Source of the DNA: Lachnospiraceae bacterium
GTDB lineage: Bacteria; Bacillota; Clostridia; Lachnospirales; Lachnospiraceae
Length of the DNA: 42,801 nt
NCBI GenBank assembly: GCA_017552985.1
Contig: JAFZNO010000049.1
Coordinates: 1 to 42,801, forward strand
Reading direction: 5' to 3'
Below are positions 1 through 42,801 of this stretch, piece by piece (the first letter of the stretch is position 1; every line of letters begins with the position of its first letter). The translations under genes and the position numbers were made by a program. The notes beneath the pieces are model-generated. The model made no database searches and was not told the origin of the DNA. It worked only from the letters and a program-made list of their open reading frames with translations.

Positions 1-62
1 AGAGGAATCTTCACCTAATGACTCCGGTTGAATACCATGAGAGCTATCGTGCGGCGGCATAA
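1..62 (+). CDS. C-terminal end of a probable IS3-family transposase (partial)
   Basis: The reading frame enters from outside the window and ends at TAA 60-62. The visible tail reads RNLHLMTPVEYHESYRAAA. A 'MTPVEY' segment close to the stop is typical of the C-terminus of IS3-family OrfB (DDE/rve) transposases. The hairpin and terminal-repeat-like sequence just downstream fit the right end of such an element. Only 19 codons are visible, so family assignment rests on this motif and the context, and no catalytic residue can be checked. Confidence 0.55.
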   Translation, partial: RNLHLMTPVEYHESYRAAA

Positions 63-67
63 GAATA

Positions 68-113
68 CCGCCAGCCGTTTACGCGACTGGCGGCACAAAG
101 ATTTTTAATTTTT
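68..113 (+). terminator. Hairpin terminator after the transposase
   Basis: CCGCCAG (68-74) pairs with CTGGCGG (87-93). A T-rich tail follows at 101-113. It probably ends the transposase transcript. Confidence 0.5.
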
Positions 114-170
114 CACTGTCCTCTTGACGGGTAGCACACCATTCTGAGGAAGAGATGGCGGGGGTTGTAT

Positions 171-674
171 TTAGTAGCATTGTCTCACAAAGCGATATTC
201 CCCATTCTTGTATTCGAAAACATAGAAACTGATGGAATCATGGCGGTGGGGGGTATCTTCGTCTGGGACGGGAATTTGCAGATCGGCAAGATCTATCGCG
301 TAAGATTTGACTTTTACGCCCTTGATATCTTTTGTTTCATGGGGCTCAGTTTCGCTTAGGGTTTTCCGAATGGCTGCCGCACAAACCTCTGGCATGGCAT
401 TGCAAAGATCATTTAAGGACGGATAGGCGTAAGTTTCCCTTTGAGAGACCACGTCTTGAATGCCATTCGTTCCATAGCGTTCGTACGTGTCTGCCAATTC
501 TGGCAGAATATCGTACTCGGCGTAATTCGCCCGATCCTCAGGAGTCACTTCATGAACTTGCCAGCGTAGCACGCTAACAAAAAAAACAATCATAAGAACA
601 ACTGATCCTACCACCCATAATCCAATGCCTATAAGAACAAGTTTTATAATAAAACAGATAAAATCCTCTAACAT
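171..674 (-). CDS. Membrane-anchored hypothetical protein
   Basis: The 167-residue protein has one strongly hydrophobic N-terminal segment (about residues 5-36, rich in I, V, L and F). A polar domain of about 130 residues follows, with no motif that I recognise. The start at 674 is preceded by GGGAGGC at good spacing. Topology suggests a single-pass protein with the C-terminal domain on one face of the membrane. The gene stands alone, and its 3' end is about 30 bp from the presumed insertion-sequence end. The function is unknown. Confidence 0.6.
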   Translation of the reverse strand: MLEDFICFIIKLVLIGIGLWVVGSVVLMIVFFVSVLRWQVHEVTPEDRANYAEYDILPELADTYERYGTNGIQDVVSQRETYAYPSLNDLCNAMPEVCAAAIRKTLSETEPHETKDIKGVKVKSYAIDLADLQIPVPDEDTPHRHDSISFYVFEYKNGEYRFVRQCY

Positions 675-777
675 ATTGTTTTGCCTCCCATGTCTTTATG
701 GTTACAATATAACGTCAAACAAAACAAATGTCAATAATAAATTATTGCAATACGATAAATTATATCCGCAAGACAAA

Positions 778-822
778 AATACCGCCGTCTCTGGAAATCA
801 GGAAATCAGGGACGACGGTATT
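778..822 (-). terminator. Bidirectional hairpin terminator
   Basis: AATACCGCCGTC (778-789) pairs with GACGACGGTATT (811-822), with one G/T wobble. T-runs flank it on both strands. It lies just past the stop of the minus-strand XRE gene at 825. Confidence 0.65.
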
Positions 823-824
823 TT

Positions 825-1901
825 TTATTTCGTGAAGAGATCCGCGTATTTGGGATCTTTCATGATCTGTTTTTTGAGCTTCGCGGGGTAAAAGTTGACA
901 ATGTTTTTTAGGTATTCCGGTTTGCATGCCACGAAGCTGGCGAGGATGCCTTTTGCCTCCGAGAGCAAAGGAGACTCGTAATGAGGCTCCTGAGGGATGC
1001 CTTGCATGGAAACCTCCATGATCCTCGAATATTCTTTGTAATGTGCATGGGCGCGGTCGAGGAAGAATAGGGACTGGTCATATTCCTTCAACGTAGCGGA
1101 AGTCTTTGCACAGAAAAGGCTCAGCATGCAAAGATCGCTGTGAAAAATGCCGTAGCTTTTTCCGTCAAATGCCTTTTCGTACAAGTTGTACAGGGCTTCC
1201 ATGATACCGATGCCCTCACGTGAATCTTTCAATTCTTGATTCCGCAAAACAGCATTCTCCGTGATTCTTTCTAAGGCGTGGAGTAGGGAGAGAATCGCTT
1301 CTCCCCTGTATTGTCCTGCTTTCACGGAATCTGATATGGATGCGAGCAGAACTTCTTTGCTAAGCTCCACGCGAGGTTGGGAGCTCGCTTTGTTTTCCGC
1401 CTTTTCGAGTTCTCCCATTCGTGCGTAGACGGACAGAAGGGAATCAACCACCTCGGGATCCCGTATCGAAAGCTCTTCATAAATCGCCGCAGCCTCTTCT
1501 AGATAAGGATTCCTGGGATCGGCCTCCTGATAGCCTTTGGCTTGCAGCGCACCCGCCAGATGCTTTAGAAGCTTTGGCTCTCCGGGAAATTCCTCCAAAC
1601 ATTTCCTGAGAAATTGAATGGTATCCGCGGCGTCTTCTCCGTTGAACATACGGCGAAGAGCTTCTTGGGCGTATGCGTTTATCTTTCCTTCCCTGTCATT
1701 TTGATAGCCGAACAGGGCGTCGATGGACACGTGAAAGTAATTCGCGATGGCGGGGATCAGGCTTAAGTCAGGATAGCACGTGCCTGCCTCCCATCTGGAC
1801 ACGGCCTGTGCCGTAATGCCAAGGGCGTTTGCCAGGTCCTCTTGCCTGCGTCCGTCTCTTTTTCTGAGTTCCTTTATTTTCTCTCCAACGTTAACCTGCA
1901 T
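825..1901 (-). CDS. XRE-family regulator with a large helical C-terminal region
   Basis: The 358-residue protein starts at MQVNVGEKIKELRK, chosen because AAGGAGGA lies 6-7 bases upstream; the frame remains open 28 codons further up but has no ribosome site there. Residues about 4-65 form a Cro/CI-type helix-turn-helix (ITAQAVSRWEAGTCYPDLSLI). The remainder is helix-rich and resembles the TPR-like C-terminus of Rgg/PlcR-type or DUF-containing XRE regulators, but I see no clear repeat consensus. Its HTH resembles that of the neighbouring XRE-methyltransferase. It is probably a cytoplasmic transcription factor; its ligand and targets are unknown. Confidence 0.8.
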   Translation of the reverse strand: MQVNVGEKIKELRKRDGRRQEDLANALGITAQAVSRWEAGTCYPDLSLIPAIANYFHVSIDALFGYQNDREGKINAYAQEALRRMFNGEDAADTIQFLRKCLEEFPGEPKLLKHLAGALQAKGYQEADPRNPYLEEAAAIYEELSIRDPEVVDSLLSVYARMGELEKAENKASSQPRVELSKEVLLASISDSVKAGQYRGEAILSLLHALERITENAVLRNQELKDSREGIGIMEALYNLYEKAFDGKSYGIFHSDLCMLSLFCAKTSATLKEYDQSLFFLDRAHAHYKEYSRIMEVSMQGIPQEPHYESPLLSEAKGILASFVACKPEYLKNIVNFYPAKLKKQIMKDPKYADLFTK

Positions 1902-1956
1902 TTTTTCCTCCTTAAAATTGGACTGTGAATATACGCGTTCCACCGGTGTTGAGTAA

Positions 1957-1985
1957 AGCATAGCAGAGGGAGGAAAGAAATTCAA
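1957..1985 (-). promoter_or_regulatory. Promoter for the XRE regulator
   Basis: On the minus strand, TTGAAT and TATGCT are separated by 17 bases. The start codon lies about 55 bases downstream. Confidence 0.4.
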
Positions 1986-2044
1986 TTATCAATTAGTTGT
2001 TTATGACGCAACCAATGGTTGAATGCGGAGAGGAAACGAAAGAC

Positions 2045-3160
2045 TTATTTTTGGCCATAAGAGATCATGGTGCCTTTGAAGAAAGTGTAGCCGGCGTCGG
2101 GATGGGCTTCAAAGAAGGCTGAGATTTCGCGGTTGCGGTCAATGTTGCGCTCGGCTTCCTGGCGGGTCATGCCGTGGGAGGTGAAAAAGAGGATCATGTT
2201 TTCACGCTGCTCTTGTGTGAGACCGGTGTTCCAATCGTTATAATTCAGGAAGTCTTGCTTTGTCTCTTCATAGTCGTCGCTCTGCGGCGTCACAAAATTC
2301 ACCTTGTCGTTCATGCGCACGTCCACGTTGTGAAGGCCCAGCGCGCGCATCATATGGGCCGTCCGGATCGCGATGGCATAGTCGCGCCCTTGCTGCTCCA
2401 GTTCGGTGCGCCAATGTTTGTCCATGCCGTCATGGCGGCAGAGTTCGAAATAATCCATGCCGTCGACGTAAAGACCGTCACACTCAAATTCGCGGTTGGA
2501 GTCGATGCAGACGACAAGGGCATCCTTCTTTGCAAACCCGATGATCTTTTCCAGGAACGCCTTCGGGTCATTTAGATGCCGCAGGACGGCCTTGCAGAGA
2601 ACGAGATCGTATTTCTCGTTTGCGTGGTAGTCCATAACGTTCTTCGTGATGAAGTTCACGGGATACTCCGCATCCGCAAAGAGGTTTTCCCCTACCTCCG
2701 TCAGCGTCTCCGTGACGTCAATTCCGGTATAGGAGCTGCCGGCGGGAAGGTGGGGCATGAAGAGTTTTCCAAGGAATCCAAGGCCGCATCCGCAATCCAA
2801 TACCTTCACGGGCCGGTCAATCTTCCATACCTGTTCGATCAAAAACTTTGCGTAATCATCATTCCAGGAATTCTTTCTTGAACGGATCAGGTATTCGAGC
2901 TTTTCCGCCCAAAAATTTGCGGACTCTGTTCTTGCGGAATAATATTCTTCCTCCTGGAAGGGCTTAAGGCCCAGGAGCTGGTCCACGGAAACGTCAAAGT
3001 ATTCCGCAAGCATGGGAAGATAGGTGAGGTCAGGCATGGCCGCCCCTTTTTCCCACTTGCTGATGGTCTGGAACGAAACGCCGACCACGTCGGCGAGCTG
3101 TTGCTGCGTGAGATGTTTTTTGCGGCGCAGCTCCGCTATTCTTAATCTGATTTCTGCCAT
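2045..3160 (-). CDS. XRE HTH-SAM methyltransferase fusion protein
   Basis: The protein has 371 residues. Residues about 5-65 are an XRE helix-turn-helix (VSFQTISKWEKGAAMPDL). A class I S-adenosylmethionine-dependent methyltransferase fold follows, with motif I at about 118-126 (VLDCGCGLGFLG), an acidic end of strand 2 (YTGIDVTE) and a post-motif region (YDLVLCKAVLRHL). The substrate is not evident; architecture of this type occurs in Clostridia and suggests a DNA-binding protein with methyltransferase or SAM-sensing activity. The start is supported by GGAGG 8 bases upstream. The gene lies in the same orientation as the XRE regulator and the isomerase-like gene, with only 23 bp between it and the latter. 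Confidence 0.8.
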   Translation of the reverse strand: MAEIRLRIAELRRKKHLTQQQLADVVGVSFQTISKWEKGAAMPDLTYLPMLAEYFDVSVDQLLGLKPFQEEEYYSARTESANFWAEKLEYLIRSRKNSWNDDYAKFLIEQVWKIDRPVKVLDCGCGLGFLGKLFMPHLPAGSSYTGIDVTETLTEVGENLFADAEYPVNFITKNVMDYHANEKYDLVLCKAVLRHLNDPKAFLEKIIGFAKKDALVVCIDSNREFECDGLYVDGMDYFELCRHDGMDKHWRTELEQQGRDYAIAIRTAHMMRALGLHNVDVRMNDKVNFVTPQSDDYEETKQDFLNYNDWNTGLTQEQRENMILFFTSHGMTRQEAERNIDRNREISAFFEAHPDAGYTFFKGTMISYGQK

Positions 3161-3183
3161 TTACGTACCTCCGAAAACGGGAA

Positions 3184-4002
3184 TTAAATCTCAGTCATTG
3201 CATTCCGAATGAACTGGAACTGTTTGTTGAGCATTTCTACGTCGACCTGACCTTGTGCGTTAAAGGCCGTCGACTCTACCGTGAAGGTGTCGTCATATCC
3301 AATCCTTTTGATAAAATCAAAGAACTTCTTGAAATCCACGTGGCCTTGTCCGATGGGCAGGGTCTTTAATTTTGCCCATTCCACGTAGCCGCCGCCGTAA
3401 TCATTGACGTGATAATGGCGAACGTGTCCTTCCTTCCAAAGCCATTCATTTTCGGGAGCGTATAACAGGTCAAGCTGATCGTGAAACGCGGCCATCTTTG
3501 TGTCAAACACAAACTGGACGTCCTTGTAAGCGGAGTGAAGCTCTTTCCAGCGAGTCATGGGATCCTTCGTCGTACAGACGACGTTTTCCACAAGCAGCGC
3601 CAGGCCGCATGCATCCGTGATCTCACGCAATTTGCCATACGTCGCAAGGTTTTGGCCGAAGCAGGAATCGGAGGTGAGGCCGTCCCACAGGTGGATCACG
3701 ATCTTGGAGGCGCCAAGCGCATTTGCAATCCTGCAATTTTTCTGAAATAAGTCCGTGGCAGTCTCCAAGTCGCCTTTGCTGATGGCTTCCCCGATATGTT
3801 TTTCGCAGTGCATTACGGGAATGGACAGTTGCATGGACAAAAGTGCCTTGACGATGGTTTCCGCTTCCTCGTACCAACTGGAGTACATCATAAATTCATA
3901 TCCATCACAAGTAAGTTCCTTGGACAAAGGACCAAGTAAACGATAGTCGCGGCCATTGGGCAGTCCGATCAACGCTCCCGTTGAGCATAAGATTTTACAC
4001 AT
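3184..4002 (-). CDS. Sugar phosphate isomerase/epimerase-like TIM-barrel protein
   Basis: The 272-residue protein has the pattern of the xylose isomerase-like TIM barrel (AP endonuclease 2 superfamily). Features are the central 'LLVENVV' strand, a histidine pair in 'HYHVNDYGGG', and a C-terminal 'FTVESTAF' strand carrying a candidate metal-binding glutamate. Such enzymes usually isomerise or epimerise sugars or inositols with a divalent metal. I chose the start at 4002 because GTGAGGTGA precedes it; the frame remains open 23 codons upstream. The precise substrate cannot be given. The gene is the first of a minus-strand run that continues into the XRE-methyltransferase. Confidence 0.75.
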   Translation of the reverse strand: MCKILCSTGALIGLPNGRDYRLLGPLSKELTCDGYEFMMYSSWYEEAETIVKALLSMQLSIPVMHCEKHIGEAISKGDLETATDLFQKNCRIANALGASKIVIHLWDGLTSDSCFGQNLATYGKLREITDACGLALLVENVVCTTKDPMTRWKELHSAYKDVQFVFDTKMAAFHDQLDLLYAPENEWLWKEGHVRHYHVNDYGGGYVEWAKLKTLPIGQGHVDFKKFFDFIKRIGYDDTFTVESTAFNAQGQVDVEMLNKQFQFIRNAMTEI

Positions 4003-4190
4003 GTCATTCACCTCACGGTAGAAAGAATTAGCCAAGGATTGCATGCCATCCCCGATGTCTGAGGTTATCATATCACGTGTCGGGTGAATTGTGCCATTCT
4101 TCTTTAGAGAATTATTTCAACCCAGAGGCGAATTCACGGCAAGGAGAAGTGATAATTGTAACAGAAAAGTTATTTTTTCCGGCGTTTACC

Positions 4191-4240
4191 GTAAGTTGCT
4201 TTTTTAGGGCGGTAAGTTGCTTTATTTGAGGGTAAGTTGC
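4191..4240 (+). repeat. Three direct GTAAGTTGC repeats at 20-21 bp spacing (candidate operator)
   Basis: Exact GTAAGTTGC copies lie at 4191-4199, 4212-4220 and 4232-4240, so they sit on one face of the helix. A degraded copy, GTAAATTTG, is at 4249. They end just before the -35 box of the promoter for the large secreted-protein genes. Direct repeats about 21 bp apart immediately upstream of -35 are typical of activators such as LytTR-family response regulators. The regulator identity is inferred, not shown. Confidence 0.6.
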
Positions 4241-4241
4241 G

Positions 4242-4270
4242 TTGGCAGGTAAATTTGGCCTTGTTATAAT
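4242..4270 (+). promoter_or_regulatory. Strong sigma-A-type promoter for the secreted-protein cluster
   Basis: TTGGCA (4242-4247) and TATAAT (4265-4270) are separated by 17 bases. The leader before the first start codon would be about 90 nt. Confidence 0.7.
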
Positions 4271-4293
4271 AAAACTGGAGCGTGCGAATTAAG

Positions 4294-4322
4294 GGGCGTT
4301 TATGCCCTAAAGGCGCTTTTTT
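4294..4322 (+). terminator. Leader hairpin with T-run (possible attenuator)
   Basis: GCGTTTA (4296-4302) can pair with TAAA-gg-CGC (4308-4316), and six T residues follow (4317-4322). An alternative stem pairs GGGC (4294-4297) with GCCC (4304-4307). The hairpin lies between promoter and first gene, so it could attenuate transcription; the stem is modest. Confidence 0.35.
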
Positions 4323-4367
4323 CGTTGTTATGGACTGGTTTTTGGGAGAAAAAGGGGAGAACGTATT

Positions 4368-7307
4368 ATGAAAAAATCAACGAAAAGGATATGGAGCCGC
4401 GTGTTTACGTTAGTGCTCTGCACGGCAATGATCCTGGGCATGACGTTGCAGTATTGCCCGATTCAGGCACGCGCAGCGGGGGAAGCGCGCGTGGCAGGAT
4501 GTTCCCTTACGGTCAGCGAGGGCGCCATCGGAATGAATCTGTTCCTTAGCGGGCTGAGTGACGGGAATAATTATGTGCTTAAGGTGGACGGGGTTTCCCA
4601 TCCATTGGAAAAGCAAAGTAACGGAACCTACAAGGCTTCTCATTACGTAACTCCAAAGAATATCGTGAAGCAACTTTCCATTTCGTTATATTCAGGAACG
4701 CAGAAAATTTCGCTGGCGAATTCGACGGCGACGAATGGTACCCTTACGTATTCGGTGAAGGAATATCTCACCAGTTTGGAAGACAGAAACGACGATATGG
4801 GACGACTTGCCAAGGCGCTGGATGATTACGGCACTTGTGCCTATTATTATTTTTCAGGGACGGAAGACATTCCCGTTGAAATCCCGAGCATGGATCTTTC
4901 TTCCTTTGCCATCCAAAAGGGCGGAGAAGTTCCCAATGGCATTACCTATGCCGGAAGTTGTCTGGTGCTGGGCAATACCATCGGCATCAGACACTATTTC
5001 GACGTGACGGATCAGATCACGTCCCTTGTTATGGTGGCGGAAGGCCAGGAGCTGGAAATCAAGGCGGACCCGGAAAAAGCAAACCGCCGTTACGTTGAAA
5101 TTGATAACATTCGCGCGTGGGACATTGATCACGCGTATACTTTGGTTGTGGTCGCAAACAGAAGAAAATCTACGCTTAAGTACAGCGTTCTTACCTATGC
5201 AAACGTGGCGACAAAGGCAAAGACGGATGCACGGCTGGTTAAATTGGTAAGAAGCATTTATTGGTACAAAAATGCTTTCCAGGAATGCTATGACACGCAG
5301 GAGATCACAACCCCTTACGTTACGTACAAGATGTTTAACGCAAAGGGAGACGGCGTGACGGATGATTATGATGCTATTGTCCGTACGCATGAATATGCAA
5401 ATAAGTATCACCTTCCCGTAAAGGCTGATCCCGGCGCGGTTTATTACGTGGGTCACATGAATACGGATAATCCCAGCGGCGCAGTGATTCAGACGGATAC
5501 GGATTGGGGCGACGCAACGTTCCTGGTGGATGACACGCACATACCAATGTATGACACGGAAAGAGAAGTGAAGAAAGCGGACGGCACGATCGAGATCGTT
5601 GTTGACAGGATCGTTGACGGCGCATCCTGCTCGCTGTTTACGGTGAAGTCTTACGTGCCGTCCGGATATAAATGGATGAATACTTCCCTCTGGTGGTATG
5701 AGAAGGGAGACGGAACCTGGGCCTGGCGCTCTGAAAAAAAGGATGGCGATCAGCATCTGTACTTAGGTCTTGATCCCAATCTTGATCCATATCCGGAACA
5801 CAGCCTGGGCTCCGGAAGAAATTATAACGGAACGCTGGCGGCGGCCCAAAAGAACAAAGAGTTTACGAAAGACACGACGGTGTTTGGAGCGCCTGGGGAG
5901 TTCAAGGAAGATGCCCTGTACGTATTAAAGACGGCTTCCGCAAAGCGTTGGGGACGTAACGGATCATCCACCGCCTCGTCAACTCTTCGCGATCAGGAAG
6001 AGGTTGTCATTGTCAAAACGACTGGAGAGATAGATCCGTCGACGCCGTTGCAATGGGATTGGAAAGAGATCAGCACGATCCTAAAATATCCCATAGATCA
6101 GACGACGCTTACGGTGAATGGCGGCAAGTTCATTACGGAAGTGAATTATCTAAATGCAAAGTCCTACGTGCAGAGGGGAATCACCGTTGCCCGTTCCAAT
6201 ACTCAGTTGGTTGGCATTCAGCATTATCTCACCGGGGAAGACAAAATGTTCACGGATGCAAGCGCATACGTGGATGAAGATACCCAGAAAACCAAATATC
6301 ACGCAAGACTGGGTGCTCCGTACCATGGGTTCTTTTGCGTGAATTACTGCGCATACGTTACGCTGAGGGATTGTATTTTCTCGAATCACCTGCGCGTATA
6401 CAGCTATGGCGGTGACGAGAATTCCACTGCCCCTTATGATTTTTATGCGGAATATGCCGCAGTGATCACGTTGGATCATTGCATCTGCGCAGCAGACAAG
6501 GATGATCTTACGGGACCTGCGGATCGGACGGGCATCATGGACGAATCCAGATGGGGAACGACGGGAACCAATTTCTGTAAGGAACTGATCGTGCAGAATG
6601 GTTGCCGGCTCAACCGGATTGACGCACACATGGGTACTTACAACGTGACCGTGAAGGATTCCACCATCGGATATCTGGGAATTGACGTCATTGGGTTTGG
6701 CGAAATGAATCTTGAAAGGGTAACCAGCTACGGGGATTTCTTTGTGAATCTGCGCAGGGATTTCGGAAGCTACTGGAATGGTGACGTAAACATTACCGAC
6801 TGTACGTGGAAATTACCTGCGAAGAAGTATTCCCCCATGTTGATTTTCACGAATTATCAGCCAAATCCGAAGACTTCTTTCGGGTATGACGTGATCGAAG
6901 AAGATGGCGTAAAGTATTACTGTACCATGCCGACGAACGTGAACGTGAACGGGTTGACCATAGATGCAAGCAGAGTGACGGACAATGCATTTACCGGCAC
7001 CAGCGGAGTACAAATCTTTTCATGTCCCATCATGAATCTGCAAGCGGTAGTGAATGACAGTTATTTTAAGAATCCCGCCGTGTACAAGTATCCGCTTAGA
7101 ATTACAAAGAAGGTTTCCGTCAGGAACTTAAAGATTCTAATGAATCCCGCATTGGTTGGCAATACTTTCGTGGGCGTTGCGCTCAAGCAGGTAGATAAGG
7201 AGCAACACAGTGAGAGATTCTTTGACAATACGATCTTTGATTACAATAAAGAAAAAGATCTGACAATCGAGGCATCGAGTCCGTGGGTTGATGACGTGAT
7301 CTGGTAG
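4368..7307 (+). CDS. Large secreted protein: shared N-terminal module plus right-handed beta-helix domain
   Basis: The 979-residue protein starts after AAGGGGAG. A lysine-rich n-region and hydrophobic core give a signal peptide of about 36 residues, ending near QARAAG. Residues about 40-310 form a module shared with the next two large genes (for example GCSLTVSEGAIGMNLFLSG, DDYGTCAYYYFSG and LVRSIYWYKNAF). From about 320 comes a pectate lyase-3-like start (FNAKGDGVTDDYDAI), then many short beta-strand turns as in right-handed beta-helix polysaccharide lyases and hydrolases. No catalytic residue is assigned. It is probably a secreted or surface glycan-active protein. The next gene starts only 40 bp downstream, so they are likely co-transcribed. 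Confidence 0.75.
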   Translation: MKKSTKRIWSRVFTLVLCTAMILGMTLQYCPIQARAAGEARVAGCSLTVSEGAIGMNLFLSGLSDGNNYVLKVDGVSHPLEKQSNGTYKASHYVTPKNIVKQLSISLYSGTQKISLANSTATNGTLTYSVKEYLTSLEDRNDDMGRLAKALDDYGTCAYYYFSGTEDIPVEIPSMDLSSFAIQKGGEVPNGITYAGSCLVLGNTIGIRHYFDVTDQITSLVMVAEGQELEIKADPEKANRRYVEIDNIRAWDIDHAYTLVVVANRRKSTLKYSVLTYANVATKAKTDARLVKLVRSIYWYKNAFQECYDTQEITTPYVTYKMFNAKGDGVTDDYDAIVRTHEYANKYHLPVKADPGAVYYVGHMNTDNPSGAVIQTDTDWGDATFLVDDTHIPMYDTEREVKKADGTIEIVVDRIVDGASCSLFTVKSYVPSGYKWMNTSLWWYEKGDGTWAWRSEKKDGDQHLYLGLDPNLDPYPEHSLGSGRNYNGTLAAAQKNKEFTKDTTVFGAPGEFKEDALYVLKTASAKRWGRNGSSTASSTLRDQEEVVIVKTTGEIDPSTPLQWDWKEISTILKYPIDQTTLTVNGGKFITEVNYLNAKSYVQRGITVARSNTQLVGIQHYLTGEDKMFTDASAYVDEDTQKTKYHARLGAPYHGFFCVNYCAYVTLRDCIFSNHLRVYSYGGDENSTAPYDFYAEYAAVITLDHCICAADKDDLTGPADRTGIMDESRWGTTGTNFCKELIVQNGCRLNRIDAHMGTYNVTVKDSTIGYLGIDVIGFGEMNLERVTSYGDFFVNLRRDFGSYWNGDVNITDCTWKLPAKKYSPMLIFTNYQPNPKTSFGYDVIEEDGVKYYCTMPTNVNVNGLTIDASRVTDNAFTGTSGVQIFSCPIMNLQAVVNDSYFKNPAVYKYPLRITKKVSVRNLKILMNPALVGNTFVGVALKQVDKEQHSERFFDNTIFDYNKEKDLTIEASSPWVDDVIW

Positions 7308-7347
7308 CAAGGGGCAGTACGTTTCGACGTTTCGCGAGGGGTGGAAA

Positions 7348-10300
7348 ATGAAAAAGAAATCAAAAAAGACATGGAATCGCATGCTGGCTTTCGTGCTGTG
7401 CACGATCATGGTTTGCGGCATGACGTTGCAGCATTGGACGGTTGTCGTAAGTGCTGCGGGAGACGTCCGCCTGTCGGGATGCTCCCTGACGGTTACGGAA
7501 GGCGCGCTGGGAATGAATCTGTTCCTCACGGGTTTAACGGACGCGCAGGCGGCTAACTGCAAGCTTCAGGTAGACGGGACGATGCATGCGTTGGAAAAAC
7601 AGACGGACGGTACGTATAAGGCGACGCATTTTGTGACGGCAAGGGACGTATTAAAGAAGCTTACCATTTCTCTGTATTCCGGAACCACGCAGATCCCGCT
7701 GACGAATTCAGGAGCCGTGAATGGCACGTATTCCTATTCAGTTAAGGATTATCTTGCCGGGCTGGAAGGGAATGACGATGCGATGGGACGCCTTGCCAAG
7801 GCAATCGATGATTACGGCACTTGTGCGTATTATTACTTTACCGGCGCGGATTCAATTCCCGTGGAAATCAAGGATGCCGATCTGTCAAGCTATGCAATGG
7901 TTAAGTCAGGAAGTCTTCCCGCCGCCATTCAATATGCCGGGAGCTGTCTTGTTCTTAGTGATACCATTGCGATCCGGCATTATTTCAGCGTGTTGGCGAC
8001 GCTGAATTCCTATGAGCTGCTTGTCGACGGTAAGACGGTGGAGATCCAGGTCGATGAGAGTCGCGTGAACGAATATAACGTACCCCTTTGTTACGTTGAA
8101 ATTCCTAATATCCGTGCGTGGGACATTGACCATGCATATACGTTTAAGTCAACGGCCGATGGGCTGACGCAAACGATGAAGTACAGCGTTCTTTCCTATG
8201 CGCAGGTTGCCACGGCGCAGAATAAGGATCAGCTTCTCTGCAAGCTGGTAAAGAGTATTTACTGGTATAAGGTTGCCTTTCTGGAATGTATAGAAGGCAT
8301 GCATGGCACGGGAACGGATACCTCCGATTACATGAACAGCAAATATACGATCGACATGCCCACGGCAGTGATCGTCGTGCCTTCAAGCCCAACCGCAGAG
8401 GAACAGTATTCCGCTAAGCTTTTGCAGAAGTACGTGGAAGAGGAGGATGGCTACAAGCCGGAGATCATTTCCGACGCGGTCCGTCAGGGTACGAGAGGCT
8501 TTGAGATTTCCGTTGGAAACACGAACCGCCCTCACGGCACGGCGGCGTATTCGTCCAATGACAGCTACGCGATCAAATCCTATAATGGAGGAATTGCGAT
8601 CACGGGCATCGGACAGCTTGGACTGATGCACGGCGCGATGCGCTTTTTGGAGGCTTGCGGCGGATATTATTATCTGTCCTGGAATGATCTGTACGTCACG
8701 AACCAAAAGCACTTTAAGTATGAGCCCATGGGTGTTGACATTGATTATGAGAGGGCATTCCTGTTCACTGACATAGACGTTTGCTTCTCAAGCATCAATC
8801 CTGCAGGCGATCTTACGGATCCCTATTATGGAAAGGGAAGACCGAGCGGCTATGAGTATCCCCGCACGGGGCGTCTCTTCTCACTTGCATTAGGGTTTAA
8901 CGGTTTTTACGCGGACACCTACTGCCTGCCGAAATCAGAAGCCGGCAGGGAGACGTGGTATCTTACGGCAAATAAATCCAGTCAATATGGTGATGAAACG
9001 CCTATTTCAGGTCTTGCGGCAGGGCAGGCACATACGCTGGGTGCTGAATTCTTCCTTGCTGACAATTATTTTGATAAGCATCCGGAATGGTTCGCGGCAT
9101 ATGCCTGGTATGAGTCGGGGGAGCTTCAAAAACCCGATTCACAGAGAAAAAGAACCAAGGAACAGCTTTGTCCGTACATGCTCTTGCATGATCCGGAAGC
9201 TTATAACATTGTCCTTCAGCATTGCCGGGACATGATTGCGAACAGCTATGATCCCAATGCTCCCATCCAGATCATTTCCATTTCCAAAAACGATGGTAAC
9301 AAGCTTTGCACCTGTTCGTATTGCCTGAAAGACAGGGCGGCACATGGGGACAGTGGCGGCTTGTACGAAGCCGTGGAGTACGTACAGCTTTTGAATAAGG
9401 TATCGCAGGATCTGCATGAAAATGGGGCATATCCGAATTTGTATATCGACATGCTGGCCTATGAATGGACGGTGGAAGCGCCTCCTTCCGGCATTACCTG
9501 CGATGACCACGTAATCGTCCGCTATGCGCCGATCAGAAGGTGCTACGGAGATTATCTGAATGCGACCCCCAACGGGAAAGGACACGTAACCAATGCCAAA
9601 TACTATCAGGAGCTTGTGAATTGGACCAAGATCTGCAAGCACGTATGGATCTGGGATTACAATTCGAATTTTACGACCACCGTAGCTCCTTATGCGAACG
9701 TGGACGTCATGCAGCATGACATTAAGCTGTATAAGCAGTTGGGCGTGGAAGGCGTATACTTACAGAGTAATTCAAGGCACCTGGAGTCCAATTCGGAGTT
9801 TGGAGACGTCCGGAATTACATTGAAGGCAGAATGCTTCAGGATCCCTCAAGAAATTACGAGGAAGAGCTTGCGTTTATCACGGACGCGTTGTACGGAAAA
9901 GCGGGCATCTACGTGCGTGAATATATGAAGCATATGGAAAAACAGGCGAGGAACCATCATACGATCGTGAATCACAGGGATGACGTCTACATGTATGACA
10001 GGACTCTTTATAACGTTTATGCAGGCGTGCACTGGTGGAATGAAATGAAAGTGATAGATGGCCGGATGCCGGATGAAGAGATCGGATACTGCGAAGGTCT
10101 TTGGAATGAGATCAACAAAATTGCCGCAGGAGAATCGGCAGCCGTTCAAAAGCGCCTCGCTCGCTTGGAAATTGGCTGGCGTTTGGTGAAATCCACGTTG
10201 AACGTGTATGAATTCAATGATCCGTCAACTTACAAACAGCAAAACGAGCTTTTGATCAAGGACATGAAGGCGGCCGGCGTCACGTATTTTTCCGCCATTC

Positions 10301-10485
10301 AAGGAAAGACAATCGACGGTTGCACGCTTCCGCAGAACCATCCGGATAACTGGTATCCAATAAAAAGAGCTAACGGCACGGAAGATACCAGTGACAGGAC
10401 CATCGGTACTTTTACCGGCACGAATCCGGGAGGAAATCTGTCACCGGAGATCCCGAAGCAGTTATTTGTGTTTGAGAAGCCGTGA
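7348..10485 (+). CDS. Large secreted protein: shared N-terminal module plus DUF4838 glycoside hydrolase-like domain
   Basis: The 1045-residue protein has a signal peptide (about residues 1-36). It carries the same module as its neighbours at about 38-315 (GCSLTVTEGALGMNLFLTG, DDYGTCAYYYFTG). From about 330 an alpha-glucuronidase-type N-terminal fold (VPSSPTAEEQYSAKLLQKY) leads into a DUF4838 barrel. Its hallmarks are HPEWFAAY, ISISKNDGNKLCTCSYC, WIWDYNSNF and GVEGVYLQS. DUF4838 proteins resemble GH20/GH67 enzymes and are thought to act on complex glycans; activity here is inferred. The start follows GAGGGGTGG. Compared with the flanking genes, the C-terminal half has been replaced, which looks like domain shuffling. 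Confidence 0.8.
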   Translation: MKKKSKKTWNRMLAFVLCTIMVCGMTLQHWTVVVSAAGDVRLSGCSLTVTEGALGMNLFLTGLTDAQAANCKLQVDGTMHALEKQTDGTYKATHFVTARDVLKKLTISLYSGTTQIPLTNSGAVNGTYSYSVKDYLAGLEGNDDAMGRLAKAIDDYGTCAYYYFTGADSIPVEIKDADLSSYAMVKSGSLPAAIQYAGSCLVLSDTIAIRHYFSVLATLNSYELLVDGKTVEIQVDESRVNEYNVPLCYVEIPNIRAWDIDHAYTFKSTADGLTQTMKYSVLSYAQVATAQNKDQLLCKLVKSIYWYKVAFLECIEGMHGTGTDTSDYMNSKYTIDMPTAVIVVPSSPTAEEQYSAKLLQKYVEEEDGYKPEIISDAVRQGTRGFEISVGNTNRPHGTAAYSSNDSYAIKSYNGGIAITGIGQLGLMHGAMRFLEACGGYYYLSWNDLYVTNQKHFKYEPMGVDIDYERAFLFTDIDVCFSSINPAGDLTDPYYGKGRPSGYEYPRTGRLFSLALGFNGFYADTYCLPKSEAGRETWYLTANKSSQYGDETPISGLAAGQAHTLGAEFFLADNYFDKHPEWFAAYAWYESGELQKPDSQRKRTKEQLCPYMLLHDPEAYNIVLQHCRDMIANSYDPNAPIQIISISKNDGNKLCTCSYCLKDRAAHGDSGGLYEAVEYVQLLNKVSQDLHENGAYPNLYIDMLAYEWTVEAPPSGITCDDHVIVRYAPIRRCYGDYLNATPNGKGHVTNAKYYQELVNWTKICKHVWIWDYNSNFTTTVAPYANVDVMQHDIKLYKQLGVEGVYLQSNSRHLESNSEFGDVRNYIEGRMLQDPSRNYEEELAFITDALYGKAGIYVREYMKHMEKQARNHHTIVNHRDDVYMYDRTLYNVYAGVHWWNEMKVIDGRMPDEEIGYCEGLWNEINKIAAGESAAVQKRLARLEIGWRLVKSTLNVYEFNDPSTYKQQNELLIKDMKAAGVTYFSAIQGKTIDGCTLPQNHPDNWYPIKRANGTEDTSDRTIGTFTGTNPGGNLSPEIPKQLFVFEKP

Positions 10486-10541
10486 CGGCCGGCGGCATGA
10501 CGCATGGCAGAAAAAACTTTTATGGAAAAGGAGGCACCGTT

Positions 10542-10640
10542 TTGAAAGAAGAATTTGAGAGCGTTCAGGTCGAAGTGATATTTTTTGACGCAGAGGACGT
10601 GATTACGACTTCAGGTGACGTAACGCCTATTTTACAGTAA
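10542..10640 (+). CDS. 32-residue peptide of an EVQVEVIxFDAEDVIT family
   Basis: A TTG start at 10542 follows a strong AAGGAGG (10528-10534) at 7-base spacing. The frame encodes 32 residues beginning MKEEFESVQVEVIFFDAEDV and ends at TAA 10638. A homologue with about 20 of its first 24 residues identical is on the minus strand at 13704-13808, which argues strongly that both are genes. The peptide is acidic and beta-rich, and its short tail differs from that of the homologue. I see no processing enzyme nearby. Small Lachnospiraceae peptides ending a conserved block in 'DVITTS' are familiar to me, but I know no function for them. Confidence 0.7.
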   Translation: MKEEFESVQVEVIFFDAEDVITTSGDVTPILQ

Positions 10641-10689
10641 CGCGCACGCCGGAAGGTGCTTGCTTGGTTTTGAAAGAGGAGAGGGTATT

Positions 10690-13611
10690 ATGAACAAGAA
10701 AACAAAAAGGATTTGGAACCGCTTGATTACCATGACTCTGTGTGCTGCAATGGTTCTGGGCATCGTGCTTCAGTATGGGACGATCCAGACGCAGGCTGCA
10801 GGCGGTAAGAGGCTGGCAGGCTGTTCCCTTACGGTCAGTGAAGGCGCCATTGGCATGAACTTGTTCGTCAGCGGCCTCAGCGATGCGGAGGCGAGCCAAT
10901 ACAGGCTCGTGGTGGATGGGGTTTCCCATGCTTTTTCGGAAAAGCAAAAAGACGGTTCCTATAGGGCAACGCATTTTGTGAGCCCGAGGAATATACCGAA
11001 GAAGCTTTCCATTGCGCTGTATTCCGGAAATACAAAGGTTGCGCTTGCCAATGAATCGGCTGAGAACGGCGTTCTTTTCTACTCCGTAAGCGACTATTTG
11101 AACAACCTGAAAAATGAGAATTCCCCCATGGGACGCTTGGCCAAGGCACTTTATGATTACGGCACCTGCGCGTATTATTATTTTAACGGTTACAATGAAA
11201 TCCCGGGCGAGGCTGGCGTTCAAATTAAGAACGTAGATCTTTCCGCGTATAAGATGAAAACAACCGAGAGCCTCATAAACGGCATCAGTTACGCCGGCAG
11301 CTGCCTTGTGCTTGGAGATACCATTGCAATCCGCCATTATTTTGACGTTACGACAGAATTAGATTCCCTGGTTCTGATCGTTGACGGTCAGGAGGCGGAA
11401 GCAAAGCAGGATCCGAATCTGGCATATCGTTATTACATAGAGATCGACAACGTTCATGCCTGGGACATCGGATACGCTTATAAGCTTACCCTTGTCGCAA
11501 ACAAGAGAAGATTTACCTTGTCTTACAGCGCTCTGACCTATGCATACGTTGCGGAGAAAAACAACGTGGATCAAATGCTTAGGGATCTGGTAAAGAGCAT
11601 TTACTGGTATAAGGTTGCGTTTGACGAGTGTTATGATTCCCAGGAGATTACGATCCCTTACGTTACGTACCGCATGTTTAACGCAAAGGGTGACGGCGTG
11701 ACGGATGATTATGATGCGATCATTAGAACGCATGATTTTGCAAATAAGCACAATCTTCCCGTAAAGGCAGATCAAGGCGCGACTTACTATATCGGTCACA
11801 TGAACCCGAACAAGCCGAAGGGCGCTCTCATCAAGACGGAAACGGACTGGGATGGCGCGACGTTTGTGATCAATGACAAGACTATCGTCCGTTACGTGCG
11901 GGAATATGACGCGATGGTGGAAGGTGTACTCAAGACCTTTTCTGAAGTCATTCTTGATTCGGGAGAGTGCTTCCTCTTTACGGTGGAACCCAGCAAGGAG
12001 CGAGAGAGAAAGTTCTTTAACACTGGGAAGTATAACGACACCCTTGGACTTGATCCGGACCTCTCTGATTACAAGGAATTTCATGAGCAGGATGGGGATT
12101 ATCTTACGTATGATTCCAATGACTTCGAAAAAGTAAAGACGCTCCTAAATAAGACGATTCTACATACCGCGACGCGACTGGAGACAACGCCTCAAAAGCA
12201 ATTTAAGGAAAAGGCACTCTACGTATTGCAGGACCAATATACGAGAAGGTGGGGCAGACACGGAAGCATGTACGCCTCGAATAAGCTGGGAAGTCCGCAG
12301 ATGGAAGTGATCATCGTAAATACGGACGGATCGATTGATGAGGCGACTCCGCTTCAATGGGATTGGTACAAAATGGATTTCATATGGAAATACCCCATAG
12401 ATGAGACCCTTCTGACGGTTAGCGGCGGTACGTTTATCACGGACGTGAATGATTCCAATGCCGGATCTTATATCAACAGAGGAATATCCATCGTCCGCTC
12501 CAACGTCTTAATGAAAAAGGTTAAGCATTATCTGACGGGTGAAGAGGCGCAGTTCAATGAAAGCAGCAAGGTTGTGAATTCTAAGGGTGAAGTGAAGTAC
12601 TACGCAAGACTGGGTGCACCGTATCAGGGATTTTTCCGCCTGGATCATTGTGCTTACGTTACGTTGCAGGAATGCGTTTTCTCCAACCACTTGCGCGTAT
12701 TTAGCAAAGGGGATAACACAAATGGTACGGCCCCTTACGATTATTACGCAGAGTTTGCGGCGGCGATCACGCTAGATGCATGTATATGCGCACCGGATCA
12801 AGATGATCCCACGGGCCCTGGGGATGAAACGGGAATCTTGGATGACTGGCGATGGGGAACCACGGGAACGAATTTCTGCAAGCAGATCACGGTTCAAAAC
12901 AATTGCTGGCTCAACCGGATTGACGCACACCAGGGAACCTACAATTTGACCGTCAAGGATTCCGTAATGGGCACTCGCGGAATCGCGGCCGTTGGATTTG
13001 GAGAATTGGTGGTAGAAAACGTTTTGTCGTATGCCGATCACTTTATGACGTTGCGTAACGATTTTGGCAGTGCCTGGTATGGCAACGTGACCATCCGGAA
13101 TAGCACTTGGGTTCTGGAAGAGAATAACTGGTCGCCGAGACTGTTCAGTGCAAAGTATGATCCTAAGCTGCAGTATTTTTATGAACCGTTTGAGGAAGAC
13201 GGCAAGACTTATTACAGTACGCTGCCGCAAAAGATAACTATCGAGAATTTCACCTTGGATGCAAGCAAGGTAGAAAACGCAGCGGTATGTAACGGCGGTC
13301 TTGCAATTTATACAGACGTGTTGTCACCGGTTGAAGAAATGGTCGACAATGACTACCTTAACAATTCCGAGAGGTATAAATTCCCTCTGAGACCGACAAA
13401 GGAAGTGGTAGTCCGTGGCCTTACGGTGCTGAAAAACAAGAACAACCCTTCCCAAGGATTTTTCGGCGTCAAAATACAGGCAGTGGATAATAAGTACCAC
13501 CGTGAACGTCTCTTCATGAAGTACGATCCGAATACGGACAGCTACAACGAATTTGAAATTGATTTCAAGAAAGAGCGAGATTTGACGGTTGTGATCGTTG
13601 AACCTAAATAG
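10690..13611 (+). CDS. Large secreted protein: shared N-terminal module plus right-handed beta-helix domain (paralogue of the first)
   Basis: The start at 10690 (MNKKTKRIWNR) is chosen for its AGAGGAGAGGG ribosome site, giving 973 residues. A signal peptide of about 36 residues precedes the common module (about 40-315). The beta-helix region begins at FNAKGDGVTDDYDAI and is closely similar to that of the protein at 4368-7307, including the FNAKGDGVTDDYDAI, LQWDW, RLGAPY and RWGTTGTNFCK segments. The pair are therefore recent-looking duplicates around the DUF4838 gene. It is probably exported and acts on polysaccharide. A large terminator follows at 13640. Confidence 0.75.
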   Translation: MNKKTKRIWNRLITMTLCAAMVLGIVLQYGTIQTQAAGGKRLAGCSLTVSEGAIGMNLFVSGLSDAEASQYRLVVDGVSHAFSEKQKDGSYRATHFVSPRNIPKKLSIALYSGNTKVALANESAENGVLFYSVSDYLNNLKNENSPMGRLAKALYDYGTCAYYYFNGYNEIPGEAGVQIKNVDLSAYKMKTTESLINGISYAGSCLVLGDTIAIRHYFDVTTELDSLVLIVDGQEAEAKQDPNLAYRYYIEIDNVHAWDIGYAYKLTLVANKRRFTLSYSALTYAYVAEKNNVDQMLRDLVKSIYWYKVAFDECYDSQEITIPYVTYRMFNAKGDGVTDDYDAIIRTHDFANKHNLPVKADQGATYYIGHMNPNKPKGALIKTETDWDGATFVINDKTIVRYVREYDAMVEGVLKTFSEVILDSGECFLFTVEPSKERERKFFNTGKYNDTLGLDPDLSDYKEFHEQDGDYLTYDSNDFEKVKTLLNKTILHTATRLETTPQKQFKEKALYVLQDQYTRRWGRHGSMYASNKLGSPQMEVIIVNTDGSIDEATPLQWDWYKMDFIWKYPIDETLLTVSGGTFITDVNDSNAGSYINRGISIVRSNVLMKKVKHYLTGEEAQFNESSKVVNSKGEVKYYARLGAPYQGFFRLDHCAYVTLQECVFSNHLRVFSKGDNTNGTAPYDYYAEFAAAITLDACICAPDQDDPTGPGDETGILDDWRWGTTGTNFCKQITVQNNCWLNRIDAHQGTYNLTVKDSVMGTRGIAAVGFGELVVENVLSYADHFMTLRNDFGSAWYGNVTIRNSTWVLEENNWSPRLFSAKYDPKLQYFYEPFEEDGKTYYSTLPQKITIENFTLDASKVENAAVCNGGLAIYTDVLSPVEEMVDNDYLNNSERYKFPLRPTKEVVVRGLTVLKNKNNPSQGFFGVKIQAVDNKYHRERLFMKYDPNTDSYNEFEIDFKKERDLTVVIVEPK

Positions 13612-13639
13612 TCCTTAATGCCATTTTTCATCAACTTGT

Positions 13640-13701
13640 CGCCATAGATAAAAGGGGGCCGGTCAGAAATTATTCTGGCCGGCCCTCTTTTATCTATGGC
13701 G
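13640..13701. terminator. 29-bp near-perfect hairpin, bidirectional terminator
   Basis: Positions 13640-13668 pair with 13673-13701 around an ATTA loop. Plus-strand RNA has 27 Watson-Crick pairs and two G/U wobbles, whereas minus-strand RNA would have two A/C mismatches at those places. This suggests selection for the plus-strand transcript. It separates the last large plus-strand gene from the minus-strand peptide gene. Confidence 0.7.
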
Positions 13702-13703
13702 AG

Positions 13704-13808
13704 TTAAGGATCAATTGGCTGATATGGCATCGTGATGGAAGCCGTGATGACGTCTTCTGCGTCAAACTTAATTACTTCAACCTGTACTTCTTCGAAATTT
13801 TCTTTCAC
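13704..13808 (-). CDS. 34-residue peptide, paralogue of the one at 10542
   Basis: A GTG start at 13808 follows GGAGAAGGAGA with 7 bases between AGGAG and the start. The product begins MKENFEEVQVEVIKFDAEDV and ends with a divergent proline-containing tail. It matches the plus-strand peptide at about 20 of 24 N-terminal positions. The two genes flank the third large secreted protein in opposite orientations. The function is unknown. Conservation of the head and divergence of the tail is a pattern seen in leader/core peptides, but I see no maturation gene. Confidence 0.7.
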   Translation of the reverse strand: MKENFEEVQVEVIKFDAEDVITASITMPYQPIDP

Positions 13809-13874
13809 AAGGAATCTCCTTCTCCTAATGGATCAATTGCTGCGGTTGGCTTGGACGTTGCCCGCGCGGATGGA

Positions 13875-13903
13875 TTGACGGGATTGCGGGCTTGGTTTAT
13901 AAT
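13875..13903 (+). promoter_or_regulatory. Promoter for the zinc-ribbon membrane protein
   Basis: TTGACG (13875-13880) and TATAAT (13898-13903) are separated by 17 bases. The start codon is about 60 bases downstream. Confidence 0.7.
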
Positions 13904-13965
13904 ATATATCGTTGCATGTTTTTAGAATTTTTAGAGATTTATGGAAATAGGGATGGAGAAAAAAT

Positions 13966-15942
13966 ATGTTTTGCACGGAATGTGGAACCCAAATAGAAGA
14001 TGATGCATTGTTCTGCCCAAACTGTGGCGCGAAGATCGCCCAAGAGGCAGCAGCACCCAAGGCAGAAGAACCCAAGGCAGTAGCGCCGGCACCGCAGCCG
14101 GCGGCAGAAGCACCCAAGGCAGCGACGACACCTGCGCCGCAACCGGTGGCGCCTGCATCCAAGCCAGTAGCGCCGGCACCGCAGTCGGAAGCACCTGCGC
14201 CTAAGCCGGAGGAACCGCCCAAGAAGAGCCACGCTTTACTCATCGCGGTGATCTGTCTCGTCGTATTTTTGCTACTTTTGATCGTAGTCTGCGGGATCGC
14301 CCTGGCAAAGTATTGGAACAGCGTTGATGAAAAGAAAGAGAAGGCACAAGTGAGCAGGGATTATGGAGAGGTACCGAGTGAGGAACCTGTCCAGATCTTG
14401 CCCAGTGAATCCGAGGCAACGCCTGAACCCACCGTGGAACCTACCGCAAAACCCACGGCGACGCCTGAACCTACCGTAGCACCTACGGCGACACCCGAGC
14501 CGAGTATGAGTCCGGAGGAGGCATTCCACAAATACGAGGAGCAACTGATCGCAGAATCTTCTAAGATTCAGCTTTCGACTGCGTATAGGGCGCCTTACGC
14601 CGGCGTGGATGAGTGGTATGGACCTGCGAGCCAGTTTGACCGCAACGTAAGCGGTGTGATCAAGACCATGCTCTGCGACATGGATGGCGATGGCGCGGAA
14701 GAGATGCTGGTGATCCGCGTTAACGAAGGTTCCTTGGAATACGAGGTCTATGAATTTGATGGCACGAAGGTCGATCTTGCGGCTAGTTACAATACTTTGC
14801 GCAAGAATAAAGATACGGCAATGTTTGACAAGAACGATCGGATGAAGCTGAACGTTTACTTGTATCCGCATGACGGATATCAATTCCTGATCGAACGGTT
14901 TGACGTGCACAGGGATTGGGAGACTGCTTATGACGGCACGTATCTCGGCGTTCTGTTTTATAGTAACGGGAGTTTGATTTCCTTATATTCAAAGTATTGT
15001 ACCGGCATGGATGAACAATCCTTTAAGGCAGACGAGGAGGACCTTCAGTGGCTTCTTGAGTTTGGATTGACGAATTCCGCCGCGAATTACGTCTACGTGG
15101 GGGATCCGTTATCCTTTGATGACGGTCTTGAGGAAGTCCTTTACGTCGTGGCAACGCGCTCGGAGGAGCAGATTCTTCGTGATCAGGAAACGTATGATCC
15201 GGAGGCGGGGAACGTGACTGACTTAAACGGTGTTTCCTACTATTTCTTCAACGAAGAAAGTGAATACGGTAAAGATGACGAGCTTCTTTCCGTGGACTGG
15301 CTTCCTTTGGAAGGAGACTATTTGACCGGTTATTTGGTCCAAAGGAATGACCATAGCATTGCAAATACGGAGGAATTAGGCGGGATCATCAATTATTGTG
15401 ATCACGTTTCGTTCAAGGATCAGGGCGACGGGACGCTGGCTGCCTGGCTGAATGAACTAGCGGAAAATGCCGTCAGCAAGTATGACGGTGACGCCGTTCT
15501 GAAAAGCTTGAAAGAGGAGTATGAAGGTAAGGCTGAAAGACCTTATCCCGAGGAGGTATATGTTTTCCAACCGCTTGACTGCGTGACGGTTTATGCGGAA
15601 GGAGCCTGCGTGAGCGTTGGATTTGAATGGGATTGGTATATGGGCGGCGTGCACAATGCCGGCGGATTTGGCCTGAATTGCAATCTGGAAGAAAAGCGTG
15701 AGATCACGCTGGAAGAGTTTTTGGGCAAGGATGCGGATGAGGTACGCTCAATGGTTGCCCAGGGGATCAGCAATGTGGTTCAAATGGAAGACAACGAGGT
15801 GTTTAAGACTAAGATCGATAAGTACTTGTCAGACTACGGTAAATATGCCTTCTGGTTTGATCAGGATACCGTTTACGTAATGTTTGAATCCTACAGCCTT
15901 GACATGGGCGGCGGTGCGATTTTGGTAGAACTCGCACGTTAA
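13966..15942 (+). CDS. Zinc-ribbon, membrane-anchored protein with Pro-rich linkers and a DUF3298-like C-terminal domain
   Basis: The protein has 658 residues. An N-terminal zinc ribbon holds C3, C6, C17 and C20. Residues about 28-85 form an Ala/Pro-rich linker of repeated 'APxP' units. A single transmembrane helix lies at about 89-112, and a Pro/Thr-rich linker (PEPTVEPTAKPTATPEP type) at about 148-182. The extracellular part ends in a DUF3298/RsiV-like domain (about 530-658; GGVHNAGGFGLNCNLEEKR). The layout implies a cytoplasmic metal-binding head and an outside domain held away from the membrane. DUF3298 domains occur in RsiV, where they sense lysozyme, so an envelope-sensing role is possible. 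The start follows GGGATGGAGA. Confidence 0.75.
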   Translation: MFCTECGTQIEDDALFCPNCGAKIAQEAAAPKAEEPKAVAPAPQPAAEAPKAATTPAPQPVAPASKPVAPAPQSEAPAPKPEEPPKKSHALLIAVICLVVFLLLLIVVCGIALAKYWNSVDEKKEKAQVSRDYGEVPSEEPVQILPSESEATPEPTVEPTAKPTATPEPTVAPTATPEPSMSPEEAFHKYEEQLIAESSKIQLSTAYRAPYAGVDEWYGPASQFDRNVSGVIKTMLCDMDGDGAEEMLVIRVNEGSLEYEVYEFDGTKVDLAASYNTLRKNKDTAMFDKNDRMKLNVYLYPHDGYQFLIERFDVHRDWETAYDGTYLGVLFYSNGSLISLYSKYCTGMDEQSFKADEEDLQWLLEFGLTNSAANYVYVGDPLSFDDGLEEVLYVVATRSEEQILRDQETYDPEAGNVTDLNGVSYYFFNEESEYGKDDELLSVDWLPLEGDYLTGYLVQRNDHSIANTEELGGIINYCDHVSFKDQGDGTLAAWLNELAENAVSKYDGDAVLKSLKEEYEGKAERPYPEEVYVFQPLDCVTVYAEGACVSVGFEWDWYMGGVHNAGGFGLNCNLEEKREITLEEFLGKDADEVRSMVAQGISNVVQMEDNEVFKTKIDKYLSDYGKYAFWFDQDTVYVMFESYSLDMGGGAILVELAR

Positions 15943-16008
15943 AATGCATAATTCCACGTGAAGGGTTATGATAGTCTCAGAATACTAGATAAGAAAGGCA
16001 GTCAGTCT

Positions 16009-17400
16009 ATGAAAGTGATCATTGTAGGTGCCAGCAAGGTTGGACACGCGTTGGCGAGACACATTTGTGAAGAGGGATATGACTTGGTGGTGATCGATCG
16101 GAATGCCGATTGCATTGATACCATCACGGACGCTTTTGACTGTAACGGATACGTTGGGAACGGCAGCAGTCCTGAGCTTTTGAAAAAGGCGGGGATCGAT
16201 TCGACAACCGTTCTGGTCGCAGTGACGAAGGATGACGAGACCAACATCCTTTGCTGCAGTGTCGCGAAGAAGCTTGGCGTAAAGCGCACCATTGCGGCAG
16301 TGAGAGGCCCGGAATATGCGGAGGATAAGGATTTCTTTGGCCAGAGCATGGGCGTTGACATGATGATCAATCCGGATAAGGCGGCGGCAAATGAAGGAAA
16401 TAAGATGATCCGCTATGCCGAGACGGTGGAGCTTGAGAAGTTTGGTGACGGAAACGTGCACGTTGCCACCGTAGAAATCACAAAGGACAACGTACTTGCG
16501 GGCGTACAAATGCCGCAGGTGCATGAGCGGCTGGGCGCGCAGATTTTGATCTGTGCCATCGACCGCGGCGGAAAGATCTTTACGCCGAAGGGCCAGCATG
16601 ACATCCGGGTAGGGGACAAGATCACCTTTGCGGCCATTGGCGAAGAGATGGACAAGGCCTTGGTTGCGTTTGGCATTATCGAAAAGATCTTGAAAAAAGC
16701 CGTGATCGTCGGCGCCGGCAAGGTGGGATATTATCTTGTAGGCATTCTGTTGCATCAGGGCGTAAACGTTACGCTGATCGACATGGATGCGGAGAAGTGC
16801 AGAAAAACCTTGAACCGTTATCCCAAAGCCAACGTCATCCAGGGTGACGGCACGGATTCCGTATTGATGGAAAAGGAATTAAAGAATGCGGATGCATGCG
16901 TTGCATGTACGGGAAATGATGAAGAAAACCTGATCATTTCCATGTTTGCAAAGTCCTTTGGATTGGACCGCATTGCCGCAGTGATCGATAATTATAATTA
17001 CGAGGTTATGCTGAAGCGAAGCGGCATTAACCATATTTTCTCCACCCAGGACGTGGCGCTCATCGACGTGATCAAGGACGCAAGACTCCTTGCAACTGCA
17101 GGAGGAAATGAAAATGACAATAACGTCATGAAGTGGCTCTATACCTTGAACAACGGAAGGATTGAGGCGGCAGAGTTCGAGATTGGAAAGGATTTTGCCT
17201 ATCTTGACGTTCCCTTTAAGGAGAAGCAGTTCCAGCTGAAGGCAGGCATTTTGATCGCCGTGATCATGCGGGGAGAAGAGGTCATCGTGCCTGACGGCAA
17301 TTCGTGCATCAAGGAGGGAGATCACGTGATCGTGGTGTCCGCAGAGCACAAGATCGCAAGACTTTCTGACATTTTTGCAAAAGGAATAAAGGAGAACTAA
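16009..17400 (+). CDS. trkA: TrkA-like K+ regulatory protein with two RCK modules
   Basis: The 463-residue protein is the usual length for TrkA. It has two nucleotide-binding RCK-N folds, each starting with a glycine-rich loop (VGASKVGHALARH near residue 6 and VGAGKVGYYLVG near 230). Each is followed by an RCK-C domain. TrkA binds NAD(H)/ATP and gates the TrkH/KtrB potassium channel. No trkH is present here; instead the next gene, 3 bp away, is a cation/proton antiporter. The protein may therefore regulate that partner, or work with a distant channel. The start at 16009 is chosen because the conserved Rossmann strand MKVIIVGAS begins there. Confidence 0.9.
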   Translation: MKVIIVGASKVGHALARHICEEGYDLVVIDRNADCIDTITDAFDCNGYVGNGSSPELLKKAGIDSTTVLVAVTKDDETNILCCSVAKKLGVKRTIAAVRGPEYAEDKDFFGQSMGVDMMINPDKAAANEGNKMIRYAETVELEKFGDGNVHVATVEITKDNVLAGVQMPQVHERLGAQILICAIDRGGKIFTPKGQHDIRVGDKITFAAIGEEMDKALVAFGIIEKILKKAVIVGAGKVGYYLVGILLHQGVNVTLIDMDAEKCRKTLNRYPKANVIQGDGTDSVLMEKELKNADACVACTGNDEENLIISMFAKSFGLDRIAAVIDNYNYEVMLKRSGINHIFSTQDVALIDVIKDARLLATAGGNENDNNVMKWLYTLNNGRIEAAEFEIGKDFAYLDVPFKEKQFQLKAGILIAVIMRGEEVIVPDGNSCIKEGDHVIVVSAEHKIARLSDIFAKGIKEN

Positions 17401-17403
17401 ACC

Positions 17404-18684
17404 ATGGAACACGTGTTGGCGACACTATTGCTTATCTTGTTCCTGGTGGTGTTCATCTCCATCTTGAACGAGAGAACCGTAAAAATATCAAATGACGTCG
17501 CGCTGGTGTTGTTTTCCTTCCTGATCGCAGCCGTGCTGAAGATCATGGAAGTGACGGGACTGATGCATTTCGAGGGCACGATCATTGGAAGCATAGAGAA
17601 CATGAATTTCCAGGAATTCCTGATGGATGGCATTCTATGCTTCATGTTGTTCTCGGGCGCAAGCGGCGTAAACTTCAATCGTTTTGTGAAGAACATCAAG
17701 TCCATCAGCCTTCTTGCACTGCTTTCCACGGTGCTGTCTTCGTTTATTTACGGCGGCATCTTTTACCTGCTGAATCTGGCGCTTGGGCTTGGATTTAGCA
17801 TTTGGCTGTGCATTCTTTTGGGATGTATCGTTTCGCCTACGGACCCGATTGCAGCCACCAGTATTTTGAAAAAGGCGGGCCTTTCGAAGAATGTGTCAAC
17901 CGTCATCGAGGGAGAGTCTCTCTTCAACGATGGTACGGGCGTTGCCGTGTTTGTCGCCATCAAGAACATTGTAAACGACGTGTCGGACTTAAGCTTCCCC
18001 GTGCTGATGGCGAAGGAACTGTTGGGGGCCATTGTCATTGCGCTGACCTTGTCCTTCCTCATGTTTAAGCTTCTCCGCGCGACGAACAATCCCATGCTGC
18101 ACATCTTGATCAGTCTTCTCGACGTGACGGCGGCGTACGTGATCTGCGAGGAACTTGGATGCTCCGGCGTCATCGCTTCCGTGGTCTGTGGCATTTACTT
18201 CTCGAGAATGATGGCGAAGCACGAAGCGTGGCACAAGGTGGTGGATCCGAAGGAGTGGTACGAGGATTTCTGGCACATTGCGGATACGCTGTTTAACAGC
18301 ATTCTCTTTATCCTGATCGGCTTCGCGGTACTGAATCTGCCGCATCATGAATTTATCATTTTGCTGGTGCTTGCGGCGATCGTGATCAATGCGGTTGCAA
18401 GATTCCTCGGCGTTGGCATCTCTGCGCTGATCATCGGAAAGAAAAAGATCCCGAACCGATACAGCACGAAGGAGTTTACGACGCTGATGACCTGGAGCGC
18501 GTTAAAGGGCGGCCTTTCCCTGGCACTGGCTTTGAGCACAAAGGAATTTCTCCCGGAGACAAGCTATCACGTGGTGCTGATCGTGACCAGCGTGACCATG
18601 TACTTTACGATCGTCGTCCAAGGCCTGACGACGCAAAAGGTCTTTGCCATGGTGGAGAAATGGAAGGCAAAGCGCATTGCGTGA
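17404..18684 (+). CDS. CPA1-type Na+(K+)/H+ antiporter
   Basis: The 426-residue protein is highly hydrophobic, with about 11-12 transmembrane segments. It carries the CPA1/NhaP hallmark of conserved acidic residues in 'SPTDPIAATSILKKAG' and 'IEGESLFNDGTGV'. It exchanges Na+ or K+ for H+ across the membrane. AAGGAGAA lies before the ATG at 17404, only 3 bases after the trkA stop. This implies translational coupling and a common function in cation homeostasis. The C-terminus is short and lacks its own RCK domain, so the preceding TrkA-like protein could supply regulation. Confidence 0.88.
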   Translation: MEHVLATLLLILFLVVFISILNERTVKISNDVALVLFSFLIAAVLKIMEVTGLMHFEGTIIGSIENMNFQEFLMDGILCFMLFSGASGVNFNRFVKNIKSISLLALLSTVLSSFIYGGIFYLLNLALGLGFSIWLCILLGCIVSPTDPIAATSILKKAGLSKNVSTVIEGESLFNDGTGVAVFVAIKNIVNDVSDLSFPVLMAKELLGAIVIALTLSFLMFKLLRATNNPMLHILISLLDVTAAYVICEELGCSGVIASVVCGIYFSRMMAKHEAWHKVVDPKEWYEDFWHIADTLFNSILFILIGFAVLNLPHHEFIILLVLAAIVINAVARFLGVGISALIIGKKKIPNRYSTKEFTTLMTWSALKGGLSLALALSTKEFLPETSYHVVLIVTSVTMYFTIVVQGLTTQKVFAMVEKWKAKRIA

Positions 18685-18712
18685 AAAACTTTAGAAAAAA
18701 TCACGTAGGGTC

Positions 18713-18741
18713 TTGCAAAGATTTTCAATTTATGGTATCAT
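18713..18741 (+). promoter_or_regulatory. Promoter of the rpsF-ssb-rpsR operon
   Basis: TTGCAA (18713-18718) and TATCAT (18736-18741) are separated by 17 bases, followed by a leader of about 65 nt. Confidence 0.6.
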
Positions 18742-18768
18742 GTCAATTCGTGATATATTAATTTCCTT

Positions 18769-18787
18769 GCTCACCCCAGAGGTGGGC
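18769..18787 (+). promoter_or_regulatory. Leader hairpin before rpsF (possible S6:S18 autoregulatory element)
   Basis: GCTCACC (18769-18775) pairs with GGTGGGC (18781-18787) around a CCAGA loop, 12-13 bases before the ribosome site AAAGGAGG. An S6:S18-binding leader is known upstream of rpsF in many bacteria. I could not verify its detailed consensus here. Confidence 0.35.
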
Positions 18788-18813
18788 CAGAGACCAAAAG
18801 GAGGTAACTAACT

Positions 18814-19104
18814 ATGAACAAGTACGAATTGTGCGTTGTGGTTAACGCTAACATCGAAGATGACGCAAGAGCAAAAGTTGTTGACAAGTGCAAAGCTTAC
18901 GTCGAGAGATTTGGCGGTACCATCACCGAAGTGGATGATTGGGGCAAGAAGAAGCTTGCTTACGAGATCCAGAAGATGAAGGAGGCTTTCTACTACTTCA
19001 TCAGATTCGATGCACCCGCTACTGCTCCCGCTGAGATCGAGAGCCGCGTTCGCATCATGGATGGCGTCATCAGATACTTAGTCGTTAGACAGGATGAGGC
19101 ATAA
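18814..19104 (+). CDS. rpsF: 30S ribosomal protein S6
   Basis: The protein has 96 residues, the normal length. It starts MNKYELCVVVNANIEDDA and has the S6 core (ITEVDDWGKKKLAYEIQKMKE) and the final strand RVRIMDGVIRYLVVR. S6 binds 16S rRNA in the platform together with S18, encoded two genes downstream. AAAGGAGG lies before the ATG. It is the first gene of the conserved rpsF-ssb-rpsR operon. Confidence 0.97.
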   Translation: MNKYELCVVVNANIEDDARAKVVDKCKAYVERFGGTITEVDDWGKKKLAYEIQKMKEAFYYFIRFDAPATAPAEIESRVRIMDGVIRYLVVRQDEA

Positions 19105-19123
19105 TTAGAAAGCGAGAAGAAAT

Positions 19124-19594
19124 ATGAATAAAGTTATTCTTATGGGTAGACTTACAAGGGATCCCGAGGTGAGATATTCCCAGGGTGCAACTCCCACCGC
19201 CGTGGCACGGTTTTCCGTAGCCGTAGACAGAAGATTTAAGCGTGATGGCGAGCCAGACGCGGATTTCTTCAACTGCACCTGCTTTGGAAAGCAGGGTGAG
19301 TTCGTGGAGAAGTATCTCCACAAGGGTACGAAGGTTGTTCTGAGCGGAAGAATCCAGAACGACAATTATACCAACAAGGACGGACAGCAGGTTTACAGTG
19401 TTCGCATCATGGTGGATGAGATCGAGTTTGCAGAGAGCAAAAACGCTGCCGGAAGTGGGGACAACGGTTATAGCGGCGGCAATTTTGGTAACAACAATTA
19501 CGGCGGTGGCCGCAGCCAGGCAGCTCCCAGCGGAGCAGGCGACGGCTTCATGAACATTCCTGACGGAATCGACGAGGAACTGCCGTTCAACTAA
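19124..19594 (+). CDS. ssb: Single-stranded DNA-binding protein
   Basis: The 156-residue protein has an OB fold at about 1-108 (MNKVILMGRLTRDPEVRYSQ at the start). A Gly/Asn-rich flexible tail follows, then the acidic interaction tip DEELPFN. It coats single-stranded DNA in replication and repair, and recruits partner proteins through its tip. It lies 19 bp after rpsF and before rpsR, the standard Firmicutes order. Confidence 0.97.
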   Translation: MNKVILMGRLTRDPEVRYSQGATPTAVARFSVAVDRRFKRDGEPDADFFNCTCFGKQGEFVEKYLHKGTKVVLSGRIQNDNYTNKDGQQVYSVRIMVDEIEFAESKNAAGSGDNGYSGGNFGNNNYGGGRSQAAPSGAGDGFMNIPDGIDEELPFN

Positions 19595-19628
19595 CGTTTG
19601 ATGATCATTTTCAGAAGGAGGCATTAAG

Positions 19629-19895
19629 ATGGCTTTTACTAAGACAACTGAGAAGTCCGATTCTCCCATGAGAAGAAAGGGCGGAATCCGTAGAAGAAAA
19701 AAGGTTTGTGTATTCTGTGGTAAGGATAATGCAATTGATTACAAGGACGCAAATAAGCTGAAGAGATACGTATCCGAGAGAGGCAAGATCCTTCCTCGCC
19801 GCATCACCGGCAACTGCGCTAAGCATCAGAGAGCTCTGACCGTAGCGATCAAGAGAGCACGTCACGTTGCAATCATGCCTTACGTACAGGATTAA
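19629..19895 (+). CDS. rpsR: 30S ribosomal protein S18
   Basis: The 88-residue protein shows the S18 signature ([16 protein letters not shown], then [16 protein letters not shown] and [15 protein letters not shown]). It has a slightly extended N-terminus rich in Arg/Lys. It binds 16S rRNA with S6. An AGAAGGAGG ribosome site precedes it. A terminator at 19921 ends the operon. Confidence 0.97.
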
Positions 19896-19920
19896 TCCTG
19901 ACGCTAATAAAATGCAGATG

Positions 19921-19959
19921 AACACCTTCTGGAATTTGATTTCGGAAGGTGTTTTCTTT
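19921..19959 (+). terminator. Rho-independent terminator after rpsR
   Basis: AACACCTTC (19921-19929) pairs with GAAGGTGTT (19945-19953), and a T-rich tail follows (TTTTCTTTT). Confidence 0.8.
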
Positions 19960-20040
19960 TCCTTGCATTTGCCACGGGCATCAAGTATAATTTTGGCAAT
20001 GACGGTTATGAGCTTTGAAGAAATGAAAGGAAGAAAAAAC

Positions 20041-22014
20041 ATGTACGATAAGAGACTGAGACCAGATGAGAGACCTGTGTTTCCGAAGCGCTGCGTGATC
20101 ACGGGGGGCATGCCCTATGGCAATAAGGAACTGCATTTCGGACACGTGGGTGGCATGTTTGTACATGCGGACGTGTTTGCGAGATTCATGCGTGACAGGA
20201 TTGGAAAGGAGAACGTGATCTTCGTTTCCGGAACGGATTGCTATGGTTCTCCTGCGCTGGAGAGCTATCGGAAGCTGAAGGAAGCAGGATATGAGGACAC
20301 GATCGAGAATTACGTAAAGTCCAATCACGTAAAGCAGAAAGAGACTCTGGACAAATACCGGATCAGTTTGAATTATTTTGGCGCTTCCGCACTTGGCGAG
20401 GCAGGGAAAATTCATTCGAAAACTTCCGCGCAGGTTTTCAATCAGTTATATGAAAAGGGCTATCTGGAGAAGCTTTCCACGCCGCAGTTCTTTGACGAGG
20501 AGCTGGGAGTGTTCCTGAACGGCAGACAGGTCGTGGGCCGCTGTCCCATTGAGGGCTGCACCAGTGAGAAGGCATACGCGGACGAGTGCTCCCTTGGACA
20601 TCAGTACATGCCCAGCGAGCTGATCGATCCCGTCAGCGTTCTTTCCGGAAAGAAGCCGACCTTTGTCAACGTGACGAACTGGTATTACAAGCTGGAAGAT
20701 GACATTGATTACTTAAAGGGTTGCATCAATGAGCTTCGCGCGAATACGAATCGCCGGAAGTTCGAGATGCTCATCATCGATGAGTTCTTAAACAAGCCCG
20801 CCGTGCATATCCCGAAAAAATACCTGGAGGGCATGGATCAGGATGCGCTTCTTGCGAAATTCCCGGAACATGAACTGACCGATGAGGAGAAGAGGAAATC
20901 CCTTCTTTGCGTCTTCAAGTCACTGGATGACAGAGATCTTGCGAGAAAGGTCCTTGAGGATGCAGGCGTGCACTATACCGCAGGCAAGACGCTGGTTCCG
21001 TTCCGTCTGTCCGGCAACGTGGAGTGGGGCGTACCCGTGCCGGAAAAGGAAGGTGAGAAGGATCTAACCTTCTGGGTATGGCCGGAATCCCTTTGGGCGC
21101 CGATCTCCTTTACGAAGGCTTATCTGGCATCCCAGGGTGCTGACGAGGAGGAGTGGCAGAAGTGGTGGAATGACGATGAGGCCATGGTTTATCAGTTCAT
21201 CGGCGAGGACAACATCTATTTTTATTCCATCGCGGAGATGGGTATATTCCATGCGCTTGGCAACGTAAAGGCGCCGCATATTATTCCCAACAGGCACATT
21301 TTGTTCATGGACACGAAGGCCAGCAGCAGCTCTGAGATCAAGCCTCCCATGGCGGCGGAACTGCTTTCGTATTATTCCGTGGATCAGCTTCGCATGCATT
21401 TTATCAGTCTCGGACTTTCCAACAAGAGCACGGGCTTTAAGCCGCAGGTATATCTGCCGGAGGAGCAGAGGGAAGGCCTGGATCCGGTGGTCAAGGAAGG
21501 GAACCTTTTGACGAACGTGTATAATCGCCTGATCCGTTCCTGCTTCTATTCCACCCAGGCGTCCTTTGACGGCGTGATCCCGGAGGGAGAGGTTTCTGAG
21601 AGGATGAAGGCCCTGGCGGAGAAGAACGTGCTGGATTATGAGAGACACATGTATAATCACGACTTCCACAGGATTTCGTACACGCTGGATGATTACATCC
21701 GTGAGGTGAATAAGAACTGGGCGGCAGTAAGCCGTGAGGCTGACAAGAATAATGACCTGGAGATGAAGAGACAGCTCCTTGTGGATACCTGGTATTCCTG
21801 CAAGGTCATGGCAGTTTTGTTCCATCCCATCGCACCGGATGGTTGTGAGATGTTCCGTGAGTATCTGAATTTTGATGAGAAGATCTGGAACTGGGACCTG
21901 ATCCTGGAGCCGCTTACGGCGTACGTTCCGGATCTGAAATCCCATAAGCCGAAATTCCTTGAGCCGCGCGTGGATTTCTTCAAGAAGCCGGAGTGGCAGT
22001 TTGAGAAGGAATAA
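20041..22014 (+). CDS. MetRS-like class I tRNA ligase-family protein with degenerate signature motifs
   Basis: The start at 20041 (MYDKRLRPDERPVFPKR, after AAAGGAAG) gives 657 residues. The catalytic fold of methionyl-tRNA synthetase is visible: PYGNKELHFGHVGG holds the HIGH-type motif as H32-F-G-H35. A zinc-knuckle region (CPIEGC...CSLGH) is followed by a MetRS-like YMPSELIDPVS, and there is an anticodon-binding-like helical end. Two signatures are abnormal. The usual GTDEHG is GTDCYG, and the KMSKS loop reads K426-A-S-S-S430, without the second lysine. It may be a specialised paralogue rather than the housekeeping MetRS. It stands after the rpsR terminator. Confidence 0.8.
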   Translation: MYDKRLRPDERPVFPKRCVITGGMPYGNKELHFGHVGGMFVHADVFARFMRDRIGKENVIFVSGTDCYGSPALESYRKLKEAGYEDTIENYVKSNHVKQKETLDKYRISLNYFGASALGEAGKIHSKTSAQVFNQLYEKGYLEKLSTPQFFDEELGVFLNGRQVVGRCPIEGCTSEKAYADECSLGHQYMPSELIDPVSVLSGKKPTFVNVTNWYYKLEDDIDYLKGCINELRANTNRRKFEMLIIDEFLNKPAVHIPKKYLEGMDQDALLAKFPEHELTDEEKRKSLLCVFKSLDDRDLARKVLEDAGVHYTAGKTLVPFRLSGNVEWGVPVPEKEGEKDLTFWVWPESLWAPISFTKAYLASQGADEEEWQKWWNDDEAMVYQFIGEDNIYFYSIAEMGIFHALGNVKAPHIIPNRHILFMDTKASSSSEIKPPMAAELLSYYSVDQLRMHFISLGLSNKSTGFKPQVYLPEEQREGLDPVVKEGNLLTNVYNRLIRSCFYSTQASFDGVIPEGEVSERMKALAEKNVLDYERHMYNHDFHRISYTLDDYIREVNKNWAAVSREADKNNDLEMKRQLLVDTWYSCKVMAVLFHPIAPDGCEMFREYLNFDEKIWNWDLILEPLTAYVPDLKSHKPKFLEPRVDFFKKPEWQFEKE

Positions 22015-22070
22015 AAGCAACCAAGGAATTCTTTTGTGAGATGCGAACGTAAGTAATATTGTGAGAAATA

Positions 22071-22099
22071 AGAAAACGAGGCGGAGTTATTCCGCCTCG
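22071..22099 (-). terminator. Terminator of the WYL regulator gene
   Basis: CGAGGCGGA (22077-22085) pairs with TCCGCCTCG (22091-22099). On the minus strand the hairpin runs into a T-rich tail. The stop codon of the WYL gene lies in the loop. Confidence 0.7.
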
Positions 22100-23073
22100 T
22101 ATGCGTTTAAAGCCCTGCGATAGAAAGCTGCCATGCTGTCGCGGCTTTCCTTGGGAGTGAGGATGACTGCATCCTTGCCAAAGCGGCTAAAGTAATCTTC
22201 GAGAGGTTGCTTAGGCCAGTGAAAGAAGTAAACGTTGCCTTCTTTCCTTAGGACTTCCGGCCGGTTTTTCACGATCACGCGGAATTTCCGGATGCCCTGA
22301 TCCGTGAGCCTGACGGAGATTTCCACGTTCTTGGATGCGGACTGGGGATTGCGCATGGCAATCTCACGGAGTTCGCGAAGAGCCTTTTCATCTGGGCGGA
22401 AGACATCCTGCGTCACGTAGAGGGCCCTGAGGCGGGAGATGCGGAACGTTCTGGTGAAGCGCGAGTTCCGGTCCTGGCAGAGCAGGTAGTTGCATTGCTC
22501 TTCCTTAGAGGGGGCGATCACGTAGGGCTTTACGGTAAAGACCAGCTTGGGCGCACTTGTGGAAGTGAACGTGACGAGCTGTTTTTTTTGAATGGCGAGA
22601 TCCAGGGCTTCGAAGGTTTCGCGGAAGATGATGCGTTCGCGCTGGCTTCGCGAGATGGACAGGTAGGAAATCAACAGGTCATTTAGGTATTGAGACAGGG
22701 AGGCATCGCCGAGGAAGTTGTTTTCAATGGTATTCATGACGTCAAGGCTGCGGCCGCTGAAGGTCAGGGTGATGGCTTGGTCGCGCTTTGCAACCTGCTC
22801 CGCGTTTTTGGCATAGGTTCTTAATATTTTTGCGGCGATGGACTTGGCGTCGCGGGCGGACACGGAAGGGAAGGCTGCCAGATCGGCAAGGATCTCGTCG
22901 CGCAGCCGTTCTTTTCTTTCACGATATTCATCAAAATAATTGACGATCAGTTCCTTGAGGAACGCGTTTAAGTTCACGGAACCGTCTTTTTTCTCAAAAT
23001 CAAATAATTCAGCGTCGTTTACCAGGCGCGATCTCACGTCTTCCGGTACGTAAATTTTATACTTCTCCGTCAT
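22087..23073 (-). CDS. WYL-domain regulator with N-terminal ribbon-helix-helix-like modules
   Basis: The protein has 328 residues. Residues about 3-50 (YKIYVPEDVRSRLVNDAELF and following helices) and about 100-145 (ITLTFSGRSLDVMNTIENNF, SQYLNDLLISYL) each look like a ribbon-helix-helix or related strand-helix-helix unit. A WYL domain follows at about 155-240, with the eponymous motif changed to CNYLLCQD. A C-terminal domain (about 245-320; ISVRLTDQGIRKFRVIVKNR) resembles the WYL C-terminal extension. WYL proteins bind nucleic acids and act as ligand-controlled regulators, and RHH-WYL proteins accompany Cas13d. AGGAG precedes the ATG. It is divergent from the Ro-like gene and its RNA leader, so it may control them. 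Confidence 0.8.
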   Translation of the reverse strand: MTEKYKIYVPEDVRSRLVNDAELFDFEKKDGSVNLNAFLKELIVNYFDEYRERKERLRDEILADLAAFPSVSARDAKSIAAKILRTYAKNAEQVAKRDQAITLTFSGRSLDVMNTIENNFLGDASLSQYLNDLLISYLSISRSQRERIIFRETFEALDLAIQKKQLVTFTSTSAPKLVFTVKPYVIAPSKEEQCNYLLCQDRNSRFTRTFRISRLRALYVTQDVFRPDEKALRELREIAMRNPQSASKNVEISVRLTDQGIRKFRVIVKNRPEVLRKEGNVYFFHWPKQPLEDYFSRFGKDAVILTPKESRDSMAAFYRRALNAYEAE

Positions 23074-23107
23074 GATAATCTCCTAATTGGGGTTGTAATT
23101 TTCACAT

Positions 23108-23136
23108 ATTATAGCAGAATATAAGCTATTTTGCAA
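23108..23136 (-). promoter_or_regulatory. Promoter of the WYL gene
   Basis: On the minus strand, TTGCAA and TATAAT are separated by 17 bases. It lies about 37 bp from the divergent promoter at 23173. Confidence 0.6.
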
Positions 23137-23172
23137 GAATATTAGGGTCATAAAAATAAAAGAATCCTCAGC

Positions 23173-23201
23173 TTTTCATATCCAAATTTATGAGCTATGA
23201 T
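23173..23201 (+). promoter_or_regulatory. Promoter of the Y RNA-like leader and Ro-like gene
   Basis: TTTTCA (23173-23178) and TATGAT (23196-23201) are separated by 17 bases. Transcription would begin near 23208, just before the first stem of the structured RNA. Confidence 0.5.
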
Positions 23202-23207
23202 ATAACC

Positions 23208-23405
23208 ATAAAAGCACCAACAGCAATCGAAAACTCACCTGTCCAGTGAAAACGGTGCTTTGTGACGTAACAACGTAAGCAAGAAAGACACGCACAGCAA
23301 TTCATTTGGGAAATGGTAACAATTTGGCTCTGCGTCAAAGGTTGCAGGTTCGAATCCTGCTGAAAATGCTGAGGATAAGGCGAACGTGTCTTGTACTTGC
23401 AAAAG
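23208..23405 (+). ncRNA. Y RNA-like (YrlA-type) RNA with a tRNA-like cloverleaf
   Basis: The 5' part is a hairpin: AAAGCACC (23211-23218) with GGTGCTTT (23254-23261), and TCAC/GTGA within. The main part is one long stem: GCAAG 23279-23283 with CTTGC 23396-23400, AAGACACG 23285-23292 with CGTGTCTT 23385-23392, CAGCA 23295-23299 with TGCTG 23367-23371, and TTCA 23301-23304 with TGAA 23361-23364. It carries a cloverleaf at its tip. That tip has a D-arm (TTG/CAA, loop GGAAATGGTAA) and an anticodon-like arm (stem 23323-23327/23335-23339, 7-nt loop CTCTGCG). It also has a perfect T-arm (GCAGG, loop TTCGAAT, CCTGC; 23344-23360). There is no CCA and no free acceptor end. tRNA mimicry beside a Ro-family gene is the mark of bacterial Y RNAs. 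No terminator separates it from the gene, so it may be processed from the mRNA leader. Confidence 0.65.
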
Positions 23406-23431
23406 AAATGCCGGACAAGGAGGGCAAGAGG

Positions 23432-24910
23432 ATGTTTTTGGAAGCATTAAAGAAAAAAGAGAATATGACTTATACGGAAAACGGCGCAAGTACGTATAGG
23501 AGCACCACGTCTTCTTGCCTGGACCTGTTCGCAACCATCGGCGCGCTGCGCACGGCGAGCGAGGAGGATATTATATCCCGCTTTATAACTGCATATGCAG
23601 AGGACGCTGACCTGGCATTGAAAACTTTGTTTTTTGCAAGGGACGTTCGCGGCGGACTTGGCGAGCGCCGCGTTTTTAAGACAATCCTTGCATGGCTTGC
23701 CGTAAATGAGCCTGACAGCGTGCGCAAGAACATTGCGTACGTAGGTGAGTTTGGCCGATATGACGACTTATTGGCACTGCTTGACACGCCTTGCGAAGCG
23801 GATATGCTTGCGTACGTGAAAGCCGTGCTTGAGGATGACGTGCGGAGCATGAAAAAGGGCGGTGAAACGTCCCTGCTTGCAAAGTGGCTGCCTTCCGTAA
23901 ACGCAAGCAATCGCCAGACGGTGAAAAACGCGAAGAAGATCGCGCGCTTTCTGGGCATGAATGACGCGCAGTACCGAAAGATGCTTTCGGAGCTCCGCGC
24001 TTACGTATGCATTATCGAGAATCACTTGCGCAAGAAGGATTACACCTTTGAATATGAAAAGCAGCCTTCAAAGGCATTGTATAAGTACCGTAAGGCGTTC
24101 CTTCGCAATGATGAGGTACGTTATGGTGCGTTCCTTGATAAGGCAGAAAAGAATCCCGGTTTATTGAACGCGTCGACGCTCACGCCTTATGACGTGGTGG
24201 CGTCCGTGATCAACAAAGCCATGAGAGAAGAGAGCATTGACGCCAAGGAGCGCCGCTCCATGGACGTAACGTGGAAGTCGCTGGATAATTACGTTGGCGA
24301 TAAGAACGCGCTGGCCGTGGTGGATGGTTCCGGCTCGATGTATTGGGGCGGAAACGGTTACCTGCCTGCAGCGGTGGCACAGTCACTGGGAATTTACTTT
24401 GCAGAGCACGTGAAGGGTGCTTTCCACGGCCACTTCATCACGTTCTCCGAGAATCCACGCCTCGTTGAGGTGAGGGGACGGGACATCGTGGATAAGGTGC
24501 GTTATTGCATGAACTTTAACGAATGGACAAACACGGATCTGATGAAGACCTTCCGGTTACTCCTGGATACGGCGGTGGAGAACCACGTGAGTCAGAAGGA
24601 AATGCCTTCGAAGCTGTACGTGATCTCAGACATGGAATTTGACGCCGTGAGCGGTGACGGAAAGCTGACGAATTTTGAACAGGCAAAGGCAGAATTCGCG
24701 GCGAAAGGATATCGCCTTCCCCAGGTCGTTTTTTGGAACGTGGCAAGCCGTAACAGGCAGCAACCAGTGACAAAAAACGAGCAGGGCGTGACGCTGGTAT
24801 CCGGCTGCAGCCCGCAGATATTCCAGATGTTGTCGCGGGGAGCGCTTGACCCGTATTCGTTTATGATGGAGGTGTTGACGGCAAAGAGATATGAGAAAAT
24901 AAGTGCATAA
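23432..24910 (+). CDS. Ro60-like RNA-binding protein (TROVE-like/DUF2828 helical domain plus vWA domain)
   Basis: The start at 23432 follows AAGGAGGG (23418-23425); the frame is open further up but that part runs through the structured RNA. The protein has 492 residues. Residues about 12-285 form a helical-repeat region with TROVE/DUF2828 features (SSCLDLFATIGALR, TLFFARDVRGGLGERRVFK, YVGEFGRYDDLLAL, LAKWLPSVNAS, PSKALYKYRKAFLR). A von Willebrand A domain follows with an intact MIDAS: D298-G-S300-G-S302, Thr near 368 and D400. Ro60 and bacterial Rsr bind Y RNAs and misfolded RNA through such a ring plus vWA. The gene stands alone between its RNA leader and a terminator. Whether it is best named TROVE or DUF2828 needs a profile search; the two are related. 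Confidence 0.8.
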   Translation: MFLEALKKKENMTYTENGASTYRSTTSSCLDLFATIGALRTASEEDIISRFITAYAEDADLALKTLFFARDVRGGLGERRVFKTILAWLAVNEPDSVRKNIAYVGEFGRYDDLLALLDTPCEADMLAYVKAVLEDDVRSMKKGGETSLLAKWLPSVNASNRQTVKNAKKIARFLGMNDAQYRKMLSELRAYVCIIENHLRKKDYTFEYEKQPSKALYKYRKAFLRNDEVRYGAFLDKAEKNPGLLNASTLTPYDVVASVINKAMREESIDAKERRSMDVTWKSLDNYVGDKNALAVVDGSGSMYWGGNGYLPAAVAQSLGIYFAEHVKGAFHGHFITFSENPRLVEVRGRDIVDKVRYCMNFNEWTNTDLMKTFRLLLDTAVENHVSQKEMPSKLYVISDMEFDAVSGDGKLTNFEQAKAEFAAKGYRLPQVVFWNVASRNRQQPVTKNEQGVTLVSGCSPQIFQMLSRGALDPYSFMMEVLTAKRYEKISA

Positions 24911-24920
24911 AGAAGTTAAA

Positions 24921-24958
24921 AAGGGGAGCTCCCGGGAGGGGCTCCCTTGTCGTTTTTT
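24921..24958 (+). terminator. Rho-independent terminator after the Ro-like gene
   Basis: GGGAGC (24924-24929) pairs with GCTCCC (24941-24946), followed by a T-rich tail with six consecutive T. Confidence 0.7.
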
Positions 24959-24983
24959 GTTGATGTTCCGGGCATACTCTTCA

Positions 24984-25012
24984 TTGACGAAAACGCGCCT
25001 TCGTGTTAAAGT
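24984..25012 (+). promoter_or_regulatory. Promoter for the U32-like gene
   Basis: TTGACG (24984-24989) and TAAAGT (25007-25012) are separated by 17 bases, and the start codon lies 35 bases downstream. Confidence 0.55.
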
Positions 25013-25047
25013 AGAGAGTGGTAGAGTTTTTGCAAAGGAGCGTTATC

Positions 25048-26109
25048 ATGGCTGACAAAAAGATCAAATTTCACTTGCCCGGACTAAGCTTTAATTTCCC
25101 GCTGAACATGTTGTTTGTTGACATGTTAAAGCAAAAACCGGAGTTTTTCCGGGAAGGAGTGGAGATCGGTTCCTTCTTCGGCGAGTTTCCGACCTCTCTG
25201 TGGAATGGAGGAAGATTTTCCTTTGGCGTGCAGTGCCCGGAGGACATGGTGCGCTACGTGGTAAAGAGCATTAACGACCTTGGGATCCCCGTGAGATATA
25301 CCTACACGAACCCCATCATTTATGAGGAGGACCTGGCAGATCCCTTCTGTAATTTTTGCATGAAGGTGGGCGACAATGGCATGAACGAGGTCATGATCCT
25401 GTCTCCCATTTTGGAAAAATACATTCGCGAAACGTATCCCAGCTACAAGCACAACAGTTCTACCTGCAAGGAGATCAAGAACATTGACCGCCTGAATGAG
25501 GAACTGAAGAAGGATTATTATCTTGTGGTTTTGGATCAGAACCTGAACCGGGATTTTGATTTTATCGAGAAGATCGAGGACAAGGACCGGATGGAGCTTT
25601 TGGTGAATTCCTGCTGTGGTCCGAACTGCACGAGGCGTGCCGAGCATTACAGGGTGATCTCCGCGCAGCAGAGAGTGACGTATGCCAATAAGGCCATTCG
25701 TCAGGGCGAGGATCCCCAGAAGGTGATCGCAGGGCTTCCAGACTACGTGAAGGAGCGTTTGCCCAAGGAGGCGAAGGAGGGATTCTTCCCTACGGACAAC
25801 GTGGGAAGACCCGTGATCCCGCTGCCGAAGTGGCATTGTGAGTACGGCGAGTATAATTCCCCGTTTACGGTACAGAACAATCTGAACTACATTCCGGCGA
25901 AAGACGTTTGGGAGAAGTACGTGCCCATGGGATTCCGTAATTTTAAGCTGGAAGGCCGTACGAGTAACATTTTTTCCATTGTTGAGGATTACGTAAATTA
26001 CATGTGCCTTCCCGAGGCGAAGGATGAGGCGAGATTTACGCTTCTTACGCATCTCAAGGGACAAGGCATCATCGGCGTGAACCGCACTTGGTGGGTAAAG
26101 CCTAAGTAA
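25048..26109 (+). CDS. U32-like TIM-barrel protein with a cysteine cluster
   Basis: The start at 25048 (MADKKIKFHLPG) follows AAAGGAGC and gives 353 residues. The C-terminal 'FRNFKLEGR' resembles the U32 family signature K-[IL]-E-G-R, and the strand-helix pattern is consistent with a barrel. Cysteines cluster at NSCCGPNCTRRAEHY and in KWHCEYGEY, with another pair at FCNFCMK. In UbiU/UbiV, RlhA and TrhP relatives such cysteines hold an Fe-S cluster used in hydroxylation. Whether four ligands are correctly placed here cannot be judged by eye. Its target is unknown. It has its own promoter and lies 32 bp before gdpP. Confidence 0.55.
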   Translation: MADKKIKFHLPGLSFNFPLNMLFVDMLKQKPEFFREGVEIGSFFGEFPTSLWNGGRFSFGVQCPEDMVRYVVKSINDLGIPVRYTYTNPIIYEEDLADPFCNFCMKVGDNGMNEVMILSPILEKYIRETYPSYKHNSSTCKEIKNIDRLNEELKKDYYLVVLDQNLNRDFDFIEKIEDKDRMELLVNSCCGPNCTRRAEHYRVISAQQRVTYANKAIRQGEDPQKVIAGLPDYVKERLPKEAKEGFFPTDNVGRPVIPLPKWHCEYGEYNSPFTVQNNLNYIPAKDVWEKYVPMGFRNFKLEGRTSNIFSIVEDYVNYMCLPEAKDEARFTLLTHLKGQGIIGVNRTWWVKPK

Positions 26110-26141
26110 TGGATGGGCGACCCTGATCTGGGAGGAATCCT

Positions 26142-28193
26142 ATGAAGAAACGCATGAAACTTAAGGGGAGAATTAAGTTTTTCACGCATTTTAGCATATA
26201 TCTTGGAGCTTTGCTCGCAGCGGTGGACGTTGCCGTGTTTCTGTTGGACGTGCGTTCCGGCTTGCTCCTTTTGGGCTATACGATCTTTTATTTTGGCGTG
26301 ATCATTCCCTTATATTTTTACAATAAACCGATCATCATGAATGAGCTGGTGAGCTTCGCCACGGAGTACGGACAGATCCAGAGAAAGCTTCTCCGGGACC
26401 TGGACGTGCCCTATGCCCTCTTGGATGACGGCGGCAGGGTGATCTGGACGAATGCCGCGTTTGAGAACGTGGTGCATCAGCCCAAGGGCTATAATAAGTC
26501 CATTACGTCTTTGTTCCCGACCATCACCAGGGACAAGCTCCCGGATGATTCGGGATTGGATGAGGCACAGTATGAGTTGCACTACGAGGAGTGTGAGTAT
26601 CTTGCCAAGTTCCGCAAGATTTCCCTCCATGAGATGGCGCAGCACAGTGACATTATTGACATTGAGGGCTATGAAGGGTATTTGATCGCCGTGTATCTCT
26701 TTGATGAGACGGCGCTTCGCATTGCGTTGCAGGAGTTGGATGACCAAAGTCTTGCAGCCGGCATGATCTATCTGGATAACTACGAGGAAGCGCTGGAGAG
26801 CGTGGAAGAGGTTAGAAGATCCCTCCTCACGGCGCTGATCGACCGAAAGATCAACAAGTACATTTCTTCCCTGGACGGCATCAGCAAGAAGCTGGAGAAG
26901 GATAAGTATTTGATCATTTTGAGAAAGAAGGCCATCACGCAGCTTCAGGAATCCCGGTTTGACCTGTTGGAAGAGGTTAAGACCGTGAACATTGGCAATG
27001 AGATGGCGGTGACCATCAGTATCGGCATTGGATTAAACGGTCTTTCCTATGCCCAGAATTATGAGTTCTGCCGTAACGCCATCGACCTTGCCCTTGGCCG
27101 CGGCGGCGACCAGGCCGTGATCAAGACGCCGGACAGCATTACGTATTACGGCGGTAAGAGCCAGCAGGTGGAAAAGAATACGCGCGTGAAGGCAAGAGTT
27201 AAGGCACACGCCCTTAGGGAAATCATCACGGCGAAGGACCGCGTGCTTGTCATGGGCCATCGCATGCCGGACGTGGACAGTTTTGGCTCGGCAGTCGGCA
27301 TTTACCGGATCGCAAGGGCGCTTGACCGAAAGGCAAACATTGTTTTGACAGAGTCTACCAGCGCGATCCAGCCTTTGGTGGATCTCTTTAAGAATAGCCC
27401 GGAATATGACGAGGACATGATCATCACGGGTTCGCAGGCGCAGGAGCTTGCGGAGAGTAATACCGTGCTTGTCGTTGTGGACGTCAACAAGCCCTCGATC
27501 ACGGAATGTCCGGAGCTTCTTAGGTCCTGCAAATCCGTGGTGGTGCTCGATCATCACCGTGCGGGCGCGGAGACGATCGAGAACGCAACCCTTTCCTACG
27601 TGGAGCCTTATGCGTCATCGGCGTGTGAAATGGTTTCCGAAGTGCTTCAGTACATTTCCGACGGCATCAAGATCCGGCCGGAGGAAGCGGACAGCATGTA
27701 TTCCGGCATTATGGTGGATACCAATAATTTCGTTACTAAGACGGGCGTTCGTACCTTTGAGGCGGCTGCGTACCTGAGAAGGAGCGGCGCAGACGTGACC
27801 AGAGTGCGTAAGCTCTTTAGAGAGGATGCATTGGAATATAAGGCTCGCGCGGATGCGGTCAGCCAGGCGGAGATCTATCGTCAGGCGTTTGCCATTTCCG
27901 TTTGTACCGCGGAGGATCTGCCTAGTCCTACCGTGATTGGCGCGCAGGCGGCCAACGAGCTTTTGAACATCAAGGGCGTGAAGGCAAGCTTCGTGCTTAC
28001 GGATTATCAAGGTAAGATCTACGTCAGTGCCCGTTCCATTGATGAGGTGAACGTGCAGATCATCATGGAACGCATGGGCGGCGGCGGACACATGACGGTT
28101 GCGGCCTGTCAGATGGAAGGCACCGGGCTGGTTGAGGCCATTGGCATTTTGAAGGGAACGCTGGATGAGATGCTGGACGGCGGAGAGATTTAA
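26142..28193 (+). CDS. gdpP: Cyclic-di-AMP phosphodiesterase
   Basis: The 683-residue protein is close to the usual 650-680. Two N-terminal transmembrane helices (about 10-60) precede a PAS-like domain (about 75-170, LLDDGGRVIWTNAAFENV). A degenerate GGDEF domain (about 175-300) follows, then the DHH domain, with GHRMPDVDSFGSAVG and VVVLDHHRAG. The DHHA1 domain ends in GGGGHMTVAACQM. It hydrolyses c-di-AMP to 5'-pApA and so sets potassium and cell-wall signalling; this is relevant to the TrkA-like protein upstream, since RCK proteins can bind c-di-AMP. GGGAGGA precedes the ATG. It starts the conserved gdpP-rplI-dnaB run. Confidence 0.95.
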   Translation: MKKRMKLKGRIKFFTHFSIYLGALLAAVDVAVFLLDVRSGLLLLGYTIFYFGVIIPLYFYNKPIIMNELVSFATEYGQIQRKLLRDLDVPYALLDDGGRVIWTNAAFENVVHQPKGYNKSITSLFPTITRDKLPDDSGLDEAQYELHYEECEYLAKFRKISLHEMAQHSDIIDIEGYEGYLIAVYLFDETALRIALQELDDQSLAAGMIYLDNYEEALESVEEVRRSLLTALIDRKINKYISSLDGISKKLEKDKYLIILRKKAITQLQESRFDLLEEVKTVNIGNEMAVTISIGIGLNGLSYAQNYEFCRNAIDLALGRGGDQAVIKTPDSITYYGGKSQQVEKNTRVKARVKAHALREIITAKDRVLVMGHRMPDVDSFGSAVGIYRIARALDRKANIVLTESTSAIQPLVDLFKNSPEYDEDMIITGSQAQELAESNTVLVVVDVNKPSITECPELLRSCKSVVVLDHHRAGAETIENATLSYVEPYASSACEMVSEVLQYISDGIKIRPEEADSMYSGIMVDTNNFVTKTGVRTFEAAAYLRRSGADVTRVRKLFREDALEYKARADAVSQAEIYRQAFAISVCTAEDLPSPTVIGAQAANELLNIKGVKASFVLTDYQGKIYVSARSIDEVNVQIIMERMGGGGHMTVAACQMEGTGLVEAIGILKGTLDEMLDGGEI

Positions 28194-28255
28194 CGTTAGA
28201 AAGCATTAAGAGTTTAGTTAGTATTGAGATTTTTATGATGAAAGGATGACGTGAC

Positions 28256-28702
28256 GTGAAGATTATTTTACTGCAGGATGAGAAGAAGCTTGGAAAAAAG
28301 GGGGACGTCATTGAGGCGAGCGAGGGCTACGCGCGGAATTACATTCTTCCGAAGAAGATCGGCGTGGAAGCAACCCCAAAGAATATGAATGACTTGAAGC
28401 TCCAGAAGGCTAATGAAGAGAAGAAGGCGAAGGAGCTGTTGGAGCAGGCGCAGGCGATGGCCAAGGATCTGGAGACGAAGCAGATCGTTGTTAAGATCAA
28501 GGCCGGCGAGGGCGGAAAGGTGTTTGGTTCCGTTTCGACGAAGGAAATTGCGGCTGCAGTGAAAGAACAGTACGGCATTGAGATCGACAAGAAGAAAATC
28601 CAGCTTGCTGAGAATCTGAAGAATTTTGGAACGTATGAGGTGGCGCTCAAACTTCATCCGGCAGTTGCCGCTAAGCTGAGCGTCAAGGTTACGGAGGAGT
28701 AA
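28256..28702 (+). CDS. rplI: 50S ribosomal protein L9
   Basis: The 148-residue protein starts with GTG (28256), preceded by AAAGGAT. The N-terminal RNA-binding domain has the L9 signature (KIILLQDEKKLGKKGDVIEA, GYARNYILPK). A long connecting helix (about 40-75, KAKELLEQAQ) leads to the C-terminal domain. It binds 23S rRNA at the base of the L1 stalk. It lies between gdpP and dnaB, as in most Firmicutes. Confidence 0.97.
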   Translation: MKIILLQDEKKLGKKGDVIEASEGYARNYILPKKIGVEATPKNMNDLKLQKANEEKKAKELLEQAQAMAKDLETKQIVVKIKAGEGGKVFGSVSTKEIAAAVKEQYGIEIDKKKIQLAENLKNFGTYEVALKLHPAVAAKLSVKVTEE

Positions 28703-28710
28703 TAGTCTAA

Positions 28711-30060
28711 ATGGACGAGAACGTGATCAAAAGAGTCATGCCCAATGACCTGGCAGCTGAGCAGAGCGTGATAGGCGCAATGCTGCTTGATGCCAATGCC
28801 ATTATGACGGCAGCGGACATTCTCACGGGGGATGACTTTTACAATAAGCAGTATGGCGTGCTGTTTGAGACCATGCTGGAACTCCGCAATGCCGGGGCAC
28901 CGGTGGATCCCGTTACGCTCCAGGCGAAGCTGAAGGAAAAGGACGTACCGCCTGAGGTGAGCAATCTGGAGTTCTTGATCGACATGCGTGATGACGCGAT
29001 CACTCCCGTGCACGTGAAGCAGTATGCAACCATCGTGTATGAGAAATCGATCCTCCGCAAGATGATCCGGATCAACGAGGAGATTGCCAGTACCTGCTAT
29101 GCGGGGAAGGAAAACATGGAGTCGATCCTGGAGGATGCGGAAAAGCGGGTTTTCCAGTTGGCACAGCAGAGAAATACCGGCGAATTTGTTCCTATCCGGC
29201 AGGTGGTGAGCAATGCCATGGACAAGATCGATAAGGCGTCCAAGATGAACGGATACGTGACGGGCGTTGCTACGGGATTCCTTGATCTGGATTACCGTAC
29301 GGCCGGCATGCAACCGTCAGACCTTGTGCTGATCGCAGCGCGTCCTTCCATGGGTAAGACCGCTTTTGCCCTAAACATAGCGCAGCACGTGGCGTTCCGG
29401 CAGAAGAAATGCGTTGCCATATTCAGCCTGGAAATGAGTAAGGAGCAGCTCGTCAATCGTATGTTTTCCCTGGAATCAAACGTGGACGCACAGAAGCTCC
29501 GTACCGGTCAGCTTGCGGACAATGAGTGGGAGCGCCTGATCGAGAGCGCGGCAGAGATTGGAAAATCGAATCTGATCATAGATGACACGCCCAGCATTTC
29601 AGTGTCCGAGCTTCGGTCGAAATGCAGGAAATTCAAGATGGAACATGATCTTTCCATGATCATCATCGACTATTTGCAGCTGATGTCAGGAAGTGGAAAG
29701 AATGAGTCGCATCAGTTGGAGATCGCAGAGATTTCCAGATCGCTGAAGGCCGTGGCGAGGGAACTGAACGTGCCCGTATTGGCGCTGTCCCAGTTATCCC
29801 GAGGCGTGGAAGGACGTCCCGATCACCGGCCCATGCTTTCAGACCTGCGTGACTCTGGTGCCATTGAGCAGGATGCGGACGTGGTAATGTTCATCTACCG
29901 CGATGACTATTATCATCCTGACACGGAGAAGAAGGGTATTTCAGAGATCATCGTGGCAAAACAGAGAAACGGCCCCATCGGAACCGTAGAACTGGTATGG
30001 CTGCCGGAATATACGAAATTTGCCAACATGGACAGAAGAAAATCCGGAAATCAAGAATAG
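28711..30060 (+). CDS. dnaB: Replicative DNA helicase
   Basis: The 449-residue protein is the usual length for DnaB. The N-terminal helical domain (about 10-110; DLAAEQSVIGAML) is followed by a RecA-like domain. That domain has Walker A ARPSMGKTAF, Walker B SMIIIDYLQLMSG, and the DnaB motifs LSQLSRGVEGRPDHRP and LRDSGAIEQDADVVMF. It unwinds DNA at the replication fork as a hexamer. The ATG lies 8 bases after the rplI stop, and GGAGGAG overlaps the end of rplI, implying coupling. Confidence 0.97.
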   Translation: MDENVIKRVMPNDLAAEQSVIGAMLLDANAIMTAADILTGDDFYNKQYGVLFETMLELRNAGAPVDPVTLQAKLKEKDVPPEVSNLEFLIDMRDDAITPVHVKQYATIVYEKSILRKMIRINEEIASTCYAGKENMESILEDAEKRVFQLAQQRNTGEFVPIRQVVSNAMDKIDKASKMNGYVTGVATGFLDLDYRTAGMQPSDLVLIAARPSMGKTAFALNIAQHVAFRQKKCVAIFSLEMSKEQLVNRMFSLESNVDAQKLRTGQLADNEWERLIESAAEIGKSNLIIDDTPSISVSELRSKCRKFKMEHDLSMIIIDYLQLMSGSGKNESHQLEIAEISRSLKAVARELNVPVLALSQLSRGVEGRPDHRPMLSDLRDSGAIEQDADVVMFIYRDDYYHPDTEKKGISEIIVAKQRNGPIGTVELVWLPEYTKFANMDRRKSGNQE

Positions 30061-30082
30061 ACGGAAATACGTTACCAATGAT

Positions 30083-30115
30083 AAGAGAACAGGAAAATTC
30101 CTGTTCTCTTTTGTA
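30083..30115 (+). terminator. Terminator after dnaB
   Basis: AAGAGAACAGGAA (30083-30095) pairs perfectly with TTCCTGTTCTCTT (30098-30110) and is followed by TTTGTATTTT. Confidence 0.8.
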
Positions 30116-30138
30116 TTTTAAATCGGGAGGGAACTAAG

Positions 30139-30771
30139 GTGAGTGAGGAACTATTGATCTCGGACGCTGCAAAAGAAGTGCGGGTGGAGAGCCACGTGCT
30201 ACGCTATTGGGAAGTAGAACTGGGGCTAACAATCCAGAGGAATGAGTGGGGACATAGGTTTTATACAAGGGAGGACGTGGAGAAATTCAAGCGGATCAAG
30301 GATCTAAAGGAGCGGGGATTGCAGCTGAAGGCGATCAAGATGCTGATGATGGCAGGGAGGCTGGAAGCCTTTGACAGAGGCGATTATGAGCTTGGGGAAG
30401 GACGGGGCATGGCGATCGAGATCCTTGAGGTGAGGGACGCGGGAGAACTTGCCGGGGGAGCAGCGGTTGAAAGAATGGAGGTTACGGCAGAGCAGGGCGT
30501 AAGAGAAAAGGTTATGGCAGAGCAAGGCGAAAGAGAGGAGGTTACGGCAGAGGAGGCTGAAAGAGTGGAGGTAACGAGAGAGCAGGCTGAAAGAGTGGAT
30601 GCAACGAAAGAGAAGGCTGCGAAAACGGTTGTTGGGGAAGAGGCGGCAATGGAAGGAGTATTGGAAGAGGAGATCATGCCAAGGAGGGATGAGACGTATT
30701 TTAAGAAAATAGACCAGTTGCTGCGGGATAAGTGTTTTTCTCCAAAAAAGAAAAGGCATTTCATTTTCTGA
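30139..30771 (+). CDS. MerR-like HTH protein with a tandem-repeat acidic tail
   Basis: The GTG start at 30139 follows GGGAGGGA; the product has 210 residues. Residues about 5-75 are a MerR-type winged helix (ISDAAKEVRVESHVLRYWE, then GHRFYTREDVEKFKRI and ERGLQLKAIKMLM). The usual coiled-coil is followed by five 10-residue units of the form ERxEVTxEQA (residues 111-160), rich in charged residues and probably a long helix. No ligand-binding domain is seen. Such HTH-only MerR proteins occur next to dnaB in Lachnospiraceae as far as I recall. Its target is unknown. The stop codon lies inside the terminator stem. Confidence 0.75.
   Translation: MSEELLISDAAKEVRVESHVLRYWEVELGLTIQRNEWGHRFYTREDVEKFKRIKDLKERGLQLKAIKMLMMAGRLEAFDRGDYELGEGRGMAIEILEVRDAGELAGGAAVERMEVTAEQGVREKVMAEQGEREEVTAEEAERVEVTREQAERVDATKEKAAKTVVGEEAAMEGVLEEEIMPRRDETYFKKIDQLLRDKCFSPKKKRHFIF
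30469..30618 (+). repeat. Five in-frame 30-bp tandem repeats in the MerR-like gene
   Basis: Units begin at 30469, 30499, 30529, 30559 and 30589. They encode ERMEVTAEQG, VREKVMAEQG, EREEVTAEEA, ERVEVTREQA and ERVDATKEKA. The divergence between units suggests an old array, but it could still vary in copy number. Confidence 0.85.
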
Positions 30772-30780
30772 AATGCCTTT
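30752..30780. terminator. Bidirectional terminator between the MerR-like gene and ferredoxin
   Basis: AAAGGCATTTCA (30752-30763) pairs with TGAAATGCCTTT (30769-30780) around TTTTC. A-rich and T-rich flanks serve both convergent genes. Confidence 0.75.
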
Positions 30781-30800
30781 GATCGCGATACGCTTATGTT

Positions 30801-30971
30801 TTATTCCTCTTCGATCGTACCTACGGGGCACTGACCTGCACAAGCACCACAGCTAATGCACTTATCAGGATCGATTTCAAACTTGCCGTCGCCCATGCTG
30901 ATTGCACCAACAGGACACTGAGCTTCGCAAGCACCACAAGCTACGCAGCTGTCACCAATTTTGAATGCCAT
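30801..30971 (-). CDS. 2[4Fe-4S] ferredoxin
   Basis: The 56-residue protein has two CxxCxxCxxxCP motifs (C9, C12, C15, C19 and C38, C41, C44, C48), the classical clostridial ferredoxin layout. It carries low-potential electrons between redox enzymes in the cytoplasm. AAAGGAGG precedes the ATG by 9 bases, and an A+T-rich stretch with two TATAAT-like boxes on the minus strand lies upstream near 31023-31040. It is downstream of pflA in the same orientation, with about 110 bp between, so it probably has its own promoter. Confidence 0.95.
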   Translation of the reverse strand: MAFKIGDSCVACGACEAQCPVGAISMGDGKFEIDPDKCISCGACAGQCPVGTIEEE

Positions 30972-31082
30972 TGTTTCTTACCTCCTTTATACTCATGCCA
31001 CAAGCTAATGCTCGTTCATAGATTATAATATTATAAGTTCTCAGTAATTTCAATAGGTAATTGAGAAAAATTTATCAGACTC

Positions 31083-31844
31083 CTATTTCATCCCCAGTTC
31101 CTCGCGGCGCTGTTTAATGCCACGCAAAATGGCAGCTTTCTTGTCGAGAAGCTTGTCCTTGTCCATTGCGGGCACGCCTTTTAAACGATAATCGATGCCA
31201 AGCTTTTCGTACTTTGTCTCACCCATGGTGTGATAGGGAAGCACGTCCAGGGCCTTCAGGTTGTGGAACTGACCGATAAAGTAGCCAAGCTTTTCGAGAT
31301 AAACTTCATCATCCGTAAGACCGGGCACCACCACGTGTCGTATCCACATGTCTACGCCTTTTTCATCCAGATATGCCGCAAATTTCAGAATGTTGGCGTT
31401 GGGCTGGAGGCAGAGCTCTTTGTGCTTCTCGGGATCGATGTGCTTAATGTCCAGCATTACGAGGTCAGTCAGAGGCATCAGTTTGTCGAATTTTTCCATA
31501 AGAGGCGCGTTATCGGGATTAAAGGCGATGCCTGACGTGTCGAGGCAGGTATGAATGCCCTTCTGTTTTGCGAGCGTGAAGAGTTCGATCAGGAAATCGA
31601 TCTGCATCAGGGGCTCGCCGCCGGTACAGGTAATGCCGCCGCCATTTTGATAAAAAGGTGCATTGCGTTCATATTGTTCAATGATATAGGAGGCTTCCAT
31701 GGGCGTGCCTGCGTTCAGCTCCCAAGTGTCTGGATTGTGGCAGTAGGCGCAGCGCATGGGACAACCTTGGAAAAACACCACAAAGCGGGTGCCAGGGCCG
31801 TCAACGGTTCCAAAGCTTTCAAGTGAATGAATTCTTCCTAACAT
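31083..31844 (-). CDS. pflA: Pyruvate formate-lyase activating enzyme (radical SAM)
   Basis: The 253-residue protein is the normal length. It has the radical-SAM cluster motif C28-x3-C32-x2-C35 (GCPMRCAYCHNP) and the activase segments DGPGTRFVVFFQ, GGGITCTGGEPLMQ and VMLDIKH. It abstracts a hydrogen from the glycine of pyruvate formate-lyase to create the glycyl radical. Here the target glycine is in a separate small protein (33770-34012), so this enzyme must act on a split substrate. A GT-C gene lies between pflA and the split pfl genes. GAGGT precedes the ATG. Confidence 0.95.
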   Translation of the reverse strand: MLGRIHSLESFGTVDGPGTRFVVFFQGCPMRCAYCHNPDTWELNAGTPMEASYIIEQYERNAPFYQNGGGITCTGGEPLMQIDFLIELFTLAKQKGIHTCLDTSGIAFNPDNAPLMEKFDKLMPLTDLVMLDIKHIDPEKHKELCLQPNANILKFAAYLDEKGVDMWIRHVVVPGLTDDEVYLEKLGYFIGQFHNLKALDVLPYHTMGETKYEKLGIDYRLKGVPAMDKDKLLDKKAAILRGIKQRREELGMK

Positions 31845-31942
31845 GATAAGACCTCATTTCCATGATATTTTATAACTTTTATTATACACGTTTTTGACGA
31901 AAAAACTAGATAATAATCTGGCAGTTTTGGAAAAAGCAGAGG

Positions 31943-33604
31943 TTAGCCAATTTGCGTATAAACGATGCAGGAAGCCAAACAGAAAAGTATCGTCAGGATC
32001 AGGGAGGCTGATTTCCATAGTTTGCCCAGGGTGCTTTTTCCAGAGAATTCTTGCATGCAAAGACCGTGTCCCATGGCAAATAATGGAATCAGTGGAACAC
32101 AGTATCTGATATTCATGGTACAGACAAATGGATAACTGAAACAGAACACGTAGTAAAAAACAATCATTGCCGTAGCCAGTAAGAAAAAGAAGGAGCGCGT
32201 AGGTTCATCCATGGAACGGCTCTTGCGGATCATGATCGCAAAAAAGGAGACCGTGCACAAAATACAAAGGCAGATCCACAAAGCTAACAAGCAGGGACCG
32301 GTAAATTTAAGGGACGGGAAATAGGAAACATTAACTTCTTCATCAAAGAGAGAGGTTTTTATAAGGCTTAAGGCGGGGTTGAAGTCGTTAAAGGGCGCAC
32401 CATATTCTTGGAACGCAATATAGACGTATTTTAACCTGCCGCTTCCGAAATCAAGAATACGCCTTAAGGTGCTTACGTCACCACAATACTGAGGAGCCAT
32501 CTTTCCCAAGCTGGGAATGTAAGTAATGGGAACGCCAAAAGCAAAAAAGTTGCGGATGGGCCACCAAAGTCCTAAAGGAATGCAGATGATGCCGAAAAGG
32601 AAATATTGACCGAAGAGGCGGAGCTTTGGAGCGCCATTTTCCATAAACTTAGAAAGAAACAGGAAAGCGACTGCAAGCGCGATCATCCAAACGGAAAATT
32701 TTGTCATCATGCCAAAGCCGATAGTCAGGGCGATGGGCAGGATCCGCTTTAAGGATGGTTCACGGTGCCACTGTAGGGCTAACAGTATGGTAAGAAACAT
32801 GAATAACACCGTCAGGGTGTCATTATTATAATATCCGCTAAGGAAAATAAACGTGGGATGAAAACAAGAGATCGCAAAAGTAAGTAGCAGGGGGAGACCA
32901 TCAAGTTTTACCCATTGAAAGATCCGCAGGCAGACAACGAGGCTGAGTGAGGAATATAAAAAGGGAAGAAATTGCAGTGCTTCGCAGGCCGTGAGATATT
33001 CCATGCCAAGGCTGGTAAGGATTTTTAAAAACAGAGCCATAAGCAGGTGATGAAATGGCGGATGATAAAACTGAAAGACCTCCCTGACGTCAAAATCTGG
33101 AAGAACAAAACCATTTTCATACCAGTATTCAATATATCTGGCGTGCCCCTCAATTCCAAGCCAGACGCCAACGTCATGCTGACGAAGGTTCGAACTGGTA
33201 TATAGCACGTAAACAAATCGGAAGGCGATGCCTGCCGTGAGCAGGAGGATAACGGTACGCTGCGTCGTCAGAACTCCATATTTCTTTAATGCGACGGCAA
33301 CTGCAACCAATAACAAAAGAAATGCCCAAAGCAAAATGGTGACGCGGTCATTGAAACACCGCGTAAGAATTAAAGTGCCTACCGCATATGCAGACGTAAG
33401 GGCGAAGAAATAACAATTTTTCGCATGCTCACGAAAAGGTTTACTGTGAAAGGCAATGAATGCAAGAAATAATATAGACATAATACCTGCGTAAACATAG
33501 CTCGCGAGACATAAATTACTCTTTTCGCAAAAACCGAAAAAGAACAAGAGTAGACAAGCTATGGTGACTGTGAGATATGGATGGCCCTCTTTTTTTTGTT
33601 CCAT
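31943..33604 (-). CDS. GT-C-type membrane glycosyltransferase (PMT/ArnT-like)
   Basis: The 553-residue protein has about 12-13 hydrophobic segments. It carries a large first extracytoplasmic loop with 'QHDVGVWLGIEGHARYIEYW' and 'YHPPFHH', the acidic and histidine pattern of GT-C enzymes that use polyprenyl-phosphate sugars. A further loop contains GYYNNDTLTVLF. The donor and acceptor are unknown. TAAGGAGG precedes the ATG. It lies between the split pfl genes and pflA in the same orientation, but a terminator at 33680 separates it from the pfl genes. Its presence here may be incidental. Confidence 0.7.
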   Translation of the reverse strand: MEQKKEGHPYLTVTIACLLLFFFGFCEKSNLCLASYVYAGIMSILFLAFIAFHSKPFREHAKNCYFFALTSAYAVGTLILTRCFNDRVTILLWAFLLLLVAVAVALKKYGVLTTQRTVILLLTAGIAFRFVYVLYTSSNLRQHDVGVWLGIEGHARYIEYWYENGFVLPDFDVREVFQFYHPPFHHLLMALFLKILTSLGMEYLTACEALQFLPFLYSSLSLVVCLRIFQWVKLDGLPLLLTFAISCFHPTFIFLSGYYNNDTLTVLFMFLTILLALQWHREPSLKRILPIALTIGFGMMTKFSVWMIALAVAFLFLSKFMENGAPKLRLFGQYFLFGIICIPLGLWWPIRNFFAFGVPITYIPSLGKMAPQYCGDVSTLRRILDFGSGRLKYVYIAFQEYGAPFNDFNPALSLIKTSLFDEEVNVSYFPSLKFTGPCLLALWICLCILCTVSFFAIMIRKSRSMDEPTRSFFFLLATAMIVFYYVFCFSYPFVCTMNIRYCVPLIPLFAMGHGLCMQEFSGKSTLGKLWKSASLILTILFCLASCIVYTQIG

Positions 33605-33679
33605 GATACCCCTCCTTATAATTCAGTATTGTATCATAGATTAAAGCGGAAGACAATGTAACCATCAGGCAACACAACA

Positions 33680-33712
33680 AAAAACGACATGGCCGGTAAT
33701 CCGACCATGTCG
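33680..33712 (-). terminator. Terminator of the split pfl operon
   Basis: CGACATGG (33685-33692) pairs with CCATGTCG (33705-33712), with CGG/CCG continuing the stem around TAAT. On the minus strand it runs into TTTTTTGTTG. Confidence 0.75.
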
Positions 33713-33769
33713 TGATTTTTGCGTCAGTTACGTATCATTAGACACGTTCCCGTGACTAGGCGAGAGCCA

Positions 33770-34012
33770 TTAGATAGCCTCGTGGAAGGTACGGGAGATA
33801 ACGTCTGCCTGCTGCTCGGGAGTCAGCTTGATGAAGTTTACAGCGTATCCGGAAACGCGGATGGTAAGCTGAGGATACTTCTCAGGGTTCTTCTGAGCGT
33901 CAAGAAGGGTCTCTCTGTTCAGAACGTTTACGTTCAGGTGATGGCCACCCTTGGTTGCGTAGCCATCAAGTAAGTTAACCAGGTTGTCAACCTGTGCGGT
34001 AGATGCTGCCAT
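33770..34012 (-). CDS. Separate glycyl-radical domain of pyruvate formate-lyase
   Basis: The 80-residue protein equals the C-terminal domain of PFL. It contains [20 protein letters not shown] and the radical loop RVSGYAVNF, with G55 as the radical site. In most bacteria this sequence is fused to the catalytic domain. Here it has its own ATG and GATAGGAGG site, and the catalytic gene ends about where the fusion point would be (679 + 80 residues is close to the usual 750). It resembles autonomous glycyl-radical cofactors (GrcA/YfiD), which rescue damaged PFL, but here it is likely the only radical domain for this enzyme. Confidence 0.88.
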
Positions 34013-34034
34013 TGTTATAATCCTCCTATCATAT

Positions 34035-34244
34035 TTATTTATAATCGTCTAATCCTTGGTGAAGAGTCGGAACACTGCATGCCAGGGGAGTTCTGGAACA
34101 ATCCGTGCATCCCATGGTCTGAACGGTTTTGGATTCATCAGCCTGCGTCTCGTCGGTATCAACGTTTACGTGACCAACGCCATTTGCGAAGCCTTCGTCC
34201 AACATCTTAACAAGATCATCAATCTGTTGCTGTTTCTCGTCCAT
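34035..34244 (-). CDS. Small cysteine-motif protein in the split pfl operon
   Basis: The start at 34244 (MDEKQQQ, after AGGAGGTG) gives 69 residues. Residues about 5-28 ([24 protein letters not shown]) match the start of the glycyl-radical domain next door ([21 protein letters not shown]). The radical loop, however, is absent and replaced by a tail with C46, C49 and C56 ([13 protein letters not shown]). It lies between the catalytic and radical-domain genes and ends 22 bp before the latter. It looks like a duplicated, reshaped relative of the radical domain. A metal-binding, redox or docking role is possible; no known family name comes to mind. Confidence 0.75.
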
Positions 34245-34274
34245 TGGTTTCACCTCCTCATGGATTTTGAAGGT

Positions 34275-34294
34275 GGGGCGGCGGTTACCGCCCC
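34275..34294 (-). other. Intercistronic G+C-rich hairpin
   Basis: GGGGCGG (34275-34281) pairs with CCGCCCC (34288-34294). No T-run follows on the minus strand, so it is more likely an mRNA stability or processing element after pflB than a terminator. Confidence 0.5.
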
Positions 34295-34309
34295 GTTTGA
34301 AAAAGAATC

Positions 34310-36349
34310 TTATTTGTTGAGGTCTAACTCGATGTCGCCAGCGAATACCTGATCCTCTTTACCAAGAGCGCCAGGGATGATGGTGAAGGTATTGGAGATA
34401 CCGTCCTGTGCATCATTGAAAGGCAGCTTGGATACGGAAGACAGGGATGCAACTGCACCGTGGCTGTCACGGCCGTGCATGGGGTTAGCACCAGGAGCGA
34501 AAGGCTGGCCCTTACGACGTCCGTCAGGAGTATTACCGGTAGCCTTACCATAGGTAACGTTAGAGGTAATGGTCAGGATGGAAGTGGTAGGGAAGCCATC
34601 TCTGTAGGTGTGATGTCTTCTGATTGCGGTCATGAATTTGTGAACGATATCCTGTGCGATCTCGTCTACGCGGTCATCATCATTACCATACTTAGGGAAG
34701 TCACCGGTGGTCTTGAAGTCAACGATGATGCCGTCCTCGTCACGGATAACTTCAACCTTAGCATACTTGATTGCGGACAGGGAGTCTGCAACGATGGACA
34801 GACCTGCGATACCAGTAGCGAAGTATCTGCGAACGTCTCTGTCATGAAGAGCCATCTCTGCTCTCTCGTAGCAGTACTTGTCATGCATGTAGTGGATGAT
34901 GTTCAGGGTGTTAACGTAAACGTCAGCCTGCCACTCGATCATGTCCATGAACTTGTCATAAACGTCCTGATACTCAAGAACGTCGCCGGTAACGGGACGA
35001 TACTTAGGACCTACCTGCTTCTTGGTAACTTCGTCGATACCGCCGTTCAGAGCGTACAGTAAGCACTTAGCCAGGTTAGCACGAGCGCCGAAGAACTGCA
35101 TTTCCTTACCGATTCTCATGGAGGATACGCAGCAAGCGATGCCGTAGTCATCACCGTGGGTTACTCTCATCAGGTCATCGTTCTCGTACTGGATGGAAGA
35201 AGTCTGGATGGACATCTTAGCACAGAATCTCTTCCAGCCTTCAGGAAGTCTGGTGGACCAGAGAACGGTCAGGTTGGGCTCGGGTGAAGCGCCCAGGTTG
35301 TTCAGGGTGTTCAGGTAACGGAAGCTCATCTTGGTTACCATGTGACGTCCGTCAACGCCAACGCCGCCGAGGGACTCGGTTACCCATACGGGATCGCCTG
35401 CGAAGATCTGGTTGTACTCAGGGGTACGAGCGAACTTGATGCAACGAAGCTTCATGATGAAGTGATCAACGAACTCCTGGATCTGCTCCTCGGTGAAGGT
35501 GCCGTTTGCAAGGTCGCGCTCTGCGTAAACGTCAAGGAAGGTGGAGGTACGTCCAAGGGACATTGCAGCACCGTTCTGCTCCTTAACTGCACACAGATAT
35601 CCGAAGTATACTGCCTGGATTGCTTCCTTTACGTTGGTAGCGGGATTGGAGATGTCGCAGCCATAGGATGCAGCCATTTCCTTCATCATCTTCAGAGCTA
35701 CCATCTGCTCGGAAAGCTCCTCGCGAAGACGGATCACGTCATCGGTCATTACGCGGCCGGTGGAATCCTTCTGTGCCTGCTTGTCCTCAATCAGTCTGTC
35801 AATACCGTACAGAGCAACACGTCTGTAGTCGCCAATGATACGGCCGCGGCCATATGCATCAGGAAGACCGGTAATGATGTGGGAAGAACGGCAAGCTCTC
35901 ATCTCTGCGTTGTAAGCATCGAAACAACCAGCGTTGTGAGTCTTTCTGTGAACGGAGAAGAACTCGGAGATCTCAGGATCTACTTCGTAGCCGTTGTCGG
36001 AGCAAGCCTTCTCTGCCATACGGATACCGCCGTAAGGCTGAAGGGAACGCTTGAAGGGCTTGTCAGTCTGGAAACCTACGATGGTCTCCTTGCTCTTGTC
36101 AAGATATCCAGGACCGTGGGAAGTAATGGTGGAGATTACCTTGGTGTCCATGTCAAGAACGCCGCCGGCTTCTCTTTCCTTCTTCTGAAGGTCAAGCACC
36201 ATAGCCCAAAGGTCCTTGGTGTTCTGGGTAGGACCAGCCAGGAAGGACTCATCACCGTCATAGGGATGATAGTTTCTCTGGATGAAGTCACGAACGTTAA
36301 CTTCCTTGTCCCACTTGCCACGTACAAAATCTGTTTCAATTGGTTTCAT
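34310..36349 (-). CDS. pflB: Pyruvate formate-lyase catalytic subunit lacking the glycyl-radical domain
   Basis: The 679-residue protein aligns with PFL from its start ([17 protein letters not shown]) through the paired catalytic cysteines C406-C407 ([23 protein letters not shown]). It runs to the [21 protein letters not shown] region and ends at [11 protein letters not shown]. The usual RVSGYAVNF loop is not present but is encoded two genes downstream. The enzyme splits pyruvate with CoA into acetyl-CoA and formate. GAGGAGGC precedes the ATG. Gene order is catalytic subunit, cysteine-motif protein, radical domain. A strong promoter and a palindrome lie upstream. Confidence 0.93.
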
Positions 36350-36393
36350 TTTGAAATGCCTCCTCTTAATATTTTTTGAATGAAAGAATGGTT

Positions 36394-36421
36394 AAAATTG
36401 TCAGATTTTATCGACAATTTT
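36394..36421 (-). promoter_or_regulatory. Inverted repeat in the pflB leader (candidate operator)
   Basis: AAAATTGTC (36394-36402) and GACAATTTT (36413-36421) form a 9+10+9 palindrome, about 15-40 nt downstream of the predicted transcription start. It could bind a redox- or oxygen-responsive regulator; its match to a known operator was not established. Confidence 0.45.
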
Positions 36422-36441
36422 GCACTTCTAATTCTACAGAC

Positions 36442-36470
36442 ATTATATTGAAATTAAAGGTTTCAGTCAA
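36442..36470 (-). promoter_or_regulatory. Promoter of the split pfl operon
   Basis: On the minus strand, TTGACT and TATAAT are separated by 17 bases. Confidence 0.75.
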
Positions 36471-36513
36471 GGTGACAGAGTGTACTTTTTAAAGAACATT
36501 ATGGGACTCGTCG

Positions 36514-36732
36514 AGGGGAGGCGTCTCCGCACAAACGCAGCCACGCCGAGCTCGCTCGGGCGTGGCTGCGTTTGTGCGGAGACGTGTCCTGCGAAGCAGG
36601 ACTGGGGGCGATATGAGCAAAACGAAGAGCGCCGCAGGCGCGGGTTTTGCGAATATCGTTGAATCCTCCCCTTACCCTGCTTGAGACGTGTCCTGCGAAG
36701 CAGGACTTTCAACATGTCCCGCTCCGCAGGAC
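36514..36732. repeat. Cluster of G+C-rich nested hairpins with repeated GTCCTGC-GAA-GCAGGAC units
   Basis: AGGGGAGG (36514-36521) can pair with CCTCCCCT (36665-36672), enclosing three hairpins. The first is a perfect 26-bp stem (36522-36547 with 36559-36584). The second is GTCCTGC (36586-36592) with GCAGGAC (36596-36602). The third is a nested stem, CGATAT/ATATCG, GCAAAAC/GTTTTGC and GCGCC/GGCGC (36609-36658). A second copy of the small hairpin, inside a 25-bp direct repeat, lies at 36690-36706, and a third with one mismatch at 36716-36732. No coding region is credible on either strand. It may be a structured RNA, a REP-like element or a small mobile repeat. Confidence 0.65.
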
Positions 36733-36738
36733 TCCCCC

Positions 36739-36767
36739 TTGATATTTTTAAGGAACCATGCTATGAT
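36739..36767 (+). promoter_or_regulatory. Promoter of the DUF1858 gene
   Basis: TTGATA (36739-36744) and TATGAT (36762-36767) are separated by 17 bases. Confidence 0.6.
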
Positions 36768-36814
36768 AAATTGCACTTGTTAATCATGGACGATTTAGAA
36801 AGGAGAAATAAATC

Positions 36815-37006
36815 ATGACCGGTATCACCAAAGAGATGACGATTGGCGAGATTCTTCGCAAGAGCCCCGACGTGGCTCCCATTTTATTAGAGGCAGGCAT
36901 GCATTGCCTTGGATGCCCTTCCGCACAGGGAGAGTCCCTTGAGGAGGCTGCATTGGTTCACGGCATCGACGTAGACGAGCTGATGGCTGTCATCGAAAAC
37001 GCGTAA
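36815..37006 (+). CDS. DUF1858 domain protein
   Basis: The 63-residue protein is a complete DUF1858 domain ([20 protein letters not shown], then [19 protein letters not shown]). The conserved CxxCP motif is at C32/C35. Such domains often stand alone in anaerobes or are attached to hybrid-cluster proteins, and are thought to form a redox or metal-binding disulfide site. AAAGGAGAA precedes the ATG. It has its own promoter and terminator, so it is a single-gene unit. Confidence 0.9.
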
Positions 37007-37034
37007 GCGAAACGCAAAACGAAAAGAAAAAGAA

Positions 37035-37069
37035 AACTCCGCGACGCAAGATGCGTTGCGGAGTTTTTT
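37035..37069. terminator. Bidirectional terminator between the DUF1858 gene and mecA
   Basis: AACTCCGC (37035-37042) pairs with GCGGAGTT (37058-37065), and an inner ACGC/GCGT stem continues it. T-runs lie on both strands (TTTTTT after the plus-strand stem). Confidence 0.8.
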
Positions 37070-37099
37070 CATTATTCAGTTTTACAAGAATCCACTTCT

Positions 37100-37798
37100 T
37101 TAGAACGCCAGATTCTTCAGAGCATCCGTTGCGATGATGGCTTCGTAATGTTCCTTGATGAAGCTTTCGCTCAGCGTGCCGCGGCCTACCTTACCATACT
37201 CGGAGAGCACGTTGCAAAGCCTTGCGTAGTCTTCGGGATTGGAATCTCCCTTGCTGACGGTCAGAAGATAGCCGTCATTCTTGGAATCCTTGTACAGTGC
37301 CGTGGGGCAGGAACAGGTGCTTCCCACCTGGGCTGCTGCATTCATGACCTCGGAGAGGGTACGGAAGAGGAAGATGCGAGAGGTCCGCCCCGTTTCCTCG
37401 GGCGCGGGCACGTCTTTTTGCAGGGGATCCGCAAAAGGACGAATGGCATCCATCATGTCGTCGGAATAGCCCTCAAAGGGTTCCTCGTTCTCCTCGTCAT
37501 ACGAATTTTCACTGGGAGAAAACCGCGCGAAACGTGTGTCCAGTTCCTCGGGATCCTCCACCTTCGTGATCAGGAGTACGACGCATTCCGAATTCATGGG
37601 AATGGCCTCTATCATCAGGGGAATGTCTTCCGCCTCAAAACCGAATTCAAAATTTGCCTGCTGCATCATTTCCCGGAAGAGGCGCTTTGCCTTCTCCGTG
37701 CCGTAGGCGAGCTCGCTAAGCTTTAGCTGGCGGCTGGCCAGGTCTTCTTTGGTCAAGGTGCAGCGAATCTGGTTCTCATTGATCTTTTCTATTTTCAT
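37100..37798 (-). CDS. mecA: MecA-family adaptor protein
   Basis: The 232-residue protein starts at 37798 (MKIEKINENQIRCTLTKEDL) with AAGGAAGG 8 bases upstream; an ATG two codons earlier is too close to the ribosome site. The N-terminal substrate-binding domain (about 1-75, LAYGTEKAKRLFREMMQQA) and C-terminal ClpC-binding domain (about 140-230, RIFLFRTLSEVMNAA) are joined by an acidic linker. MecA delivers proteins to ClpCP. The domain order and length agree with the family. Confidence 0.88.
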   Translation of the reverse strand: MKIEKINENQIRCTLTKEDLASRQLKLSELAYGTEKAKRLFREMMQQANFEFGFEAEDIPLMIEAIPMNSECVVLLITKVEDPEELDTRFARFSPSENSYDEENEEPFEGYSDDMMDAIRPFADPLQKDVPAPEETGRTSRIFLFRTLSEVMNAAAQVGSTCSCPTALYKDSKNDGYLLTVSKGDSNPEDYARLCNVLSEYGKVGRGTLSESFIKEHYEAIIATDALKNLAF

Positions 37799-37891
37799 AA
37801 GCATCGCCTTCCTTTCTTATATCTTATACTTTTGCCATATTTTCGTCAATACTGCCAATTTTAGTTTTAAAAAAATTAAGAAAAAGCCATC

Positions 37892-37920
37892 TTGAAATTC
37901 CGCAGAGCTTTCGTTATAAT
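37892..37920 (+). promoter_or_regulatory. Promoter of the candidate small RNA
   Basis: TTGAAA (37892-37897) and TATAAT (37915-37920) are separated by 17 bases. No open reading frame with a ribosome site begins in the following 250 bp. Confidence 0.65.
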
Positions 37921-37926
37921 CATTCT

Positions 37927-38026
37927 ATCAGGCGCCTCCGGTACTCTGGTGCAGAGAGGAGGCCGGCAGCTTTCGTCTAGGTATTTTAGAACGTCAAATG
38001 ATCCGGGCAGTTCGCCCATCTTTTTC
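37927..38026 (+). ncRNA. Candidate small RNA of about 100 nt
   Basis: A strong promoter is followed by a hairpin: GCCTCC 37934-37939 with GGAGGC 37958-37963, and CTCT 37944-37947 with AGAG 37953-37956. An unpaired stretch comes next. The end is a terminator-like stem (GAT-cc-GGGC 38000-38008 with GCCC-ATC 38014-38020) and then TTTTTC. I do not recognise a named RNA family. Confidence 0.45.
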
Positions 38027-38240
38027 ACTTTGAATGATCTGACATGAATATCATATGGGGTAATGATATTATTTTGCCTATTTATAACTAAAAATTCTAT
38101 TCAGTCTTATAAGTCTGTCATGACCGCGTTCACGGATACCTTCTTTAGTTTTCACAATTATAATTCAAATTAATCACTTGGCACTGCCGGAAGCGCTTGT
38201 AATTTTTAAGAAAGGAGAGGCGATTTATAGGGAAATTAGT
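38027..38240. other. A+T-rich intergenic stretch
   Basis: No gene is seen. It holds a small palindrome, AATATCA (38047-38053) with TGATATT (38064-38070). It also has an AAAGGAGAGG ribosome-site-like sequence at 38211-38220 with no ATG at normal spacing. Confidence 0.4.
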
Positions 38241-38284
38241 ATGTCACGAATGCCTTTTGGCCTTGGAATCGCCAAGTCCGGAGA

Positions 38285-38482
38285 ATGAAAGAAGAATCTG
38301 CAATTCCCGTTTACGCGAAACTGTTGTTTGAAAAGGACGTGCGGTTTTACGTGGACGGAAAGCCCGCCACGCCGGGGCAGATCCTGGCATTGGCGGAGGA
38401 AAGTGATTACATGGCAGATTACGTGCCTGGAAAGGAGGGGAAAATCGCGGAGGTCCGCTTTGACCGGATCCATCAGACTTAA
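38285..38482 (+). CDS. 65-residue hypothetical protein
   Basis: The frame encodes 65 residues (MKEESAIPVYAKLLFEKDVR, GKPATPGQILALAEESDYMA, ending KIAEVRFDRI). It looks like a compact folded domain with a predicted helix after TPGQ. The ATG follows CCGGAGA at short spacing. A 15-codon frame starting at ATG 38241 (MSRMPFGLGIAKSGE) ends in TGA overlapping this ATG, so translation could be coupled. The function is unknown. Confidence 0.55.
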   Translation: MKEESAIPVYAKLLFEKDVRFYVDGKPATPGQILALAEESDYMADYVPGKEGKIAEVRFDRIHQT

Positions 38483-38564
38483 TGGAGAATGGGACGATCA
38501 CTTGTCGAAATAAAACAATCGTCCGTGCCTAAAAAAATATCATCAAACGTTTCAAATTTGTAAT

Positions 38565-38581
38565 GACGCGAAAGCGTTTTT
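38565..38581 (+). terminator. Short terminator-like hairpin
   Basis: ACGC (38566-38569) pairs with GCGT (38574-38577) around a GAAA loop, with a TTTTT tail. It is small, so support is weak. A TATAAT box for the next gene follows at 38591. Confidence 0.35.
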
Positions 38582-38689
38582 GTGTTACACTATAATGGGC
38601 GCGCAAGAGGAAACGAAGCTTTTGGCGACGATCTCTTGCGCCCTTCCCATGAGATGGGAAAACGAAAGCGTAAATGGAAAGGCATGGAC

Positions 38690-40399
38690 ATGAAAAGACG
38701 AATTATCCCGGTGTTGATTGCAATTCTTCTGATGATAGTGATCGCAGGAGGTGCCATCGGCATCTGGTGGAAGGATAAATACTCCTATGGCACGGAGGTT
38801 ATGGATCTGAAGGCATATTTTGAGGTTGAGGACGGGAAATTACCCATCTTCAATCAAAATGAGAAAATGGCGGACAAGGCTCTCCTGAAGGACGGCGTTT
38901 GCTATTTGAATCTGAATTTCGTTAAGATCTACATGAACGATCAGTTCTATTATGACAGGAGAGAAAAGAAATTATTATATACGGATGCGTTGGGCAGCTT
39001 TGTTGCCGTTCCGGATGAGGACGGATATCTTCAGTATGGCGAGAAAAAGACCATCGAAGGCAAGCCTTGCATCCTGGATGGAGACGAATTGTATCTGTCA
39101 CTCCCCTATTTGGGGCTGACGACGGAAGTGGAATATAAGGTGAATGAGTATCGCCTGCAGCTTGTCACCGCATGGGATCCTTACGAGTCATCCGTGGTGA
39201 TGAAGGAGACGAAGATCCGTTATGAGGCGGACATCAAGAGCGCGATTCTCTGCGACGCGGCCCAGGGCGAGGACTTGATGATTCTGGAGAACCTGGACAA
39301 GTGGTGCAGGGTTAAGAATGAGGAAGGAATCATCGGATACGTGGAGAACAAGTGCCTGTCGGGTTCCATGATGGTAACGCCTGAAAAGAAGGCGTCAAAA
39401 ACCTCTTACGTGGCGCCAAAGCATACGGCACTCAAATTAGACGAAAAGGTTTGTCTTGGGTGGCATGCCATCGGCGGCGTTGGCGGCAACTCCACGCTGG
39501 ATGAAATGCTGGATGGCGCGGAAGGGATGAACGTGATCTCTCCCACGTGGTTTAGCCTGAATGACAATGAAGGAGGATTCCGCAACTTTGGGGAGGCTTC
39601 CTACGTGCAGAAGGCGCATCAGCGCGGACTGAAGGTTTGGCCCGCATGGGATGACTTTAATTACGAGAATGAGACGGGAGAAAACATTGATGACACGGAG
39701 ATCTTTTCCTCCACGGCCACTCGCGAAAAGCTGATCGGACAGATGATAGAAACGTCCCTGAGCCTGGGGGTTGACGGCATCAATCTCGACTTCGAGAAGC
39801 TTGGCGCTGACTGTCATGAACACTTTGGACAGTTTCTCCGCGAGTTGTCGGTTGAATGTCAGAAGAACGAGCTCACGCTTTCCGTTGACAACTACATGCC
39901 TAATGAGGGTAACAAGCAATACCGCCTCGACGTGCAGGGGCAGATGGCAGACTACGTGATCCTTATGGGATATGACGAGCACTGGCACGGAAGCGGAAAG
40001 CCCGGCAGCGTGGCAAGCATCAACTTTATCACGGACGGCATCACGAAGACGATGGAGTACGTGCCGGCGGACAGACTGGTGAATGCCGTGCCGTTCTATA
40101 CGATTCTGTGGAAGATCAATGGTTCGGAAGTGACGGATGAATATCTGACGCTCGTAAACGAGCCGGACTTTATTCAGAGAATGGGCGTAGAGCCCGTTTG
40201 GGATGAGACGACCTGTCAGAATTACATGGAATGGTCCTCCAACGGTAAAACCTATAAGGTTTGGCTGGAGGACCTGGATTCCTTAAGTGTTAAGTTAAAC
40301 GTAATGAGCGCTAAGGAGCTTGGGGGCGTAGCCGCCTGGAGACTTGGCTACGGCACGCAGGAGATATGGACGTTGCTCAGCGCGTTTAAGCAAATGTAA
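38690..40399 (+). CDS. Membrane-anchored or secreted GH18 protein with an SH3-like domain
   Basis: The start at 38690 (MKRRIIPVLI) follows GGAAAGG and gives 569 residues; the frame is open for 36 codons upstream. A hydrophobic N-terminal anchor (about 5-25) leads to a copper amine oxidase N-like region (about 50-150) and a bacterial SH3-like segment (about 160-230). A GH18 barrel follows with the signature DGINLDFE, in which D362, D367 and E369 match the DxxDxDxE active site. Relatives (YdhD, YaaH/SleL types) act on N-acetylglucosamine bonds of peptidoglycan, so a cell-wall or spore role is likely. Confidence 0.85.
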   Translation: MKRRIIPVLIAILLMIVIAGGAIGIWWKDKYSYGTEVMDLKAYFEVEDGKLPIFNQNEKMADKALLKDGVCYLNLNFVKIYMNDQFYYDRREKKLLYTDALGSFVAVPDEDGYLQYGEKKTIEGKPCILDGDELYLSLPYLGLTTEVEYKVNEYRLQLVTAWDPYESSVVMKETKIRYEADIKSAILCDAAQGEDLMILENLDKWCRVKNEEGIIGYVENKCLSGSMMVTPEKKASKTSYVAPKHTALKLDEKVCLGWHAIGGVGGNSTLDEMLDGAEGMNVISPTWFSLNDNEGGFRNFGEASYVQKAHQRGLKVWPAWDDFNYENETGENIDDTEIFSSTATREKLIGQMIETSLSLGVDGINLDFEKLGADCHEHFGQFLRELSVECQKNELTLSVDNYMPNEGNKQYRLDVQGQMADYVILMGYDEHWHGSGKPGSVASINFITDGITKTMEYVPADRLVNAVPFYTILWKINGSEVTDEYLTLVNEPDFIQRMGVEPVWDETTCQNYMEWSSNGKTYKVWLEDLDSLSVKLNVMSAKELGGVAAWRLGYGTQEIWTLLSAFKQM

Positions 40400-40404
40400 G
40401 AGAT

Positions 40405-41181
40405 TTAAGCGAATTTTTTCTTGGATGCGAAAGCACCTGCAAGACAAATAACGGCAATTGCAAATAACCAGATGGCGTGACTGCTTTCACCGGTTTTCGG
40501 GGAAACGGCTGCGCCATTTGTCGTTTGCGTCTTTCCGGAAGCGGAGGCTGCCGTGCCGGTGGTGGAATAACTGGAAGCTGCAGTCTTTAATGCGCCCTTC
40601 TCAACGCGGAACGTATCTTTGGCAAAGGAGTAAAGATCCTTGGTAACGTTACCGTTTTCCACGAACTGGCAACGGGCAACGGTACCATTGGCAAGCACGT
40701 TCATTTCCAAGCTGCTGGATTTTACAAGCTGGATCAGGTCGGCATCCTGACGAACGTTGCAAACGCTGTTGTCATAAACGTAAACGTTTTTGCACTTGCC
40801 CTTTAAGTCGACAACGCTTCCCTTTAGTACGTAAGCGTCCGTGATCTCGCCGCTTTCGATCGTAACGTAGTTGGTTGCCGCAATAACGGTGAAGTTGGAG
40901 AGGCTTGCGGAAAATTTTAAGTTCAAAGCGGGATCGCCGGAACCGCCCTGAACGATAACCACGTCGCCATCCTTTACGTTAACTTCCAGATAGCCAACGT
41001 TGCCGCTGCCGGCACCCTCGTCCCAGTTAGCGAGTGGCTGGGCACGCCATTCGGAGTAGGCGGGTACGTATTTTAAGGTGTAAGTCGTGGGCGCGGCCTT
41101 TGCGGTCATGGTAAATCCGGGCAGGAAAGCCATGCCGGCAATGGCGGCAACCGTTACAAGAAGCTTTTTGAGTGCTTTCAT
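40405..41181 (-). CDS. Sortase-type surface protein
   Basis: The 258-residue protein has a signal peptide (about 1-29, ending MTAKAA). Its middle region has repeated short beta-like segments (VTIESGEITDAYVLKGSVVD). It ends in SPKTG, a hydrophobic stretch and KKK, a cell-wall sorting signal of the LPXTG type. It is probably linked to peptidoglycan by a sortase encoded elsewhere. AAAGGAGG precedes the ATG. It converges with the GH18 gene, with only 5 bp between stops. The ligand is unknown. Confidence 0.8.
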   Translation of the reverse strand: MKALKKLLVTVAAIAGMAFLPGFTMTAKAAPTTYTLKYVPAYSEWRAQPLANWDEGAGSGNVGYLEVNVKDGDVVIVQGGSGDPALNLKFSASLSNFTVIAATNYVTIESGEITDAYVLKGSVVDLKGKCKNVYVYDNSVCNVRQDADLIQLVKSSSLEMNVLANGTVARCQFVENGNVTKDLYSFAKDTFRVEKGALKTAASSYSTTGTAASASGKTQTTNGAAVSPKTGESSHAIWLFAIAVICLAGAFASKKKFA

Positions 41182-41241
41182 TCTTTGAAATCCTCCTTTG
41201 ATTTATGTTGTATTGTATTAGAGCATAAAAACTTACTTTGA

Positions 41242-41270
41242 ATTATACGACAAATCAAGGCAAGATGCAA
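41242..41270 (-). promoter_or_regulatory. Promoter of the surface-protein gene
   Basis: On the minus strand, TTGCAT and TATAAT are separated by 17 bases, about 60 bases before the start codon. Confidence 0.5.
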
Positions 41271-41367
41271 TAATCATTCAGAAAACTTAAGAATTTCGTA
41301 GTTAATTGCGTCTTTTGGATAAGCATTTTGACATAGAATGGTGCTGAAAAGGTTGCTGGAGCAGAGG

Positions 41368-42171
41368 ATGGGAAAAACGTTGCGTAAAATTGCCATCGTC
41401 CTGTTGATCGCGGCGATGGTGGCAGTTGTCATGGCAGGGAACCGGAACAACAACGGAAGCAAAGGGCTGGAAGGAAATGAAAGCCTTGGGAACGCCTTGG
41501 AGGAAGAGGGGCAGGAAACAGTGCCGGAGGAGGAACTGGCCAGGCGGAGGATCGCGAGGGAAGGGAAACTTTTGGAAGGCTGGGAGGAGCCGCCCCGCGT
41601 GGTGATCGATCCGGGACACGGCGGATATGATCCCGGAAAGATTGGCATTAACCAGCTTCCGGAAAAAGACGTGAACCTTGTGATCGCAAAGAAGCTCCGG
41701 GATAATTTGGAGGCGGCGGGCGTCAAGGTGACGCTTACCAGGGAGGAGGACAAAGCGCTGAGCGAGGATGGCGAAGATCATGCGAAGGTGCGGGACCTAA
41801 AGCGCAGGATCGAGATCATGGAGGAAGTGAACCCCGCGGCAGTGATCAGCATTCATCAAAACAGTTACCCGGAGGAGTCCATCCGCGGCGCCCAGACGTT
41901 TTATTATCCGACCAGCATTGCTGGAAAGAAACTGGCGCAGGCACTGCAGGACAGACTGGTCCGGGAAGTGGATCCCGGCAACAAAAGACAGATCAAGGAG
42001 AATGACAGTTATTTCCTTTTGAAGAAAACGTCCGTCCCCGTGGTGATCGCGGAATGCGGGTTCCTTTCCAATTGGGAGGAAGCGGAGAAACTAAATACGC
42101 CGGAGTATCAGGATGACCTTGCCTGGGCCTTGTATCTCGGGGTGATGGATTACCTTCAGGAAAATAAGTAG
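41368..42171 (+). CDS. N-acetylmuramoyl-L-alanine amidase (amidase_3, CwlD-like)
   Basis: The start at 41368 (MGKTLRKIAIVLLIAAM, with GGAG 6 bases before it) gives 267 residues; an ATG 10 codons earlier lacks a ribosome site. An N-terminal anchor or signal (about 6-23) and an acidic linker precede the amidase_3 domain (about 77-265). Zinc ligands are visible: H84 (DPGHGG), E99 and H163 (SIHQNS); the catalytic glutamate is E229 (VIAECGF). It cleaves the amide bond between muramic acid and L-Ala. It is similar in size to CwlD of spore cortex formation, but sporulation specificity is not shown. Confidence 0.9.
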   Translation: MGKTLRKIAIVLLIAAMVAVVMAGNRNNNGSKGLEGNESLGNALEEEGQETVPEEELARRRIAREGKLLEGWEEPPRVVIDPGHGGYDPGKIGINQLPEKDVNLVIAKKLRDNLEAAGVKVTLTREEDKALSEDGEDHAKVRDLKRRIEIMEEVNPAAVISIHQNSYPEESIRGAQTFYYPTSIAGKKLAQALQDRLVREVDPGNKRQIKENDSYFLLKKTSVPVVIAECGFLSNWEEAEKLNTPEYQDDLAWALYLGVMDYLQENK

Positions 42172-42246
42172 CATATTTTTAAAATACGTGTTATACTATA
42201 TGTTGCGAAAATTTGAGATTGCGTGAAGAAGGCGTAAAAGAACCAT

Positions 42247-42801
42247 ATGGATACAAAAATCGTCAGATTAGGTGAAGGGAATACGGATGAGGAAGCGCTG
42301 CGGGAAGCCGGGGAAATTTTGAAGGCTGGCGGACTGGTGGCATTTCCTACGGAGACTGTGTACGGATTGGGAGGAGACGCCCTAAATCCGTATTCTTCGA
42401 GGAAGATTTATGCCGCAAAGGGCAGACCTTCCGACAATCCTTTGATCGTACACCTCTGGCGGACGGAGGACCTGTATCGCGTGGCGCGGAGGGTACCGGA
42501 GAGTGCGATCCGCCTTGCGGAAGCCTTTTGGCCGGGACCTTTAACCATGATCCTTCCCAAGAGCGATCTGGTGCCGAAAGAGACCACGGGCGGGCTTGAC
42601 ACCGTGGCAGTACGCCTGCCGTCCCATCCCGGTGCGAGAAAAATGATCGAGTACGCCGGCGGGTTTGTGGCGGCGCCCAGCGCAAATCTTTCGGGGCGTC
42701 CCAGTCCCACCTCGGCAAAGTACGTGGTGGAAGACATGAACGGGCGGATCGAAATGATCCTGGACGGCGGAGAGGTGGGGATCGGTCTGGAATCCACCAT
42801 C
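42247..42801 (+). CDS. Threonylcarbamoyl-AMP synthase (Sua5/YrdC family), truncated by window end
   Basis: 185 codons are visible from ATG 42247 (MDTKIVRLGEGNTDEEALRE), and the frame remains open at the edge. The YrdC fold is clear: GGLVAFPTETVYGLGGDA, KGRPSDNPLIVHL, AFWPGPLTMIL, TVAVRLPSHPGAR and APSANLSGRPSPTS. The enzyme makes threonylcarbamoyl-AMP for the t6A37 modification of tRNAs. The presence of a C-terminal Sua5 domain cannot be judged. The upstream ribosome site is weak (AGAAGGCG, long spacing), so the start is slightly uncertain. Confidence 0.93.
   Translation, partial: MDTKIVRLGEGNTDEEALREAGEILKAGGLVAFPTETVYGLGGDALNPYSSRKIYAAKGRPSDNPLIVHLWRTEDLYRVARRVPESAIRLAEAFWPGPLTMILPKSDLVPKETTGGLDTVAVRLPSHPGARKMIEYAGGFVAAPSANLSGRPSPTSAKYVVEDMNGRIEMILDGGEVGIGLESTI

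What the first reader, a model, noticed from the sequence alone, without database searches (positions are those of the whole stretch)
23208..23405. Candidate YrlA-type Y RNA directly upstream of a Ro60-like gene
Seen: the 5' region of the Ro-like gene folds by hand into a long extended stem (13 bp in two blocks, then CAGCA/TGCTG and TTCA/TGAA) carrying a cloverleaf with D-, anticodon-like and perfect T-arms. Known: bacterial Y RNAs of the YrlA type mimic tRNA and are encoded beside Rsr/Ro genes. Inferred: this is a Y RNA for the adjacent protein, in a DUF2828-like rather than a standard TROVE lineage. Such RNAs would be missed or called as tRNA pseudogenes.
Basis: partly seen in the sequence, partly recalled or inferred. 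Interest (0 to 1): 0.9.

Follow-up and report, generated by a model that had tools for sequence, protein, structure and literature searches.

The report
Paired Y-like RNAs beside Ro-like gene
A gut bacterium carries two small RNA genes beside a gene for a protein predicted to be shaped like human Ro60; the same kind of RNA, often tRNA-like, recurs beside this gene in many phages and bacteria and resembles an orphan RNA class of social amoebae.

The parts
22087..23073 (-). divergent gene, 328 aa, weak WYL/WCX domain match; candidate regulator
   Evidence: WYL E=4.4e-4, 20.6 bits, below its cut-off 21.8; homologues on the opposite strand to the DUF2828 gene in L003, L032, L033, L004, L005, L006, L034 (62-95% identity; L003 and L033 are the same contig), weakly in L028
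23173..23201 (+). sigma70-like promoter TTTTCA-17-TATGAT; would start RNA at about 23207-23211, near the first base of unit 1
   Evidence: 9 of 12 matches; 2 sites found, 1.1 expected in shuffles, so weak alone; the stretch is unchanged in L032/L033 while bases further upstream differ
23211..23263 (+). unit 1, short: stem AAAGCAC/GTGCTTT (23211-23217 with 23255-23261), spacer CA, ACAGCAA 23220-23226, 28-nt middle, end G-T
   Evidence: kept in L003/L032/L033, and first units with the same stem in L004, L005, L006
23285..23394 (+). unit 2, tRNA-like: stem AAGACAC/GTGTCTT (23285-23291 with 23386-23392), spacer GC, ACAGCAA 23294-23300, 85-nt insert, end G-T
23344..23360 (+). T-arm GCAGG-TTCGAAT-CCTGC inside unit 2
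   Evidence: on 11 aligned units all T-arm cells with letters pair (one row has a gap at two pairs), GC to AU exchange at one pair in 4 sequences
23432..24910 (+). Ro-like protein, 492 aa: DUF2828 + DUF7788 (vWA)
   Evidence: Pfam E=5e-32 and 7e-44; PHROG 850 RNA-binding protein E=2e-131; AlphaFold model pLDDT 91.7, pTM 0.90; Ro60 best match

Best explanation
The window encodes a Ro-like ribonucleoprotein: a Ro60-fold DUF2828 protein and two small RNAs made as its partners from the leader of its gene. Each RNA is closed by a 7-bp stem followed by NN-ACAGCAA. I infer that this stem plus motif is the handle the protein binds, and that the variable middle (AU-rich loop in unit 1, tRNA-like domain in unit 2) is the working end that gates the ring or recruits tRNA enzymes or nucleases. 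The locus most likely serves RNA repair or quality control, perhaps made on demand by the divergent WYL-like gene product; some close relatives have the RNA ligase RtcB in the same cluster. Shown here: the units, their covarying stems, their tie to DUF2828 genes across bacteria and phages, the predicted Ro60 fold. Inferred: transcription and trimming at the unit ends, binding, regulation, function.
Against: No RNA or binding data for this organism. The only CKA15 region whose coordinates I saw (26,236-26,727, about L055:2480-2971) holds none of the units, so their expression is not shown. 22 of 80 viral and 4 of 44 bacterial loci have no unit near the gene by this scan. RtcB was not found in the flanks (up to 4 kb) of any of the 80 viral loci and is not beside the gene in this window; the own genome has two RtcB loci on other contigs. 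Only 9 TROVE loci with about 1.5-kb flanks served as control. The promoter match is near chance.
Confidence: 0.8

Rival explanations
1. Cis-acting leader: the stem-ACAGCAA units are binding sites by which the Ro-like protein represses its own mRNA; no free RNA is made.
For: In the window and most bacterial loci the units lie upstream of the gene (39 of 44 loci); no terminator-like site between the WYL gene and the Ro-like gene.
Against: 51 of 181 units in the viral set lie downstream of the gene. Units read by eye lie far from it in Vibrio V05, Xanthomonas XbC2 and Vibrio D479, among annotated tRNA genes, and about 10 kb away in Cronobacter S13, setting not looked at. Some sit inside complete tRNA-like genes. 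An array of 9 units (L008) is more than autoregulation needs.
Confidence: 0.12
2. RtcB-dependent RNA splicing: the stem-ACAGCAA element is cut out of, or circularises, tRNA-like precursors, as in permuted or intron-holding tRNAs of archaea and algae (recalled).
For: The element replaces the anticodon arm in unpermuted tRNA-like genes, while other units hold permuted tRNAs, one with an internal CCA (L063:6127-6263); RtcB neighbours in 14 of 44 bacterial loci.
Against: Short units have no tRNA part (0 of 89 with a T-loop). The ACAGCAA loop is the most conserved part, unlike a discarded intron. I saw no anticodon arm that would re-form after removal in the examples read by eye (not computed). RtcB was found in none of 80 viral loci.
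Confidence: 0.08
3. Decayed tRNA genes or chance hairpins upstream of an unrelated gene.
For: Window unit 2 scores below tRNA thresholds; fold energies are ordinary.
Against: Strand bias, swap test and compensatory changes in independent loci.
Confidence: 0.02

Closest known systems
YrlA bacterial Y RNA (Rfam RF02553) with Rsr/TROVE protein
   Same: terminal stem carrying a tRNA-like domain; the permuted sister unit L016:1230-1339 matches the whole model (45.6 bits); gene beside a Ro-fold protein; RtcB neighbours in some
   Different: below gathering score 69; partner is DUF2828, not TROVE; handle is stem-NNACAGCAA; often several units per locus; forms with no tRNA part and forms with the handle in place of the anticodon arm
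Dictyostelid Class I RNA (Rfam RF01414; PMC7919456)
   Same: terminal 6-7 bp stem with compensatory changes, ACAGCAA beside its 5' strand, AU-rich variable middle, about 50-65 nt for the short units, ends similar to AAG...CUGU, several copies
   Different: spacer between stem and ACAGCAA 3 nt in the Rfam consensus, 2 nt here; most units have one more outer pair (end C-U-U/A-G-U; units of Listeria AG20, Cronobacter S13 and Vibrio V05 end CUGU); all scores below gathering 41.5; known binder is the RRM protein Rnp1A; amoeba genomes could not be searched
Ro60 / Rsr (TROVE + vWA)
   Same: full-length predicted fold; vWA metal-site residues D298, S300, S302, T368, D400 invariant in 82 sequences (site recalled). 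Ro-like proteins in phages are already in print (passages of PMC7824862, PMC7765460, PMC12282133) and in mycobacteriophage annotation
   Different: no TROVE Pfam match, about 12% identity in structure alignment
Permuted tRNA genes of archaea and algae (recalled)
   Same: 3' half before 5' half, acceptor strands separated by a short linker
   Different: the joint is the ACAGCAA handle, not a splice site known to be cut

Membership tests
YrlA (RF02553) | score at or above the Rfam gathering threshold | tested here: not met
   window: no match at E up to 10; best sister unit 45.6 against 69; no YrlA at gathering
YrlA (RF02553) | tRNA-like domain with D- and T-arms on a long stem | tested here: inconclusive
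   T-arm clear in window unit 2, D-arm and acceptor weak; clear and permuted in L016, L062, L063 and others
YrlA (RF02553) | encoded beside an Rsr/TROVE gene | tested here: not met
   no TROVE match in the own genome; neighbour is DUF2828
YrlA (RF02553) | bound by the Ro protein | not testable with these tools
   needs a binding assay
Ro60/TROVE protein | TROVE sequence profile | tested here: not met
Ro60/TROVE protein | helical-repeat ring plus vWA fold | tested here: met
Dictyostelid Class I RNA (RF01414) | score at or above gathering 41.5 | tested here: not met
   best matches 25-27 bits; none of 19 records over the cut-off
Dictyostelid Class I RNA (RF01414) | terminal stem with compensatory changes and conserved motif beside its 5' strand | tested here: met
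   the core CAGC.A is fixed by the scan itself, the free positions are A in 94-95%
Dictyostelid Class I RNA (RF01414) | conserved ends AAG and CUGU | tested here: inconclusive
   88 distinct short viral units: stem starts N-A-G (A 46%, A 76%, G 93%), ends C-T-[TA]-G (C 93%, T 77%, T 57% / A 32%, G by scan), next base T 48%; similar, mostly one pair longer
Dictyostelid Class I RNA (RF01414) | DUSE promoter | not tested
   a eukaryotic promoter trait, not expected in bacteria
tRNA (RF00005) | gathering score 29 / ARAGORN call | tested here: not met
   window unit 2: 21.5 bits, none by ARAGORN; sister units in L004 and L037 pass

The most novel reading that the evidence does not exclude
One RNA-protein family spans bacteria, phages and social amoebae: DUF2828 Ro-like proteins and stem-NNACAGCAA RNAs. 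Dictyostelid Class I RNAs, published as unique to those amoebae, are its eukaryotic branch, and a Ro-like DUF2828 protein in Dictyostelium is their unseen binder. In prokaryotes the same handle has been fused to tRNA in several topologies, among them circular permutation.
Probability: 0.5. Interest if true: 0.95.

Novelty: new variant of a known kind. Interest (0 to 1): 0.85.

Why it matters
It gives a large family of phage and bacterial proteins (681 of 50,697 phage records match by tblastn), in the rows I saw mostly annotated hypothetical or RNA-binding, a specific RNA partner with a testable binding handle. It explains several over-long 'tRNA' genes annotated in phages. It brings YrlA-like permuted tRNA mimics and amoeba Class I RNAs into one scheme, and makes the question of what Class I RNAs bind directly testable.

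Tried and rejected
Single long RNA 23208-23405: rejected, two units. YrlA as such: rejected by score. Fold energy as evidence: no use. First structure job on 5 sequences was poor (pLDDT 59.5); replaced by 82 sequences (of the 80 viral loci L116, L122 and L142 were left out as near copies, and L033 and the partial L037 too). RF01414 as a sole detector: rejected. It hits inside a coding gene of T4 at E=0.0024. It finds none of the 26 short units in 7 viral loci at E up to 10 over all families. In one search (E up to 5 over all families) it listed only the L016 unit, not those of L055, L062 or L063; it finds units of L055 and L062 when searched alone. It does not find the window's own units. Prophage origin of the window: not tested formally; neighbours look chromosomal (methionyl-tRNA synthetase-, GdpP- and DnaB-like genes). 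Literature: in an open-access library only. In those listings and the passages opened I saw no paper that names the ACAGCAA family or links Class I RNA to phages or Ro. Chen 2014, Burroughs and Aravind 2016, two Sim and Wolin reviews and Avesson 2011 are not held and were not read; Y RNAs in mycobacteriophages are already reported according to PMC12282133. So this is no proof of absence.

Full report
What is there. The 5' leader of the gene at 23432-24910 holds two tandem units. Unit 1, 23211-23263: AAAGCAC-CA-ACAGCAA-28 nt-GTGCTTT-GT. Unit 2, 23285-23394: AAGACAC-GC-ACAGCAA-85 nt-GTGTCTT-GT, with a T-arm at 23344-23360. A weak sigma70-like promoter (23173-23201) would start RNA near the first base of unit 1.

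The family. In relatives the same element recurs. The set of 44 bacterial and plasmid loci includes the window's own, some near-identical loci and two cut at a contig edge; I dropped L001, L033 and L041 as duplicates and L045/L047 as gene fragments. There the scan (7-bp stem with at most one G-U, 2-nt spacer, [AGT]CAGCNA, G after the stem) finds 92 units on the gene's strand, 4 on the other, 1.6 per mononucleotide shuffle; 40 of 44 loci have one. The motif was first seen there, so the test that counts is the viral set. 80 IMG/VR loci, the best of those found by protein alone, give 181 sense, 5 antisense, 6.3 per dinucleotide shuffle; 58 of 80 have one. Some of these 80 are near copies of each other. 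The pattern was settled on bacterial and named-phage loci; on the viral set itself I first ran a looser form (227 sense, 42 antisense, 35.4 per shuffle) and then the stricter one. Without choosing by stem, 149 of 287 ACAGCAA sites on the sense strand have a 7-bp partner; with stems swapped between sites the mean of 20 trials is 9.3 and the highest 14; with the same stems tested at random places in the locus 7 to 13. The 98 distinct viral and 41 distinct bacterial stems show 4 to 6 pair types at each position, these stems being chosen for complementarity. On 11 units akin to unit 2, terminal stem and T-arm pair in 100% of cells; slid controls pair 40-58%.

Four builds of one kit. (a) Short: insert up to 45 nt, AU-rich (26% GC), 89 of 158 N-type viral units, none with a T-loop; 30 of the other 69 have one. 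(b) tRNA-like domain in normal order inside the stem, e.g. L004:1307-1414, holding a tRNA-Arg call by ARAGORN, and window unit 2. (c) Permuted: T-arm and 3' acceptor strand first, then 5' acceptor strand and D-arm. Of 125 units with inserts of 50 nt or more (both strands, viral, bacterial and named-phage loci), a heuristic permuted (12 viral, 13 other; a few doubtful by eye), 15 direct, 21 unclear, 64 without a T-arm. L063:6127-6263 has CTCCCCG-ACCA...CGGGGAG. The permuted unit of L016 matches YrlA end to end at 45.6 bits, though 42 bits is also reached elsewhere in the own genome, away from the window. (d) Handle as a hairpin with a 3-5 nt loop in place of the anticodon arm of a tRNA-like RNA: 22 of 23 viral cases have a T-loop within about 100 nt downstream. 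Several are annotated as over-long tRNAs in phages. That one handle is kept while the tRNA part is opened at different places suggests that the assembled shape, not the linear order, is what counts (inference).

Where it occurs. tblastn finds the protein in 681 of 50,697 phage records and 4 of 72,556 plasmids. Matches, own genome and some fragments included, are in 36 of 196 near-relative genomes; the DUF7788 profile is in 8 of 398 genomes of the phylum, own included. In the phages read, units lie beside the gene or among tRNA genes. RtcB is within the flanks held in 14 of 44 bacterial loci (three at 26-32% identity), 2 of 17 named phages and 0 of 80 viral loci. L004, L006 and L034 have WYL-like gene, units, DUF2828 gene and RtcB together. 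A WYL-like gene lies divergently in seven relatives' loci (two of them the same contig), weakly in an eighth. Nine TROVE loci of the phylum have no clear unit.

The amoeba link. Scanning L016 against Rfam returned Dicty_Class_I_RNA (RF01414), consensus GaUcuCCUUACAGCAA...GagAuCUG, at 25.8 bits, below gathering 41.5. The paper on these RNAs (PMC7919456; abstract, sections 10, 14, 15, part 1 of 16 and passages read) describes a short stem with compensatory changes, an 11-nt motif next to its 5' strand, conserved ends AAG and CUGU, a variable middle and about 60 nt, and found none outside dictyostelids. The short units share these features with two small differences: a spacer of 2 nt, not 3, and in most units one more outer pair before the G-U end. 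For: over 18 phage and plasmid records, 11 of 42 RF01414 matches at E<=10 lie within 1.5 kb of the DUF2828 gene in sense, 0.55 expected; 7 of the best 12. In Listeria AG20 both matches, and in VpaE1 all three, are our units. Against: in 9 of 15 records with a match the best one is not near the gene (some of those are units elsewhere, read by eye); four control phages, in which the protein profile found no match, also give 9 weak matches, one at E=0.0024 inside a T4 coding gene; 26 short units in 7 viral loci score nothing at E<=10 over all families; one search listed only the L016 unit; and the window's units are not matched. So the link rests on shared anatomy with partial model support. Whether dictyostelids have a DUF2828 protein could not be tested here.

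Mechanism. Most likely the protein binds stem plus ACAGCAA, as Ro binds the Y RNA stem (recalled), and the variable part gates it or brings tRNA-acting partners. The RtcB and WYL neighbours point to RNA repair under induced control; in phages the tRNA-gene setting points to protecting or sorting tRNAs during infection. None of this is shown here. In Listeria phage CKA15 the authors saw three highly transcribed noncoding regions within 2 kb upstream of this gene and proposed Y RNAs (PMC12282133); the one position I saw does not hold our units.

Noticed in passing
[quoted passage not shown] it is noncoding and holds no unit by the scan. Its nature is open.
   Followed up: partly
L063:5869-5989 and 5999-6111; L054:6863-6972; L082:7027-7142, 7159-7281, 7309-7432; L081:3295-3416; L064:8184-8305: Over-long phage 'tRNA' annotations (110-124 nt) that by eye look like tRNA-like RNAs with the handle in place of the anticodon arm; some have variant cores such as ACTGCAA or ACCGCAA that the scan does not count.
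   Followed up: partly
window 25018-26109: 363-aa gene without a Pfam match directly after the Ro-like gene; kept in L003/L032/L033, faintly similar (25% identity) to a stretch of viral locus L102.
   Followed up: no
window 22087-23073: Divergent WYL-like gene kept beside the unit array in several relatives; possible regulator.
   Followed up: partly
L084:5522-5711: Group I intron match at 49.9 bits, just under its gathering score 50, shortly downstream of the Ro-like gene.
   Followed up: no
L051:1104-1454: tmRNA match (140.6 bits) in Enterococcus phage EFDG1 upstream of the array.
   Followed up: no
own genome C137:51074-51165 (L067): YrlA model match at 42 bits, below the cut-off, away from the window; the same search rings in 7 of 14 control genomes, so probably a tRNA-like cross-match.
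   Followed up: no
window 36527-36579: Perfect inverted repeat CGCACAA...TTGTGCG picked by the scan on both strands through a GCAGC-type core; taken as a chance match.
   Followed up: no
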